Source: Rhodopseudomonas pentothenatexigens
Lineage (GTDB): Bacteria; Pseudomonadota; Alphaproteobacteria; Rhizobiales; Xanthobacteraceae
Assembly (NCBI RefSeq): GCF_900218015.1
Contig: NZ_UFQQ01000029.1
Location: 1 to 60,364 of the forward strand
Direction of reading: 5' to 3'
DNA length: 60,364 bases
Below, one piece after another: positions 1-60,364 of the stretch. The notes beneath the pieces were generated by a model, which worked only from the letters and a program-made list of their open reading frames with translations, was not told the origin of the DNA and searched no databases. The position numbers and the translations under genes are program-made. Position 1 is the first letter of the stretch. Every line of letters begins with the position of its first letter.

Positions 1-77
1 TCGTACTCGGCCATCAGAAACCGCCATTTCTGGATGTAATTCCGCTCGATCGTCCGGTCGAAACTGTTGTCGCGCAT
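1..77 (-). CDS. Partial unknown gene, N-terminus only
   Basis: The left window edge cuts a gene read leftwards. An ATG at 77 is preceded at five to six bases by a GGGAGG Shine-Dalgarno (84-88 on the opposite strand), which makes the start convincing. The visible product begins MRDNSFDRTIERNYIQ and is rich in charged and aromatic residues. No domain can be recognised from 25 codons, so no function is offered. It is divergent from the acyltransferase gene; the roughly 190 bases between them must hold both promoters. Confidence 0.6.
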   Translation of the reverse strand, partial: MRDNSFDRTIERNYIQKWRFLMAEY

Positions 78-265
78 CGAAGCCTCCCTGATGGGTGGAT
101 TCGATCACCGAATTATTGAACTTGCACAGCAATGATGCCCGGGGCCCGACCTTGACAGTGGCGGGCTGCTTCGCGATGACGCCGATCGATTTCGTTCGAT
201 GTCCCGAAGTTTCGGAGCCGCGGCATCCCCAATCAGGCGACCTTGTTGTCCTCCCAGGATTTCCG

Positions 266-2215
266 ATGAGACCGGCCTATCGCAGCGATATCGATGGCCT
301 GCGTGCGATCGCAGTGCTGCTGGTGGTTGGGTTCCACGCCTTCCCGACTGCGGTTCGCGGCGGCTTCATCGGCGTCGACGTTTTCTTCGTGATCTCGGGA
401 TTTCTGATCACCTCGATCGTCTGCCAGGCGGTCGATCGCGGCGACTTCAGCTTCGCCACATTCTACGCCCGCCGCATCAACCGCATTTTTCCGGCCCTGC
501 TGCTGGTGCTGGCGGCCTGCGCGATCGGCGGCTGGTTCCTGCTGTTTCCGACCGATTATCGCGATGCCGGCAAGGCGATCGGATTCGGCGCCGCGTTTCT
601 CGCCAACATCGCGCTGCTGCACGATTCCGGCTACTTCGACACCGCCTCCGAGCTGAACCCTTTGCTGCATCTGTGGTCGCTCGGCGTCGAGGAGCAGTTC
701 TATCTGCTGTGGCCGCCGGTGATCATCCTGGCATGGCGCTGGAAGAACGGCGCCGTCGTGGCGGCGGTGGCGATCCTGGTCGCCTCGTTCGCAACCAATC
801 TGCTGCTGACGCCGGCGCATCCATCCGCCGCGTTCTATCTGCCGGTGACGCGGTTCTGGGAGCTGATGACCGGCTGTCTGCTGGCGATCGTTGCGGCAAA
901 GCAGACCGCTCCGTTGAGCGCCGTGTTCGCGCAGCACGCCGCGATCCTGCGCAACATCGGTGCGATCGCCGGCCTCGGGCTGATCGCAACCGGCGCCGCG
1001 CTGATCGATCGCAGCCGTGCTTTTCCGGGCTGGTGGGCGGTGCTGCCCGTGCTCGGCGCGGCGATGCTGATCGCGACCGGTCCGGGCACCTGGATGGCGC
1101 GGCGTGTGCTCGGCAACCGCGCGATGGTCTATGTGGGGCTGATCAGCTACCCGCTGTATCTGTGGCACTGGCCGGTGCTGGCGGCGGTGCGCATCGTCCG
1201 GCTCGGCGAGGAGCCGCCGCCGCTGATGAAGCTGATCGCGGTGCTGGTGGCATTTGGACTGGCCGATCTGACCTATCGGTTCGTCGAACCGAAGATCCGC
1301 TATCGACCGACACGCGCCAAGACCGCCGCCGTGTTCGTGGCGGTTGCCGTGGTCGGCCTGATCGGCGCCGGCATTTTCGTCGCCGACGGCGTGCCGTCGC
1401 GATTCAGCGCCGGCGTACAGATCGTCACCCGCGATCATCAGGCCGAGGCGATGCCGGCGTTTCGGCGGGGAAGTTGCTTCATCGATTCCGGGTCGCGTTT
1501 CGCCGGCGTGTGCGACGATGCGGCGAGCGCCGGCCAGCCGCGGATCGCGCTGTGGGGCGATTCGCACGCGGCGCAGCTCTATCCCGGTCTGCACGCCGTG
1601 CAGCAGAGCGAAGGCGGCTTCAGCCTGTCGCAATACACCACCGCCGCATGCCCGCCGATCTTCGGCTATGTCAGCGTCCAGACGCCGGGCTGCACGGCCG
1701 CCAACGACAGCGCCCGCGAACGCTTGAAGGCATCGAAACCCGACACGATCATCCTGGTCGCGCGGCAATGGCGCGATTACGACGGCCCCGACCGCGACCC
1801 GGCGGCGATCGACGCGATGATCAAGGCGACGCTCGCGGAACTGCGCCAGATCGGCATCCGGCGCATCGTCGTGGTCGGCAAGTTTCCGAGTTGGCATACG
1901 CCGCCGCGGCGGATTCTCGCGCAGGCCTATCGGGCAGAGGCCGCGGGCCTGGTCACCTTGGCCGAGATCCCGACGCGTGATCGTGCGCCGCGGCTGGACC
2001 GCTCGGAAGCGGAGGCCAACGAGCGGCTGCGGGCATTTTTCACCGCGCAGGGGGCGGAGTTCATCTCGCCGACGCCGGTCTACTGCAATCAGCAGGGCTG
2101 CTTGCTCGCGGTGCCGGGCAGCGGCACGCCGGTGACGTTCGACGGCAGCCACCTCACCGTCGCCTCGTCGGAATTCTTCGTCAGGCAGGTGGCGCGGGAT
2201 CTGCTGGGGCGCTGA
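266..2215 (+). CDS. OafA/YrhL-type membrane acyltransferase with C-terminal SGNH domain
   Basis: Predicted inner-membrane O-acyltransferase of 649 residues. The N-terminal half is an acyltransferase-3 domain with about ten hydrophobic segments; it opens with the family's YRSDIDGLRAIAV signature and contains the LHLWSLGVEEQFY motif. The C-terminal third (from about residue 415) is a periplasmic SGNH domain with GDSH near residue 430 and a late DGSH motif that supplies the other catalytic residues. Proteins of this build O-acetylate O-antigen, peptidoglycan or other surface polysaccharides; the substrate here is unknown. The ATG at 266 is preferred over in-frame upstream starts because the family signature begins immediately after it. 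A separate MBOAT/AlgJ-like O-acetylation pair lies 7 kb downstream. Confidence 0.88.
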   Translation: MRPAYRSDIDGLRAIAVLLVVGFHAFPTAVRGGFIGVDVFFVISGFLITSIVCQAVDRGDFSFATFYARRINRIFPALLLVLAACAIGGWFLLFPTDYRDAGKAIGFGAAFLANIALLHDSGYFDTASELNPLLHLWSLGVEEQFYLLWPPVIILAWRWKNGAVVAAVAILVASFATNLLLTPAHPSAAFYLPVTRFWELMTGCLLAIVAAKQTAPLSAVFAQHAAILRNIGAIAGLGLIATGAALIDRSRAFPGWWAVLPVLGAAMLIATGPGTWMARRVLGNRAMVYVGLISYPLYLWHWPVLAAVRIVRLGEEPPPLMKLIAVLVAFGLADLTYRFVEPKIRYRPTRAKTAAVFVAVAVVGLIGAGIFVADGVPSRFSAGVQIVTRDHQAEAMPAFRRGSCFIDSGSRFAGVCDDAASAGQPRIALWGDSHAAQLYPGLHAVQQSEGGFSLSQYTTAACPPIFGYVSVQTPGCTAANDSARERLKASKPDTIILVARQWRDYDGPDRDPAAIDAMIKATLAELRQIGIRRIVVVGKFPSWHTPPRRILAQAYRAEAAGLVTLAEIPTRDRAPRLDRSEAEANERLRAFFTAQGAEFISPTPVYCNQQGCLLAVPGSGTPVTFDGSHLTVASSEFFVRQVARDLLGR

Positions 2216-2218
2216 GGG

Positions 2219-2818
2219 TCAGCGCGGCAGGATCGCGGAGCAGGCGCGGCCGGCGACGTCGGCGGCGGACGGATCGCGCGTCACCAGCGCCATCACGATC
2301 GCGCCGTCGATGACAAGGCCGAGCGTATGGGCGACCTGCGCCGGCTCGGCAATGCCGGCTTCGGCGCACAAGACGGTGAGACGGTCGAGCACGATGGTCT
2401 TGTGGGCGATCGCCAGATTGCGCATCCGGTCGTCGGCCTTGTCGGATTCGCCGACCGCGTTGATGAACGGACAACCGTAGAAGTCGCCGCGGCTGAACCA
2501 GTCCTTCAGCGCCGGGCCGATCCGATCGAGGCGGTCGCGCGCGGTGCCGCCCGGACCGTCGATCGACTCCAGAAACCAGCTCCGCCAGCTTTCGCCCTCG
2601 CGTTCCAGCACGGCTTCGACCAGGCCGTCTTTGGAGCCGAACAGTTTGTACAGCGTGGTCTTGGCGGTGCCGGCGTGGGCGATGATGGCATCGACACCGA
2701 CCGAATTGATGCCGTAGCGGCAGAACAGATTCTTGGCGCTGTCGATCAGACGCTCGCGCGGCGAGATCCGCGGCGCGAGGGCGGGAGGTTCGACTGACAG
2801 GGGTACGGCATCGGCCAT
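2219..2818 (-). CDS. TetR/AcrR-family transcriptional regulator
   Basis: DNA-binding repressor-type protein of 199 residues. The N-terminal helix-turn-helix is clear: SPRERLIDSAKNLF, then a recognition region with TAKTTLYKLFGSK. The remaining C-terminal part is a divergent ligand-binding and dimerisation domain. The ATG at 2818 is chosen; GTG codons at 2821 and 2827 are alternatives. It is transcribed away from the osmC-like gene across a 270-base spacer holding two related palindromes, one near each start. It therefore probably represses itself and the downstream OsmC/ACAD/rhodanese/ABC cluster. The inducer is unknown. Confidence 0.88.
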   Translation of the reverse strand: MADAVPLSVEPPALAPRISPRERLIDSAKNLFCRYGINSVGVDAIIAHAGTAKTTLYKLFGSKDGLVEAVLEREGESWRSWFLESIDGPGGTARDRLDRIGPALKDWFSRGDFYGCPFINAVGESDKADDRMRNLAIAHKTIVLDRLTVLCAEAGIAEPAQVAHTLGLVIDGAIVMALVTRDPSAADVAGRACSAILPR

Positions 2819-2860
2819 CACCCGCACTTACCGCCGTCGGCGGCAAACTTCAATCCGGGG

Positions 2861-2878
2861 AAACCGAATGGTCTGTTT
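2861..2878. promoter_or_regulatory. Putative TetR operator near the regulator's own start
   Basis: Imperfect inverted repeat with halves AAACCGAAT and GGTCTGTTT, about 45 bases upstream of the TetR-family start. The right half shares GGTCTGT with the better palindrome at 3033-3048 in front of the osmC-like gene. Finding one copy near each divergent start is the usual arrangement for an autoregulated TetR system. Binding is inferred. Confidence 0.5.
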
Positions 2879-3032
2879 ACATCCGGCGCATTGCCCCGCT
2901 CGCGGGCAGCGGCGGATGCAAGCTGACTGCAAAAGCGGCGAGCCGAGATATTAGGCAGCACGCCTGAGCGCGACTCGACACTGATTCTGCTCGCCTTTTC
3001 TCCCAAGACGACTCTGGCACGCTTCCTGCTAA

Positions 3033-3048
3033 TACAGAACGGTCTGTA
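3033..3048. promoter_or_regulatory. Putative TetR operator upstream of the osmC-like gene
   Basis: Near-perfect 16-base palindrome TACAGAACGGTCTGTA (seven of eight positions symmetrical), 43 bases upstream of the osmC-like ATG, where it would overlap a promoter. It shares the GGTCTGT half-site with the copy at 2861-2878. Together they suggest that the TetR-family protein controls both arms. Confidence 0.6.
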
Positions 3049-3090
3049 GCCAACAGCGTTGCCGACCGAATGGCAGCCAGAGGAGATCCC

Positions 3091-3663
3091 ATGACAAAAG
3101 CCGCCACCGCCGTGACCGCCTGCCTGACCCCCGACAGCCCGACCGCTCTGACCGGATGCCTTGCGCCGATCGACAAGGCCGGCCTCGACGACCTGATCGC
3201 CAAGGGCAAGGCCGACCCGACGGTGATCAAGACGCTGAAGTGCAAGACCGTCGCCGAAGGCCGCTTCCGCCACCTCAACTTCATCCGCACGCTGCCGCCC
3301 TACATCGTCGACGAGCCGCCGGGCCTGCTCGGCGACGACACCGCCCCGAACCCGTCCGAAGCCTCGCTCGCCGCGCTCGGCTCCTGCCTCGCCGTCGGCA
3401 TCCACGCCAACGCGGTGGCGCGCGGCATCACCGTCTACAAGCTCGAAATCGAGCTCGAAGGCGACCTCAACATCACCGGCGTGTGGGGCACCGGCGACCT
3501 GTCGGAGAAACCGGTCGGCTTCACCGACGTGCGCGCCAAGGTGAGCTTCGAAGCCGATCGGCCGCGTGAAGAGCTGGAAGCGCTGGTCGCGCATGCGCGG
3601 CTGTGGTCACCGGTGGCCAACACCTTCTCCCGCCCGGTCAATCTCGACGTCGCGATGGCCTGA
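3091..3663 (+). CDS. OsmC-family protein
   Basis: 190-residue member of the OsmC/Ohr superfamily, cytoplasmic thiol-dependent enzymes many of which reduce organic hydroperoxides. The first catalytic cysteine lies in the ALGSCLA motif (C99). The second cysteine of classical Ohr/OsmC is not present: the corresponding segment reads LWSPVANTF, with Ser in the expected place. It may therefore not be a standard two-cysteine peroxidase. The ATG at 3091 has a strong AGAGGAGAT ribosome-binding site. It is the first gene of a run that continues with an acyl-CoA-dehydrogenase-like gene, a rhodanese and an ABC transporter, behind a TetR-like operator. Confidence 0.85.
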   Translation: MTKAATAVTACLTPDSPTALTGCLAPIDKAGLDDLIAKGKADPTVIKTLKCKTVAEGRFRHLNFIRTLPPYIVDEPPGLLGDDTAPNPSEASLAALGSCLAVGIHANAVARGITVYKLEIELEGDLNITGVWGTGDLSEKPVGFTDVRAKVSFEADRPREELEALVAHARLWSPVANTFSRPVNLDVAMA

Positions 3664-3698
3664 CCGACCAGCCCCCCGAGAAACGGACCAGAACAACG

Positions 3699-4829
3699 AT
3701 GTTGGATGTCCAGTCAGTGAGCAAAGGCGACGGCACGATGCTTCCCGGCGCCGAAGTCGTCGAGGCGGTCCGTGCGCTGGCAGCGCGCGAACTGCCGCCG
3801 CTGGTCAATACGATCGACGTCGACGGCTACTATCCGGAAGCTCAGATGCGGGCCTTCGGGCGCCTCGGCGCCTATGCGCACCATCTGCCGGGCATGAGCC
3901 CGAATGTCGATCTGATGACCGCGATCAACACGATGGCGGCGGCCGGCGAGCACTGCCTGTCGACGTCGTTCTGCATGTGGTGCCAGGACGCGCTGGGTTG
4001 GTACATCTATGCGTCCGACAATCAGCATCTGCGGACCAGCGTCGGCCCGCAGATTGCCACCGGCGCGGCGCTCGGCGGCACCGCGCTGTCGAACCCGATG
4101 AAGTCGCTGTTCGGAATCGAGCCGATGCGGCTGAAGGGCCGCCGCGGCGACGGCGGCTACGTCGTCAAAGGCCTGTTGCCCTACGTCTCCAACCTCGGCG
4201 CCGATCATTACTTCGGCGCGATCTTCGAGGTCGAAGACGGCGGCAGCACCCGCAACGTGATGGCGGTGATTCCCTGCAACGCCGAAGGCGTGAGCCTCGC
4301 CGACAATGCGAAGTTCACGGCGCTCGACGGCACCCGCACCTTCGCGGTGCAGATGCGCGACGTGGTCGTGCCCGACGCCTGGGTGCTGGCCGATCCGGTC
4401 GATCCGTTCATCAAACGGATTCGCGCCGGCTTCATCCTGCTGCAGGCCGGCATGGCGTTCGGCCTGATCCGCGACTGCCTGCGGCTGATTCAGCAGACCA
4501 AGGGACCGCTCGGCCACGTCAACAAATATCTCGACGTGCAGCCCGAGCCGATCGCCGAACAACTCGAGGCGATGGAAGTCGAGGTCGCCCGCCTCGCCGC
4601 CACACCGTTCGAGGACGACCTCGGCTATTGGCGCGCGGTGATCGAGGCGCGGCTCGCCGCCGGCGATGCCTCGGTCGCGGCAGCCCACGCGGCGATGCTG
4701 CATTGTGGCGCCCGCGGCTACGTGGCCGGCGCCGCCGCGCAGCGCCGGCTGCGCGAGGCTTACTTCGTCGCCATCGTCACCCCGGCCACCAAACAGCTGC
4801 GCAAGATGCTCGCGGACATGGCGCACTAG
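3699..4829 (+). CDS. Acyl-CoA dehydrogenase-like flavoprotein
   Basis: 376-residue protein with the overall arrangement of the acyl-CoA dehydrogenase superfamily: helical N-terminal part, central beta region (about residues 120-230) and C-terminal helical part. That fold also includes flavin-dependent monooxygenases such as the DszC/SfnB desulfurisation enzymes. No catalytic glutamate of a bona fide dehydrogenase can be assigned by eye. It follows the osmC-like gene by 35 bases and precedes a rhodanese and a nitrate/sulfonate-type transporter, so an oxygenase or oxidase acting on an imported sulfur compound is a reasonable inference. An in-frame ATG at 3738 is an alternative start. Confidence 0.75.
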   Translation: MLDVQSVSKGDGTMLPGAEVVEAVRALAARELPPLVNTIDVDGYYPEAQMRAFGRLGAYAHHLPGMSPNVDLMTAINTMAAAGEHCLSTSFCMWCQDALGWYIYASDNQHLRTSVGPQIATGAALGGTALSNPMKSLFGIEPMRLKGRRGDGGYVVKGLLPYVSNLGADHYFGAIFEVEDGGSTRNVMAVIPCNAEGVSLADNAKFTALDGTRTFAVQMRDVVVPDAWVLADPVDPFIKRIRAGFILLQAGMAFGLIRDCLRLIQQTKGPLGHVNKYLDVQPEPIAEQLEAMEVEVARLAATPFEDDLGYWRAVIEARLAAGDASVAAAHAAMLHCGARGYVAGAAAQRRLREAYFVAIVTPATKQLRKMLADMAH

Positions 4830-4958
4830 CCCGCGAGACGCCATCGCGCGGCCCGTACCAGGCGCGGGCTGCACCTTCAACGCTCGGCTCCAGGGAACCG
4901 CCCTGGAGAACCCTCAGACAACGACGTCTTGACCCAACAACGAGCACTGGAGCGACTG

Positions 4959-5840
4959 ATGACTGACAAGGTTCTTGTATCACCCGCCGAACTCTCCGAC
5001 ATGATGACTGCTGGCGGCACGGTGGTGATCGACACCCGCGATCCGGCCACCTACGCGGCCGGACACATTCCCGGCGCCGTCAACATCCACGACATCTTCA
5101 CCTATCTCGCCACCTCGACGCCCGACGGCGTCGCCGAGATGCGCGACAAATTCGCGGCGGTCTTCGGCGCCGCCGGCTTGTCGGGCGAAGAGACTGCGGT
5201 GATCACCGAGCAGTCGATGAACACAGGTTTCGGCCAGTCGTGCCGCGGCTACGTGCTGCTGAAATATCTCGGCTACCCGAAGGTGATGATCCTGCATGGC
5301 GGCTACGCCGCCTGGACCGCCGCCAGCCTGCCGATCACCACCGACGTGCCGATGCCCGTACCGAAGACCTTCAAGGTCGATCCGGCCGCCGCATCGATCC
5401 TGGTCGATCTCGAAGGCATGAAGGCGGCGGTCGGCGACTCCGGCAAGGTCAAGCTCGACACCCGCGACGTCGACGAATGGGTCGGCGAAAGCTCATCGCC
5501 CTACGGCAAGGACTTCTGCCCGCGCAAAGGCCGCATCCCCGGCGCGGTGTGGATCGAGTGGTACCGGATGATGAAGCCGTCGCCGGCCGGGCCGATGTTC
5601 AAGTCGCCGAGCGAAATCCTCGCCGAATGCGCAACGGTCGGCATCACCCCGGACACGCCTGTCGTTCTGTACTGCTTCAAAGGCGCCCGCGCCTCCAACA
5701 CGCTGGTGGCGCTGAAGGAAGCCGGCATCAAGGACGTCAGCCTGTACTTCGGCTCCTGGAACGAGTGGTCGCGCGATCCGTCGCTGCCGATCGAGCAAGG
5801 CCCGCCCTATGCGGCGCAGCCGCTGATGGCGGCGGAGTAA
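4959..5840 (+). CDS. Tandem-rhodanese sulfurtransferase
   Basis: 293 residues with two rhodanese domains (about 5-125 and 145-290), as in thiosulfate or 3-mercaptopyruvate sulfurtransferases. The C-terminal domain has an active-site loop CFKGAR (C239, pattern CxxGxR) and the GSWNEW motif near its end. The N-terminal domain keeps the fold (VVIDTRDPATYAAGHIPGA and LHGGYAAW) but its loop reads TEQSMNTG without the cysteine, so it is a non-catalytic partner as in most tandem rhodaneses. The ATG at 4959 follows GGAGCGACTG. The enzyme would move sulfane sulfur in the cytoplasm; its neighbours suggest use of a sulfur-containing nutrient. Confidence 0.88.
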   Translation: MTDKVLVSPAELSDMMTAGGTVVIDTRDPATYAAGHIPGAVNIHDIFTYLATSTPDGVAEMRDKFAAVFGAAGLSGEETAVITEQSMNTGFGQSCRGYVLLKYLGYPKVMILHGGYAAWTAASLPITTDVPMPVPKTFKVDPAAASILVDLEGMKAAVGDSGKVKLDTRDVDEWVGESSSPYGKDFCPRKGRIPGAVWIEWYRMMKPSPAGPMFKSPSEILAECATVGITPDTPVVLYCFKGARASNTLVALKEAGIKDVSLYFGSWNEWSRDPSLPIEQGPPYAAQPLMAAE

Positions 5841-5921
5841 GCGAGCCCCGGCACCGGCTGCATCCAGGTGGCCGGTGCCGTCCCTTCCCGATCGGCAAGA
5901 TACGAAGGAGCAGCGGTCCGC

Positions 5922-6793
5922 ATGCCGGCATATCGCTCGAAGAAATCATGGCCGGGCGCGCATATCGCGATCCAGGGCGTCAATCATCGCTACCGCCGCT
6001 CCAGCAGCAACGTCCTGAGCAGTATCGATCTCGAGATCAAGCCGTGCGAGCAGCTCGCGCTGGTCGGACGCTCCGGCTGCGGCAAGTCGACCTTGCTGCA
6101 CATCATCTCCGGTCTGACCAAACCCACCACGGGCGAGATCCGGATCGACGGCGCGCTGGTCGAAAGCCCCTCGCCGCACTGGATCATGATGTTCCAGCAG
6201 CCCAATTTGTATCCGTGGATGAGCGTGGCGCAGAACGTCGGGCTCGGCATGAAATTCGCCGGGCGTCCGAAGCAAGAGATCGCCGCGCGCGTCGATGAAT
6301 TGCTGCATCTGGTCGAGCTCGACGGCTATGGGGGCCGCAACGCGCAGGAATTGTCGGGCGGCCAACAGCAGCGCGTCGCGCTGGCGCGTTCCCTCGCCGT
6401 CGACCCCGAAGTGCTGCTGCTCGACGAGCCGTTCTCCGCGCTCGACGCCGTGACCCGCCGCGCGCTGCAGCGCGACGTCCGCCGCATCGCCGAAGACATG
6501 AAGATCACGCTGGTGATCGTCACCCACGACATCCGGAAGCTGTGGCAATGGCCGATCGTGCCGTGGTGATGGCGTCCGATCCCGGACGGATCGCCGAAGC
6601 GATCCCGATCGAGATCGACCGCCGCGATCCTGATCCCGAGCGCCGCGCCGCCAGCGTCGCGGCCGCGCAGGCGAAGCTGCAGTCTGCATTCGAGCGCGCG
6701 ACAGGCCGCGCGCTGCACGGCGGCACAAGTCCAGCCATTTCCGAAGCCCCTCGCCCCGAACCGCTCAAGATCGTCGCCGCCGGCGCCCGCTAA
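5922..6793 (+). pseudogene. ABC transporter ATPase (SsuB/TauB/NrtD type), interrupted by a one-base deletion
   Basis: Nucleotide-binding subunit of an importer for nitrate/sulfonate/taurine-like substrates. Walker A (GRSGCGKST, residues 49-57), Q-loop (FQQPNLYPW), signature LSGGQQQRVALARS, Walker B (LLLDEPFSALD) and the H-loop (VTHDI) are all present. After THDIR the frame shifts and stops at 6569, giving 215 residues. Adding one G after 6536 restores THDIREAVAMADRAVVMASD, the family's normal continuation, and the frame then runs to 6793 for 290 residues. The gap is exactly one base. It is either a sequencing error or a real mutation. The truncated product still holds every core ATPase motif, so partial function is conceivable. 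AAGGAG lies 12 bases before the ATG. Confidence 0.87.
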
Positions 6794-6805
6794 CAGGAGA
6801 TCACC

Positions 6806-8044
6806 ATGTGCATCAATTGTGGAGATGACGTCGTCCATCCGGAAGACGATCGTTTCAGGATCACGCGCCGGCAGACGCTCGACATGTTGGCGGCTGGCGG
6901 CCTTGCTGCGCTCGGCACCATGCTGGGCGGCTTCGGCCAATCAGCGCGTGCGGCCGACGATGAGGTGGTGCGGATAGGCTATCTGCCGATCACCGACGCG
7001 ACAGCGCTGCTGGTGGCGCACGGCTTGGGTTACTTCAAGGACGAAGGGCTGGAAGCCGAGCGCCCGACCCTGATCCGCGGCTGGTCGCCGCTGGTCGAGA
7101 GTTTTGCGGCCGGCAAATTCAACCTCGTGCATCTGCTCAAGCCGATCCCGGTGTGGATGCGCTACAACAACAACTTCCCGGTCAAGATCATGGCCTGGGC
7201 GCATACCAACGGGTCCGGGGTCGTGGTCGGCAAGGAGACCGGAATCGAATCGTTTAAGGACCTCGGCGGCAAGCAGGTCGCGGTGCCGTTCTGGTACTCG
7301 ATGCACAACATCGTGCTGCAATACGCGCTGCGCAAATCCGGCATCAAGCCGGTGATCAAGGGACAGGGCGAGACGCTCGCGGCCGACGAATGCAATCTGC
7401 AGGTGATGGCGCCGCCCGACATGCCGCCGGCGCTCGCGGCGAAGAAGATCGACGCCTACATCGTCGCCGAGCCGTTCAACGCGCTCGGCGAAATCAAGGC
7501 CGGCGGCCGGATGCTGCGCTTCACCGGTGACATCTGGAAGAACCATCCCTGCTGCGTGCTGTGCATGAACGAGGAGGTGACGAAGAAGAAGCCGGAATGG
7601 ACCCAGAAAGTGATGAACGCGCTGGTCCGCGCCGAGATCTACGCCGCTGCCAACAAGAAGGAAGTCGCCAAGCTGCTGTCGAAGGACGGCGAGGGCTACC
7701 TGCCGCTGCCGGCGCCGGTGGTCGAGCGGGCGATGACCTATTACGACGACAAGGCCTATGGCGAGACCCACGCCATCACCCACCCCGAGTGGAAGCTCGG
7801 CCGGATCGACTTCCAGCCCTGGCCGTATCCGTCGGCCACCAAGCTGATCGTCGAGTCGATGAACGACACCGTGGTGTCGGGCGACACCACCTTCCTGAAG
7901 AAGCTCGATCCGGATTTCGTCGCCAAGGATCTGGTCGACTACAACTTCGTCAAGCAGGCGATGACGAAGTATCCGGACTGGAAGAAGGCGCCGAGCGTCG
8001 ATCCAGCCGATCCGTTCGCCCGAACCGAGGTATTGGCGCTGTGA
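6806..8044 (+). CDS. ABC transporter substrate-binding protein with Tat-type leader (NMT1/SsuA/NrtA family)
   Basis: 412-residue periplasmic binding protein. The leader contains a twin-arginine motif TRRQTL (R21-R22) followed by a hydrophobic stretch and an Ala-rich cleavage region (SARA-A), so export of a folded protein is likely. The mature part shows the NMT1/SsuA fold, with RIGYLPITDATALLVAHG at its start and an ALAAKKIDAYIVAEPF segment later. Before the Tat motif sits an unusual MCINCGDDVVH segment with a CxxC pair and a histidine. The ribosome-binding site AGGAGATCACC is good. It lies between the broken ATPase gene and the permease, with a 4-base overlap to the latter. The substrate is likely a small anionic sulfur or nitrogen compound, by family only. 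Confidence 0.87.
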   Translation: MCINCGDDVVHPEDDRFRITRRQTLDMLAAGGLAALGTMLGGFGQSARAADDEVVRIGYLPITDATALLVAHGLGYFKDEGLEAERPTLIRGWSPLVESFAAGKFNLVHLLKPIPVWMRYNNNFPVKIMAWAHTNGSGVVVGKETGIESFKDLGGKQVAVPFWYSMHNIVLQYALRKSGIKPVIKGQGETLAADECNLQVMAPPDMPPALAAKKIDAYIVAEPFNALGEIKAGGRMLRFTGDIWKNHPCCVLCMNEEVTKKKPEWTQKVMNALVRAEIYAAANKKEVAKLLSKDGEGYLPLPAPVVERAMTYYDDKAYGETHAITHPEWKLGRIDFQPWPYPSATKLIVESMNDTVVSGDTTFLKKLDPDFVAKDLVDYNFVKQAMTKYPDWKKAPSVDPADPFARTEVLAL

Positions 8045-8874
8045 GTCTCGACCTGACCCTCGACGACACCGCCGCGATTGCGCCGCGGAAAGCGGGCGGG
8101 CAACTGGCAGGTCCCGCACGCAGCTTCGGCTATGTACTGCTCGGCATCGCCGCGCTGCTGGCCGTATGGTGGATTGGCGGCGCCATCATCGCCGCCAATC
8201 CGCGCACCGCCAGCTTCGCCGATTTTGCACCGCTGCCGACGTTCCAGCGGCTGTGGTCGATGCTCATCTCCGGCGAGGCGGTCAAGATGGCGCTGCCGAG
8301 TCTCGCCCGGATCGGCGGCGGGCTCGCCTGGGCGATCGTGCTCGGTGTGCCGCTCGGCATCCTGGTCGGGCGGTTCAAGGGGATGCGTCAGGCCAGTTCG
8401 GTACCGTTTCAGTTCCTGCGGATGATCTCGCCGCTCGCCTGGATGCCGATCGCCGTGATGGCGTTTTCGAGCTGGAACGGCGCGATCGTGTTCCTGATCG
8501 GCGTTGCGGCGATCTGGCCGATCCTGTTCTCTACCGCGCACGGCTTCCGGCGGATCGATCCGGCCTGGTTCAAGGTCGCGCGCAATCTCGGCGCCCGGCC
8601 CTGGCACATGTTGTTCACCATCATCATGCCGGCGATTCTGCAGGACGCGCTCGCCGGCATCCGCCTCGCCGTCGGCGTCGCCTGGATCGTGCTGGTGCCG
8701 GCCGAATTCCTCGGTGTCACCTCCGGACTCGGCTACGCCATCAACGACGCCCGCGACACGCTCGAATACGACCGGCTCGCCGCCACCGTGGTGATCATCG
8801 GCCTGATCGGCTTCACGCTGGACTTCCTCTGCGAACGCGCCGTCAAGCGCGCGAGCTGGGCGCGGGAGGAGTAG
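8041..8874 (+). CDS. ABC transporter permease (SsuC/TauC type)
   Basis: 277-residue inner-membrane permease with about six hydrophobic segments and the cytoplasmic EAA-type loop around ARNLGARPWHMLFTIIMPA, which docks the ATPase. It completes the importer with the two preceding genes. The start is a GTG overlapping the stop of the binding-protein gene (GTGA, four shared bases), indicating translational coupling. No ORF-sized partner follows; a hairpin lies about 70 bases after the stop and the next gene is convergent. Confidence 0.87.
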   Translation: MSLDLTLDDTAAIAPRKAGGQLAGPARSFGYVLLGIAALLAVWWIGGAIIAANPRTASFADFAPLPTFQRLWSMLISGEAVKMALPSLARIGGGLAWAIVLGVPLGILVGRFKGMRQASSVPFQFLRMISPLAWMPIAVMAFSSWNGAIVFLIGVAAIWPILFSTAHGFRRIDPAWFKVARNLGARPWHMLFTIIMPAILQDALAGIRLAVGVAWIVLVPAEFLGVTSGLGYAINDARDTLEYDRLAATVVIIGLIGFTLDFLCERAVKRASWAREE

Positions 8875-8943
8875 CAAGCGAACCGGTCGTGCGCCATCAC
8901 GTCCGACGCAAGTCATCGCCGGGACCCTGCGCCGGCGATCAAG

Positions 8944-8978
8944 CGGGCTCCGCGCGGTGTCATCCCGTGCGGGGCCCG
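8944..8978. terminator. Hairpin between convergent genes
   Basis: Long GC-rich stem: arms CGGGCTCCGCGCGG and CCCGTGCGGGGCCCG pair almost completely, counting G-T pairs. It is followed by GATTTCATT rather than a clean T-run. It lies between the ABC permease and the convergent AlgJ-like gene, so it plausibly ends transcription from one or both sides. Confidence 0.5.
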
Positions 8979-9002
8979 ATTTCATTGCGGCAACGCGAGA
9001 CC

Positions 9003-10169
9003 TCAGGGGGCCGTGACGATCCGGTGCAGCAGCGACAGATAGGCCTGCCGCCCGATCAGGCTTTCGTTCTCTTCGAGCAGCATCAGATCGACGTCGCGCA
9101 CTTGACGCAGCTCGGCCTCGGAGAGCTGGTTCTGTCGGACTCCGCCGCGGGAGCGGCCGAGCTTGAGATAAAAGTACTGCCCGAGCCGGGTCAGACACGC
9201 CTGTTCGGTCAGCACCTCGCTGACCGGGTCGATGAAGCTGGTACCGACCAGCGCCGCGTCGATCCGCGTCGCCTCGCGGCCGGCGCAGGGCGGATGGCTG
9301 TAGGTCAGCTTCGGCGTCGGATAGTCGATCGGCGCCACCAACAGATTGGCGAGCTCCGCCAGATCGCGGTCTCGCCCTTCGGCCGGCCGGCTCACTGTCG
9401 CGCTGAAGCTGAACGGCGGCAACAATTCGCGTCCCGCCTGGGCGTTGATCGCATCGACGATCTGCCGGCTGCCGCGCGCCATCGCCAGATCGTTCCAATG
9501 GATGCCGCTGCGCGGGAACGGCGCGGTGGCGTCGCTCCGCATCGCATGGGTCGCAGTCGCCAGATCGAGCACGTCGATGCCGGCGGCGCGCAGCCGTGCC
9601 ACATAGGCCGGGACGAGCTCTGCGCGCGCTTGCGGACTGCTCGGACAGGCGATCAGATGCGTGAACTTGTCCGGCATGTCGGCGACTTTTGACGGCGTCA
9701 CGATATAGAGGAACAGCTTGCCGCGATCGCGGTAGTAAGCCTGGATGTCGCGCAGCAGCGGGATCGCGGCATCCGCCATCGTGTCGGCCTGTCCGATCGC
9801 GCGCGAGCAGTATTCTTCGAGATAACTGCGCTGCACGAGTTCGCCGTCGCGCCCGACCAGAACGCCGGGAGCGGTGATTTCGCCGAACAGCGAATAGGCG
9901 ATCTGGTTGTTCAGCCTGATCAGCGTCCGTCGCAGCGGCATCGCGTCCGCGATCCGCAGCGCCGCGGCCTTCTGCAACGCGCCGTCGACAAAGCCGCGCA
10001 GCGAGAGATCGAACGGCACCTCCTGGGTGACGCCGACCAGCCCCGGTCCGATCCGAACGGCGCGCGACGGCACGGCGAGATTCCACAGCGTCAGCGCCGG
10101 CATCGCCACGAAGGCCGCTGCCGCCAGCCGGCGCAGCCATCGTCCCGATGATGTGGTGAGAGTCTCCAT
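9003..10169 (-). CDS. AlgJ/AlgX-like SGNH-fold protein (polysaccharide O-acetylation)
   Basis: 388 residues: an N-terminal membrane anchor or signal (about residues 12-32), then a periplasmic AlgJ/AlgX-like domain. These proteins work with an MBOAT partner to transfer acetyl groups to exported polysaccharides, and the MBOAT gene ends two bases upstream, so the pair forms an operon. The expected catalytic motifs are recognisable but altered: the DxHW motif reads SGIHW (residues 221-225, Asp replaced) and the GDSF motif reads VGTSF (Asp replaced, Ser311 kept). His224 and Ser311 could still act. The polysaccharide is unknown. Confidence 0.75.
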   Translation of the reverse strand: METLTTSSGRWLRRLAAAAFVAMPALTLWNLAVPSRAVRIGPGLVGVTQEVPFDLSLRGFVDGALQKAAALRIADAMPLRRTLIRLNNQIAYSLFGEITAPGVLVGRDGELVQRSYLEEYCSRAIGQADTMADAAIPLLRDIQAYYRDRGKLFLYIVTPSKVADMPDKFTHLIACPSSPQARAELVPAYVARLRAAGIDVLDLATATHAMRSDATAPFPRSGIHWNDLAMARGSRQIVDAINAQAGRELLPPFSFSATVSRPAEGRDRDLAELANLLVAPIDYPTPKLTYSHPPCAGREATRIDAALVGTSFIDPVSEVLTEQACLTRLGQYFYLKLGRSRGGVRQNQLSEAELRQVRDVDLMLLEENESLIGRQAYLSLLHRIVTAP

Positions 10170-10171
10170 GC

Positions 10172-11584
10172 TCAGAACCGGAAGTAGATGAAGGGCTGAA
10201 ACGGGATCGCCACCGCCCGGGCGATCGCGACGATGCCCAGCACGCCGAGGCCGACATGGCCGGCGAGCCGAAGTCCGGTACTGCTGCGCCAGGCCGCGCC
10301 CAGCGAGCCAAAGACCGGCAGGGCCGGGATCAGGCTCAGCGCTGCGCCGAGCGCAGCGGTCCACAGCACCGAGGCCGGCGCCGGCAGCCACGCGGTGGCT
10401 TGGCCGAAGCCGGCGAGCGCGGCGAAGAAGCCGCCGAGGTGCGCCGCATCCGGCGACCGGAAGATCACCCAGCCGAGCATCACGATCAGCAGCGTCGCGA
10501 CCGTGGCGATCACCGCACCGCCGCGTTGCAGCCAACGCTCCAGGAACACCCGGTCGAGCGTGAGGAACAGACCGTTGTAGGCGCCCCACAGCACGAAGGT
10601 CCAACTCGCGCCGTGCCACAGCCCCGACAGCAAAAAGCAGATCCAGAGATTGCGATAGGTGACGAGCGCGCTGCAGCGGTTGCCGCCGAGCGGGATGTAC
10701 AGATAGTCGCGAATCCAGGTGGTGAGCGAAATGTGCCAGCGCCGCCAGAACTCGGTGATCGAGCGGGAGACGTACGGCATGTTGAAATTCTCGCGCAGCG
10801 AGAAGCCGAGCATCCGGGCGATGCCGATCGCCATGTCGGAATAGCCGGAGAAGTCGAAATAGATCTGCAGCGTGAAGCAGACCGTGCCGAGCCATGCAGT
10901 CCCCATCGACAGGGTCGCCGGATCGGCGCCGAACACCTGATCGGCATAATGGCCGAGCGGATCGGCGATCAGCAGCTTCTTGAAGATGCCTTGGGCAAAC
11001 CGAGAAAGGCCCGCACCGCAATCGGCCCAGCAGAACCCGCGCGGCACCGCGATCTGACGATCGATCTCGTGATATTTCAGGATCGGGCCCGCCAGCAGCT
11101 TCGGAAAGAAGAACACGAACAGGCAGTAGTCGGAAAACCGCCGCGCCGGCTGCGACACGCCGCGATAGCTGTCGACCAGATAAGTGATCTTCTCGAAGGT
11201 GACGAAAGAGACGCCGATCGGCAACGCGATATGCCACACGGGCAGCGCGCCGAGCTTGCCGGCGACCAGCAACACGTTCAGGCTCTCCAGCGCAAAGCTG
11301 GTGTACTTGTAGACGATCAGGATCGCGAGGTTCTGCACCACGCCGAGCGCCAGCAGCGCACGCCGGGTCGATGCGTTCGAACTGCGGACGATCCCGCGGG
11401 CGAGCAGATGGTCGATCAGCGCCGACGCGACCACCACCGGCACGAACAGCGGCTCGCCCCAGAGATAGAACAGGCCGCTGCCGATCAGCAGGATCCAGCG
11501 CCTCGTCCGCGCATCGCGGACCGAGAAGTACAGGACATACAGAAACGGGAAGAAAGTCAGAAACAGAGGTTCGTAGAACAGCAT
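10172..11584 (-). CDS. MBOAT-family O-acyltransferase (AlgI-like)
   Basis: 470-residue polytopic membrane protein of the membrane-bound O-acyltransferase family. It starts MLFYEPLFLTFFPFLYV and contains the invariant histidine in GLWHGASW (H324), together with SITEFWRRWHISL. AlgI-type MBOATs pass acyl groups across the inner membrane to an AlgJ/AlgX-type partner, here the adjacent downstream gene. The start at 11584 is chosen because the hydrophobic segment begins there; the longer in-frame extension would run into the tRNA gene. No alginate biosynthesis genes are present, so the target is another surface polymer. Confidence 0.87.
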   Translation of the reverse strand: MLFYEPLFLTFFPFLYVLYFSVRDARTRRWILLIGSGLFYLWGEPLFVPVVVASALIDHLLARGIVRSSNASTRRALLALGVVQNLAILIVYKYTSFALESLNVLLVAGKLGALPVWHIALPIGVSFVTFEKITYLVDSYRGVSQPARRFSDYCLFVFFFPKLLAGPILKYHEIDRQIAVPRGFCWADCGAGLSRFAQGIFKKLLIADPLGHYADQVFGADPATLSMGTAWLGTVCFTLQIYFDFSGYSDMAIGIARMLGFSLRENFNMPYVSRSITEFWRRWHISLTTWIRDYLYIPLGGNRCSALVTYRNLWICFLLSGLWHGASWTFVLWGAYNGLFLTLDRVFLERWLQRGGAVIATVATLLIVMLGWVIFRSPDAAHLGGFFAALAGFGQATAWLPAPASVLWTAALGAALSLIPALPVFGSLGAAWRSSTGLRLAGHVGLGVLGIVAIARAVAIPFQPFIYFRF

Positions 11585-11758
11585 AAGCGGATCGGTTCCC
11601 GTTCCCTGCTTTGCGATCGACGAACCTATTTCAGATTCCGGGGGCTGCGCCCAGCAGCCGCACTGAAGCGGCGAGACAGTCGCCCAACGGGCATCACCGA
11701 TCGGCTCGATGGGTCTGGAAAGGCAGGCGCCGGGCCGAGGATCTTGCCGGCGGATCTC

Positions 11759-11833
11759 TGGAGCGGGCGAAGGGATTCGAACCCTCGACCCCAACCTTGG
11801 CAAGGTTGTGCTCTACCCCTGAGCTACACCCGC
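11759..11833 (-). tRNA. tRNA-Gly(GCC)
   Basis: Cloverleaf read on the minus strand. The acceptor stem GCGGGTG pairs with CGCCCGC, the discriminator is T and the CCA is encoded. The anticodon stem is CAACC/GGTTG with loop TTGCCAA giving anticodon GCC, and the T-arm contains GGTTCGAATCC. It stands alone upstream of the MBOAT gene. No direct repeat of its 3' end marking an integrated element was seen. Confidence 0.97.
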
Positions 11834-12094
11834 ATCCGAGAAACGGCGCGCCGTGGGCACGACCGTGGGCAGTCCTATGCCAAATGCCGCCGCCGATTGC
11901 AACAGCCGTTCGACATTTCGTGCGCCGGCTTTTTGGGGTGGATGAGTACCGCGAGCCGTTTGGTCGCAAAATTGCGCCGGAAGCCGCTTCGGCGGCCGGC
12001 GGCGCCGGTTCCCGTTGCAAATCGAACTTCCTGCGCCATCTAGAGCAGGGGCCGTGCTAAAACGGCGGACCGGACCGACAACAGCGAGGACGAC

Positions 12095-13012
12095 GTGACG
12101 ATTTTGGAGCAGGGCAGCGGTGCGGCGCCTGAGGCCGCCGATCTGATCAAGGACACCACGACCCAGACCTTCGTCCGCGATGTGATCGAGGAATCCAAGC
12201 GCCAGCCGGTTCTGATCGACTTCTGGGCGCAATGGTGTGGCCCGTGCCGGCAGCTCACCCCGATCCTGGAAAAGGCGGTTCGGGCGGCGAACGGCAAGGT
12301 CAAGCTGGTCAAGATGAACATCGACGAGCATCCGTCGATCCCCGGCCAGATGGGAATCCAGTCGATCCCGGCCGTGATCGCCTTCGTCGACGGCCGCCCG
12401 GCCGACGGCTTCATGGGCGCGGTGCCGGAGAGCCAGGTCACCGCCTTCATCGAGAAGCTGACGGCCGGCATGCCGGGCGGCGCGCCGACCGCGGCCGAGC
12501 TGCTGCAGGAGGCGGAAGCGATCCTGGCCGAGGGCGATGTCCAGACCGCGGCGTCGATCTATGCCGAGGTGCTGCGCGCCGACAGTGCGAATATCCCGGC
12601 CATCGCCGGTCTGGCCCGCTGCTACATGCAGACCGGGGCCACCGAACAGGCCAAGAAGACCCTGGCACTGGTGCCGGAAGCCAAGCGCGAGGACACCGCC
12701 GTCAAGGCGGTGCAGGCGATGATCGATCTGGCCGAGCAGGCGGAATCGCTCGGCCCGATCGCCGAGCTGGAACAGAAGGTCGCCGCCGATCCGCTCGACC
12801 ATCAGGCGCGATTCGATCTGGCGACCGCGCTGAACGCCGCCGGCCGCCGCGAGGACGCCACCACGCATCTGCTCGAGATCGTCAGGCGCGACCGCAAATG
12901 GAACGAGGACGGCGCGCGCAAGCAGCTCGTGCAGTTCTTCGAGGCCTGGGGCCCCGCCGACGACGCCACCGTCGAGGGCCGCAAGCGGCTGTCGACGATC
13001 CTGTTCTCTTAA
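12095..13012 (+). CDS. ybbN: Thioredoxin-domain co-chaperone, YbbN/CnoX type
   Basis: 305-residue cytoplasmic protein: a thioredoxin domain (about residues 20-130) with active site WCGPC (47-51), followed by TPR-like helices (about 140-290). The domain order and length match YbbN/CnoX, which hold unfolded or oxidised proteins for the chaperone machinery; unlike in E. coli YbbN, the CGPC motif is intact. The start is GTG at 12095 after AGCGAGGACGAC. The next gene, a Lon-N-domain protein, follows by 27 bases, so the two are probably co-transcribed. Confidence 0.88.
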   Translation: MTILEQGSGAAPEAADLIKDTTTQTFVRDVIEESKRQPVLIDFWAQWCGPCRQLTPILEKAVRAANGKVKLVKMNIDEHPSIPGQMGIQSIPAVIAFVDGRPADGFMGAVPESQVTAFIEKLTAGMPGGAPTAAELLQEAEAILAEGDVQTAASIYAEVLRADSANIPAIAGLARCYMQTGATEQAKKTLALVPEAKREDTAVKAVQAMIDLAEQAESLGPIAELEQKVAADPLDHQARFDLATALNAAGRREDATTHLLEIVRRDRKWNEDGARKQLVQFFEAWGPADDATVEGRKRLSTILFS

Positions 13013-13039
13013 GTCGCAATTTTCAGTGCGGAGCCGGCG

Positions 13040-13717
13040 ATGCCGATCAATGCCGCCTATCGCGGGCCAGCCGACCTTCCGGAGGTAATTCCGGTATTTC
13101 CGCTGCCGGGCGCGCTGCTGCTGCCGCGTGGCCAGATGCCGCTGAACATCTTCGAGCCGCGCTATCTGGCGATGATCGACGACGCGCTGCGCGACGGCCA
13201 TCGGCTGATCGGGATGATCCAACCCGACAGCGCCCACTCGTCCGAGACCGCCGAGAAGCCGACGTTGTTCAATGTCGGCTGCGTCGGACGCATCACGCAG
13301 CTCGCCGAATCCGGCGACGGCCGCTACATCCTGGAACTCACCGGTGTGTCGCGCTTCAAGGTGGTCGAGGAGCTGCAGGTGCTGACGCCGTACCGGCAGT
13401 GCAAGGTCGACTATTTCCCGTTCGTCGACGATTTCACCGCCCGCAAGGGCGAGGACGAAGTCGACCGCGAAACACTGCTGGCGGTGCTGACCGACTTCCT
13501 CAAGGCCAACAACCTGAAGGTCGACTGGGACGGCGTCGAGAGCGCGCCGAACGAAGCGCTGGTCAATGCGCTGGCGATGATGTCGCCTTACGGCCCGCCG
13601 GAGAAGCAGGCGCTGCTCGAGGCGCCGGACCTGAAGACCCGGGCCGAGATCCTGATTGCCGTCACCGAAATGGACCTCGCCAAGAAGCGCACCAGCGGCG
13701 ACCCGCCCCTGCAGTAA
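13040..13717 (+). CDS. Lon N-terminal (substrate-binding) domain protein
   Basis: 225 residues resembling only the N-terminal domain of Lon protease, without ATPase or protease parts. It shows the characteristic opening VIPVFPLPGALLLPRGQMPL, then NIFEPRY and the IGMIQP strand. Such stand-alone domains are common beside ybbN and a Trm112-like gene in Rhizobiales; their role in protein quality control is presumed, not established. The ATG at 13040 follows GGAGCCGGCG. Confidence 0.85.
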   Translation: MPINAAYRGPADLPEVIPVFPLPGALLLPRGQMPLNIFEPRYLAMIDDALRDGHRLIGMIQPDSAHSSETAEKPTLFNVGCVGRITQLAESGDGRYILELTGVSRFKVVEELQVLTPYRQCKVDYFPFVDDFTARKGEDEVDRETLLAVLTDFLKANNLKVDWDGVESAPNEALVNALAMMSPYGPPEKQALLEAPDLKTRAEILIAVTEMDLAKKRTSGDPPLQ

Positions 13718-13807
13718 CACTCGGCAATTTGCGCACGCGCGTTGACGGCGCTGCGCCGCTGTCCGATCAATCTCGATGCCAGCCCTGTTGTTCTGGAGCC
13801 TGAAGCT

Positions 13808-14005
13808 ATGACCCTTTCGCCGTCCGAGCGGCCCGACGCCGTCGACCGCAAGCTGCTCGACATCCTGGTCTGCCCGGTCACCAAAGGGCCGCTCGAATTC
13901 GATGCCGCTCGCCAGGAGCTGATCTCGCGCGGCGCCAAGCTGGCCTACCCGATCCGGGACGGTATTCCGATCATGCTGCCCGAAGAGGCGCGGCGGATCG
14001 ACTAA
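13808..14005 (+). CDS. Trm112/UPF0434-family small protein
   Basis: 65 residues with the family core [16 protein letters not shown] and a C-terminal [16 protein letters not shown] strand. Trm112-like proteins can act as small activating partners of methyltransferases; the bacterial members (YcaR type) are poorly characterised. The ATG at 13808 is preceded by TGGAGC. It ends by overlapping the stop of the convergent DinB-family gene by four bases. It probably belongs with the two genes before it. Confidence 0.85.
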
Positions 14006-14535
14006 CCCCCGGCCGCCAGCGCGGCGAGGTCCGGCGCCGGCGTGCCGCGCTGAAACGCCAGCAGATCCAGCGTCGGCGGCTCGGCCGCGGTCAGGATCGA
14101 CAGGCAGGCATGGGCCTGGCCGCGGTGATGGGTCTGATGATTGAAGAAATGGCTGAGGATCTCGGCGCGTGGCTGGCGGAAGGATTTGCCCGAGGTCGTC
14201 GCGTAGTCGACCGTCTCGGCGAGCGCGGCAGCGTCGTGGCCATCGATCATCCGGATGATGCGCTCGTCCTCCGCGGCGCGGGCCCCGGCCAGATCCCTGA
14301 GATCGTCGAACACAATCACGTCGAGGCGCGTCGGCGCGTCGCCCTTGCCGGTCAGTCGCTTCAGCCAGATCCGGTCGGCCACGAGCAGATGGTTGAGGGT
14401 GCCGTGCAGGCTGCCGAAGAACACCCCGACGGACCGCCGATAGACCTCGTCCGGCAGCGCCAGGGCGGCCTGATACAATCTGGCATTGGCCCAGCGGTTG
14501 TATTCAGCGAACCGTGCGAAATGGCGTCCATCCAT
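14002..14535 (-). CDS. DinB-family protein
   Basis: 177-residue four-helix-bundle protein of the DinB/YfiT superfamily. The metal-ligand histidines are visible in [10 protein letters not shown] and in [11 protein letters not shown]. Members include metal-dependent thiol transferases and stress-induced proteins of unknown activity; nothing here narrows the choice. It is convergent with the Trm112-like gene. Confidence 0.85.
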
Positions 14536-14670
14536 GCCCTGTCTCCTTCGGCCGCACTGTAGCCAGGAGGCGCGTGAGGCAAGGCTGAGAGATTCTCAGC
14601 TTTTCGCAACGCGGGACGGACGGTGCACGACGCGGCCGTCGCGTCGATCTTGCCCTCGCGAGGCGCTGCG

Positions 14671-15891
14671 TTACAGCGCTTCGCCTTTCAGCAGCCGCGG
14701 GGTTTCGCCGCTGAGGCCGGCGGCCTGACGGATGAAGGCGCCCTTCAGCGGCGGCAGCCGGTCGACCAGGCCGAGGCCGATGTCGCGAATCCCGCGCAGC
14801 AGCGAAGAGTTGTTCGAAAACAAGAAGTTGAGCCCGTTGGTGGCGACGCCCATCGCCATGGTGTCGAACCGCCGCCAGCGCTGATAGCCCTCGAGCACGT
14901 CGGCCTGACCCGGATCGATGCCGAGCCGAGCCGCGTCGACCACCACTTCGGCCAGCGCCGCGACATCGCGCAGGCCCATGTTGAGGCCCTGACCCGCGAT
15001 CGGATGGATCACGTGCGCGGCGTCGCCGATCAGCGCCAGCCGCGGCGCGATGAACGACTGCGCAACGAAATAGCCGAGCGGAAACGCCTTCGGCTTGTCG
15101 AGCGGCTTGACGTCGCCGAGTCGCAGCCCGAACCGCTTCTCCAGCTCGCGCTGAAAGTCCTTCTCCGGCAGCGCGACGATCCTCTCGGCGTCGCGCCGGC
15201 TTTCGCTCCACACCAGCGACGATCGCCTGCCGGTGAGCGGCAGGATCGCAAACGGACCGGCGGGCAGGAAGTGCTCTTCGGCGCAGCCATTGTGGTCCCG
15301 CTCGTGCTCGACCGTCACCACGATACCCGACTGGTCGTAGTCCCAGCCATAGGTGGCGATGCCGGCGCGCTGGCGCAGCTTCGACTTGGCGCCGTCCGCC
15401 GCCACCAGCAGGCTGGCATCGATCACGCTGCCGTCGCCGAGCGTGACGCCGATCGCTTCGGGCCGCGCATCGTAGGAGGTGACGGGCGTGGCGCGCAGCT
15501 CGACGCCCTCGGCCTCGGCGCGCTTGGCCAGCGCCTCGACCAGATATCTGTTCTCGACCATATGGGCGAACGGCTCGCCCGGCTGCACTTCGCCCGCGAA
15601 GGTCAGGAAGACCGGCCTGGTCGCGTCTTCGAGATGGCTGTCGGTGACGATCATGTCGATGATCGGCTGCGCCGTCGGCGCCACCTCGTCCCAGACCCCG
15701 AGCGCCTCGAACAGCCGCCGGCACGCCGCGACGATCGCGGTGGCACGCGGATCGCGGGACGGTCGCAACGCCAGCGCCGGATCGGCGACGATCACCGGCA
15801 CCTCCGGCCCGAGCCCCTGACGCAGCGCCAGCGCCAGCGCCAGACCGGCGAACGCGCCGCCTCCGATGACAATGCTTCGCGGTGCGGTCAT
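14671..15891 (-). CDS. UbiH/UbiF-family FAD-dependent hydroxylase
   Basis: 406-residue flavoprotein monooxygenase. The N-terminal FAD-binding motif IVIGGGAFAGLALALAL is followed by a mid-protein DG motif and the C-terminal FAD motif LIGDAAHVIHPIAGQGLNMG. Within this family the HPIAGQGLN signature is typical of ubiquinone-biosynthesis hydroxylases. Which ring position it hydroxylates cannot be read from sequence alone. The ATG at 15891 is selected because the Rossmann strand starts five residues later. It is divergent from tesB. Confidence 0.85.
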   Translation of the reverse strand: MTAPRSIVIGGGAFAGLALALALRQGLGPEVPVIVADPALALRPSRDPRATAIVAACRRLFEALGVWDEVAPTAQPIIDMIVTDSHLEDATRPVFLTFAGEVQPGEPFAHMVENRYLVEALAKRAEAEGVELRATPVTSYDARPEAIGVTLGDGSVIDASLLVAADGAKSKLRQRAGIATYGWDYDQSGIVVTVEHERDHNGCAEEHFLPAGPFAILPLTGRRSSLVWSESRRDAERIVALPEKDFQRELEKRFGLRLGDVKPLDKPKAFPLGYFVAQSFIAPRLALIGDAAHVIHPIAGQGLNMGLRDVAALAEVVVDAARLGIDPGQADVLEGYQRWRRFDTMAMGVATNGLNFLFSNNSSLLRGIRDIGLGLVDRLPPLKGAFIRQAAGLSGETPRLLKGEAL

Positions 15892-16025
15892 TTTTCTCAC
15901 TCTTGCGCCATGGTCGGAGCTGGGCGAAACAGGCTCAGGAACAACCCCGCCGATCGCCGGGGGTTCTAACAGACATCGCCGGCAGTGTGAAATCACGGCC
16001 CGGCGCTTGAAGGGAGCGCTCGCCG

Positions 16026-16901
16026 GTGTCCAAAGGCCTGATCGACCTGATCTCGATTCTCGACCTCGAGCCGATCGAGGTGAACCTGTTTCGTGGCACC
16101 AGCCCGAAAACCAGCTGGCAGCGGGTATTCGGCGGCCAGGTGATCGGCCAGGCGATGGTGGCGGGATGCCGCACCGTCGAGAACCGGCTGCCGCATTCGC
16201 TGCATTGCTATTTCATCCTGCCGGGAGACCCGCAGGTGCCGATCATCTATCAGGTCGATCGGCTGCGCGACGGCAAGAGCTACACCACCCGGCGGGTCAC
16301 CGCGATTCAGCACGGCAATGCGATCTTCTCGCTGATGATGTCGTTCCACGACGACGAGCCGACCAATTTCGATCATCAGGACAAGATGCCCGACGTGCCG
16401 CCGCCCGAGGCGCTATCGGCCGAGGAAATCATCAAGCAGCCGTTCTTCAAGGAGATGCCGGACTTCATCAAGCGCTATTACGAGTCCGACCGGCCGATCG
16501 AGCTGCGCCCGGTCGAGCTGTCGCGCTATTTCGGCCAGAAGATCGACGACGGCCGAATCCATGTCTGGATCAAGACCGCCGCCAAGCTGCCCGACGACCC
16601 GGCACTGCACATGTGCGCGCTGGCCTACGCGTCGGACTTCTCGCTGCTCGACGCCGCGATGGCGCGCTACGGCCGGACCCTGTTCGACAAGCGGATGATG
16701 CCGGCCAGCCTCGACCACGCGATGTGGTTTCACCGTCCGTTCCGCGCCGACGAATGGCTGCTGTACGCCCAGGACTCCCCGTCCGCCCAGGCCGGCCGCG
16801 CCCTGACCCGCGGCCAGATCTTCAAGACCGACGGCACCCTGGTCGCTTCGGTCGTGCAGGAAGGCTCGATCCGCGAACGTCGCGAGAGTCCGAAGGGCTG
16901 A
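16026..16901 (+). CDS. tesB: Acyl-CoA thioesterase II
   Basis: 291 residues with the double-hotdog fold of TesB, which hydrolyses medium- to long-chain acyl-CoAs in the cytoplasm. The first domain carries WQRVFGGQVIGQAMVA and HSLHCYFILPGDP; the second carries LHMCALAYASDFSLLDAAM and the final WLLYAQDSPSAQAGRALTRG with its catalytic Asp/Ser/Gln set. Length matches the family. It starts with GTG after GAAGGGAGCGC and stands alone upstream of the nitrogen-regulation genes. Confidence 0.92.
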   Translation: MSKGLIDLISILDLEPIEVNLFRGTSPKTSWQRVFGGQVIGQAMVAGCRTVENRLPHSLHCYFILPGDPQVPIIYQVDRLRDGKSYTTRRVTAIQHGNAIFSLMMSFHDDEPTNFDHQDKMPDVPPPEALSAEEIIKQPFFKEMPDFIKRYYESDRPIELRPVELSRYFGQKIDDGRIHVWIKTAAKLPDDPALHMCALAYASDFSLLDAAMARYGRTLFDKRMMPASLDHAMWFHRPFRADEWLLYAQDSPSAQAGRALTRGQIFKTDGTLVASVVQEGSIRERRESPKG

Positions 16902-16931
16902 GGGACGGCGTCCTCAACGCACGTTCGTTGA

Positions 16932-17384
<453 letters not shown>

Positions 17385-17457
17385 GCAGGCGCCGACCACC
17401 ATTTCCCATACCCCGCGGAGCCGGGGGGGCGCCGCGACAGTTCTCAGGACAGGCACC

Positions 17458-18789
17458 ATGATCGTGTTGCAACGCCGCGCGGCGCCAGCCGCGACGGGCT
17501 CCATCCTTGCAGCTCTCAGCCTTGGGAGCATCGCGACGCCGGCCCTGGCGCAAGGGACCGCGGCCGCAGCGGCCCCGGGCATCAGCCCTGCCGATACCGC
17601 CTGGATGACGGTCGCCACAGCCTTCGTGCTGATGATGACGATCCCCGGTCTGGCGCTGTTCTACTCCGGCATGGTGCGCAAGAAGAACGTGCTGGCGACG
17701 ATGGCTCAGAGCCTAGCCGCGGTGGCGCTGATCTCGGTGCTGTGGGTGGCATTCGGTTACTCGCTGGCCTTCACCGGCAACGGCAGCCTGATCGGCTCGC
17801 TCGACCGTGTCTTCCTGGTCGGCATGACCATGGACAGCGTCAATCCGGCGGCCAAGACCATCCCGGAAGCGCTGTTCATGCTCTATCAGATGACCTTCGC
17901 GGTCATCACCGTGGCGCTGGTCGCCGGCTCGGTCGCCGACCGGATGCGGTTTTCCGCCTATCTGCTGTTCTCGATTGGCTGGTTCATCTTCGTTTATGTG
18001 CCGCTGGCGCATTGGATCTGGGGTGGCGGGTTCCTCGCCGGGCTCGGCGTACTGGACTTTGCCGGTGGTCTCGTCGTGCATCTGTCGGCCGGCACCGGTG
18101 GTCTGGTCGCCGCGATCGTGATCGGCCGCCGTCACGGCTACGGCAGCGAGAACCTGTCGCCGTTCGACCTGTCGCTGGCGGTGATCGGCACCGGCCTGCT
18201 GTGGGTCGGCTGGTTCGGCTTCAACGGTGGCTCGGCGCTGGCAGCGGACAGCCGCGCGGTGTTCGCCATCACGGCGACTCACCTCGCCGCCTGCTCGGGC
18301 GCGCTGACCTGGGGCGCGATCGAATGGATGGCGCGGCGCAAACCATCAGTGCTCGGCATGATTTCGGGCGCGGTCGCCGGTCTCGGCACCATTACGCCGG
18401 CATCGGGCTATGTCGAACCGTGGCACGGTGTGGTGATCGGGGTGATTGCCGGCCTCGTCTGCTATTGGGCCTGCATCTGGCTGAAGCACCGGCTGCGGTA
18501 CGATGACTCGCTCGACGTGTTCGGCGTCCACGGCATCGGCGGCCTGACCGGAACTTTCCTGGCCGGCATCTTCGCCACCGCCTCGATCGGCGGTGTATCG
18601 GGCGCCATCGAGGGCTCGTGGATGCAGCCGCTGACCCAGCTCGCCGGTATTTTGGTGACATTCGTCTGGTCCGCCGCGGCGACCTACGTGCTGCTGAAGC
18701 TGGTCAGCCTGTTCGTAGCGCTGCGCGTCTCCCGCGAGCACGAGATCGAAGGCCTGGACATCTCGCAGCACGGCGAGGCGCTTCAGTAG
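17458..18789 (+). CDS. amtB: Ammonium channel AmtB (first copy)
   Basis: 443-residue Amt/Mep/Rh ammonium channel with an N-terminal signal peptide (cleavage near LAQG, residue 31-32) and eleven predicted membrane spans. The pore histidines lie in VVHLSAGTGG and DVFGVHGIGG, and WFGFNGGSA is a conserved loop. It moves ammonium into the cell and is gated by the GlnK encoded just upstream. The C-terminal tail (SREHEIEGLDISQHGEAL) is the part that normally carries the GlnK-responsive regulation. A perfect inverted repeat follows the gene. Confidence 0.95.
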   Translation: MIVLQRRAAPAATGSILAALSLGSIATPALAQGTAAAAAPGISPADTAWMTVATAFVLMMTIPGLALFYSGMVRKKNVLATMAQSLAAVALISVLWVAFGYSLAFTGNGSLIGSLDRVFLVGMTMDSVNPAAKTIPEALFMLYQMTFAVITVALVAGSVADRMRFSAYLLFSIGWFIFVYVPLAHWIWGGGFLAGLGVLDFAGGLVVHLSAGTGGLVAAIVIGRRHGYGSENLSPFDLSLAVIGTGLLWVGWFGFNGGSALAADSRAVFAITATHLAACSGALTWGAIEWMARRKPSVLGMISGAVAGLGTITPASGYVEPWHGVVIGVIAGLVCYWACIWLKHRLRYDDSLDVFGVHGIGGLTGTFLAGIFATASIGGVSGAIEGSWMQPLTQLAGILVTFVWSAAATYVLLKLVSLFVALRVSREHEIEGLDISQHGEALQ

Positions 18790-18818
18790 GCCAGCGTCCG
18801 ACTTTCGACTGAGCTTTG

Positions 18819-18835
18819 TGCCCTTCCGATGGGCA
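18819..18835. promoter_or_regulatory. Possible NtrC-type enhancer site
   Basis: TGCCC-N7-GGGCA is an inverted repeat with the spacing of an NtrC box (TGCAC-N7-GTGCA), with one substitution per half. It lies about 160 bases upstream of the sigma-54-like promoter that precedes the second glnK, a normal enhancer distance. The gap it sits in is 311 bases long and also holds a large hairpin and that promoter. Confidence 0.35.
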
Positions 18836-18854
18836 GCGATTGAGTCTGCATCCT

Positions 18855-18883
18855 GGCATGCCTGATTCTTGATCAGGCATGCC
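18855..18883. terminator. Perfect 12-base inverted repeat after the first amtB
   Basis: Arms GGCATGCCTGAT and ATCAGGCATGCC enclose a five-base loop, starting 66 bases after the amtB stop. No T-run follows, so intrinsic termination is not certain. The arm begins with a self-complementary GGCATGCC. It may end or protect the first glnK-amtB transcript, or be a protein site, since it also lies about 100 bases upstream of the next promoter. Confidence 0.5.
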
Positions 18884-18979
18884 CACCTGTTGGGCGCGAC
18901 CGAATAGCGCAGCCGGTGTCTTAGTGCCGCGCAGCGAAAATGACCCCGAATCCCCAACGATTTCAAAGCTCCGCCCGAC

Positions 18980-18994
18980 TGGCACGGCATTTGA
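18980..18994 (+). promoter_or_regulatory. Sigma-54-like promoter for the second glnK-amtB pair
   Basis: TGGCACGGCATTTGA matches the sigma-54 consensus TGGCAC-N5-TTGC with correct GG-to-G spacing; only the last base of the -12 element differs (GA instead of GC). It lies 107 bases before the glnK start. Nitrogen-regulated glnK-amtB operons are typically RpoN- and NtrC-dependent, so the position supports it. Nothing comparable was found before the first pair. Confidence 0.6.
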
Positions 18995-19025
18995 TTCTAA
19001 CGGGCCGGCTGTGCCCGCGTAGTGA

Positions 19026-19439
<414 letters not shown>

Positions 19440-19476
19440 TCCGCTCACCCTTATTGCTTCACTCAGGAGACAACCA

Positions 19477-20919
19477 ATGACGTTCAAACGTCCCTACGGC
19501 GCGGGATTGGCCGTGCTCGTCGCCGGCACGTTCGCGACGACCGCCGCCTTCGCAGCGCCGACCGTCAACAAGGGCGACAACGCCTGGATGATGACCTCGA
19601 CGATTTTGGTGCTGTTGATGACCATCCCCGGTCTGGCGCTGTTCTACGGCGGTCTGGTCCGCTCCAAGAACATGCTGTCGGTGCTGGCGCAGGTATTCTA
19701 CACCGTGTGCGTCGCCTGCATCATCTGGGCGCTGTACGGCTACAGCCTCGCCTTCACCGGCGGTTCGGAGTTCATCGGCGGCTTCTCCAAGGCGTTCCTG
19801 TCGGGCATCACCACCGACTCGATGGGCGCGACCTTCTCGGTCGACGCCAACATCACCGAGCTGATCTTCGTCTGCTTCCAGATGACGTTCTGCGCCATCA
19901 CCCCGGCGCTGATCGTCGGCGCCTTTGCCGAACGCACCCGCTTCGCCGCGGTGGCGCTGTTCATCCCGCTGTGGATCACCCTGATCTACCTGCCGATGGC
20001 GCACATGGTCTGGTACTGGGCCGGCCCGGATGCGGTCAACGACGCCGCCAAGGCGCTCGCTGCCGCGACCGACGATGCCGCCAAGGCTGCGGCGCAGGCC
20101 AAGCTCGACGAAGTCATGGCGGACGGCGGCTTCCTGTTCAAGAAGGGCGCGCTCGACTTCGCCGGCGGCACCGTGGTGCACATCAACGCCGGCATCACCG
20201 GTCTGGTCGGCGCCCTGCTGATCGGCAAGCGCACCGGCTACGGCCGTGAGCTGATGGCTCCGCACTCGCTGACCATGACCATGATCGGCGCCTCGCTGCT
20301 GTGGGTCGGCTGGTTCGGCTTCAACGCCGGTTCGAACCTCGAAGCCTCCGGCGGCGCCGCGCTCGCCATGACCAACACCTTCGTCGCGACCGCGGCGGCG
20401 GCGCTGGCCTGGATGTTCGCCGAGTGGATCTTCAAGGGTCATCCCTCGGTGCTCGGCGCGCTTTCGGGTGCGATCGCCGGTCTGGTTGCTGTCACTCCGG
20501 CCGCCGGCTTCTCCGGTCCGATGGGCGCGATCGTGCTCGGCCTCGTCGCCGGCGTGGTCTGCCTGCTGTTCTGCACCGTGATCAAGAACGCGCTGGGCTA
20601 CGACGACTCGCTCGACGTGTTCGGCGTCCACGGCGTCGGCGGCATCATAGGCGCGCTCGGCACCGGCATCCTGGTGAACCCGGCTCTCGGCGGCACCGGC
20701 GTGTACGACTACACCCTCGGCAAGGTCGGCGAGTACGACTTCGCCAACCAGATGATCTCGCAGAGCTGGGGCGTCGGCACCACGCTGCTGCTCTCCGGTA
20801 TCGGTTCGGCGATCCTGTTCAAGGTCGTCGACGTGATCGTCGGCCTGCGTGCCCCGGTCGAAGTCGAGCGCGAAGGCCTCGATCTCGTCGAGCACACCGA
20901 GCGCGCTTACAACATGTAA
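19477..20919 (+). CDS. amtB: Ammonium channel AmtB (second copy, with a periplasmic insertion)
   Basis: 480-residue ammonium channel with signal peptide (cleavage near AFA-AP, residue 26). The pore histidines are in VVHINAGITG and DVFGVHGVGG. Compared with the first AmtB it has an extra, Ala- and charge-rich segment at about residues 186-221 (PDAVNDAAKALAAATDDAAK and onward) in the loop before the FAGGTVVH helix. The loop is expected on the periplasmic face. The C-terminal tail EVEREGLDLVEHTERAYNM resembles GlnK-regulated channels. It is followed by two hairpins, the second a clear terminator. AGGAGACAACC precedes the ATG. Confidence 0.95.
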   Translation: MTFKRPYGAGLAVLVAGTFATTAAFAAPTVNKGDNAWMMTSTILVLLMTIPGLALFYGGLVRSKNMLSVLAQVFYTVCVACIIWALYGYSLAFTGGSEFIGGFSKAFLSGITTDSMGATFSVDANITELIFVCFQMTFCAITPALIVGAFAERTRFAAVALFIPLWITLIYLPMAHMVWYWAGPDAVNDAAKALAAATDDAAKAAAQAKLDEVMADGGFLFKKGALDFAGGTVVHINAGITGLVGALLIGKRTGYGRELMAPHSLTMTMIGASLLWVGWFGFNAGSNLEASGGAALAMTNTFVATAAAALAWMFAEWIFKGHPSVLGALSGAIAGLVAVTPAAGFSGPMGAIVLGLVAGVVCLLFCTVIKNALGYDDSLDVFGVHGVGGIIGALGTGILVNPALGGTGVYDYTLGKVGEYDFANQMISQSWGVGTTLLLSGIGSAILFKVVDVIVGLRAPVEVEREGLDLVEHTERAYNM

Positions 20920-20965
20920 GTTCTCCCGAGGGCGCGGCGTTCTCCTGACCGCCGCGCCCAGACCT

Positions 20966-21001
20966 ACGGTTCGGGCAGATACCCGGCGATGCCCGAACCG
21001 T
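20966..21001. terminator. Twelve-base inverted repeat after the second amtB
   Basis: Arms ACGGTTCGGGCA and TGCCCGAACCGT are exactly complementary around a 12-base loop, about 45 bases after the amtB stop. There is no T-run; the true terminator lies immediately after it. It may stabilise the 3' end of the message. Confidence 0.6.
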
Positions 21002-21004
21002 CGA

Positions 21005-21037
21005 GGGGTCTCAGCGCAAGCTGGGACCCCTTTCTTT
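21005..21037 (+). terminator. Rho-independent terminator of the second glnK-amtB operon
   Basis: Arms GGGGTCTCAGC and GCTGGGACCCC (one G-T pair) enclose a GCAA tetraloop and are followed directly by TTTCTTT. This is the clearest intrinsic terminator in the window. It insulates amtB from the convergent vapC gene. Confidence 0.9.
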
Positions 21038-21073
21038 ATGGCGCAATGGAAGCGGCGGGCGAACGCGAGGGCG

Positions 21074-21481
21074 TCAGCAGCCGTCGGGTACGATCAGCTC
21101 GACAGTGGGAAAGTACGATCGGTAGTGGCTGGTATCACGCGTCAACAGCGGCAACTGCGCGTTCGCGGCATGCGCTCCGATAAAGAAATCCGGCAACACA
21201 CCAGTCCTGACTCCGCCTACGCGACGGTACTGGACAAATGCCTTCCCCGCGAGAAACAACGCCTCCCGCGGAATCGGCACAGTCTGAACTCCGAGAGTCT
21301 TTAGACCGGCTTCGACAGTCTCCAATTTCTGAAAGCCGGCAGACACTTCCGCGAAGATCACATCGTTGATCAACAAGGGTCCTCGGCCCGCGGCCTCACG
21401 CAATTTGACCAGCGACCATCCTGACCAAACCGGATCATCGGTGAAGAAGTCGATCAACACATTGGAGTCGATCAGCGTCAC
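21074..21481 (-). CDS. vapC: PIN-domain toxin VapC
   Basis: 135-residue PIN-domain ribonuclease. The acidic metal-binding residues are in place: D5 (LIDSNVLID), E45 (VIFAEVSAG), D98 (LPDFFIGAHA) and D116 (TRDTSHYR). VapC toxins cleave tRNA or rRNA and are neutralised by the protein encoded immediately upstream. It starts with GTG three bases after the antitoxin stop, so translation is coupled. It converges on the amtB operon and is separated from it by the terminator. Confidence 0.9.
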   Translation of the reverse strand: MTLIDSNVLIDFFTDDPVWSGWSLVKLREAAGRGPLLINDVIFAEVSAGFQKLETVEAGLKTLGVQTVPIPREALFLAGKAFVQYRRVGGVRTGVLPDFFIGAHAANAQLPLLTRDTSHYRSYFPTVELIVPDGC

Positions 21482-21484
21482 AGC

Positions 21485-21718
21485 TCAATCGTCGCTGCGC
21501 AGTAGTTTCAGCAGTTCGTCGCTCGACAACCCGGCATCGGCCGAGCCCCTTGCTTTGTCCCAGTTATTCTCGGGGCGCGACGGATGGGCCTTTTCAACGA
21601 CAACACGACCATTCGCGGCCCGCTTGAAATCGACCTCACCGCCTGGACCGACCCCGAGCGTTTCGAGGATGTCCTGCGGGATTGTCACTTGGCCTTCGCC
21701 CGTGATTCTACTCGCCAT
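21485..21718 (-). CDS. vapB: AbrB/MazE-type antitoxin VapB
   Basis: 77-residue antitoxin. The N-terminal SpoVT/AbrB swapped-hairpin DNA-binding domain reads ASRITGEGQVTIPQDI, and the C-terminal tail (SADAGLSSDELLKLL) would wrap the toxin. The ATG at 21718 is chosen over an upstream in-frame start because GGAGG stands five bases before it. VapB-VapC complexes usually repress their own promoter, so the operator should lie just upstream, in the gap before the aminotransferase gene. Confidence 0.9.
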   Translation of the reverse strand: MASRITGEGQVTIPQDILETLGVGPGGEVDFKRAANGRVVVEKAHPSRPENNWDKARGSADAGLSSDELLKLLRSDD

Positions 21719-21880
21719 TCCGACCTCCGCCTGTTCGCGAGGCACCACCACAATCTAGGCACGCCGCCCGCAACCGTCGATGGTTAATCGCGTCTTAACC
21801 TCGCCGTATCTATGGTGGCTGATCTGTTTCCGCTCGATCCACCTTGCCGATCGGGCGCGGTGAAAACTGGCGTAATTCAA

Positions 21881-23107
21881 ATGGCTTTGTCCGCTTCCAC
21901 CTCACCGGCGCGTGCGGCCGGCAGCGTCGACGCTACCGGGCAGAGCGAGCGCTCGCCGTTTGCGCGGCTGACCGAACTGCTGGCGCCGTATCGGCCGGGC
22001 CAAAGCCTGATCAATCTGTCGGTCGGGGAACCGCAACATCCGGTGCCGGATTTCGTCGGCGCGGTGCTGGCGCAGCACACGGCGGAGTTCGGCCGCTATC
22101 CACTTGCCAAAGGCATCGAGCCGTTCCGCAAAGCCGCGTCGTCCTGGCTGACGAAACGGTTCGCGTTGGGTCGCGCACCCGACCCCGAAACCGAACTGCT
22201 GGTGTTGAACGGCAGCCGCGAGGGCCTGTTCCTCGCCGCGATCGCAGCCGCGCGCTACGTGCCGAAGCGCGACGGCACGCCGGCGATCCTGATGCCCAAT
22301 CCGTTCTACCCGGCCTATGCGGCGGGCGCCCGCGCCGCCGGCTGCGAGGCGGTGTTCCTGCCGACCACGCTGGACAATGGTTTCCTGCCGGATCTCGACA
22401 GTCTCGATGAGGCGACGCTGAAGCGTACCGTGGCGATCTATCTGGCGTCACCCGCGAACCCGCAAGGCTCGGTGGCATCGCGCGATTACTTCGTGCGGCT
22501 GAAGCAGCTCGCTGACCGCTATGAGTTCATCATCCTCAGCGACGAGTGCTACTCGGAGATCTACACCCAGGTCGCGCCCGGCAGCGCGCTGCAGGCCGCA
22601 GGTCCCGACTTCCGCAACGTCGTCGTGTTTCAATCGCTGTCGAAGCGCTCCAATCTGCCCGGCATGCGGGTCGGCTTCGTCGCCGGCGATGCGGGCTTTC
22701 TCAAAGCCTATCACGAGCTGCGCAACGTCGCGGCGCCGCAGGTGCCGATCCCGCTGCAGCATGTCGCGGTCGCGGCCTATGCCGACGAGGCTCATGTCGA
22801 GGAGAACCGTCGGCTGTACCGGCTGAAATTCGATCTCGCCGATCAGATTCTCGGCGCCCACTATGGCTATCGACGGCCGGCCGGCGGCTTCTGTCTGTGG
22901 CTCGACGTGTCCGCCCATGGCGGCGACGAAGCTGCCACTGTGAAACTGTTCAGGGATGGCGGCGTGCGCGTGGTGCCGGGAAGCTATCTGGCGCGGCCGC
23001 AGAGCGATGGCAGCAATCCGGGCACCGGTTACATCCGGGTCGCGATGGTTCAGGACAGCGAAACCACCGCAGAGGCGCTGCATCGCCTGGTGCGGATCCT
23101 CGGATGA
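21881..23107 (+). CDS. dapC: Class I/II aminotransferase, probable N-succinyldiaminopimelate aminotransferase
   Basis: 408-residue PLP enzyme of fold type I. The PLP lysine lies in [14 protein letters not shown] (K255), with [17 protein letters not shown] and SDECYSEIY as flanking motifs. The SLSKRSN and ASPANPQG signatures resemble the DapC branch, which makes N-succinyl-LL-2,6-diaminopimelate in lysine and peptidoglycan synthesis; the exact substrate is inferred. The ATG at 21881 is chosen because the N-terminal extension of the longer frame is not family-like. ftsK starts 13 bases after its stop, so the two are probably co-transcribed. Confidence 0.8.
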
Positions 23108-23120
23108 TGCGCAGGGCCCC

Positions 23121-25589
23121 ATGAGCATGCCGGCGATCGAACGAGCCTTCCCCCTGGTCGGACACCTGCCGCTCTCGGTGCGCGAAGTGCTGGCAAGGCG
23201 GCTGCGCGAACTTGGCGGACTCGGCCTGATCACGGTCGCCGCGGTAGCGGCGGCGGCGCTCGCCACCTGGTCGGTGCAGGACCCCAGTCTCAGCCACGCG
23301 ACGTCGCGGCGCATTCACAATCTGCTGGGCTACCCGGGCGCCATCGGGGCCGATCTGGCGATGCAGATCCTCGGCCTCGGTGCAATCGGCCTGTTGATGC
23401 CGGTCGCGGTGTGGGGCTGGCGGATGCTCAACCACCGGCCGTTCGACCGCACAGCGCTGCGGATGGGCGCCTGGATCCTGTGCACGATCTTCGCGGCCGG
23501 CTTCGCCTCGTCGTTTCCGCACGACACCGCCTGGCCGCTGCCGACCGGGCTCGGCGGCGTGGTCGGCGACGCCCTGGTGCGGGCGCCATCGCTGGTGTTC
23601 GGCCCTGGCGTGATCTTCCGCATCATCCTCAGCTTCATTCTCGGTGCGGCGGTGCTGGCGACGTTCCTGATCGCCGGCGGCTTCGGGTCCCGCGAGCGCG
23701 AACCCGACGAGGTGCCGTCCGACGAGGATCTGCCGCTCGAAGACGAAGACGAATCCGACCGTGGCTCGGTGTCGCTCGGCTGGCTGGTGCACGCAGTCCT
23801 GAGCGCCAAAGCGAGGCTGTGGCGGCTGATGAAGCTGTCTTACCGGAGCCTTGTCAGCAGTGCGCCGGCCGGCGGCAAGCAGGCTTTCGAACGGCAGGAG
23901 CCGCGAATCGGCGGCCGCGTCGCGCCGCCGATCGCCCCGGAAGCCGATCATCACGACGATTTCGAACCCGAATCGGCCGACGAGATCGAAGACGAGGACG
24001 ACGAGGAGGAAGCCCCTCCGGTCGCCCGCGCGCCGCGCAAGAAGGCGGCGCCCAAGCCGGTCGCCAAGAAGGCGCGGTTCGACCTGCCCTCGGTCAACGT
24101 GCTGTCCGCGCCGAAAGCATCGGACCGGCAGCCGCTCAGCAAATCAGAGCTCGAAGCCAATTCGCGCGCACTGGAAGGCGTGCTGCAGGACTTCGGCGTC
24201 CGTGGCGAGATCATCAAGGCGAGCCCCGGCCCGGTGGTCACGCTGTACGAGCTGGAGCCGGCGCCCGGCATCAAATCGTCGCGCGTGATCGGCCTCTCCG
24301 ACGACATCGCCCGCTCGATGAGCGCGCTGTCGGCGCGCGTCGCCGTGGTGCCCGGCCGCAACGCGATCGGCATCGAACTGCCCAATGCCCATCGCGAGAA
24401 GGTTTACTTACGCGAACTGCTCAGCGTGAAGGATGCCAACGAGACGGTGCACAAATTGCCGCTGTGCCTCGGCAAGAACATCGGCGGCGAGTCCATCATC
24501 GTCGACCTCGCCCGCATGCCGCATCTTTTGATCGCAGGTACCACCGGCTCGGGTAAATCGGTCGCGATCAACACCATGATCCTCAGCCTGGTGTACCGGC
24601 TGCGGCCGGATCAGTGCCGGCTGATCATGGTCGACCCGAAGATGCTCGAACTCTCCGTCTATGACGGCATCCCGCATCTGCTGACGCCGGTCGTCACCGA
24701 TCCGAAGAAGGCGGTCGTGGCGCTGAAGTGGGCAGTGCGCGAGATGGAAGAGCGCTACAAGCGCATGGCCAAGCTCGGCGTCCGCAACATCGACGGCTAC
24801 AACACCCGCCTCGGCGAAGCCAAAGCCAAGGGCGAAGAGCTGACCCGTACGGTGCATACCGGCTTCGACAAAGAGAGCGGCAAGGCGATCTACGAGGAAG
24901 AGAAGCTCGACCTTGAGCCGCTGCCCTACATCGTCATCATCGTCGACGAGATGGCCGACCTGATGATGGTCGCCGGCAAGGACATCGAAGGTGCGGTGCA
25001 GCGTCTCGCCCAGATGGCACGCGCCGCCGGCCTGCACGTGATTCTCGCCACGCAGCGCCCGTCGGTCGATGTCATCACCGGCACCATCAAGGCCAACTTC
25101 CCGACCCGCATCTCCTTCCAGGTGACGTCGAAGATCGACAGCCGCACCATCCTGGGCGAGATGGGCGCCGAGCAGCTGCTCGGCCAGGGCGACATGCTCT
25201 ACATGGCGGGCGGCGGCCGGATCAGCCGCGTCCACGGTCCGTTCGTGTCCGACGAAGAGGTCGAGAAGGTCGTCAAGCATCTCAAGGCGCAGGGCGCGCC
25301 CGAATATCTCGAGGCGGTCACCGCCGAGGAGCCGAGCGAGGAAGACGGCGCAGTGTTCGACGCCACCGGCATGGGCGGAGACGGCGGCGGCGATCTGTTC
25401 GCGCAGGCGGTGGCGATCGTCAAACGCGACCGCAAGGCCTCGACCAGCTATATTCAGCGGCGGCTGCAGATCGGCTACAACCGCGCCGCCTCGCTGATGG
25501 AGCGCATGGAGCTCGAAGGCATCGTCGGTCAGGCCAACCACGCCGGCAAGCGTGAGATCCTGGTGGCGGAAGAGGATTCCAACTTTTGA
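23121..25589 (+). CDS. ftsK: DNA translocase FtsK
   Basis: 822-residue septal DNA pump. Four membrane segments lie in about residues 30-185, followed by an acidic, Pro/Ala-rich linker (about 190-340). The motor domain starts near 350, with Walker A GTTGSGKS (473-480), and Walker B in [13 protein letters not shown]. The C-terminal gamma winged-helix ([20 protein letters not shown]) reads KOPS sequences and activates XerCD at dif. The linker is short compared with E. coli, as usual in Alphaproteobacteria. The ATG at 23121 gives the expected N-terminal cytoplasmic stub. Confidence 0.95.
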
Positions 25590-25699
25590 GGCGGAGGATC
25601 AGGGGCATGCGGGGAGCCGGTGCGGGGTCGCGAAATCGCCACAGCGCCCCTGTAGCGGCAGACGGCCCCCGCGGCGATGTCGCCGGGGCCGTACAGGAC

Positions 25700-26551
25700 A
25701 TGAGCTTGATCAGACAGTTCAACGACTTGACGGCAAGCCGGGCGACCGAAACCGGGCTTTGGCAGCTCTGCGTGGCCGCCGCTGCGGCGGCGTTCGTCGG
25801 CACCACGGCACTGCCAGCGAAGGCCGAGCCGGCACCAGCCGCAAAGCCGTCGACCCGCGCGCTGCAGCTCAGCGCGGCCGAGCCGAAACAACGCGCCCCG
25901 CAAGCTCCGCAGCAGCAGCCGGTCGCCAGGCTGACGACGCCACCCGAGCCGGTGATTCCCGACCCGCGGCGCAATGTGCCGGCCTCGATCTTCACCACTT
26001 TCGATGCCGCCCAGAAGGCCGAGGCCGCCAAGGTCAGCGCCTATCTGTCGTCGCTGCAGACGCTGGTCGGCCAGTTCGTTCAGGTCGGGCCGGACGGCAG
26101 CAAGCTGACCGGCGACTTCTACATCATGAAGCCTGGAAAGGTGCGGTTCGAGTACGACGAGCCCAGTCCGGTATCGATGATCGCCGACGGCCAGTCGGTG
26201 GTGGTCCGCGACCGCAAGCTGGCGACCCAGGACGTCTATCCGCTGTCCCAGACGCCGCTGCGCTATCTGCTCAGCGACCGGATCGATCTTTTGCGCGACA
26301 CCAATGTGGTCAGCATCACCTCGGACGATCTGTATTCCAACATCATCATCGAAGAGAAGAACGCCATCATCGGCACCAGCCGCTTGCTGCTGATGTTCGG
26401 CGCCAAGGACGGTCAGCTCAAGCAATGGACCGTCACCGATCCGCAGGGCTACGACACCACCGTGGCGGTGTACAATCTCGACACCACCAAGCGTCCTGAT
26501 CCGTCGATGTTCAAGATCGACTACACCAATTATCAGACCCCGCCGGGCTAG
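25700..26551 (+). CDS. lolA: Outer-membrane lipoprotein carrier protein LolA
   Basis: 283-residue periplasmic chaperone that shuttles lipoproteins from LolCDE to the outer membrane. An N-terminal signal (hydrophobic CVAAAAAAFVGTTALPAKA, cleavage near residue 42) is followed by a Pro/Gln/Ala-rich spacer to about residue 90 that E. coli LolA lacks. The LolA fold then shows LQTLVGQFVQVGPDGSKLTG and GKVRFEYDEPSP. The ATG at 25700 is preferred because it places the signal near the N-terminus; an ATG at 25607 with a better ribosome-binding site is possible. It is followed by xthA. Confidence 0.85.
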   Translation: MSLIRQFNDLTASRATETGLWQLCVAAAAAAFVGTTALPAKAEPAPAAKPSTRALQLSAAEPKQRAPQAPQQQPVARLTTPPEPVIPDPRRNVPASIFTTFDAAQKAEAAKVSAYLSSLQTLVGQFVQVGPDGSKLTGDFYIMKPGKVRFEYDEPSPVSMIADGQSVVVRDRKLATQDVYPLSQTPLRYLLSDRIDLLRDTNVVSITSDDLYSNIIIEEKNAIIGTSRLLLMFGAKDGQLKQWTVTDPQGYDTTVAVYNLDTTKRPDPSMFKIDYTNYQTPPG

Positions 26552-26754
26552 AGACGTCCGTCGGGCCTTCGCAATGGTCCGCTGCGCGGACGGTGGATGC
26601 GCCGGCCGAGCCCGCGCATGACGCTGGGTGCGAACGCGGCCCGAATCCCTGGCCGGTTGTTCACACCATCGGCTTGCGTCCGAACCCATGCCGCGCAACA
26701 AGGATGCATCGGACGTCTGTCGGTGCCGTCCTGCCTTCCTGCGACCGAGCTCCC

Positions 26755-27567
26755 ATGCGCCTCACGCTCTCCACCTGGAACATCAACTCGGTACGGCTGC
26801 GCATCGATCTGGTGGCGAAATTCCTCAAAGCCCAGCGTCCCGACATCCTGTGCCTGCAGGAGACCAAATGTCCGGACGACGCGTTTCCGCTGAAGCGGTT
26901 CAAGCGGCTCGGCTACGAGCACATCGCGCTGAACGGACAGAAGGGCTACCACGGCGTCGCAGTGGTCTCGAAACTGCCGTTTGTCGCCACCGACATTCGA
27001 ACGTTCTGCGATATCATCGACAGCCGCCACATCTCGGTTTCGGTGAAGACCGACGAGAACGCGCCGCCGCTGGTGCTGCACAATTTCTACGTTCCGGCCG
27101 GCGGTGACATTCCGGATCCCGAGGTCAATCCGAAGTTCAGGCACAAGCTGTCGTTTCTCGACGAGATGAAGGCGTGCGAGCCGCTGCATCCATCCGGCGA
27201 TCAGCGGCACATCCTGGTCGGCGACCTCAACGTCGCGCCGCACGAACACGACGTCTGGTCGCACAAACAGCTTCTGAAAGTCGTGTCGCACACCCCGGTC
27301 GAATGCGAGAAGCTGCTCGCGGTGCTGCGCGCCGGCAACTGGGTCGACGTCGCACGCGATCGCATCCCGCTCGATCAGAAGGTCTATACGTGGTGGAGCT
27401 ATCGGGCTGCAGATTGGACCGTCGGCGACCGCGGCCGTCGGCTCGACCACATCTGGGTGTCGGAAGCGCTGAAGAACCGCGTCATCGACTTCAAGATCCT
27501 GCGTGACGCGCGAAGCTGGGAGCGGCCGAGCGACCACGTCCCGGTGACGATGACGATGGAGCTGTGA
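26755..27567 (+). CDS. xthA: Exodeoxyribonuclease III
   Basis: 270-residue AP endonuclease and 3'-5' exonuclease of base-excision repair. Family motifs are complete: STWNINSVRLR, LQETK (metal-binding E36), GYHGVAVVSK, LVGDLNVAPHEHDVW, RRLDHIWVS and the terminal SDHVPV with its catalytic Asp-His. Length matches ExoA/XthA. About 200 bases without a gene separate it from lolA. Its stop abuts the stop of the convergent cNMP-binding gene with no spacing. Confidence 0.95.
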   Translation: MRLTLSTWNINSVRLRIDLVAKFLKAQRPDILCLQETKCPDDAFPLKRFKRLGYEHIALNGQKGYHGVAVVSKLPFVATDIRTFCDIIDSRHISVSVKTDENAPPLVLHNFYVPAGGDIPDPEVNPKFRHKLSFLDEMKACEPLHPSGDQRHILVGDLNVAPHEHDVWSHKQLLKVVSHTPVECEKLLAVLRAGNWVDVARDRIPLDQKVYTWWSYRAADWTVGDRGRRLDHIWVSEALKNRVIDFKILRDARSWERPSDHVPVTMTMEL

Positions 27568-28017
27568 CTACGAGCTCAATTTGCTGCCGACCATGATGAT
27601 ATCATGGGCCACTTGGCTGGTGCGGGCGGCGAATTCGTCACGCAGCCGGCGCGCCGCGACCGGATCGCTTTCGAGCACCCGCTGAAACAGGCTGCGGGCG
27701 ATCCGGACCGCCGAGGAGTATTCCAGCGCAACCGCGGTCGACGGTCGCCGCATCGGCATCACCAGCGCCAGCTCGCCGATCAGATCGCCCGGCCGCGCCA
27801 CCGTCTCGTGAAAACCGCCATCCTCCATGGTGATCTGAAACGAGCCGCGCTGCACCACGTAACCGGCATCGGCCGGCTCACCGGCGTTGAACATCACATC
27901 GCCGCGGGCAAAATCGCGCTGTTCCGAGCCGATCGCCAGCATGCGCAGCGCCTGCTCGCCGAGCAGCCGCAGCGTCGGGACGCGCGCGAGCAGAGCAACA
28001 TCATCTTCGATCGACAT
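27568..28017 (-). CDS. Cyclic nucleotide-binding (Crp/cNMP) domain protein, no DNA-binding domain
   Basis: 149 residues comprising one cNMP-binding beta-roll: RGDVMFNAGEPADAGYVVQRG and the phosphate-binding cassette PGDLIGELALVMPMRRPSTA, then a C-terminal helix. The last 30 residues do not form a helix-turn-helix, so it is not a transcription factor by itself. Genes of this type often stand downstream of the same response regulator in this bacterial group. Whether it binds a nucleotide is unproven. Confidence 0.85.
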   Translation of the reverse strand: MSIEDDVALLARVPTLRLLGEQALRMLAIGSEQRDFARGDVMFNAGEPADAGYVVQRGSFQITMEDGGFHETVARPGDLIGELALVMPMRRPSTAVALEYSSAVRIARSLFQRVLESDPVAARRLRDEFAARTSQVAHDIIMVGSKLSS

Positions 28018-28056
28018 GCGGGACCGGACAACGGGTGAATCGGTCCCGTATTGGTA

Positions 28057-28743
28057 TCACGGCACGAGTTTGTAGCCACCGGCCTCGGTGACCAGAATCT
28101 CCGGATTCGCCGCGTCGCGCTCGATCTTTTGGCGGAGCCGGTAAATATGGGTTTCGAGGGTGTGGGTGGTGACGCCGGAATTGTAGCCCCACACTTCCTG
28201 CAGCAGCGTCTCACGCGACACCGGCGCCTGTCCGGCGCGGTACAGGAAGCGCAGGATCGCGGTCTCCTTCTCGGTCAGCCGCACCTTCTTGGCGTTGGCG
28301 CCGGTCAGCATCTTCGAACCCGGACGGAACGAATACGGCCCGACCGCGAACACCGCATCCTCGCTGGCTTCGTGCTGGCGAAGCTGGGCGCGAATTCGCG
28401 CCAGCAGCACGGCGAAGCGGAACGGCTTGGCGACGTAGTCGTTGGCACCGCTTTCGAGACCCAGAATGGTGTCGGAATCGGTGTCGTGGCCGGTCAGCAT
28501 GATGATCGGCGCCTTGAAGCCGCCTTTGCGCAGCGACCGCACCACCTCGCGACCATCGGTGTCGGGCAGGCCGACATCCATCAGCACCAGATCCGGTGAC
28601 AGCGCTTTCGCGGTCTGCACACCTTTGGCGCCGGTATCGACCGCAGACGCCTCGAACTCCTCGTGCAGCGACAGCTGCTCGACCAGCGCGTCGCGCAGAT
28701 CGTTGTCGTCGTCCACGATCAGGATCTTGCGGGCGTTCGGCAT
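28057..28743 (-). CDS. OmpR-family response regulator, CenR-like
   Basis: 228-residue two-component regulator. The receiver domain has the acidic pair DDD (11-13), phospho-acceptor D56 in LVLMDVGLPD, and the switch Thr and Lys in MLTGHD and AKPF. The C-terminal winged helix contains THTLETHIYRLRQKIE. The LRDALVEQLSLHEEFE segment resembles CenR, an envelope-homeostasis regulator of Alphaproteobacteria; the match is from memory. No kinase gene is adjacent. The ATG at 28743 places the first beta strand at residue 6. Confidence 0.85.
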   Translation of the reverse strand: MPNARKILIVDDDNDLRDALVEQLSLHEEFEASAVDTGAKGVQTAKALSPDLVLMDVGLPDTDGREVVRSLRKGGFKAPIIMLTGHDTDSDTILGLESGANDYVAKPFRFAVLLARIRAQLRQHEASEDAVFAVGPYSFRPGSKMLTGANAKKVRLTEKETAILRFLYRAGQAPVSRETLLQEVWGYNSGVTTHTLETHIYRLRQKIERDAANPEILVTEAGGYKLVP

Positions 28744-28907
28744 GGGCGCTGTCCTTCCGTCGTCTGGCGGCGCGGTCTGATCAGGGACGCGCACGCAAAT
28801 CACGCGCGATTGTATCGCAGATCAGCAGATAGGGAGCGATTCCGCGGAATTTAACTGCGGCCGCCCAAATTTGCCGCCATGATGCTGGGCGCAGGCTTTC
28901 CGGACTC

Positions 28908-29471
28908 ATGAAAAAGATAACCAGACCAACAACTTCGCGCAGATCGCCGCAACCGCTGGCGAGACTGGAGGTTCGCGCGGCCGCCGGCCGGCGCAGCCGC
29001 GGCTGGCTGATCGCGGGCGGGCATCCGATCCCGGTGTCGCTCGGCCGTGGCGGCATCCTTGCGAACAAGCGCGAAGGCGACGGCGGCACCCCGCGCGGCA
29101 CGTTTCGCCCGCTGCGATTGTGGTGGCGACCCGACCGCGGGCCGCGGCCGCGCACATCGCTGCCGGTTCGGATCATCGGTCCCGACGATGCCTGGTGCGA
29201 AGACCCGCAGAGCCGGCACTACAACCGCCCGATCCGGCGGTCGCCGGCCGGGGAAGGCGACCGGCTGATGCGGGACGATCACCTCTACGACCTGATCGTC
29301 GAGATCGACCACAACACCCGGCCGCGGATCGCCGGCCGCGGCAGCGCGGTGTTTCTGCATCTGGCCCGCGACAATTTCGGCCCGACCGCCGGCTGCGTGG
29401 CGATGACCCGGCCGAACCTCACGCGCCTGCTGGCGCGGCTCGGGCCGACGACAAAGATCGTGATCGGGTAG
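28908..29471 (+). CDS. L,D-transpeptidase (YkuD) family protein
   Basis: 187 residues with the YkuD catalytic signature HLARDNFGPTAGC (H151, C163). The enzyme family makes 3-3 crosslinks in peptidoglycan or attaches proteins to it. No signal peptide is seen: the N-terminus is Arg-rich (KKITRPTTSRRSPQPLAR) and not hydrophobic, so either export uses another route or the protein is cytoplasmic. It is divergent from the response-regulator gene, which itself resembles an envelope regulator. Confidence 0.87.
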   Translation: MKKITRPTTSRRSPQPLARLEVRAAAGRRSRGWLIAGGHPIPVSLGRGGILANKREGDGGTPRGTFRPLRLWWRPDRGPRPRTSLPVRIIGPDDAWCEDPQSRHYNRPIRRSPAGEGDRLMRDDHLYDLIVEIDHNTRPRIAGRGSAVFLHLARDNFGPTAGCVAMTRPNLTRLLARLGPTTKIVIG

Positions 29472-29526
29472 ATTGGTCCCATCGGCAGCGGTGCTGGAGT
29501 GATTGCGCGGAGCATTGCTCCGTGAC

Positions 29527-29627
29527 CGTCATCGCCCGCGCAGGCGGGCGAACCAGTAGTCCACAGCGTCGGGGTTGGTCAGCAGCGCACTGCAATACTG
29601 GACCACCCGCTTTCGCGGGTGGTGACG
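29527..29627. repeat. REP-like palindromic pair
   Basis: Two hairpins facing each other: CGTCATCGCCCGCGCAGG with CGGGCGAACCAGTA at the left, and TACTGGACCACCCGC with GCGGGTGGTGACG at the right. Each has its own stem and together they form a larger inverted repeat. The GTCAT...CCAGTA type recurs at 52410-52755 and 60074-60110. It fills the gap between the convergent L,D-transpeptidase and yggS genes. Confidence 0.75.
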
Positions 29628-29656
29628 GCAAAGAATGAGATCGCGCGGCAGCCGCC

Positions 29657-30316
29657 CTACCGATGCCCGAAGATCGCCGAGCCCACCCGCACATGGGTGG
29701 CGCCGAAGGCGATCGCGGTGGCGAAATCGGCGCTCATGCCCATCGACAGTTTCGACAGGCCGTTGCGCTTGGCGATCTTGGCGCACAGCGCGAAATGCGG
29801 CGCCGGCGCTTCATCGACCGGCGGGATGCACATCAGTCCGCAGATCGTCAGCCCCCAGCGCTCGCGGCAGGCGACCAGAAAGGCGTCGGCGTCCTGCGGG
29901 GCGATGCCGGCCTTCTGCGGCTCCTCGCCGGTATTGATCTGCACGAACAGATCGACGGTGCGGCCGGCCTGCGGCAGCACCTTGCCGAGCGCCTCGCACA
30001 GGCTGTCGCGATCCACCGAATGGATCGCGTCGAACAGCGTCACCGCGTCCTTGGCCTTGTTGGATTGCAGCGGTCCGATCAGGTGCAGTTCGGTGCCAGG
30101 ATACTCGTCAACCAGTGCCGGCCATTTGCCCTTGGCTTCCTGGACGCGATTTTCCCCGAATACCCGCTGGCCGGCCGAGAGAACCGGGCGAATCGCGTCG
30201 GCCTCGAACGTCTTCGACACCGCAATCAGCGTCACCGAATTGCGCGGGCGACGCGCATCCTGGCAGGCGCGTGTGATGTCCGCTTCGACCGCGGCCAGAT
30301 TGTCGGCGGCGCTCAT
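29657..30316 (-). CDS. yggS: PLP-homeostasis protein YggS/PLPBP
   Basis: 219-residue single-domain TIM-barrel protein that binds pyridoxal phosphate without a known catalytic role and buffers the PLP pool. The PLP lysine is K35 in IAVSKTFEAD; FGENRVQEAK, HLIGPLQSNKAK and the SMGMSADF phosphate motif are present. The ATG at 30316 is preferred since the upstream extension of the frame is not family-like. It is divergent from the diguanylate cyclase gene. Confidence 0.93.
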   Translation of the reverse strand: MSAADNLAAVEADITRACQDARRPRNSVTLIAVSKTFEADAIRPVLSAGQRVFGENRVQEAKGKWPALVDEYPGTELHLIGPLQSNKAKDAVTLFDAIHSVDRDSLCEALGKVLPQAGRTVDLFVQINTGEEPQKAGIAPQDADAFLVACRERWGLTICGLMCIPPVDEAPAPHFALCAKIAKRNGLSKLSMGMSADFATAIAFGATHVRVGSAIFGHR

Positions 30317-30485
30317 CGCGGCGGCGCTCCCGACCAGGCTGCGCGGCGGGAAGAAAGCGGATGGGACGGCGCGATCAAGGCGGCGGGTTCGCTCACGGTT
30401 GGTGTTTCGCTCAAATTGTAAAGAATCGAGGAAAGGCTTCTTGAAGCCTTCCACCTAGGATCATTGCGGGGCTGAGGGGGCAACG

Positions 30486-32159
30486 ATGTCACGCATCGCA
30501 ATCGTCCGCAAGAAAGCCAAGCTCAGAGCCATGCTTGGCATCCGGGCCAGGCTGGTGGTGCTGGCGCTGATTCTGGTGTGTCCGCTGATGCTGGATCGGG
30601 TGCGGCTGCTCGAGCAGACGCGCACCGCCCAGCTCGCCGCGATGGCCAACGAGCTGTCGACGCTGGCGCAGCGCACCGCCGATGCCGAACGCGAGGTGAT
30701 TTCGTCGGTCGAGGCGGTGCTCAAATCCGCCGCCTATGTGCATGCCGCCGCCGCCCAGGCCGGGCGGAGCTGCAGCATCCTGCGCGCCAGCCTGCGCGTC
30801 GATCTGCCCTCGATCCGGATGCTGATGGTCGCCGGTCCGGACGGGATCGTGCGCTGCTCGACATCCTCGATGTTCGTCGGGGTCGATATCAGCGATCGCG
30901 GCTATTTCCGCAAGGCTATGGAAACGCACGATTTCGTCGTCAGCGACTTCCTGGTCGGGCGGCAGACCCAGAAGGGCACCATCCTGGCCGCCTATCCGGT
31001 ATCGGCGATCGACACCGGCGAGGAGGCGGTGATCGTCGCCGGCATGAATCTCGACTGGCTGTCCGACATGATGAGCAATCTGGCCGGACGGCCAGGTGTC
31101 AGTGCGGCGCTGATCGACGGCGAAGGCACCGTGCTGGCGACGCCGCCGGACGAACGCAGCCTTGTCGGCAAGAAGCTCGAACGCCTGGCGCTGTTGCCGG
31201 CTCTGGCCGAAGGGCCGCAGGGCCGCGACACCACCACCATGCGCGATGCCACCGGCCGGCTGCTGACCATCAACCGGATTCCCGGAACCAGCGCCCGGCT
31301 GGTGGTCACGGTCGACGAAAACAAGGTCTCGGCCGGTATCAATCACGACATCCGCACCGCCTATCTGCAGCTCGCGCTGGTCTGCCTGTTCGTCCTGCTC
31401 GGCGCCCTGATCGCCGCCGAACGGCTGATCGTGCAGCCGATTTCGGTGCTGACGGCCGTGGCCAACAAATTCGCCGCTGGCGACTGGTCGGCGCGGGTGG
31501 CCAAGAAAAAGATACCGTCGGAATTCGTGCCGCTGGCCCGGGCCTTCAACGCGATGGCCGCCCAGCTTGGTCAGCGCGAGCGCGAGCTGGTCGCCAGCAA
31601 CAGCCGGCTCAGCGTGATGGCGTCGATGGACCTGCTCTCGGGCCTCGCCAACCGCCGCGGCTTCCAGAGCCGGCTCGAATTCGAATGGATGAAGGGCCAG
31701 CAGACCGGCCACCGTCTGGCGCTGATGATGATCGATGTCGACCACTTCAAGCTGTTCAACGATTCCTACGGCCATCCCGAAGGCGACGCCTGCCTGAGCC
31801 GGATCGGCGAGACGCTGGCGGCGGTCGCCGACCAGACCGGCGGTTTCGCGGCGCGCTACGGCGGCGAGGAGTTCTGCCTGCTGCTGCCGGATACCGGGCC
31901 CGCCCGGGCGATTCAGGTCGGCGAACTGGTGCGGGCCACCATCGAGCAGCTCGCGCTGCCGCACCGGACCAGCGCTTTCGAGCACGTCACCGTCAGCATC
32001 GGGGTCGCCTGTACGCTGCCGAGCGAGCAGGCCTCACCGGCCGAGCTGGTCGAAGCGGCCGACGCCGCGCTGTACGCGGCCAAACATCGCGGGCGCAACA
32101 ACGTGGTCGAGCACGGCTTCACCCGGGCCGATGACGGCCCGGTGGCCATGGCGAGCTGA
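30486..32159 (+). CDS. Membrane diguanylate cyclase (dCACHE-HAMP-GGDEF)
   Basis: 557 residues: first membrane segment about 20-37, an extracytoplasmic Cache-type sensor domain (about 40-290), second membrane segment about 297-317, HAMP (about 318-372) and a GGDEF domain (about 390-545). The active site reads GGEEF (459-463), expected to be active for c-di-GMP synthesis. The product-inhibition RxxD I-site five residues upstream is absent (QTGG in its place). The DxDxFK motif (DVDHFKLFND) is intact. A GGGGG ribosome-binding site precedes the ATG. It stands alone; the sensed ligand is unknown. Confidence 0.9.
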   Translation: MSRIAIVRKKAKLRAMLGIRARLVVLALILVCPLMLDRVRLLEQTRTAQLAAMANELSTLAQRTADAEREVISSVEAVLKSAAYVHAAAAQAGRSCSILRASLRVDLPSIRMLMVAGPDGIVRCSTSSMFVGVDISDRGYFRKAMETHDFVVSDFLVGRQTQKGTILAAYPVSAIDTGEEAVIVAGMNLDWLSDMMSNLAGRPGVSAALIDGEGTVLATPPDERSLVGKKLERLALLPALAEGPQGRDTTTMRDATGRLLTINRIPGTSARLVVTVDENKVSAGINHDIRTAYLQLALVCLFVLLGALIAAERLIVQPISVLTAVANKFAAGDWSARVAKKKIPSEFVPLARAFNAMAAQLGQRERELVASNSRLSVMASMDLLSGLANRRGFQSRLEFEWMKGQQTGHRLALMMIDVDHFKLFNDSYGHPEGDACLSRIGETLAAVADQTGGFAARYGGEEFCLLLPDTGPARAIQVGELVRATIEQLALPHRTSAFEHVTVSIGVACTLPSEQASPAELVEAADAALYAAKHRGRNNVVEHGFTRADDGPVAMAS

Positions 32160-32365
32160 CCGCCGACGGGCCTTGCAGCCGGCCTCCCGGCTTGCGCCAT
32201 CCCATTGACCCGACACCTTGTTTCGTGGCCTAGTCCGCGCGCTTCGCGCGCGATTTGACCCGAGCCCCCGCACCGGTTGGCGACCTCGGCCGCGCCTTGT
32301 TGTCCGCCCTGATGATCCGCGCTCGAACCGGCCGGCCGTCTTCTGATCTGTCGAATCCTGATCTC

Positions 32366-34996
32366 ATGAGCAACGAACGATACAACGCCCGCGAATCCGA
32401 GCCGACATGGCAGGCGAAATGGGACGAAGCGAAGATCTTCGCCACCCGCAACGACGACCTGCGCAAGAAGTATTACGTGCTGGAGATGTTCCCGTACCCC
32501 TCGGGGCGGATCCACATGGGCCACGTCCGCAACTACACCATGGGCGACGTGGTGGCGCGGACGATGCGGGCGCGCGGCTACAACGTGCTGCACCCGATGG
32601 GGTGGGACGCGTTCGGTCTGCCGGCCGAGAATGCGGCGATCGAACGCAAGGTCGCCCCGAAGGCGTGGACCTACGATAACATCGCGGCGATGAAGAAGCA
32701 GCTCCAGACCATGGGGCTGTCGCTGGACTGGGCGCGTGAATTCGCGACCTGCGACCCGTCCTACTACAAGCACCAGCAGAAGATGTTTCTCGACTTCCTC
32801 AAAGTCGGGCTGGTCGAGCGCGAGAAGCGCAAGCTGAACTGGGACCCGGTCGACATGACCGTGCTGGCCAATGAGCAGGTGATCGACGGCCGCGGCTGGC
32901 GCTCGGGCGCCGTGGTCGAGCTGCGCGAGATGAACCAGTGGGTGTTCAAGATCACCAAATACGCCCAGGAACTGCTCGACGCGCTGGATACGCTGGATCG
33001 CTGGCCCGACAAGGTGCGGCTGATGCAGCGCAACTGGATCGGCCGCTCCGAAGGCTTGATGGTGCGGTTCGCGCTCGATGCGGCGACCACGCCGGCCGGC
33101 GAGACCGAACTGAAGATCTTCACCACCCGCCCGGACACGCTGTTCGGCGCCAAGTTCATGGCGATCGCGGCCGATCACCCGCTGGCGCAGGCGGCCGCCG
33201 CGAAGGACCCCAAGGTCGCGGCGTTCATCGAGGACTGCAAGAAGCGCGGCACCGCGCAGGCCGAGATCGACACCGCTGAGAAGCAGGGCATCGACACCGG
33301 CATCCGCGCCGTGCATCCGTTCGATCCGAGCTGGAAGCTGCCGGTCTACGTCGCCAACTTCGTGCTGATGGAATACGGCACCGGCGCGATCTTCGGCTGC
33401 CCGGCGCACGACCAGCGCGACCTCGACTTCGTCAACAAGTACCAGCTCGGCAACACACCGGTGGTCTGCCCCGAGGGCCAGGACCCGGCGAGCTTCGTCA
33501 TCACCGATACCGCCTATGATGGCGACGGCCGCCTGATCAATTCCCGCTTCCTCGACGGCAAGACGATCGCCGAGGCGAAGGAAGAAGTCGCCAGGCGGCT
33601 GGAGACCGCGCAGCTTGCCGGCGCGCCGGTCGGCGAGCGCAAGGTCAACTTCCGCCTGCGCGACTGGGGTATCTCACGTCAGCGCTATTGGGGTTGCCCG
33701 ATCCCGATCATCCACTGCCCGACCTGCGACGTGGTGCCGGTGCCGGACGCCGACCTGCCGGTGGTGCTGCCGGAGGACGTGTCGTTCGACAAGCCGGGCA
33801 ATGCGCTCGACCATCACCCGACCTGGAAGCACGTCACCTGCCCGCAATGCGGCGGCAAGGCGGTGCGCGAAACCGACACCATGGACACCTTCGTGGATTC
33901 GTCCTGGTACTTCGCGCGCTTCACCGATCCGTGGAACACCGAGGCGCCGACCACGCCCGACGTCGTCAACCGGATGATGCCGGTCGATCAGTATATCGGC
34001 GGCGTCGAGCACGCGATCCTGCATCTGCTGTACAGCCGGTTCTTCACCCGCGCCATGAAGGCGACCGGTCACATCGACATCAAGCATGACGAGCCGTTCG
34101 CCGGCCTGTTCACGCAGGGCATGGTGGTGCACGAGACCTATCGCAAGGCCGACGGCCACTACGCGTCGCCCGCCGAAGTGGCAATCACCGTCGACGGCGA
34201 TCAGCGCCGCGCCACGTTGATCGATGGCGGCGGCCCGGTCGAGATCGGCCCGATCGAGAAGATGTCGAAGTCCAAGCGCAACACCGTCGATCCCGACGAC
34301 ATCATCGGGACCTACGGCGCCGACACCGCGCGCTGGTTCATGCTGTCGGATTCGCCGCCGGACCGCGACGTGATCTGGAGCGAGGAAGGCGTCAAGGGCG
34401 CGTCGCGCTTCGTGCAGCGGCTGTGGCGAATGGTGAACGATGCCGCCCCGATCGCCGCCGCGGCGCCGGCCGAACGGCCGGCGAGCTTCGGCGCCGAGGC
34501 GGTCGCGTTGCGCAAAGCCGCGCATGGCGCGCTCGACAAGGTGCTGTCGGGCATCGAACGGCTCGCCTTCAACGTCAGCTTGGCGCATATCCGAGAGTTC
34601 TCGAATACCCTCGGCGACGTTCTGGCCCGCGCACAGACGCCCTCTCCCGATCTCGCCTGGGCGATTCGCGAATCGACCGTGATCCTGGTGCAGCTCTTCC
34701 ACCCGATGATGCCGCACCTCGCCGAGGAATGCTGGGCGGTGCTCGGCCAGACCGGCCTGGTCTCCGAGGCGCTGTGGCCGCAGATCGAGCCGGATCTCTT
34801 GGTCGAGGACAGCATCACCCTGCCAGTTCAGGTCAACGGCAAGAAGCGCGGCGAGGTGACGGTGCCCCGCGACGCCCCGACCGGCGAAATTGAGGCTGCC
34901 GTTTTGGCGCTCGATGCGGTAAAACAGGCCCTGGGCGACAAGCCCGTGCGCAAGGTGATCGTGGTTCCGCAGAGGATCGTGAATGTCGTCGGCTAA
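32366..34996 (+). CDS. leuS: Leucyl-tRNA synthetase
   Basis: 876-residue class I aminoacyl-tRNA synthetase charging tRNA-Leu. The HIGH-type motif is HMGH (50-53), the catalytic-loop motif is KMSKS (632-636), and the WNTE/SSWYF segments and CP1 editing domain (about 230-430) are present. A C-terminal domain reading [14 protein letters not shown] ends the protein. The ATG at 32366 gives the standard bacterial N-terminus [13 protein letters not shown]. Its last 14 bases overlap lptE, and holA follows: the usual leuS-lptE-holA operon. Confidence 0.96.
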
Positions 34997-35546
34997 GCCC
35001 GCGGAGCTCAAGAAGTTCGTCGTCCGGCTCGCGCTGGCCGTCGCATTGGCGGCGCCGGTCGCTGGCTGCTTCCAACCGATGTACGCCGACCGCGGCGACG
35101 GCTCGCCGACGCTGCGCGACAAGCTCAGCGCCATCGAAGTGCCGCCGCTCGACATTCCGAACGGCTCGCGCAACTCCCGGCTCGGTGTCGAGCTGCGCAA
35201 CAAGCTGATGTTCAAGTTGTACGGCAGCGCCACCGGGGCGCCGCCGCTGTATACGCTGAAGATCTCGCTCACGACTTCGCGGTCGTCGCTGATCGTCGAT
35301 CCCAGCACGCAGCTTCCGACGATCGAGAACTACGCGATCGACGCCAGCTACCAGCTCAAGGACATCGCCACCGGCAAGATCGTGACGACCGGCAACACCT
35401 TCTCCCGCGTCGAGTACGACGTGCCCGGCCAATCGCAGCGCTTTGCCCGCACCCGCGCCGGCCGCGATGCGGAAGACCGCGCCGTGCAGGAGATCGCCGA
35501 GAACATCAACACCCGGCTGGCCTCGTTCTTCTACGCCGGCATGTGA
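34983..35546 (+). CDS. lptE: LPS-assembly lipoprotein LptE
   Basis: 187-residue outer-membrane lipoprotein that plugs the LptD barrel during LPS export. The signal peptide ends with lipobox VAGC (lipidated C29), followed by FQPMYA. The rest matches the alphaproteobacterial LptE pattern, with two strand-rich halves and the conserved position between leuS and holA. It overlaps leuS by 14 bases, implying translational coupling. Confidence 0.9.
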
Positions 35547-35602
35547 GCCGCGATCGCGGCGGGCGAGCGGTGTCGTTTCACATTCGGCGTGAGCGCTGAG
35601 GA

Positions 35603-36634
35603 ATGGTTGCGCTGCGCGGCAAAGACGCTGTTTCGTTTCTGGCCCGCCCCGATCCGGGCCGGCCGATCGTGCTGCTGTACGGTCCCGATGCGGGCCTCGT
35701 GCGCGAACGCGCCGATGCGCTGATCGCCGCTTCGCTCGACGATCCAAAAGACCCGTTCGCCCTGGTGCGGCTCGACGGCGACGAACTCGCCGCGGAGCCG
35801 TCGCGGCTGGTCGACGAAGCCCTCGCCATTCCGATGTTCGGCGGCCGGCGCGCCATCCGGGTCCGCGCCGGCTCGCGCAGCTTCGTCGCCGGCGTCGAAG
35901 CCTTGATCGCCTCCCCGCCCAAGGAATGCCGGGTGGTGATCGAAGCCGGCGACATCAAGCCGGACAATGCGCTGCGCAAAGCGTGCGAGAAAGCGACCAC
36001 CGGCGCGGTCGCGATCGGCTGCTATCCGGACGCCGAAGCCGATATCGCCCGGCTGATCGACGACGAATTGCGCGGATCCAATCTGCAGATCGGCAAGGAC
36101 GCGAAGGCCGTGCTGACCACGCTGCTCGGCGGCGACCGCCAGGCCTCGCGCAACGAGCTGCGCAAGCTGGCGCTGTACGCTCACGGCAAGGGCGAAGTCA
36201 CGCTCGACGACGTGATCACTTGCGTGTCCGACGCGTCCGACCTGAAGCTCGACGCGATTGTCGATGCGGCGTTCTCCGGCAAGCCCGTCGTGGTCGAGAC
36301 CGAATTCGCCAAGGCCATGGTGGCCGGCACCTATCCGGGCCAGATCATCCTGGCGGCGCAGCGCCACGCGGCGTTTCTGCACAAGACCAGCCTCGCGGTC
36401 GAAGGCGGCGCGCCGGCCGCGATGGTGCTCGATTCCGGATTCCCGCGGCTGCATTTCTCCCGCAAGGCCGCAGCCGAAACCGCGCTGCGCAACCTCTCGG
36501 CGGCGCGGCTGGCGCAGATCATCGAGCAGCTCGCCGGCGCCGCCCTCGAAACCCGCCGTCAGGCCACACTCGGCGCCGCGATCGCCCAGCGCACGCTCTT
36601 GTCGATCGCAGTGAGCGCAAGGCGACGGGGTTAG
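35603..36634 (+). CDS. holA: DNA polymerase III delta subunit
   Basis: 343-residue clamp-loader subunit that opens the sliding clamp. The N-terminal AAA-like domain (VLLYGPDAGLVRERADAL) lacks Walker A, as expected for delta. ALAIPMFGGRRAIRVR and the C-terminal collar helices (ETRRQATLGAAIAQRTLL) match the family. It starts at ATG 35603 after GAGGA. The TAG stop at 36632-36634 is formed by the first three bases of a 220-bp transposon-like repeat, so the original C-terminus may have been slightly different. Confidence 0.93.
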   Translation: MVALRGKDAVSFLARPDPGRPIVLLYGPDAGLVRERADALIAASLDDPKDPFALVRLDGDELAAEPSRLVDEALAIPMFGGRRAIRVRAGSRSFVAGVEALIASPPKECRVVIEAGDIKPDNALRKACEKATTGAVAIGCYPDAEADIARLIDDELRGSNLQIGKDAKAVLTTLLGGDRQASRNELRKLALYAHGKGEVTLDDVITCVSDASDLKLDAIVDAAFSGKPVVVETEFAKAMVAGTYPGQIILAAQRHAAFLHKTSLAVEGGAPAAMVLDSGFPRLHFSRKAAAETALRNLSAARLAQIIEQLAGAALETRRQATLGAAIAQRTLLSIAVSARRRG

Positions 36635-36851
36635 AGCGGTTCATCGTCTGATTGAAACGATCCGACGTTTCCGAAGGCACTGAGTCCTCATCCTGAGGAG
36701 CCCGGCGAAGCCGGGCGTCTCGAAGGATGGGGTAACGCGTTCCCTGCGTCACATGGTTCGAGACGGCGCTACGCGCCTTCTCACCATGAGGTTGTGCGTG
36801 TGGCAGGCGGTGCCGATCAACTCTGATTCTATCAAAAACAGAACTGCTCTA
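36632..36851. repeat. 220-bp MITE-like element, copy 1
   Basis: Starts TAGAGCGGTTC and ends GAACTGCTCTA, giving 11-base terminal inverted repeats with one mismatch and TA at both ends, the footprint of IS630/mariner-type insertion. Internally it holds a GCCCGGCGAAGCCGGGC hairpin. Copies of opposite orientation lie at 52461-52680 (same length, no indel) and 60126-60280 (truncated). It encodes nothing. Its left end overlaps the holA stop codon. Confidence 0.8.
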
Positions 36852-36920
36852 GTTGGTATCATCCGTAGTGCTGAGCGCAGCGAAGCCCACCCGGCTGGCC
36901 ACACGAGACCGCTCTCGTTC

Positions 36921-37065
36921 GTCATTCCGGGGCGCCGCGCAGCGGCGAACTCGGAATCCATACGCCCGGCGCTCGTGAGAGCGCACGGCGGTGGACGACG
37001 AATCATTGACGGTAGTGGTTGTGGATTCCGGGCTCGCGCAGCTACGCTGCGCGCCCCGGAATGAC
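36921..37065. repeat. Inverted repeat of the GTCATTCCGGGGC type
   Basis: 145-base element whose ends GTCATTCCGGGGCGC and GCGCCCCGGAATGAC are exactly complementary, with shorter inner palindromes (GGAATCCA/TGGATTCC). Together with the preceding MITE it fills the 473-base gap between holA and the convergent parB. Dispersed palindromes of this kind are common in the Rhodopseudomonas-Bradyrhizobium group. Confidence 0.75.
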
Positions 37066-37107
37066 GAACCAGAGACCGTCGCCTCAGGAGTCAACGAACA
37101 ACGCGAA

Positions 37108-37998
37108 CTAACCGCCCGCCTCTAGCCGTCGGATGATGTCGTCGAGCTGATCGAGATCGGCGTAGCGGATCTGGACCGCGCCGGCGCCGTCGTGATCGTC
37201 GATCGTCACCTTCATGCCGAGCGCGTCGCTCAGGCGTTTCTCGAGCGCCAGGGTGTCGGCGTCCTTCGCCGATTTCACGCTCGCGGCAGCGCGCGGCTTC
37301 TGCGGCTTGCGCTCCGGCACACCCTCTTCATGGGCGAGCGCCTCGGTCTGCCGGACGTTGAGACCTTCGGCGACGATCCGCTTGGCGATCGCCGACGGAT
37401 CGGGCAGACCGATCAGGGCGCGGGCGTGGCCGGCGGTGAGCTCGCCCGAGGCGATCAATGCCTTGACGTCGTCGGGCAGCTTGATCAGCCGCATCATGTT
37501 GGCGACGTGGCTGCGGCTCTTGCCGACGATCTTGGCGATCTCCTCCTGACTGCGTTTGAACTCGGCCGCCAGCGCCTGATAGCCCTGCGCCTCTTCCAGC
37601 GGATTGAGATCCTCGCGCTGCACGTTCTCGACGATCGCGATCTCGAGTGCGAGCGCATCCGAAACATCGACCGGCACGATCGGCACTTCGTGCAGGCCGG
37701 CGCGCTGCGCCGCGCGCCAGCGACGCTCGCCGGCGATGATCTCGTAGCGATCGGCGCTGCCCTTCACCGGACGGACCACGATCGGCTGGATCACGCCATG
37801 CTGCTTGATCGAGTCGGACAGTTCACCGAGTTCGGCATCGGTGAAGGTGCGGCGCGGATTGCGCGGATTGGCCTTGATGAATTCGATCGGCACCTTGCGC
37901 TGCGCCCGCGGCCGTTCGGCCTGCGTCGCTTCACCGCCGACATCGCCGATCAGACTCGCCAGGCCGCGTCCCAGTCGCGAACGGTGCTCATCGGCCAT
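37108..37998 (-). CDS. parB: Chromosome-partitioning protein ParB
   Basis: 296-residue CTP-dependent DNA clamp that loads at parS and spreads. The N-terminal ParA-activating segment is RSRLGRGLASLIG; the CTP-binding motif GERRWR is at 90-95; the parS-reading helix-turn-helix is EEIAKIVGKSRSHVANMMRL; the C-terminal dimerisation domain ends DDIIRRLEAGG. The ATG at 37998 has GGGAG seven bases upstream. It lies downstream of parA, separated by a REP-like palindrome. Three parS sites are found 2-4 kb away. Confidence 0.96.
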   Translation of the reverse strand: MADEHRSRLGRGLASLIGDVGGEATQAERPRAQRKVPIEFIKANPRNPRRTFTDAELGELSDSIKQHGVIQPIVVRPVKGSADRYEIIAGERRWRAAQRAGLHEVPIVPVDVSDALALEIAIVENVQREDLNPLEEAQGYQALAAEFKRSQEEIAKIVGKSRSHVANMMRLIKLPDDVKALIASGELTAGHARALIGLPDPSAIAKRIVAEGLNVRQTEALAHEEGVPERKPQKPRAAASVKSAKDADTLALEKRLSDALGMKVTIDDHDGAGAVQIRYADLDQLDDIIRRLEAGG

Positions 37999-38063
37999 CG
38001 CCGGCTCCCTTGGATTCACGTCGCTACTCCGCACTGATAGAATCGAAATTGTTAGCTGTCGTC

Positions 38064-38145
38064 GTCATTGCGAGGAGGCGAAGCCGACGAAGCAATCCAG
38101 TCTTCGTCGCGTATCGCTGGATTGCTTCGCTGCGCTCGCAATGAC
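38064..38145. repeat. REP-like palindrome between parA and parB
   Basis: 82-base inverted repeat running from GTCATTGCGAGGAGGCGAAG to CGCAATGAC, with the inner arms GAAGCAATCCAG and CTGGATTGCTTC. A closely similar copy lies at 54303-54384 between hslV and hslU. It is in the 179-base spacer of the par operon and would form a stable hairpin in the parAB transcript. Confidence 0.8.
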
Positions 38146-38177
38146 AGGCTGCAGCACCGTAGCCCGCTGCCCGCACC

Positions 38178-39029
38178 TCAATGCGTGGTGCGGAGTTCGC
38201 GCTCGCGCTGAATCACTTCGGTGGCGAGCTTCAGATAAGCTTCGCTGCCGACGCATTTCAGATCGTACACCAACACCGGCTTGCCGTAGCTCGGCGCTTC
38301 CGAGATCCGGACGTTGCGCGGGATCATGGTGTCGTAGACCTTCTTGCCCATGAACTGGCGGACGTCGGCGACGACCTGACTCGACAGATTGTTGCGGCTG
38401 TCGAACATCGTCAGCACGATGCCGTGGATCGTCAGGCTTGGGTTGAGGTTGGCACGGACCTGCTCGACGGTCTGCAGCAGTTGCGACAGACCTTCGAGCG
38501 CGAAGAACTCGCACTGCAGCGGCACCAGGATCGCATCCGCCGCCGCCATCGCGTTGACGGTCAAGAGGTTCAGCGACGGCGGGCAGTCGATCAGCACGTA
38601 GGTGTAGTCGAGCGGCGGATCGATGTCCTTGTTGAGCACGCCGATCGCGTCGCGCAGCCGGAACGCACGGTCGCTGCGGTGGCCGAGCTCGAGCTCGAGG
38701 CCGGACAGATCCATCGTCGAGGCGGCGATGTGCAGCCGCGGCACCGCGGTGGCGACCACCGCATCGCGCAGCGGTGCTTCGCCCGCCAGCACGTCGTAGG
38801 TCGAAGTGTTGCGGTCGCGGCGGTCGATGCCGAGCCCGGTCGAAGCGTTGCCCTGCGGGTCGAGATCGACGATCAGCACCCGCTCGCCGATCGCGGCCAG
38901 CGCCGTGCCGAGATTGATCGCGGTGGTGGTCTTGCCGACCCCGCCCTTCTGGTTGGCGAGCGCGATGATACGCGGACGCCCGGGCTCGGAAGCCCTATCA
39001 CCTTGATATATCTCGTCAATTACGGTCAT
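38178..39029 (-). CDS. parA: Chromosome-partitioning ATPase ParA
   Basis: 283-residue Walker-type ATPase that moves ParB-parS complexes along the nucleoid. The deviant Walker A is KGGVGKTT (28-35); VDLDPQGNASTG, DCPPSLNLLTVNA and PRNVRISEAPSYGKP are characteristic of the chromosomal ParA/Soj group. The ATG at 39029 matches the short N-terminal extension seen in Alphaproteobacteria. rsmG lies 27 bases upstream in the same direction, the conserved rsmG-parA-parB order. Confidence 0.96.
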   Translation of the reverse strand: MTVIDEIYQGDRASEPGRPRIIALANQKGGVGKTTTAINLGTALAAIGERVLIVDLDPQGNASTGLGIDRRDRNTSTYDVLAGEAPLRDAVVATAVPRLHIAASTMDLSGLELELGHRSDRAFRLRDAIGVLNKDIDPPLDYTYVLIDCPPSLNLLTVNAMAAADAILVPLQCEFFALEGLSQLLQTVEQVRANLNPSLTIHGIVLTMFDSRNNLSSQVVADVRQFMGKKVYDTMIPRNVRISEAPSYGKPVLVYDLKCVGSEAYLKLATEVIQRERELRTTH

Positions 39030-39056
39030 GGCGGGTTCTTCGGCTGGTTGTGGCGG

Positions 39057-39728
39057 TTACGTGCGTCGTTCGATGTGGTCGATCTCGACGATCCAGCCCT
39101 GGCCACCGGTCACGCTGGCATGCAGCTTAGGTTGGATGTTCCAATATTTAGTAGCTTCCGTCAATTCGGCCTCTACATCTTGACCCTTCAGGAACAGCGC
39201 CTTGGTGGTTCCAGGGGTCATCAACGGGTGAGCGAAACCGATCAGCTGGTGTAGCGGAGCGACTGCGCGTGCGGTGATGCAATCGAGCGCCTGTGGGAAT
39301 CTATCCACGTTATCCCCGATGTCCGCCAGCATCACTGTGCCCGGCGCGCCGGCGACACGCAGCGCCTCGCGCAGAAACGCCGCCTTCTTGGCGATCCGCT
39401 CCACCAAGGTGACATGCCCGCCGGCATCGGCCATCGCGCAGGCCAGTACCACGCCCGGGAAGCCGCCACCCGAGCCGAAGTCGAGCCACCGCCGCGCGTC
39501 GGGTGCCAGGCCGACGAGCTGCAAGGAATCCGCGACATGCCGGGTCCAGAGCTGCGGCAGCGTCGATGGCGCGACCAGATTGGTCTTAGCCTGCCATTGC
39601 TGCAGCAGCGCCACATAGGCGTCGAGCCGCGCTTCGAGCTTCGGGGATACCGGAACGAGCTTCAGCGCCGCAGCCTTGTCGGCGGCGAGATCAGAGACCA
39701 TTGGGAGAGTCTTGGCGGCGCGCTGCAT
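39057..39728 (-). CDS. rsmG: 16S rRNA m7G527 methyltransferase RsmG
   Basis: 223-residue SAM-dependent methyltransferase (GidB). The SAM-binding motif is LDFGSGGGFPGVVLA, VERIAKKAAFLREAL follows, and ARAVAPLHQLIGFA is a conserved late segment. Loss of this enzyme gives low-level streptomycin resistance in other bacteria. The start is uncertain: ATG at 39728 (chosen), ATG at 39701 and GTG at 39743 are all in frame. It precedes parA in an operon. Confidence 0.9.
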   Translation of the reverse strand: MQRAAKTLPMVSDLAADKAAALKLVPVSPKLEARLDAYVALLQQWQAKTNLVAPSTLPQLWTRHVADSLQLVGLAPDARRWLDFGSGGGFPGVVLACAMADAGGHVTLVERIAKKAAFLREALRVAGAPGTVMLADIGDNVDRFPQALDCITARAVAPLHQLIGFAHPLMTPGTTKALFLKGQDVEAELTEATKYWNIQPKLHASVTGGQGWIVEIDHIERRT

Positions 39729-39840
39729 GAACCTGCACTGCACAGAGAGCGGCCCGAGGGCTTCTTCTGATTATATTCTCGTCGACCGATTCCGGCCACT
39801 GCCTTGCAGCAATGAATCTTCAGCCAGGATGACGTGGGCT

Positions 39841-39856
39841 CGTTTCACGTGAAACA
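39841..39856. promoter_or_regulatory. parS site 1
   Basis: CGTTTCACGTGAAACA contains the 14-base perfect palindrome GTTTCACGTGAAAC, identical to the core of the bacterial ParB-binding consensus TGTTTCACGTGAAACA. It lies between mnmG and rsmG. A small hairpin (ACAGAG/CTCTGT, 39854-39870) lies between it and the next site. Confidence 0.95.
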
Positions 39857-39875
39857 GAGCCGAACTCTGTCAGAT

Positions 39876-39891
39876 CGTTTCACGTGAAACA
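39876..39891. promoter_or_regulatory. parS site 2
   Basis: CGTTTCACGTGAAACA again, 35 bases from the first site and just beyond the mnmG stop codon. The two sites lie on nearly the same helical face. The match to the ParB consensus is 15 of 16 bases. Confidence 0.95.
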
Positions 39892-39894
39892 TGC

Positions 39895-41763
39895 CTAGCT
39901 GACCGAAGGCCGTTTGCGCTGCTCTCGTCGCAGATAGGCCGCCAGAATTCCCAGCGCGGCCGGCGTGATGCCATCGAGACGACCCGCCTGCCCTACGGTC
40001 TGAGGACGGTGCCGTTCGAGCCGGGTGCGAGCTTCGTTCGAGAGCCCGGGAACCTCGGCGTAGTCGACATCCGTGAGCCGCAGGCTTTCGTCCCGGCGGA
40101 AAGCTGCGACGTCGGCGGTCTGCCGCTCCAGATAGACGTGATATTTGGCGTCGATCTCGACATGGATGGCAATCTGGGAATCGACCGTCCCGAGCTCCGG
40201 CCAGATCGCGCAGACTTGCGGCCACTCGATCTCCGGGTAGGACAGCAGGTCGAATGCCGAACGGCGCTGGCCGTCGCGATTGAGCGACAGCCCGTGCTTG
40301 GCCGCCTCGTTGGGGGTGATCGACAGCGACTGGGCGAGCGCTTTCGCCTCCGCCAGCGCCGCCATCTTGGTCCGATGGAATACCGCCCGCTCGGCCCCGA
40401 CACATCCCAGCATCAGACCCTTGTGGGTCAGCCGCTGGTCGGCGTTGTCGGCGCGCAGCGTCAGGCGGTATTCGGCGCGCGAGGTGAACATCCGGTACGG
40501 CTCGGTAATGCCGCGGGTCACCAGATCGTCGATCATCACCCCGAGATAGCCGTCGGCGCGGTCGAACACCACGAGGTCGCTCCCCCCGGCGGCGAGCCCG
40601 GCATTGAGGCCGGCGACCAGCCCCTGAGCCGCCGCTTCTTCGTAGCCGGTAGTGCCGTTGATCTGCCCGGCCAGGAACAAACCACGCAGCCGCCTAGTCT
40701 GCAGTGTCGGTTCCAGCTCGCGCGGGTCGACATGGTCGTATTCGATCGCATAGCCGGGGCGGAGCATCTCGGTCCGCTCCAACCCGGGGATGGTTTTCAG
40801 GATCGCGCGCTGCACCTCTTCGGGTAGAGAGGTCGAGATTCCGTTGGGATAGACGGTCGGATCATCGAGCCCTTCCGGCTCCAGGAAGATCTGGTGGCCG
40901 TCACGGTCGCCGAACTTGACGATCTTGTCCTCGATCGACGGGCAATAGCGCGGTCCGGTCGACTGGATCTGCCCGGAATACATCGGCGAGCGGTGTACAT
41001 TGGCCCGGATCACCTCGTGGGTGGCCGGCGTCGTCCGGGTGATGCCGCATTCGATCTGCGGCGTGGTGATCGCCGGCGTCAGAACCGAAAACGGCTCCGC
41101 CGGATCGTCGCCGGGCTGCATTTCCACCGCACCCCAGTCGATAGTCCGGCCATCGAGCCGGGGCGGAGTGCCGGTTTTGAGCCGGCCGAGCGCAAAGCCG
41201 AGCGCTTCGAACGAGCCCGAGAGCCCCATTGCCGGCGCTTCGTCGATCCGGCCGGCCGGCCAACTTCGCTCGCCGAGGTGGATCAGACCGCGCAGGAACG
41301 TCCCGGTGGTGATGACAACGGCAGCGGCCGCAAGTTCACGGCCGTCGCCGAGACGAATTCCGGTCACGCGACCGTCTCGCCACAGCAATGCGTCGGCCTC
41401 CCCATCGATCACCGAGAGGTTCGCAGTGGCACGGATCGCGGCCTGCATCGCGGCCGCATACAGCTTGCGATCGGCCTGCGCCCGGGGGCCGCGGACGGCC
41501 GGACCTTTGCGGCGGTTGAGCATTCGGAACTGAATGCCTCCGGCATCGGCGACCCGGCCCATCAGGCCGTCGAGAGCATCGACTTCGCGGACCAGATGGC
41601 CTTTGCCGAGCCCGCCGATCGCCGGATTGCAGGACATCGCCCCGATGGTCGCAAAGCGATGGGTGACCAGCGCGGTAGCCGCACCGATCCGGGCAGCCGC
41701 AGCCGCCGCTTCGCAGCCGGCGTGGCCGCCGCCGATGACGATGACGTCGAAAGAATTGCGCAT
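39895..41763 (-). CDS. mnmG: tRNA uridine 5-carboxymethylaminomethyl modification enzyme MnmG (GidA)
   Basis: 622-residue FAD protein that, with MnmE, modifies the wobble uridine of several tRNAs. The FAD motif [13 protein letters not shown] starts near residue 8; [20 protein letters not shown] and [18 protein letters not shown] are diagnostic. The ATG at 41763 puts the Rossmann strand at the N-terminus. Its partner gene mnmE lies upstream on the same strand, with a parS site in the 152-base gap. The mnmE-mnmG-rsmG-parA-parB order is conserved near origins. Confidence 0.96.
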
Positions 41764-41841
41764 GGTGGGGTTGTAGCTCAGCTCCGAGGAGCTTTGAAGG
41801 CGACTCGTACCGATCTCGGTACCCGGCAAACCTCACCGCGA

Positions 41842-41857
41842 TGTTTCACGTGAAACA
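41842..41857. promoter_or_regulatory. parS site 3
   Basis: TGTTTCACGTGAAACA, a perfect 16-of-16 match to the ParB-binding consensus, located between mnmE and mnmG about 2 kb from the other pair. Confidence 0.97.
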
Positions 41858-41915
41858 GGGGCGAGAGATCGCCGGATCATGGTTAAGCAACCCTTACCGT
41901 CGGACGCCGCGCGAC

Positions 41916-43238
41916 CTATTTGCCGATGCAGAACCGGCCAAAGATCTCGCCGAGAACGTCCTCGACGTCGACGCGTCCGAGCAACCGGCCCAGACTGTGA
42001 GCCGCGGCCCGCAGCTCCTCGGCCAGGATCTCTTCCGCCAGACCGGGTCGAAGACTTCGCGCCAATGACGCCGCCGCATCGGCCAGCAGAGTCCGATGAC
42101 GCTCGCGGGTGATCAGCCCGGCTTCCGCGGCGCCGAAATACTGCGCCGCAAAGCGTGTCAACGCGCGCAGCAAATCCGCAACCCCCTCGCCGGTGCCCGC
42201 CGAAATCCCGAAATCAGGCCGCGAGAGGCTGCGATCCGCTCTCTCTTCGGCCAGATCGATCTTGTTTCGCACCCGCCAGATTTCCGGCCCGGCGACATCC
42301 GGGTCGGACAGGTCGACAGCCGTGCTCAGCCACAGCACCAGGTCCGCCGCCGCCGCGCGCGACCGAGCCCGCCGCACGCCCTCCTGCTCCACCGGATCGT
42401 CGCTGTCGCGCAGACCCGCAGTGTCGATCACCGTCACCGGATAGCCGTCGAGGTCGAGCTGCACCTCGATCACATCCCGGGTCGTGCCGGCATGCGGCGA
42501 CACGATCGCCACCTCACGCCGCGCCAGGCGGTTGATCAGGGTGGATTTGCCAACGTTCGGCGGGCCGGCGATCGCCACCACCATCCCGTCGCGAAGCCGT
42601 TCGCCCCGGCCCTGCTCTGCCAGGACCTCCGCAATCTCCGCCGACAGCGCGGCGATCTTGGCGCGCGCCGGCCCGATCAGTTCATCCGCGACGTCGCCTT
42701 CGTCGGAGAAGTCGATTCCGGCTTCGACCAGCGCCAGCGCTTCGATGATCTGGTCCCGCCATCGTCGCGCCCGATCACCGAGCACGCCGCGTAGCTGGCG
42801 CAGCGCCTGACGCCGCTGCGCGTCGGTGTCCGCATGGATCAGATCGTCGAGCCCTTCGGCTTCGGTCAGGTCGAGCTTGCCGTTCTCGAACGCCCGCCGG
42901 GTGAATTCGCCCGGCTCAGCCGGCCGCACATCTTGCAACGACGACAGCGTCTTGATCAGCGCCGCCGCCACCGCGCGGCTGCCGTGGATGTGCAGCTCGG
43001 CGACGTCTTCGCCGGTAGCCGACGCCGGTCCCGGAAACCACAGTGCCACGCCGTCATCGATCATCTCGCCGACGGCGTCCCGGAGATCACAACGCACAGC
43101 ACGCCGCGGCGGCGGCAGCGATCCGGTCAGCACCCTCAGCACGTCTCCGGCCCGCGGCCCGGAGACCCGCACGATCGCGATCGCCGACGGCAGCGCTCCG
43201 GTGGCGAGGGCAAAGATGGTCTGGTCGCTCGGATGCAT
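41916..43238 (-). CDS. mnmE: tRNA modification GTPase MnmE (TrmE)
   Basis: 440-residue GTPase partner of MnmG. The N-terminal tetrahydrofolate-binding domain (residues 1-120, with HIHGSRAV and [20 protein letters not shown]) precedes a helical domain interrupted by the G domain: G1 GPPNVGKST (225-233), G3 DTAG (272-275), G4 NKID. The C-terminus FCIGK carries the catalytic-site cysteine. The ATG at 43238 is chosen; ATGs farther upstream lie in the rho terminator region. Confidence 0.95.
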
Positions 43239-43273
43239 GGCGCTGTCTTGCCGAGGCGCCATTCCGAACGCAA

Positions 43274-43302
43274 ACAAAAAGGGCGCCCCGCGGGACGCCC
43301 TT
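43274..43302 (-). terminator. Rho-independent terminator downstream of rho
   Basis: On the minus strand AAGGGCG, a GC-rich centre and CGCCCTT form a hairpin followed by TTTTTG. It starts about 24 bases after the rho stop and lies 36 bases before the mnmE start, so it separates the two genes. Confidence 0.88.
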
Positions 43303-43325
43303 GATGGCCGGTTTGTTCGACTCGC

Positions 43326-44591
<1,266 letters not shown>

Positions 44592-44784
44592 GGGGGTGGT
44601 CCTGTGGAAACGAGACTGGGGGATTCGTCAGCGGAAGAAAAAGCGGAGGGAAATGACAGAGGTCCGCAGGTCTTCAGGTCGACTTGAGCAAGGAAGGTGC
44701 GGGAGGTTTCAGACCCGATGCGGCGGCCGGTCCAAAAGGATCCAGATCGCAACCACATTCGCCTGCTTTAGGTGGGACAACGCG

Positions 44785-44813
44785 ACTATAGGAAATCCGT
44801 CGCAATCACGCAA
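44785..44813 (-). promoter_or_regulatory. Probable housekeeping promoter of rho
   Basis: On the minus strand TTGCGT and TATAGT are separated by exactly 17 bases. Transcription would begin about 185 bases before the rho ATG. The hexamers are close to the sigma-70 consensus. The 255 bases between rho and hemJ contain no other recognisable signal. Confidence 0.55.
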
Positions 44814-44846
44814 GACGATCCCGTTACTGGATAGGGATTTGCCGCC

Positions 44847-45287
44847 TCAGAACGGTTTGACGATGACGAAGATCACCGCCGCAACCATGAGAACAGTCGG
44901 TATCTCGTTGATAACGCGATAGAATTTGTGCGACCGCGTATTCCGGTCTGCGGCAAAATCGCGCACGTAGCGGCCCAGCATCAGGTGGATGATGGTCATC
45001 AGCACCACCGCGGCGAGCTTGCCGTGAAACCAGCCCGAGGCGAAGTAGTCCTGCTCCCAGGCGATGGCGAGGCCGGCGACCCAGGCGACCAGCATCGCCG
45101 GATTCATGATCGCCCGGTACAGCCGCCGCTCCATGATCTTGAACGTCTCGGACTGCTTCGATCCGACCTCTGCGGTGCAATGGTAGACGAACAGCCGCGG
45201 CATATACAGCATGCCGGCCATCCATGAGATCACCGCGACCACATGCAAAGTCTTAACCCAGGGATAGATATAGACCCACTCGATCAT
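44847..45287 (-). CDS. hemJ: Protoporphyrinogen oxidase HemJ
   Basis: 146-residue inner-membrane protein with four hydrophobic segments. It converts protoporphyrinogen IX to protoporphyrin IX in heme and chlorophyll synthesis. The conserved histidine lies in WVKTLHVVAVISWMAGMLYM, followed by PRLFVYH and a late FYRVINEIPTVLM. The ATG at 45287 puts that helix at the N-terminus. Rho is downstream on the same strand. In many Rhizobiales hemE would be found next to it; it is not here. Confidence 0.9.
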   Translation of the reverse strand: MIEWVYIYPWVKTLHVVAVISWMAGMLYMPRLFVYHCTAEVGSKQSETFKIMERRLYRAIMNPAMLVAWVAGLAIAWEQDYFASGWFHGKLAAVVLMTIIHLMLGRYVRDFAADRNTRSHKFYRVINEIPTVLMVAAVIFVIVKPF

Positions 45288-45739
45288 TGATCTTCCACTC
45301 GACCGTGCCGCGAATCGCAAACTGGATCCGGAACGCAGACCCCGCATCGCGCGTTGATCGAATGCTCGAATGCGGAGCTTTCCGCAAGCGCGTCCCTTCT
45401 CATCAATATTTATAGATTCTTAAGGTTTGAGTCTAAGTGGCCGTGGATTTGACTCATCCAACGGCATTCGCGCGTTGTCCCGCGTCCGCCCACATTTGCA
45501 CAATCGTCCCCAACGCCGGCCGTCCTGATTGCGCTTCGAAAGATCAGAGGGTTGCGCCGGTTCGTCGCCGCATTACCGAGAGACAAATCCACATTCACCC
45601 GCTAACCTCGAAGCCATCCCGAACAGCTCTTCTCACCCGACGCCTGTGAAGAAAATGCCGGGTTATCCCGGCCGCGACGGTCGCGGCGCCGCTTTGGTGC
45701 GGTTCTCGCCCCGTTGTTCACAGGATACACAGGGGCACG
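45288..45739. other. Candidate chromosomal replication origin (gene-free gap)
   Basis: No gene fits these 452 bases. They lie between hemJ/rho and the PPDK-regulator/maf genes, where oriC sits in Caulobacter and several Rhizobiales. An AT-rich patch at 45401-45425 (CATCAATATTTATAGATTCT) is striking in this GC-rich DNA and could be the unwinding element; it also resembles an IHF site. DnaA-like boxes are imperfect: TTGTTCACA (45714), GGATACACA (45723), AAATCCACA (45585) and TTATCC (45663). ParS sites lie 4-6 kb away. The divergent promoters of hemJ and the PPDK-regulator gene must also be here. Confidence 0.5.
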
Positions 45740-46579
45740 ATGCTCACCGACGGCAGCTATTTTCACCTTCATCTGGTCTCCGACTCCACCGGCGAAACCC
45801 TGATCACGGTGTCGCGTGCGGTGACGGCGCAGTACGCCAACATCACCCCGGTCGAGCACGTCTATCCTTTGGTGCGCAGTCAGAAGCAGCTCGATCGCGT
45901 GCTGCAGGAAATCGAGGAGGCGCCCGGCATCGTGCTGTTCACGCTGCTGGAGACCGAGCTGGTCAACCGGCTCGAGGCGAAGTGTCAGGAGATCAACAGC
46001 CCGAGCCTGTCGATCATCGGGCCGGTGATGCAATTGTTCGAAGCCTATCTGGGTGCTTCGACGATGGGACGGGTCGGCGCGCAGCACACCCTCAACGCCG
46101 AGTATTTCCAGCGCATCGACGCGCTGAACTATTCGATGATGCACGACGACGGCCAGCACGTCGAAGGGCTGGAAGAAGCCGACGTGGTGCTGGTCGGTGT
46201 CTCGCGCACCTCCAAGACGCCGACCTCGATCTATCTGGCCAATCGCGGCATCCGCACCGCCAACGTGCCGCTGGTCGCCGGCATTCCGATTCCCCACCAG
46301 CTCGAGACCTTGAAGAAGCCGCTGGTGGTCAGCCTGCATGCCTCGCCGGAACGGCTGATCCAGGTGCGGCAGAACCGGCTTCTCAGTCTCGGCGCCGGTG
46401 CCGGCAACGACTCCTATATCGATCGCCAGGCGGTGACCGACGAGGTGCTGCTGGCGCGCAAGCTCAGCGCCAAATATGGCTGGTCGCTGCTCGACGTCAC
46501 CCGCCGGTCGATCGAAGAAACGGCGGCGGCGATCATGAAGCTGCTTGCCGACCGGCAGCGCCAAAGGGTGCCGGAATGA
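45740..46579 (+). CDS. PPDK regulatory protein / bifunctional kinase-phosphorylase (DUF299 family)
   Basis: 279-residue regulator of the PSRP family, which uses ADP to phosphorylate and phosphate to dephosphorylate pyruvate phosphate dikinase or PEP synthase. It has the N-terminal [13 protein letters not shown] signature and the P-loop-like [11 protein letters not shown] (153-163). The family gene symbol ppsR is avoided because the same symbol names an unrelated photosynthesis repressor in this group. Its stop overlaps the maf start by ATGA, so the two are coupled. Confidence 0.93.
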
Positions 46580-47184
46580 CACTGTGGCTCGGGCCGCAGC
46601 CCTTGGTGCTCGCTTCGCAGAGCAGTGCCCGGAAGACTGTGCTGGCCAATGCCGGAATTCCGTTCGAGGCGATTCCGGCCGAGATCGACGAACGCGGGAT
46701 TGCGGCGGCGTCCGGCATTGCCGCGCCCGGCGCGATCGCCGCTTTGCTGGCCGAGCAGAAGGCGGCGTTCGTCAGCAATCACCACCCCGGACGACTGGTG
46801 CTCGGCGCCGACCAGACACTGGCGCTCGGCGCGCGCAGCTTCAACAAGCCTGCCGATCGGGCGGCCGCCGCCAAACAACTCCGTGAATTGGCCGGCCGGC
46901 GCCATGAACTGCACTCCGCGGTCGCGGTGGTGCGCAACGGCATCACGCTGTTCTCCGACGTGTCGATCGCGCGGATGACGATGCGGCCGCTGACCGACGC
47001 GGAAATCGAGGCCTATCTCGACATCGTCGGCGACAAGGCCACCGCCAGCGTCGGCGCCTATCAGATCGAAGGCCTCGGGGTACATCTGTTCGACGGCATC
47101 CACGGCGATCATTTCACCATCCTGGGCCTGCCGCTGTTGCCGTTGCTCGGTTTTCTGCGTAGCCAGAACCTGATGGCGGTCTGA
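46576..47184 (+). CDS. maf: Maf-like nucleotide pyrophosphatase
   Basis: 202-residue house-cleaning pyrophosphatase acting on non-canonical or modified nucleotides. It shows the N-terminal [18 protein letters not shown] motif, catalytic Asp in LGADQTL, and the late [11 protein letters not shown] with FDGIHGD. The ATG overlaps the upstream stop codon. aroE, which commonly follows maf in Rhizobiales, is absent; coaE begins after a 94-base gap. Confidence 0.92.
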
Positions 47185-47278
47185 CGCGCGAGCGACGACC
47201 AAACAACAAGCGAGCCTCAGACCGATCATCATCGGGGCTGAAACGACTCGCGCCGAAGATGAAGACGGAGGCGACGGA

Positions 47279-47878
47279 ATGCTGGTGCTCGGACTGACCG
47301 GTTCGATCGGGATGGGCAAATCGACCACCGCCAAGCTGTTCGCCGAAGCGGGCGTGCCGGTCTACGACGCCGACGCCACTGTGCATAAGATCTACGAGAA
47401 CGAGGCGGTGCCGGCGATCGAAGCGGCGTTTCCCGGCACCACGGTCGCCGGCAAGGTCGATCGCGCGCTGCTGTCGGCCAAGGTGGTACATGATCCGGCC
47501 GCGATGAAGCGGCTCGAAGGAATCGTGCACCCGATGCTGCGCGCCCATCATCAGCAGTTTCTCGACGATGCCGAATCCTCCGGTGCTCCGGTCGCGGTGG
47601 TCGATGTGCCGCTATTGTTCGAAACCGGCGGCGAAAAGCGCGTCGATGCGGTGGTGGTGGTGACGACCTCGCCGGAGGTGCAGCGCGAACGGATTCTCGC
47701 GCGCGACAACATGACCCCCGACAAGCTCGATGCCATCCTGGCCCGGCAGATGCCCGATGCCGAGAAGCGCAAGCGCGCGGATTTCGTGGTGGATACCTCC
47801 AACGGACTCGACCCGGTGCGGCTTCAGATCCGCGAAATCCTCGAGGCCGCTGCTAAAATGCCACGCCGGCGCGACTGA
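47279..47878 (+). CDS. coaE: Dephospho-CoA kinase
   Basis: 199-residue P-loop kinase catalysing the last step of coenzyme A synthesis. Walker A is GSIGMGKST (8-16), followed by [11 protein letters not shown]; the lid region includes [20 protein letters not shown]. An ATG preceded by GGAGGCGACGG is convincing. dnaQ begins 35 bases downstream. The window also contains coaA, the first enzyme of the pathway, near its right end. Confidence 0.94.
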
Positions 47879-47913
47879 TTCGCGCGGCAACGAACACAGC
47901 CTGATCAGAAGCG

Positions 47914-48612
47914 ATGCGTGAGATCGTCCTCGATACCGAAACCACCGGCCTCGATCCGCTGCGCGGCGATCGGCTGGTCGAGATCGGCTGTGTCGAGATC
48001 TTCAACCGGATGCCGACCGGTCGCACCTATCATCGCTATCTCAATCCCGAACGGGACATGCCGGCCGAGGCCTTCGCGGTGCACGGGCTGTCGAGCGAAT
48101 TTCTCGCCGACAAGCCGCTGTTCGCCCAGGTCGCCGATGAGTTTCTCGAATTCATCGGCGATGCGCCGCTGGTGATCCACAACGCCTCGTTCGACATCGG
48201 CTTCATCAACGCCGAGCTGTCGCGGCTGTCGCGGGCGCCGGTGCCGCGCGAACGCCTGGTCGACACGCTGCTGCTCGCCCGCCGCAAGCATCCGGGCGTG
48301 TCCAACCGGCTCGACGATCTGTGTTCGCGCTATGCGATCGACAATTCGCGCCGCACCAAGCACGGCGCGTTGCTCGACGCCGAGCTGCTCGCCGAAGTCT
48401 ATATTGATTTGATAGGTGCCCGGCAGTCGCAGCTGATCCTCGCCGACGTGCCGGTCGAGGTGGTTGGAGCTGCCAACGAGAGCCGTCGCCGCCAGCGACC
48501 CGCGCCGCTGCCGAGCCGCCTGACCGACGCCGACCTCGAAGCCCACCGCGCCTTCATCGCCACCATGGGCGACAAGGCGATCTGGCCGGACTATCTGCCC
48601 GCCGGCGCCTGA
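47914..48612 (+). CDS. dnaQ: DNA polymerase III epsilon subunit (proofreading exonuclease)
   Basis: 232-residue 3'-5' exonuclease of the DEDDh group. Exo I is VLDTETTGLDP (D7, E9), Exo II lies in VIHNASFDIGFIN, and Exo III has the His-Asp of RTKHGALLDAELLAEVY. The C-terminal tail (about residues 185-232) would bind the polymerase subunit. It is downstream of coaE, as in other Rhizobiales. Confidence 0.95.
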   Translation: MREIVLDTETTGLDPLRGDRLVEIGCVEIFNRMPTGRTYHRYLNPERDMPAEAFAVHGLSSEFLADKPLFAQVADEFLEFIGDAPLVIHNASFDIGFINAELSRLSRAPVPRERLVDTLLLARRKHPGVSNRLDDLCSRYAIDNSRRTKHGALLDAELLAEVYIDLIGARQSQLILADVPVEVVGAANESRRRQRPAPLPSRLTDADLEAHRAFIATMGDKAIWPDYLPAGA

Positions 48613-48632
48613 GCCTTTGGCTTCCCAAAACA

Positions 48633-48660
48633 CAATGCCCGGCACGTCGGCCGGGCATTG
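48633..48660 (-). terminator. Terminator between convergent dnaQ and secB
   Basis: Arms CAATGCCCGGC and GCCGGGCATTG (11 base pairs) enclose a six-base loop. On the minus strand the stem is followed by TGTTTTGGG, a short T-rich tract, so it mainly serves secB; the same stem may act on dnaQ. Confidence 0.8.
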
Positions 48661-48690
48661 CAGAAGTCATGAGCGTGAGCGGCGAGCGGA

Positions 48691-49164
48691 TCAGCTCGGC
48701 TGGCCCTGCTGCTGGGCTCGCTCCAGATTCTGGCGATACAGGCCGACAAAGTCGACCGGATCGAGCATCAGCGGCGGGAATCCGCCGTCCCGCACCGCGC
48801 TGGCGATGATTTCGCGGGCGAACGGGAACAGCAGTCGCGGGCATTCGATCATGATCAACGGATGCAGATTCTCCTGCGGCACGTTGAGCACTCGGAATAC
48901 GCCGGCATAGGCCAGTTCGAAGCTGAACAGCACGCCGCCGCCGGATTCGGCTTTGCCGTCGATCGACAGCGTGACTTCGTATTCGTTCTCCGCAACGGCG
49001 TTGGCGCCGACATTGATCTGAATATTGATCGCCGGCTGCTGCTGCTGGGGAGCCAGCGATGCCGGGGCGTTCGGATTCTCGAACGACAAGTCCTTGGTGT
49101 ACTGCGCCAGCACATTGAGCTGCGGAGGAGCACCCTCGGGAGGCGTTCCGTTACCGTTGGTCAT
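48691..49164 (-). CDS. secB: Protein-export chaperone SecB
   Basis: 157-residue tetrameric chaperone that keeps preproteins unfolded for SecA. Core motifs: [28 protein letters not shown]-type strand ([14 protein letters not shown]), [15 protein letters not shown] and [15 protein letters not shown]. The N-terminal 15 residues are Gly/Pro-rich. The ATG at 49164 follows AGGAGAACCATCG. It is convergent with dnaQ and divergent from the Tim44-like gene. Confidence 0.96.
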
Positions 49165-49614
49165 CGATGGTTCTCCTGGAAGCGAACTTTGAAGGCGACC
49201 GCCAGCTGCAGCGGCACGCACACGAGGGCAGGCGCTGGGGCGAGTGGCTATCATACGGTCGCGCCGTTCCACAAGGCGGACGGACGACTTCGGGCCGAAA
49301 CTCCGCTATTCTCCGATACCTCCAAAATAGTCCCCTGGGGGCAAGGAAACCATTCAGCAACCGCCCGTTAACCTCCAGATGGACAGGTTCCTCGTCCGAC
49401 CCGGTTTTCGAGCGGGTCCGAAACGCGTAAAGTTGCAGCAACGAGGCCTTCAGGTGGTGGGGCGGACTTGCCAACCCCGGTGACTGTGCCAAAACGCGCC
49501 ATTGGCGAGGCGCGGTTGATGCCTACATGGTGAAAACCGGCTTCGCGTGCCGCGTCGACGTGGCGATGCCGGAGACGCAATGCCGATCCGGCCCGATCAG
49601 AAAGTGAATGCGAC
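49165..49614. other. Gene-free gap between secB and the Tim44-like gene
   Basis: No coding frame here has family features, and no repeat or tRNA is seen. In several Rhizobiales an fxsA-type membrane-protein gene stands at this place; no trace of its hydrophobic segments is recognisable. The gap must contain the divergent promoters of secB and the Tim44-like gene. Confidence 0.5.
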
Positions 49615-50322
49615 GTGGATATTTACACCATCATCTTCCTGGCGCTCGCGGTGTTCATCTTCCTGCGTCTGCGCAATGTGCTCGGCCAGCGCACCGGCAG
49701 CGAACGGCCGCCGTTCGATCGCGCCGCTGCGCGAGACATGATTCCCGGCAAGCAGGACACCAACGTGATCTCGATGCCCGGCACGGTGATCGATCAGGCG
49801 CCGATGGCGCCGAATGCCGACGTGGTGCCGCCCTCCGATCGCTGGAAAGGCATTGCCGAGCCGGACTCGGAGCTGGAGCACGGCCTCAATGCCATCGCGC
49901 AGCACGACTCGTCGTTCGATGCACAGCACTTCATCACCGGCGCCAAGAGCGCCTACGAGATGATCGTGATGGCTTTCGCCAACGGCGACCGCCGCTCGCT
50001 GCGTGATCTGCTGTCCAGCGAGGTCTATGAGAGCTTCGATGCGGCGATCAAGGATCGTGAAAAGAACGACCTGAAGGTCGAATCCCGCTTTGTGGCAATC
50101 GAGAAGGCCGAGCTGATCAGCGCGGAGCTGCGCGATCGCACCGCGATGCTGACGCTGAAATTCGTGTCGCAGATGATCTCCGCGACCCGCGACAAGACCG
50201 GTGCGGTGGTCGACGGCTCGCCCGACAAGGTCACCGACATCACCGATGTCTGGACCTTCGCCCGCGACACCAGCTCGCGCGATCCGAATTGGAAGCTGGT
50301 TGGGACCGGCAGCGGCACCTGA
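49615..50322 (+). CDS. Tim44/TimA-like membrane-associated protein
   Basis: 235 residues. An N-terminal membrane anchor (IYTIIFLALAVFIFLRLRNVL) is followed by a linker and a C-terminal Tim44-like domain (about 95-230) containing FITGAKSAYEMIVMAFANGD and TDVWTFARDTSSRDPNWKLVG. The mitochondrial homologue tethers the import motor; the bacterial role is unclear, with membrane-protein assembly suggested. The start is a GTG at 49615. mltA overlaps its end. Confidence 0.88.
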   Translation: MDIYTIIFLALAVFIFLRLRNVLGQRTGSERPPFDRAAARDMIPGKQDTNVISMPGTVIDQAPMAPNADVVPPSDRWKGIAEPDSELEHGLNAIAQHDSSFDAQHFITGAKSAYEMIVMAFANGDRRSLRDLLSSEVYESFDAAIKDREKNDLKVESRFVAIEKAELISAELRDRTAMLTLKFVSQMISATRDKTGAVVDGSPDKVTDITDVWTFARDTSSRDPNWKLVGTGSGT

Positions 50323-51796
50323 CGCCCGCGGCGCCCGGCGCGCCGCCATCGTCGGCTGCGTCATCGCGGCCGTGCTGCTGCTTGCTCATACGGCGTCCGA
50401 GGCGCGCAGCCGGCACCACTCATCCGGCACCCGATCCGTCTCGAAATTCGCCGAGCATCACGCCCGCTATCGGCATCCGTTGTGGCCGCTGGAGATTCCC
50501 GGCGGCCAGTATCTGCCGGTCGCCTGGTCGGAGATTCCCGGCTGGGAGTCCGACGATCAGCTCGCGGCCCTGAAGACCTTTCGCGTCAGTTGTCGCCCGA
50601 TCCTGGCGGCCCGCCGATCGCCATCGACTGACAAGCCGCTCGGCGGCTCGTTGCGGGAGCCCTGCCATGCTGCCCGCTCAGCGCGTCTGACGACGGCGGC
50701 CGAGGCGCGCGCGTTCTTCGAACGGCATTTTGTCCCGCTGCAGATCTCCCGGCTCGGTGAGCCGCTCGGCTTCGTCACCGGCTACTACGAGCCGGTGATC
50801 GAAGGCTCGCCGGTCAAGACCGACGACTACACTGTGCCGGTGTATCGCCGTCCGTCGAACCTGTTCGTCCGCGGCTACACGCAGGATGCGGCCCTGCCGA
50901 ATGGCGGTCCGGTGTACCGCAAGATCGGCCGGCGCAAGCTGGTGCCATACTATGATCGCGGTCAGATCGAAGACGGCGCGATCGACGGCCGCGGCCTGGA
51001 AATCGGCTGGCTCAACAGCCAGACCGATCTGCTGTTCGCCCAGATCCAGGGCTCGGCACGAATCAAGCTGCCGGACGGCCGGGTGGTCCGCATCAATTAC
51101 GACGCCCATAACGGCTACCCCTACACCCCGGTCGGCCGCATCCTGATCGAGCGCGGCATCATCCCGCGCGAACAGATGTCGATGCATCGCATCCGCGAGT
51201 GGATGGAAGCCAACCCCGACGGCGCCAAGGAGCTGCGGCGGGCGAACCGGTCCTACGTATTCTTCCGCAAGGTCGAGCTGAAGGACGACGACGAGGCGAT
51301 CGGCGCCCAAGGCGTGCCGCTCACCCCAGGTCGCTCGATCGCCGTCGACAAGGGGCTGCATGTTTACGGTACGCCGTTCTTCATCACCGGCGAGCTGCCG
51401 ATCGAATCGGCCAACGCCAAGACGCCGTTTCAGCGGCTGATGATCGGCCAGGACACCGGCTCGGCGATCGTCGGCCCGGCGCGGGCCGATCTGTATTTCG
51501 GTGCCGGTGCCGAGGCCGGCGCGGTGGCCGGACGAATCCGTCATCCGATCGCATTCGCCATACTGGTGCCGAACAGCCTCGATCCGGTGGCACGGGGCCG
51601 CACCCTGCCGCTGCCCGAGCCGCGTCCGCCGGCAAAAACCAAGAAGCCTGCGGCGACGCCGGCGAAGTCCGGTGGTAAACAAGGAGCCGCAAACGCGGTC
51701 CCGACTCCGGAAGTGCGACCGGCCGCGGCCGCGTCGCGACCGCAGATCAAACGGCACCGCTCACACCACAAACGGCATCATCGCCACCCGCGCTGA
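50300..51796 (+). CDS. mltA: Membrane-bound lytic murein transglycosylase A
   Basis: Up to 498 residues. A signal-like segment (AAIVGCVIAAVLLLAHTASEA) precedes the MltA domain (about residues 130-340) and the 3D domain with KGLHVYGTPFF and GQDTGSAIVGPARADLYFG, which holds the catalytic Asp. A basic, His-rich tail (HRSHHKRHHRHPR) ends the protein. No ATG precedes the signal; a TTG at 50300 inside the Tim44-like gene, five bases after GGAAG, is the best start and gives a 23-base overlap. The enzyme cleaves peptidoglycan to 1,6-anhydro-muropeptides in the periplasm. Confidence 0.85.
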   Translation: MGPAAAPDARGARRAAIVGCVIAAVLLLAHTASEARSRHHSSGTRSVSKFAEHHARYRHPLWPLEIPGGQYLPVAWSEIPGWESDDQLAALKTFRVSCRPILAARRSPSTDKPLGGSLREPCHAARSARLTTAAEARAFFERHFVPLQISRLGEPLGFVTGYYEPVIEGSPVKTDDYTVPVYRRPSNLFVRGYTQDAALPNGGPVYRKIGRRKLVPYYDRGQIEDGAIDGRGLEIGWLNSQTDLLFAQIQGSARIKLPDGRVVRINYDAHNGYPYTPVGRILIERGIIPREQMSMHRIREWMEANPDGAKELRRANRSYVFFRKVELKDDDEAIGAQGVPLTPGRSIAVDKGLHVYGTPFFITGELPIESANAKTPFQRLMIGQDTGSAIVGPARADLYFGAGAEAGAVAGRIRHPIAFAILVPNSLDPVARGRTLPLPEPRPPAKTKKPAATPAKSGGKQGAANAVPTPEVRPAAAASRPQIKRHRSHHKRHHRHPR

Positions 51797-51801
51797 CCTC
51801 G

Positions 51802-52383
51802 ATGAACCGCATCATCCCGCCGCTCGATCCGCCGATGTCGCGCCGCAAGCGCAGCCTGACCGAGGACGAGCGGGCGCTGTGGGACGGCGTGGCGCGTCAG
51901 ATCAAGCCGCTCCGCGGCCGGCCGCGCCCGGTCAAGGTCGCAGGCGTCGATGCGCAATCGGCGGTGCCGGCGCTCAAACCGGCGCCGCCGGCCTCGCCGC
52001 AACCGCTCAAGCGTGCCGCGAAGCCGTCGCCGGCCGCGCCGCCGCCGCTCGCCACGCTCGGCCGGCGCGAACGGACGCACCTGTCGCGCGGCCGCAAGGA
52101 CATCGACGCCCGGATCGATCTGCACGGCATGACCCAGGCTCGCGCCCATCACGCGCTGCTGCATTTTTTGCAGCGCGCCAGTCACGACGGGTACGGCTTC
52201 GTGCTGGTGATCACCGGCAAGGGCAAGAGCGGCGACGCCGAGCGCGGCGTCCTGCGCCGGCAGGTGCCGCAATGGCTCGCCCTCCCGGAATTCCGTGCCT
52301 ACGTGGTCGGCTTCGACGAAGCCCACATCGGCCACGGCGGCGAAGGCGCATTGTATGTGCGGGTGCGGCGGGCGCGGGGATAG
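51802..52383 (+). CDS. Smr-domain protein
   Basis: 193 residues: a basic, Pro/Ala-rich N-terminal region (to about 90) and a C-terminal Smr domain with IDLHGMTQARAH, VITGKGKSG and HGGEGALYVRVRR. Small Smr proteins are candidate nucleases of RNA or branched DNA; no MutS part is present. It starts five bases after the mltA stop, so it shares that operon. An ATG at 51835 is an alternative start. Confidence 0.9.
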   Translation: MNRIIPPLDPPMSRRKRSLTEDERALWDGVARQIKPLRGRPRPVKVAGVDAQSAVPALKPAPPASPQPLKRAAKPSPAAPPPLATLGRRERTHLSRGRKDIDARIDLHGMTQARAHHALLHFLQRASHDGYGFVLVITGKGKSGDAERGVLRRQVPQWLALPEFRAYVVGFDEAHIGHGGEGALYVRVRRARG

Positions 52384-52409
52384 TTCACCGGCCCATCAGC
52401 AACACCCAC

Positions 52410-52755
52410 CGTCATCACCCGCGCATGCGGGTGATCCAGTATTCCGGAGCGGGTGTTACTTAGAGCACTTCTGTTTTTCATCGAATCAGAGCTGATCCGC
52501 ACCTCCCGCCACACGCACGGCCTCATGGTGAGGAGGCGCGTAGCGCCGTCTCGAACCATGTGACGCAGGCAATGCGTTGTTCCATCCTTCGAGACGCCCG
52601 GCTTCGCCGGGCTCCTCAGGATGAGGACGCAGTGCCTTCGGAAAGGTCGGATCGTTTCAATCAAACGATGAGCCGCTCTAGTATCCCAGAGAGATTGTTA
52701 CTTAGCCACAGAAGCTCTGCGATACTGGGTCGCCCGGTCAAGCCGGGCGATGACG
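52410..52755. repeat. REP-like inverted pair split by a MITE-like element
   Basis: The left half (52410-52444) starts CGTCATCACCCGCGC and ends GTGATCCAGTATTC; the right half (52721-52755) starts GATACTGGGTCGCCCGG and ends CGGGCGATGACG. The two halves are mutually inverted and each forms its own hairpin. Between them lies the 220-bp element at 52461-52680. The pair occupies much of the 591-base gap between the smr and hslU genes. Confidence 0.75.
52461..52680. repeat. 220-bp MITE-like element, copy 2
   Basis: Starts TAGAGCACTTCTG and ends GATGAGCCGCTCTA; same length as the copy at 36632-36851 when that copy is reversed, and highly similar to it throughout. TA stands at both ends. It carries the GCCCGGCTTCGCCGGGC hairpin and no coding sequence. 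It sits in the middle of a REP-like pair. Confidence 0.85.
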
Positions 52756-52809
52756 TGAGGGGGCGGGGTGAGTGCTGTTGTTACTTGTGGCGTATCATAC
52801 ATAAAAACC

Positions 52810-52924
52810 CGTCATTGCCGGGCTTGACCCGGCAATCCATCGTCTTTCTAAAAAGATGGATGCGCGGGCCTTCGCCGCACCGAAGGGCTTCGGCCCCGCA
52901 GGCGGGTCAAGCCCGCGCATGACG
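52810..52924. repeat. Palindromic repeat, GTCATTGCCGGG type
   Basis: Begins CGTCATTGCCGGGCTTGACC and ends GCGGGTCAAGCCCGCGCATGACG (split here across its two arms), with CAATCCATC/GATGGATG inner arms. It has the same GTCAT...ATGAC architecture as the neighbouring REP-like pair but different stems. It lies 50 bases beyond the hslU stop codon. Confidence 0.65.
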
Positions 52925-52974
52925 TTTGTAGTTGTGGCGGGGCTCACGGGAGCGCGTGAGCGAGCGTCGATCAC

Positions 52975-54276
52975 CTACAAAATGAATCGGCTCAGATCGG
53001 TGTTCTTGGCCAGATCGCCGACATTGGTCTTCACGTAGTCCGCGTCGACACGGAAAGTCTCGCCGTGGCGGTCGGGGGCGACGAAGGAGATCTCGTCGAG
53101 GACGCGCTCCATCACGGTCTGTAGCCGGCGTGCCCCGATGTTCTCGACCGTCGAGTTCACCGCCACCGCGACGTCGGCGAGCGCGTCGATCGCATCGTCC
53201 GAGAATTCCAGCGTCACGCCCTCGGTCTTCATCAGCGCCACATATTGCTTGATCAGCGACGCTTCCGGCTCGGTGAGGATGCGGCGCATGTCGTCGCGGC
53301 TCAGCGCGTTGAGTTCGACGCGGATCGGCAGCCGGCCCTGCAATTCTGGCAGCAGGTCCGACGGCTTGGCGATGTGGAACGCGCCCGAGGCGATGAACAG
53401 GATGTGCTCGGTCTTCACCGCGCCGTGCTTGGTGGTCACCGTGGTGCCTTCGATCAGCGGCAGCAGGTCGCGCTGCACGCCTTCGCGCGAGACTTCGCCG
53501 CCGCTGCGGCCGTCGCGCACGCAGATCTTGTCGATCTCATCGAGAAACACGATGCCGTTGTTCTCGACGACGGCGATCGCCTCCTGCACCAGCTGATCGT
53601 TGTCGAGCAGCTTGTCGGCTTCCTCGTTGACCAGGATCTCGTGCGAGTCGGCGACCGTGAGTCGCCGCGTCTTGGTGCGGCCGCCCATCTTGCCGAAGAT
53701 GTCGCCGAGCGAGACCGCGCCGATCTGGGCCCCCGGCATGCCGGGAATCTCGAACATCGGGGTGCCGGAGCCGGCCTGGGTTTCGATCTCGATTTCCTTG
53801 TCGTTGAGCTCGCCGGCGCGCAGCTTCTTGCGGAACGAATCCCGCGTCGCCGGGCCCGAACCGGGGCCGACCAGCGCGTCGAGCACGCGCTCTTCGGCGG
53901 CGATCTGGGCGCGCGCCTGGACGTCCTTGCGCTTCTTCTCGCGCACCTGCGCGATCCCGACTTCGACCAGGTCGCGGATGATCTGTTCGACGTCGCGGCC
54001 GACATAGCCGACCTCGGTGAACTTGGTGGCCTCGACCTTGAGGAACGGCGCGCCGGCGAGCTTGGCCAGCCGCCGCGCGATCTCGGTCTTGCCGACGCCG
54101 GTCGGGCCGATCATCAGGATGTTCTTCGGCAGCACTTCTTCGCGCAGGGCTCCTTCGAGCTGCAGCCGCCGCCAGCGGTTGCGCAGCGCGATCGCGACGG
54201 CGCGCTTGGCGTCGGCCTGGCCGACGATGAACCGGTCGAGTTCGGAGACGATTTCGCGGGGAGAAAAGTCGGTCAT
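52975..54276 (-). CDS. hslU: ATP-dependent protease ATPase subunit HslU
   Basis: 433-residue AAA+ unfoldase of the HslUV protease. Walker A GPTGVGKT (57-64), Walker [10 protein letters not shown], a sensor region, and the C-terminal DLSRFIL tail that docks into HslV. The intermediate I-domain (about 105-240) is present. hslV is upstream on the same strand, 115 bases away, with a REP-like palindrome in between, so co-transcription is likely despite the spacing. Confidence 0.96.
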
Positions 54277-54302
54277 GGCTCTCTTTTTCGGCGTTGGCTC
54301 CC

Positions 54303-54384
54303 GTCATTGCGAGCAGCGAAGCGACGAAGCAATCCAGACTCGGTGCACGGAGCGCCTGGATTGCTTCGCTTCGCTCGCAATGAA
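54303..54384. repeat. REP-like palindrome between hslV and hslU
   Basis: 82-base inverted repeat from GTCATTGCGAGCAGCGAAGC to GCTCGCAATGA with inner arms GAAGCAATCCAG and CTGGATTGCTTC. It is the same family and length as the element between parA and parB (38064-38145). It would form a strong hairpin in the hslVU message. Confidence 0.8.
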
Positions 54385-54391
54385 GAGCCGT

Positions 54392-54967
54392 TCACAGTGT
54401 CTCGATCGTCAGATTGCCGTTGGTGTAGACGCAGATGTCGGCGGCGATGCCGAGCGCCTTGCGCACGATGGTCTCGGCGTCCTGGTCGGTGTCGATCAGT
54501 GCCCGGGCGGCGGCCAGCGCATAATTGCCGCCCGAACCGATCGCCATCACGCCGGCCTCCGGTTCGAGGACGTCGCCGGTGCCGGTCAGCACCAGCGACA
54601 CGTCCTTGTCGGCGACGATCATCATCGCTTCCAGCCGGCGCAGATAGCGGTCGGTCCGCCAGTCCTTGGCGAGCTCGACGGCGGCCCGGGTGAGCTGGCC
54701 GGGATATTGCTCGAGCTTGGCCTCCAGCCGCTCGAACAGCGTGAAGGCGTCGGCGGTGGCGCCGGCGAAGCCGCCGATCACTTCAAAACCGGGCTGGCCC
54801 TTGCCGAGTTTGCGAACCTTCTTGGCGTTGGCCTTGATCACGGTCTGGCCGATCGAGACCTGGCCGTCGCCGCCGATCACGACCTTGCCGCCCTTGCGCA
54901 CGGTCAGAATGGTGGTGCCGTGCCAGACCGGCGGGCCGGCGTCTGCCGAAGAGCTGTAGAGTGACAT
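54392..54967 (-). CDS. hslV: ATP-dependent protease peptidase subunit HslV
   Basis: 191-residue proteasome-like threonine peptidase. The catalytic threonine follows a 17-residue propeptide ([12 protein letters not shown]18); E. coli's is a single residue. [31 protein letters not shown] and [14 protein letters not shown] are diagnostic. AAGGAA precedes the ATG. It is divergent from hisB. Confidence 0.95.
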
Positions 54968-55153
54968 GGAGTTCCTTTCGCGAGCGCTGATCTAGGCACG
55001 GCCGGGCGGTGATGCAATCGCCGCGCGGGGGGCCGGCGGGGCGGCTAATCCGCTCACCATAGGACGAAGATCGGTCCCGCTCCGCACCCGGCGCAGTAGC
55101 GAAGGTGTCACCGGCCTGTTAAAAGACCGCGTTTTTACCGGAGAGCCCGCTTC

Positions 55154-55747
55154 ATGCGCACGGCGACGATCAAGCGCAAGACCAAGGAGACCGACATCGA
55201 GGTCACGGTCGACCTCGACGGCACCGGTGTGGCCAAGGCCGCCACTGGAATCGGCTTCTTCGACCATATGCTCGATCTGCTCGCCAAGCATTCGCGCATC
55301 GACATCACCGTCAAGGCGGTGGGCGACCTCCATGTCGACTTCCACCACACCACCGAGGATGTCGGCATCGCGCTCGGTCAGGCGGTGAAGCAGGCGCTCG
55401 GCAACATGGCGGGCATCACCCGCTATGCCAGCATCTTCATGCCGATGGACGAGACCCTGACCCGGGTGGTGATCGACGTCTCGGGCCGGCCGTTCCTGGT
55501 GTTCAAGGCGGACTTTCCCCGCGACAAGATCGGTGAGTTCGACACCGAGCTGGTGCGGGAGTGGTTCCAGGCCTTCGCCATCAACGCGGGCGTGACTCTG
55601 CACGTCGAGACCCTATATGGCGAGAACAGCCATCACATCGCCGAATCCTGCTTCAAGGGACTGGCACGGGCGCTGCGCGCGGCGGTCGCGATCGATCCGA
55701 AGACGGCCGGCGAAGTGCCCTCGACCAAGGGTCAGCTCGGCGGCTGA
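55154..55747 (+). CDS. hisB: Imidazoleglycerol-phosphate dehydratase
   Basis: 197-residue monofunctional HisB catalysing step 6/7 of histidine synthesis. The metal-binding motifs [16 protein letters not shown] and [19 protein letters not shown] are intact; no phosphatase domain is fused. GGAGAG precedes the ATG. It heads the run hisB-(DUF2628)-hisH-hisA-hisF-hisE. Confidence 0.96.
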
Positions 55748-55774
55748 CGGCCGTCGGGCGGCGGAGACAAGTCC

Positions 55775-56296
55775 ATGCCGGTGTTCACTGTTCATGCCCC
55801 GCGGGCGGACGACGACGAGCTGCAGCAGGCTGCGCCCGATCAGTTCCGCTTTGTCCGTGATGGTTTTTACGTCTGGGCCTTCGTGTTCGGCCCGTTCTGG
55901 CTGCTGTATCGCCGGCTCTGGCTGGCGACGCTCGGCTACGTGGTGGTGATCGCCGCCTCTGCGGTGGCGCTCACGGCGCTGCATGCCGGAAGCGGCACCC
56001 GGTTCGTGGTGGCGCTGCTGCTGGCCAGCCTGCTCGGGCTCGAAGCCGGCAGCCTGTGGCGCTGGACCCTGGCGCGGCGCGGCTGGCAGTCGGTCGGCGT
56101 CGCGGTCGGCGAGGACCGTGAGATCGCCGAGCGGCGGTTCTTCGATCGCTGGGTCGCCGGCCAGCCGCAGCCGATCGGCTTTACCCTGCCGGTCGACCGC
56201 GGCGCGCCGCCGCCGGCGCGCAGCATTCCGCTGCCGGCCTCGTCGATCCACGGCGACATCTTCGGCTCGTTCCCGAACCCGGGAGGTTCGCGGTGA
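55775..56296 (+). CDS. DUF2628 membrane protein in the his cluster
   Basis: 173 residues with DUF2628 character: [20 protein letters not shown], then two or three hydrophobic segments (about 30-52, 54-72, 78-95) and a soluble Pro-rich C-terminal part. The function is unknown. Its stop overlaps the hisH start (GTGA), so it is translationally coupled to histidine synthesis genes; this placement is common in Rhizobiales. Confidence 0.85.
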
Positions 56297-56943
56297 GCGT
56301 TGCGATCATCGATTACGGCTCCGGCAACCTGCACTCGGCGGCGAAAGCGTTCGAGCGTGCGGCGCGGAGCCTGGAGAATCCCGAACCGATCCTGGTGACC
56401 CGCGATCCGGACCAGGTGTTCCGGGCCGACCGGGTGGTGCTGCCGGGCGTCGGCGCCTTCGCCGACTGCCGCAAGGGGCTGGATTCGATCGACGGCATGG
56501 TCCAAGCCCTGACCGAGACCGTCCGCGACAAGGCGCGGCCGTTCTTCGGCATCTGCGTCGGCATGCAGTTGATGGCGACCCGCGGCAAGGAGCACGTCAC
56601 CACCGACGGGCTGAACTGGATCGCCGGCGACGTCGTCAAGATCGCGCCCAACCGCGACGACCTGAAGATCCCGCATATGGGCTGGAATACCCTCGATCAG
56701 GTCCGCGAGCACCCGGTGCTGGACCGGCTGCCGCTCGGCCCGAAAGGCCTGCACGCCTACTTCGTGCACTCCTTCCACCTCGCCGCCGAACACGAGGGCG
56801 ATGTGCTGGCGCGCGCCGATTACGGCGGGCCGGTCACCGCCGTGGTCGGCAAGGACACCGCGATCGGGACTCAGTTTCACCCCGAGAAAAGCCAGCGCTT
56901 CGGCCTGGCACTGATCTCGAACTTTTTGAAGTGGAAGCCGTGA
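56293..56943 (+). CDS. hisH: Imidazole glycerol phosphate synthase, glutaminase subunit
   Basis: 216-residue class I glutamine amidotransferase that feeds ammonia to HisF. The nucleophile C88 lies in GICVGMQLM, and the His-Glu pair in [10 protein letters not shown]. It starts with GTG after GGGAGG. A dispersed inverted repeat separates it from hisA, so the hisH-hisA spacing is unusual within this operon. Confidence 0.96.
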
Positions 56944-56986
56944 GCATGATCCCGCGGCCTCAGCTCCGGAGCGCGCGACGGCGCTG

Positions 56987-57088
56987 CTCCCCTCCCCCTT
57001 GCGGGGAGGGGTCGGGGGTGGGGGTCCGCGAGTCCGGCGCTTGTGGCTCATCCCCCACCCTGACCCTCCCCCGCAAGCGGAGAGGGAG
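56987..57088. repeat. Inverted repeat of the CTCCCC type inside the his operon
   Basis: Arms starting CTCCCCTCCCCCTTGCGGGG and ending CCGCAAGCGGAGAGGGAG pair over about 36 bases around a loop of some 30 bases. It occupies most of the 157-base hisH-hisA spacer and ends 12 bases before the hisA ATG, so it could influence hisA translation or cause partial termination. Confidence 0.75.
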
Positions 57089-57100
57089 TGAGTGCTTCCG

Positions 57101-57838
57101 ATGATTCTCTTCCCCGCGATCGATCTCAAGAACGGCCAGTGCGTGCGGCTCGAACAGGGCGACATGGCGCGCGCCACGGTGTTCAACCTCGACCCCGCCG
57201 CGCAGGCGCAGAGCTTTGCGGCCCAGGGCTTTCAGTACCTGCACGTCGTCGACCTCGACGGCGCGTTCGCCGGCAAGCCGATGAACGCCCACGCGGTCGA
57301 GGCGATGCTGAAGGTGGTCAAGATGCCGGTGCAGCTCGGCGGCGGCATCCGCGACCTGAAGACAATCGAAGCCTGGCTGTCCAAGGGCATCGCCCGGGTC
57401 ATCATCGGCACCGCCGCGGTGCGCGACCCGGCGCTGGTGAAGGAAGCCGCCAAGGCCTTTCCGGGCCGCGTTGCGGTCGGTCTCGATGCCCGGGACGGCA
57501 AGGTCGCGGTCGAAGGCTGGGCCGAGAGCTCGCAAGTCACCGCGCTCGACATCGCGCAGCGGTTCGAAGATGCCGGCGTCGCCGCGATCATCTTCACCGA
57601 CATCGCCCGCGACGGCCTGCTCAAAGGCATCAACTGGGACGCCACCATTTCGCTGGCCGAGGCGATTTCGATCCCGGTGATCGCCTCCGGCGGTCTTGCC
57701 TCGATCGAAGACGTCAAGACGCTGCTCAGCCCGCGCGCCAACAAGCTCGAAGGCGCAATCGCCGGGCGGGCGCTGTACGACGGCCGGCTCGATCCGGCGG
57801 AAGCGCTGGCGCTGATCGGCGCCGCCAAGGCCGCGTAA
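57101..57838 (+). CDS. hisA: ProFAR isomerase HisA
   Basis: 245-residue TIM-barrel isomerase of histidine synthesis. The acid-base aspartates lie in FPAIDLKNG (D8) and FTDIARDG; phosphate-binding motifs are [17 protein letters not shown] and [11 protein letters not shown]. The ATG at 57101 gives the canonical N-terminus [15 protein letters not shown] stands about 12 bases before it, at the foot of the inverted repeat. Confidence 0.96.
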
Positions 57839-57848
57839 GGACGCCGCG

Positions 57849-58616
57849 ATGTTCAAGGTCCGCGTCATTCCCTGCCTCGACGTCAAGGACGGCCGCGTCG
57901 TCAAGGGCGTCAACTTCGTCGACCTGCGCGACGCCGGTGACCCGGTCGAGGCCGCGATCGCCTATGACGCCGCCGGCGCCGACGAACTCTGTTTCCTCGA
58001 CATCACCGCCACCCATGAGAACCGCGGCATCATGCTCGACGTGGTGCGGCGGACGGCCGAGGCCTGCTTCATGCCGGTGACGGTCGGCGGCGGGGTGCGC
58101 ACCGTCGACGACATCAAGACCCTGCTTCGCAGCGGTGCCGACAAGGTCTCGATCAATTCCGCCGCGGTGGCGCGGCGCGAATTCGTCAAGGAAGCGGCCG
58201 AGAAGTTCGGCGATCAGTGCATCGTGGTGGCGATCGACGCCAAGCGGGTGCCGGGCCGTGACCGCTGGGAGATCTTCACCCATGGCGGCCGCAAGGGCAC
58301 CGGGATCGACGCGATCGAATTCGCCCAGGAAGTGGTGTCGCTCGGCGCCGGCGAGATCCTGCTGACCTCGATGGACCGCGACGGCACCAGGGTGGGCTTC
58401 GACATTCCGCTGACCCGGGCGATCGCCGACAGCGTCGGCGTTCCGGTGATCGCTTCCGGCGGCGTCGGCAATCTCGATCACTTGGTCGACGGCATCCGCG
58501 AGGGCCACGCCACCGCGGTGCTGGCGGCTTCGATCTTCCATTTCGGCGAGTACACCATTCGTCAGGCCAAGGATCATATGGTCCGGGCCGGGCTGCCGAT
58601 GCGGCTCGATCCCTAG
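57849..58616 (+). CDS. hisF: Imidazole glycerol phosphate synthase, cyclase subunit
   Basis: 255-residue TIM barrel that partners HisH. Catalytic D11 is in IPCLDVKDG and the second Asp in [30 protein letters not shown] and [12 protein letters not shown] are phosphate or substrate loops. Length is standard. It starts ten bases after hisA. Confidence 0.97.
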
Positions 58617-58669
58617 CGTCACGCGGCGAGGGGCGGTACTCTCGCACCAAGAACCGGCAGAGTCAGCGT

Positions 58670-58993
58670 ATGGCCCGTTTCACCCTCCACGATCTCGCCG
58701 CGACGGTCGATGCCCGTGCGGCCTCCGGCGGCGACAGCTCCTACACCAAAAAGCTGCTCGACAAGGGCGCCGAGCACTGCGCCAAGAAATTCGGCGAAGA
58801 GGCGGTCGAACTGGTGATCGCAGCGGTCGAAAACGATCGCTCGCATTTGATCTCCGAGGCCGCCGACGTGCTGTTCCACATGCTGGTGCTGCTGAAATCG
58901 CGCGGCGTGAATCTCGAGGAGGTCGAGGCGGCGCTGGCGCAGCGCACCTCGATGTCGGGCCTGGAGGAAAAGGCGTCGCGCAAGCGCGACTGA
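58670..58993 (+). CDS. hisE: Phosphoribosyl-ATP pyrophosphatase
   Basis: 107-residue MazG-like enzyme for step 2 of histidine synthesis, monofunctional (no HisI fusion). Metal-binding acidic motifs KKFGEEAVELVIAA and SEAADVLFHMLVLL are intact. It follows hisF by 53 bases. hisG, hisD, hisC and hisI are not in the window. Confidence 0.95.
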   Translation: MARFTLHDLAATVDARAASGGDSSYTKKLLDKGAEHCAKKFGEEAVELVIAAVENDRSHLISEAADVLFHMLVLLKSRGVNLEEVEAALAQRTSMSGLEEKASRKRD

Positions 58994-59065
58994 CGGCGTC
59001 GGCCGCGCCCGGCGGCCGCAACAACAATAATCCCGCCATCAAAACCAAGGCGAAGGGACCGCGAG

Positions 59066-60022
59066 ATGGACGCAAGGTCGGATCTGCATCACTACAACCC
59101 CTACCGGGTGTTTTCGCGGTCGGAATGGGCGAGCATGCGTGAAGACACGCCGATGACGCTCGATGCCGCCGAGGTCGCGGCGCTGCGCTCGATGCACGAC
59201 CGGCTCGATCTCACCGAAGTCGAAGAAATCTATCTGCCGATGTCGCGCCTGCTGTCGATCCACGTCGCCGCGATGCAGCAGCTGTACTACGCGCAGCGCC
59301 GCTTCCTCGGCGTGGTCGAGCGCAAGATGCCGTTCATCATCGGCGTCGCCGGCTCGGTGGCGGTCGGCAAGTCGACCACCGCGCGCGTGCTGCAGGCGCT
59401 GCTGGCGCGCTGGTCGCCGCGCCCGACCGTCGATCTCGTCACCACCGACGGCTTTCTGCACCCCAACGCCTATCTCGAGCGCGCCGGGCTGATGCAGAAG
59501 AAGGGCTTTCCGGAGAGCTACGACCTGCCGGCGCTGCTCGGCTTCCTGTCCGACATCAAGTCGGGCCGCCGCAAGGTCAAGGCGCCGATCTACTCGCATC
59601 TCACCTACGACATCGTGCCGAACAAGTTCACGGTGATCGACCGTCCCGACATCCTGATCGTCGAGGGCGTCAACGTGCTGCAGACCGGCCGCCTGCCGCG
59701 CGACGGTCAGGCGGTGCCGGTGGTGTCCGACTTCTTCGATTTCTCGGTGTATCTCGACGCCGACGAGCCGGTGCTGCGCGACTGGTACGTCCGGCGCTTC
59801 CTGGCGCTGCGCGACACCGCGTTCCACGATCCGCGGTCGTACTTCCATCGCTACGCGGTGCTGTCCGACGAAGAGGCGACCGCCACCGCGATCGCGATCT
59901 GGGAGCGCACCAACCTCGCCAACCTCGAGGACAACATCCTGCCGACCCGCCCGCGCGCGACCCTGATCCTGAAGAAGGGCGCCGATCACGTGGTGGAGTC
60001 GGTGGCGCTGCGAAGGTTGTAG
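59066..60022 (+). CDS. coaA: Type I pantothenate kinase
   Basis: 318-residue kinase that phosphorylates pantothenate, the first step of coenzyme A synthesis. Walker A lies in [37 protein letters not shown] and IVEGVNVLQ are diagnostic of CoaA. Length equals the E. coli enzyme. It follows hisE by 72 bases, a conserved neighbourhood in this group. The gene is followed only by repeats up to the window edge. Confidence 0.96.
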
Positions 60023-60073
60023 TCGGCAGACACGCCCTCGGTGTCGCTGGTCAGCGCATCATTATAAATGACA

Positions 60074-60110
60074 CGTCATCGCCCGGCTTGACCGGGCGAT
60101 CCAGTATCCC
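60074..60110. repeat. REP-like half element
   Basis: CGTCATCGCCCGGCTTGACC followed by GGGCGATCCAGTATCCC forms one hairpin of the GTCAT...CCAGTAT family seen at 29527-29627 and 52410-52755. As at 52410, a TAGAGC element starts shortly after it, so the two repeat types again stand together. Confidence 0.7.
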
Positions 60111-60125
60111 AGGTACGATCGTTGT

Positions 60126-60280
60126 TAGAGCAGTTCTGTTTTTCATCGAATCACAGCTGATCCGCACCGTCTGCCACGCGCACAACCTCATGGTGAGGAG
60201 GCGCGTAGCGCCGTCTCGAACCATGTGACGCAGGCAATGCGTTGTTCCATCCTTCGAGACGCCCGGCTTCGCCGGGCTCC
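60126..60280. repeat. MITE-like element, copy 3, truncated
   Basis: Starts TAGAGCAGTTCTG and follows copy 2 base for base without indels for 155 positions, to the GCCCGGCTTCGCCGGGC hairpin and CTCC, then diverges (TTGTATTAGC). The right-hand 65 bases with the second terminal repeat are missing, indicating deletion or replacement. Confidence 0.8.
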
Positions 60281-60309
60281 TTGTATTAGCGCGATCTGCT
60301 ATCCTTCAT

Positions 60310-60358
60310 CATTCCCTTCGGGGAATGCCCCGTCCCGGACGGCCATCCGGGACGGGGC
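60310..60358. terminator. Two adjacent hairpins at the right edge
   Basis: CATTCCC-TTCG-GGGAATG is followed at once by GCCCCGTCCCGG and CCGGGACGGGGC around an eight-base loop. Together they look like a terminator-type structure serving coaA or a gene beyond the edge; no T-run is visible before the sequence ends. Otherwise the 342 bases after coaA hold only repeats. Confidence 0.5.
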
Positions 60359-60364
60359 GCCGGT

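Follow-up and report, generated by a model that had tools for sequence, protein, structure and literature searches.

Use of thiocyanate as a nitrogen source by heterotrophic bacteria is an old observation, and a route by way of cyanate was put forward decades ago (Youatt 1954; Stratford 1994; as cited in PMC5328954 and PMC6172326). The enzymes named for thiocyanate breakdown in the parts of the literature covered are thiocyanate hydrolase and thiocyanate dehydrogenase (TcDH), and no gene is named in those texts for heterotrophic growth with thiocyanate nitrogen. Thiocyanate hydrolase, encoded by scnABC, belongs to the carbonyl sulfide (COS) pathway, and its loci have been reported, in the portion of the source available, to include a NitT/TauT importer and cyanase (PMC5328954). 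TcDH serves the cyanate pathway of Thioalkalivibrio and is described, in the available text of its report, as a periplasmic copper enzyme with a beta-propeller fold and a Tat signal that converts thiocyanate to cyanate and zero-valent sulfur (PMC6504805). The CynABD-CynS cyanate uptake operon, like the system proposed below, combines a NitT-type importer with cyanase.

The locus described here occupies positions 2219..8874 of a stretch of 60,364 nucleotides from Rhodopseudomonas pentothenatexigens (contig NZ_UFQQ01000029.1; the whole stretch is referred to as the window) and comprises a divergent TetR gene followed by genes for an OsmC protein, an acyl-CoA dehydrogenase (ACAD)-fold flavoprotein, a tandem rhodanese and a one-permease NitT/TauT-type importer (Table 1). 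Gene content and positions are as claimed in an earlier, sequence-only reading, every element being present and each protein matching a Pfam domain; revised starts were assigned to the OsmC (likely 3091), ACAD (3699) and rhodanese (4959) genes, and the permease to 8041-8874. That reading took the substrate to be a small sulfur-containing anion, which is still likely, and could put no name to the pathway. A hypothetical one, from thiocyanate through cyanate to ammonia, can now be named because a recurrent cyanase partner, a sigma-54-like promoter and a broken ATPase frame, on all of which the reading was silent, have been noticed. No description of this gene combination was found in the titles and abstract openings among the matches listed, subscription papers lying outside the scope of that search.

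Table 1. Features of the thiocyanate-candidate operon and its upstream region, in window coordinates.
Feature	Position	Strand	Evidence or remark
TetR-family repressor	2219..2827	-	Pfam TetR_N 47.8 bits, TetR_C_13 29.6 bits; divergent from operon
Second, weaker box ACCGAATGGTCTGT	2863..2876	.	~40 bases upstream of tetR
Sigma-54-type -24/-12 promoter TGGCACGCTTCCTGCT	3015..3030	+	Motif match, conservation
Palindromic TetR operator TACAGAACGGTCTGTA (predicted)	3033..3048	.	At expected transcription start
OsmC-family protein	3091..3663	+	PF02566, 68 bits
ACAD-fold flavoprotein	3699..4829	+	Acyl-CoA_dh_N PF02771, 32 bits
Tandem-domain rhodanese	4959..5840	+	PF00581, two stretches, 124 bits
Importer ABC ATPase	5868..6569	+	ABC_tran, 118 bits; frame broken near 3' end
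TAT-type substrate-binding protein (SBP), HPCC motif	6806..8044	+	NMT1_2 PF13379, 154 bits
Importer permease	8041..8874	+	BPD_transp_1 PF00528, 77 bits

The operon is likely to be a TetR-repressed, probably sigma-54-dependent system that uses thiocyanate (SCN-) as a nitrogen, and also sulfur, source by way of cyanate. From gene content, conservation, the cyanase and thiocyanate-hydrolase associations, the missing dehydrogenase glutamate and the promoter and operator motifs, all of which are observed, we infer thiocyanate as the ligand, cyanate as the product and the roles of OsmC and rhodanese. The ABC importer would take SCN- into the cell; in the cytoplasm the ACAD-fold flavoprotein and the one-cysteine OsmC would cleave the C-S bond to give cyanate (OCN-). 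OsmC and/or the rhodanese would receive the sulfur in the form of sulfane sulfur or persulfide, towards thiosulfate, and cyanase, which many relatives encode beside the block and the window's genome at another site, would convert cyanate to ammonia and CO2. On balance, we lean towards this being a third, hitherto unrecognized bacterial thiocyanate route, in which an ACAD-fold enzyme that depends on flavin and acts in the cytoplasm, partnered by a one-cysteine OsmC, desulfurizes imported thiocyanate. Rhizobia, purple non-sulfur bacteria and roseobacters would then commonly have it, and betaproteobacteria, cyanobacteria and Thermomicrobium would have more distant versions of the importer-ACAD pair. 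Such a route would account for the growth of heterotrophs with thiocyanate as nitrogen source; it would also supply a genetic marker of thiocyanate use for soil, the rhizosphere and the sea, and add a new reaction to the ACAD fold. The question of heterotrophic thiocyanate use becomes testable with a conserved operon that offers candidates for both importer and enzyme, and a promoter.

Both described enzyme systems differ from this arrangement. The window has the ACAD-fold flavoprotein, OsmC and rhodanese in place of the scnABC subunits, no nitrile-hydratase (NHase)-type subunit was detected with Pfam or NCBIfam among its seven proteins, and the expected product is cyanate, whereas that of thiocyanate hydrolase is carbonyl sulfide. 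TcDH carries out the same overall conversion as is proposed here, but the window's candidate has an ACAD fold and is presumably cytoplasmic, and the same models found no copper beta-propeller domain among the seven proteins.

The sequence-only reading made its case depend on conservation of the neighbourhood, and the block proved to be widely kept across 83 ACAD loci as a TetR-controlled, co-conserved unit, with OsmC in 81, rhodanese in 77 and a tetR relative in 77. Cyanase, identified by Pfam and NCBIfam, lies beside the block in 49/83 loci; all 49 are among the 66 loci whose downstream sequence extends for at least 6 kb, and no cyanase was within reach in the other 17. An order-level sample contained the ACAD in 15/297 genomes, and cyanase was present in 14 of these 15, within 10 kb of the ACAD in ten, versus 57 of the 282 lacking it (Fisher p 8e-9, relatedness ignored); the corresponding figures in a genus sample were 11/11 and 2/5 (p 0.018). 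Genome G253 has the importer and ACAD with no cyanase found genome-wide, and none was found in G403 and G612 either. A compact operon of importer, OsmC, ACAD, rhodanese and cyanase exists at one locus (L099), and OsmC, ACAD, rhodanese and cyanase occur without the importer at nine. The core in Bradyrhizobium is accompanied by a CynA-type importer or by none detected, never by the window type, and four Rhodopseudomonas loci (L013-L016) have neither type within ~7-8 kb. These gaps in cyanase and importer count against the thiocyanate reading.

Relatives of the importer, permease included, flank true thiocyanate hydrolase genes in 7/9 loci, the other two being near contig ends, and are found at 0/7 weaker NHase loci below the cut-off (seven of nine such places were covered, two on contigs of 3.7 and 6.2 kb). 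The SBP is 56-61% identical to proteins encoded beside thiocyanate hydrolase, and window-type SBPs form the sister clade of these proteins (support 92); it is a candidate thiocyanate-binding protein. The SsuABC/TauABC assignment of the sequence-only reading was not upheld, the scores being below the NCBIfam cut-offs (TIGR01728 109 against 163.5, TIGR01729 34 against 304, TauC 93.5 against 342, SsuC 77 against 347) and the nearest relatives outside the cluster type being those that flank thiocyanate hydrolase. SaoXPA of the SAO organometal system (described in the available text of PMC13188914), compared for its weak similarity, was likewise rejected (SaoX 60 against 300, SaoP 141 against 295), as was CynABD, CynA-type SBPs being 24-30% identical and in a separate clade. 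H247, C249 and C250 of the HPCC motif are common to window-type and CynA-type SBPs and lacking in three other NitT-type proteins. The ATPase frame stops at 6567-6569 in the present assembly, with C-terminal homology running on in another frame to ~6790; tblastn with an intact relative places the ATPase in two frames (5868-6533 and 6533-6790). On plasmids, eight places were chosen solely for their SBP similarity (46-70% identity) from among those with SBP identity of at least 46%, part of which were covered. All eight have an ACAD-family gene adjoining the importer, detected by search in seven and known from annotation alone in one, a count that leaves out three places picked by ACAD similarity. 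An importer and ACAD relative also lie near cysK on a large Synechococcus elongatus plasmid, taken to be the one that, according to the available text, encodes many sulfur-related genes (PMC8049743).

The ACAD fold was confirmed by a structure model (pLDDT 91.3), for which the top PDB matches among those listed were acyl-CoA dehydrogenases. The family has IVTPAT where these enzymes have IYEGT, and EG, which we take to be the site of the catalytic glutamate, is replaced by TP (25) or SP (1) in 26/26 aligned members, so that this residue is absent. The sequence-only reading likened the protein to DszC and SfnB, flavin monooxygenases in which the ACAD fold serves sulfur chemistry, and set it apart from ordinary dehydrogenases. 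The latter view stood, the family forming a clade apart from 27 other PF02771 proteins of the same genome; the former did not, despite the common fold, since clade and motif differ and the DszC model scores 14.4 bits against a cut-off of 850. Four SfnB-like proteins, all under the SfnB cut-off, form their own clade and have HNP where the window family has TP, HNP/HDP being presumably the mark of these group D enzymes. Placement beside the SfnB-like proteins is weakly supported (59), and the clade of close and distant family members has a support of 67. The genome scan for ACAD relatives covered the best 80 of 187 confirmed, so that distant members are under-sampled in it. DszC and SfnB structures are absent among the 50 matches listed in each of two structure comparisons, which carries no weight against a relationship. 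Rubredoxin-reductase or ferredoxin-reductase-like proteins adjoin the ACAD in 10/83 loci, which suggests an electron supply. The flavoprotein is a candidate thiocyanate-desulfurizing enzyme, and its chemistry would most likely be reduced-flavin oxygenation, direct dehydrogenation being possible. The structure comparison, among the matches listed, places the protein nearest true dehydrogenases rather than oxygenases, which counts against the proposed reading.

Upstream of the operon, TGGCACGCTTCCTGCT, called on what we take to be the sigma-54 -24/-12 consensus, has one match in the window versus 0.05 expected, and ends two bases before TACAGAACGGTCTGTA. The latter has its sole exact match in the window here; with up to three mismatches it recurs at one further place, 53108-53123, apart from the reverse strand of the palindrome itself (0.03 expected). 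An alignment of ten upstream regions (the window and nine extracted from 19 other loci tried; eight distinct) keeps TACAGAACGGTCTGTA in 10/10 and, with small variation, TGGCACGCTTCCTGCT in 10/10. ACCGAATGGTCTGT is found in eight of them (six distinct), one copy with a single base changed, and is probably autoregulatory for tetR. Among 76 regions with TetR as first gene, sigma-54-like elements were matched in 12 by a loose and 10 by a strict pattern, versus 1.3 and 0.5% of random stretches, respectively. Rhodopseudomonas and Hyphomicrobium-type loci, with a few others, account for the matches, neither pattern finding one in the regions titled Bradyrhizobium, and this limited spread counts against the proposed reading. 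Neither pattern picked up locus L025, whose aligned element has a single base changed. PAS/sigma-54 regulators lie near the ACAD in 21/83 loci, which together with the promoter fits nitrogen control, to which the operon may, judging from its sequence, be subject. Elsewhere (L109) the window's genome has a CynABD-CynS-type operon with a sigma-54 activator.

Other substrates could be imagined for such a cluster. Cyanide assimilation or detoxification, in which the ACAD-fold protein would be a cyanide monooxygenase yielding cyanate and the rhodanese would trap cyanide as thiocyanate, would fit the cyanase partner and the rhodanese, and cyanide monooxygenase followed by cyanase is a listed route in the available text of PMC5778177. 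It is nevertheless unlikely, as HCN needs no anion importer, the window's importer type flanks thiocyanate hydrolase, and no nitrilase was seen among the few recurrent neighbour families scanned with Pfam. Also unlikely is the uptake and oxidation of a sulfonate-like or thio compound as a sulfur source, unrelated to thiocyanate: the fold common to DszC and SfnB, the 109 bits of the SBP with the SsuA family and the cysK gene of the Synechococcus neighbourhood speak for it, but it gives no reason for the cyanase, the sigma-54-like promoter points to nitrogen, the importer falls under the SsuA, TauA, SsuC and TauC cut-offs and its nearest relatives flank thiocyanate hydrolase.

In 3/7 importer-bearing loci thiocyanate hydrolase has a cyanase gene nearby as well, so that the importer ligand could be cyanate. 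The system would then import cyanate for destruction by cyanase, with OsmC, ACAD and rhodanese repairing damaged thiols; such damage would come from cyanate or reactive sulfur. The shared HPCC residues and the many Bradyrhizobium loci in which a CynA-type importer and cyanase adjoin the core agree with this explanation. It is improbable all the same, since window-type importers accompany an ACAD or thiocyanate hydrolase even without an annotated cyanase nearby, no cyanase was found near thiocyanate hydrolase in the other four of those seven loci, and the two importer types coexist in one cluster (L032) and in the window's genome.

For thiocyanate use, the remaining components are OsmC and the rhodanese. 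As the sequence-only reading had it, OsmC has one catalytic-type cysteine: Cys99 is invariant, as is Cys51 (both 82/82 relatives; Cys23 81/82), and Ser173, invariant in 23 aligned rows, stands in the column we take to be the usual position of the second redox cysteine. The two redox cysteines of OsmC/Ohr peroxidases, which act by a two-Cys mechanism (available text of PMC5157978), are not both present. Microvirga and Azospirillum OsmC matches have no ACAD among annotated neighbours. No OsmC lies beside the nitrile hydratase/thiocyanate hydrolase-like genes of an Agrobacterium locus related to that of Rhizobium sp. AB2/73, a single strain and a weak case, in which OsmC adjoins a three-subunit Co-type locus of this kind; its gamma-type subunit is barely at the nitrile-hydratase cut-off and under that for thiocyanate hydrolase. 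Catabolism of 4,4-dithiodibutyrate also involves an OsmC-like protein and a rhodanese (PMC5157978, in the text available). Several clusters are without rhodanese, which indicates that some versions of the system can dispense with it. Where present, it has the active-loop cysteine of a rhodanese/thiosulfate sulfurtransferase (Cys239, in the loop CFKGARA of domain 2, kept in 78/78), and its earlier casting as sulfur acceptor remains plausible.

The genes of the cluster that the sequence-only reading had described (TetR, OsmC, an acyl-CoA-dehydrogenase-fold flavoprotein [ACAD], a tandem rhodanese and an ABC importer) were found at 2219–8874, and that description was right. The window belongs to contig 52 of a draft genome that totals 5.38 Mb in 69 contigs, and the closest named relative of its ACAD among the best 80 of 187 is a Rhodopseudomonas palustris XCP protein (98% identical).

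Genes of the cluster in left-to-right order
Feature	Position	Strand	Place in order
tetR, divergent	2219–2827	-	first
osmC	starts 3091	+	after tetR
ACAD-fold gene	starts 3699	+	after osmC
Tandem rhodanese gene	starts 4959	+	after ACAD-fold gene
ABC ATPase, substrate-binding protein and permease genes	5868–8874	+	after rhodanese gene

The importer ATPase frame meets a premature stop at 6567–6569, the remaining homology (from 6533) continuing in another frame to ∼6790. This frame is uninterrupted in five same-genus copies (L110–L114), the last of which corresponds to the XCP locus L025, and the break in the window is either a mutation or an assembly error. The genes flanking the cluster (9003–11803, minus strand, and 95–2215, plus strand) appear to resemble membrane O-acyltransferase and acetyltransferase proteins, and a tRNA-Gly is located at 11759–11833.

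Species-level genomes contain 187 ACAD relatives, the best 80 of which were analyzed together with three plasmid loci. Among these 83 loci, a number of which are clipped by contig ends, the ACAD is accompanied by OsmC in 81, by rhodanese in 77 and by TetR in 77, and the neighborhood comparison proposed in the sequence-only reading thus establishes the OsmC-ACAD-rhodanese-TetR set as a conserved unit. The importer beside the core (OsmC, ACAD and rhodanese) varies in type. A window-type importer adjoins it in 12 of the 83 loci, chiefly in Rhodobacterales with a few others, and a distant second, CynA-like type in 50, chiefly in Bradyrhizobium; both are found in a single locus, L032, and neither was detected within ∼7–8 kb in four Rhodopseudomonas loci (L013–L016).

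One family that recurs downstream is cyanase, a partner overlooked in the sequence-only reading. Pfam domains Cyanate_lyase and CYNS_N were detected in all four proteins tested, and the one protein tested against NCBIfam cynS exceeded the cut-off. Cyanase is encoded in 49/83 ACAD loci; all 49 are among the 66 in which the sequence extends 6 kb or more beyond ACAD on the downstream side. The order OsmC-ACAD-rhodanese-cyanase, with no importer detected, is seen in nine Bradyrhizobium loci (L043, L045, L050, L051, L056–L060), and importer-OsmC-ACAD-rhodanese-cyanase in locus L099. A less biased order-level sample of 297 genomes agrees with this association: ACAD (called at E <= 1e-80) is present in 15, and cyanase in 14 of these versus 57 of the 282 others (Fisher p 8e-9, uncorrected for relatedness; 4e-9, likewise uncorrected, without three of the 71 cyanase genomes that rest on weak or partial matches), lying within 10 kb of ACAD in 10 of the 15. 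Within the genus, 11 of 16 genomes encode ACAD, with cyanase in 11/11 of these versus 2/5 of the remainder (p 0.018). A phylum sample (ACAD in 16/398 genomes at E <= 1e-60) contributed four extra ACAD genomes, of which one has cyanase ∼1.3 kb away, another ∼10 kb away, and no cyanase was found in two. The sole cyanase match of the window's own genome is on contig 41 (L109), where it is accompanied by a CynA-type importer and by a sigma-54 activator in divergent orientation.

True thiocyanate hydrolase (TIGR03887 above cut-off) was detected in 9/369 genomes from a different class of the same phylum. In seven of these nine loci it adjoins a relative of the window importer (ATPase, substrate-binding protein [SBP] at 496–523 bits, and permease), and in the remaining two the hydrolase gene is close to the end of a short contig. 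Such a relative was found at none of seven loci with weaker nitrile-hydratase matches (seven of nine such places were examined, two being short contigs). A tree of 56 SBPs places those linked to thiocyanate hydrolase, which are 56–61% identical to the window SBP, as the sister clade of the OsmC-ACAD-linked SBPs (support 92). The SBPs that accompany more distant ACADs come next, and those of CynA type are remote (24–30% identity to the window SBP). That one importer type accompanies two enzyme sets unrelated to each other suggests a shared imported substrate for the two, and the relatives of the window importer point to thiocyanate as its putative cargo. Independently, a passage of Berben and others (PMC5328954) describes, for Thiobacillus thioparus, a NitT/TauT importer and a cyanase as neighbors of thiocyanate hydrolase. 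Three residues of an HPCC motif (window SBP residues 247–250), H247, C249 and C250, are retained in 23/23 CynA-type SBPs and in no fewer than 29 of the 30 SBPs that are window-type, thiocyanate-hydrolase-linked or ACAD-linked; three other NitT-type proteins have EK for CC, and the motif may be a mark of (thio)cyanate binding. Cysteines also precede the twin-arginine signal of the SBPs (window 6806–6825; CynA-type SBPs such as that of L030), as Cys5 in 11/13 window-type rows and CxC in 49/49 CynA-type rows.

The sulfur-compound utilization system envisaged in the sequence-only reading was half right; the most probable candidate function would be uptake of thiocyanate and its conversion to cyanate for nitrogen. 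Such a route would differ from thiocyanate hydrolase and from the copper enzyme thiocyanate dehydrogenase. OsmC keeps a single redox cysteine (Cys99), with serine at the usual second-cysteine position; in addition, its Cys51 never varies and its Cys23 hardly does. OsmC is more likely a persulfide or sulfenyl carrier than a two-cysteine peroxidase. The rhodanese active-loop Cys239 is present in 78/78. Rhodanese is nonetheless missing from the annotation of the Methylocystis, Marinobacter and Acetobacter clusters, which makes an accessory role, handing on sulfane sulfur, probable. A thiosulfate-forming step would fit the tetrathionate end product of heterotrophic thiocyanate use cited in a passage of PMC6172326. 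The main doubts about a thiocyanate-to-cyanate role are that cyanase by itself is a poor marker, as stated in PMC6504805, that the same core is paired with a different importer in Bradyrhizobium, and that the predicted ACAD structure appears closer to a dehydrogenase than to an oxygenase.

Upstream of osmC, the sole sigma-54-type element of the whole window (3015–3030; 0.05 expected) is followed two bases later by the start of a palindromic TetR box, and both are conserved islands in 10 aligned upstream regions (eight distinct), nine having been extracted from 19 loci tried besides the window. Outside the genus the element was found at few loci, none titled Bradyrhizobium. The cyanase operon of the same genome (L109) has its own, similar −24/−12-like sigma-54 element. 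The operon is likely to be under nitrogen control, with TetR acting as a substrate-responsive gate.

An ACAD-family gene lies close to the importer in every one of eight plasmid places chosen from part of the match list by SBP similarity alone (46–70% identity). It was detected by search in Synechococcus, Bartonella, Variovorax, Roseomonas, Marinobacter, Thermomicrobium and Burkholderia, and by annotation only in Agrobacterium sp. T29. In Variovorax, Roseomonas and Agrobacterium sp. T29 a carboxymuconolactone-decarboxylase-family protein occupies the place of OsmC, as a DUF4242 protein does in Synechococcus and Thermomicrobium; the Bartonella annotation includes neither. On the Synechococcus elongatus plasmid (L157, 7426–11885), the DUF4242, ACAD and importer genes, annotated with family-level names only, lie near cysK. 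A plasmid of this species with many sulfur-related genes (PMC8049743) is taken to be the same, and neither 'acyl-CoA dehydrogenase' nor 'ABC transporter' is mentioned in that article. A rubredoxin-reductase fusion follows ACAD in Marinobacter, Acetobacter and Moraxella, and a ferredoxin-reductase-like protein is encoded in 10/83 ACAD loci. On a Rhizobium sp. AB2/73 plasmid (L169, 3240–7558), an OsmC relative 66–72% identical to OsmC of the Marinobacter, Acetobacter and Caballeronia clusters is located inside a three-subunit Co-type nitrile hydratase/thiocyanate hydrolase-like locus with CbtAB.
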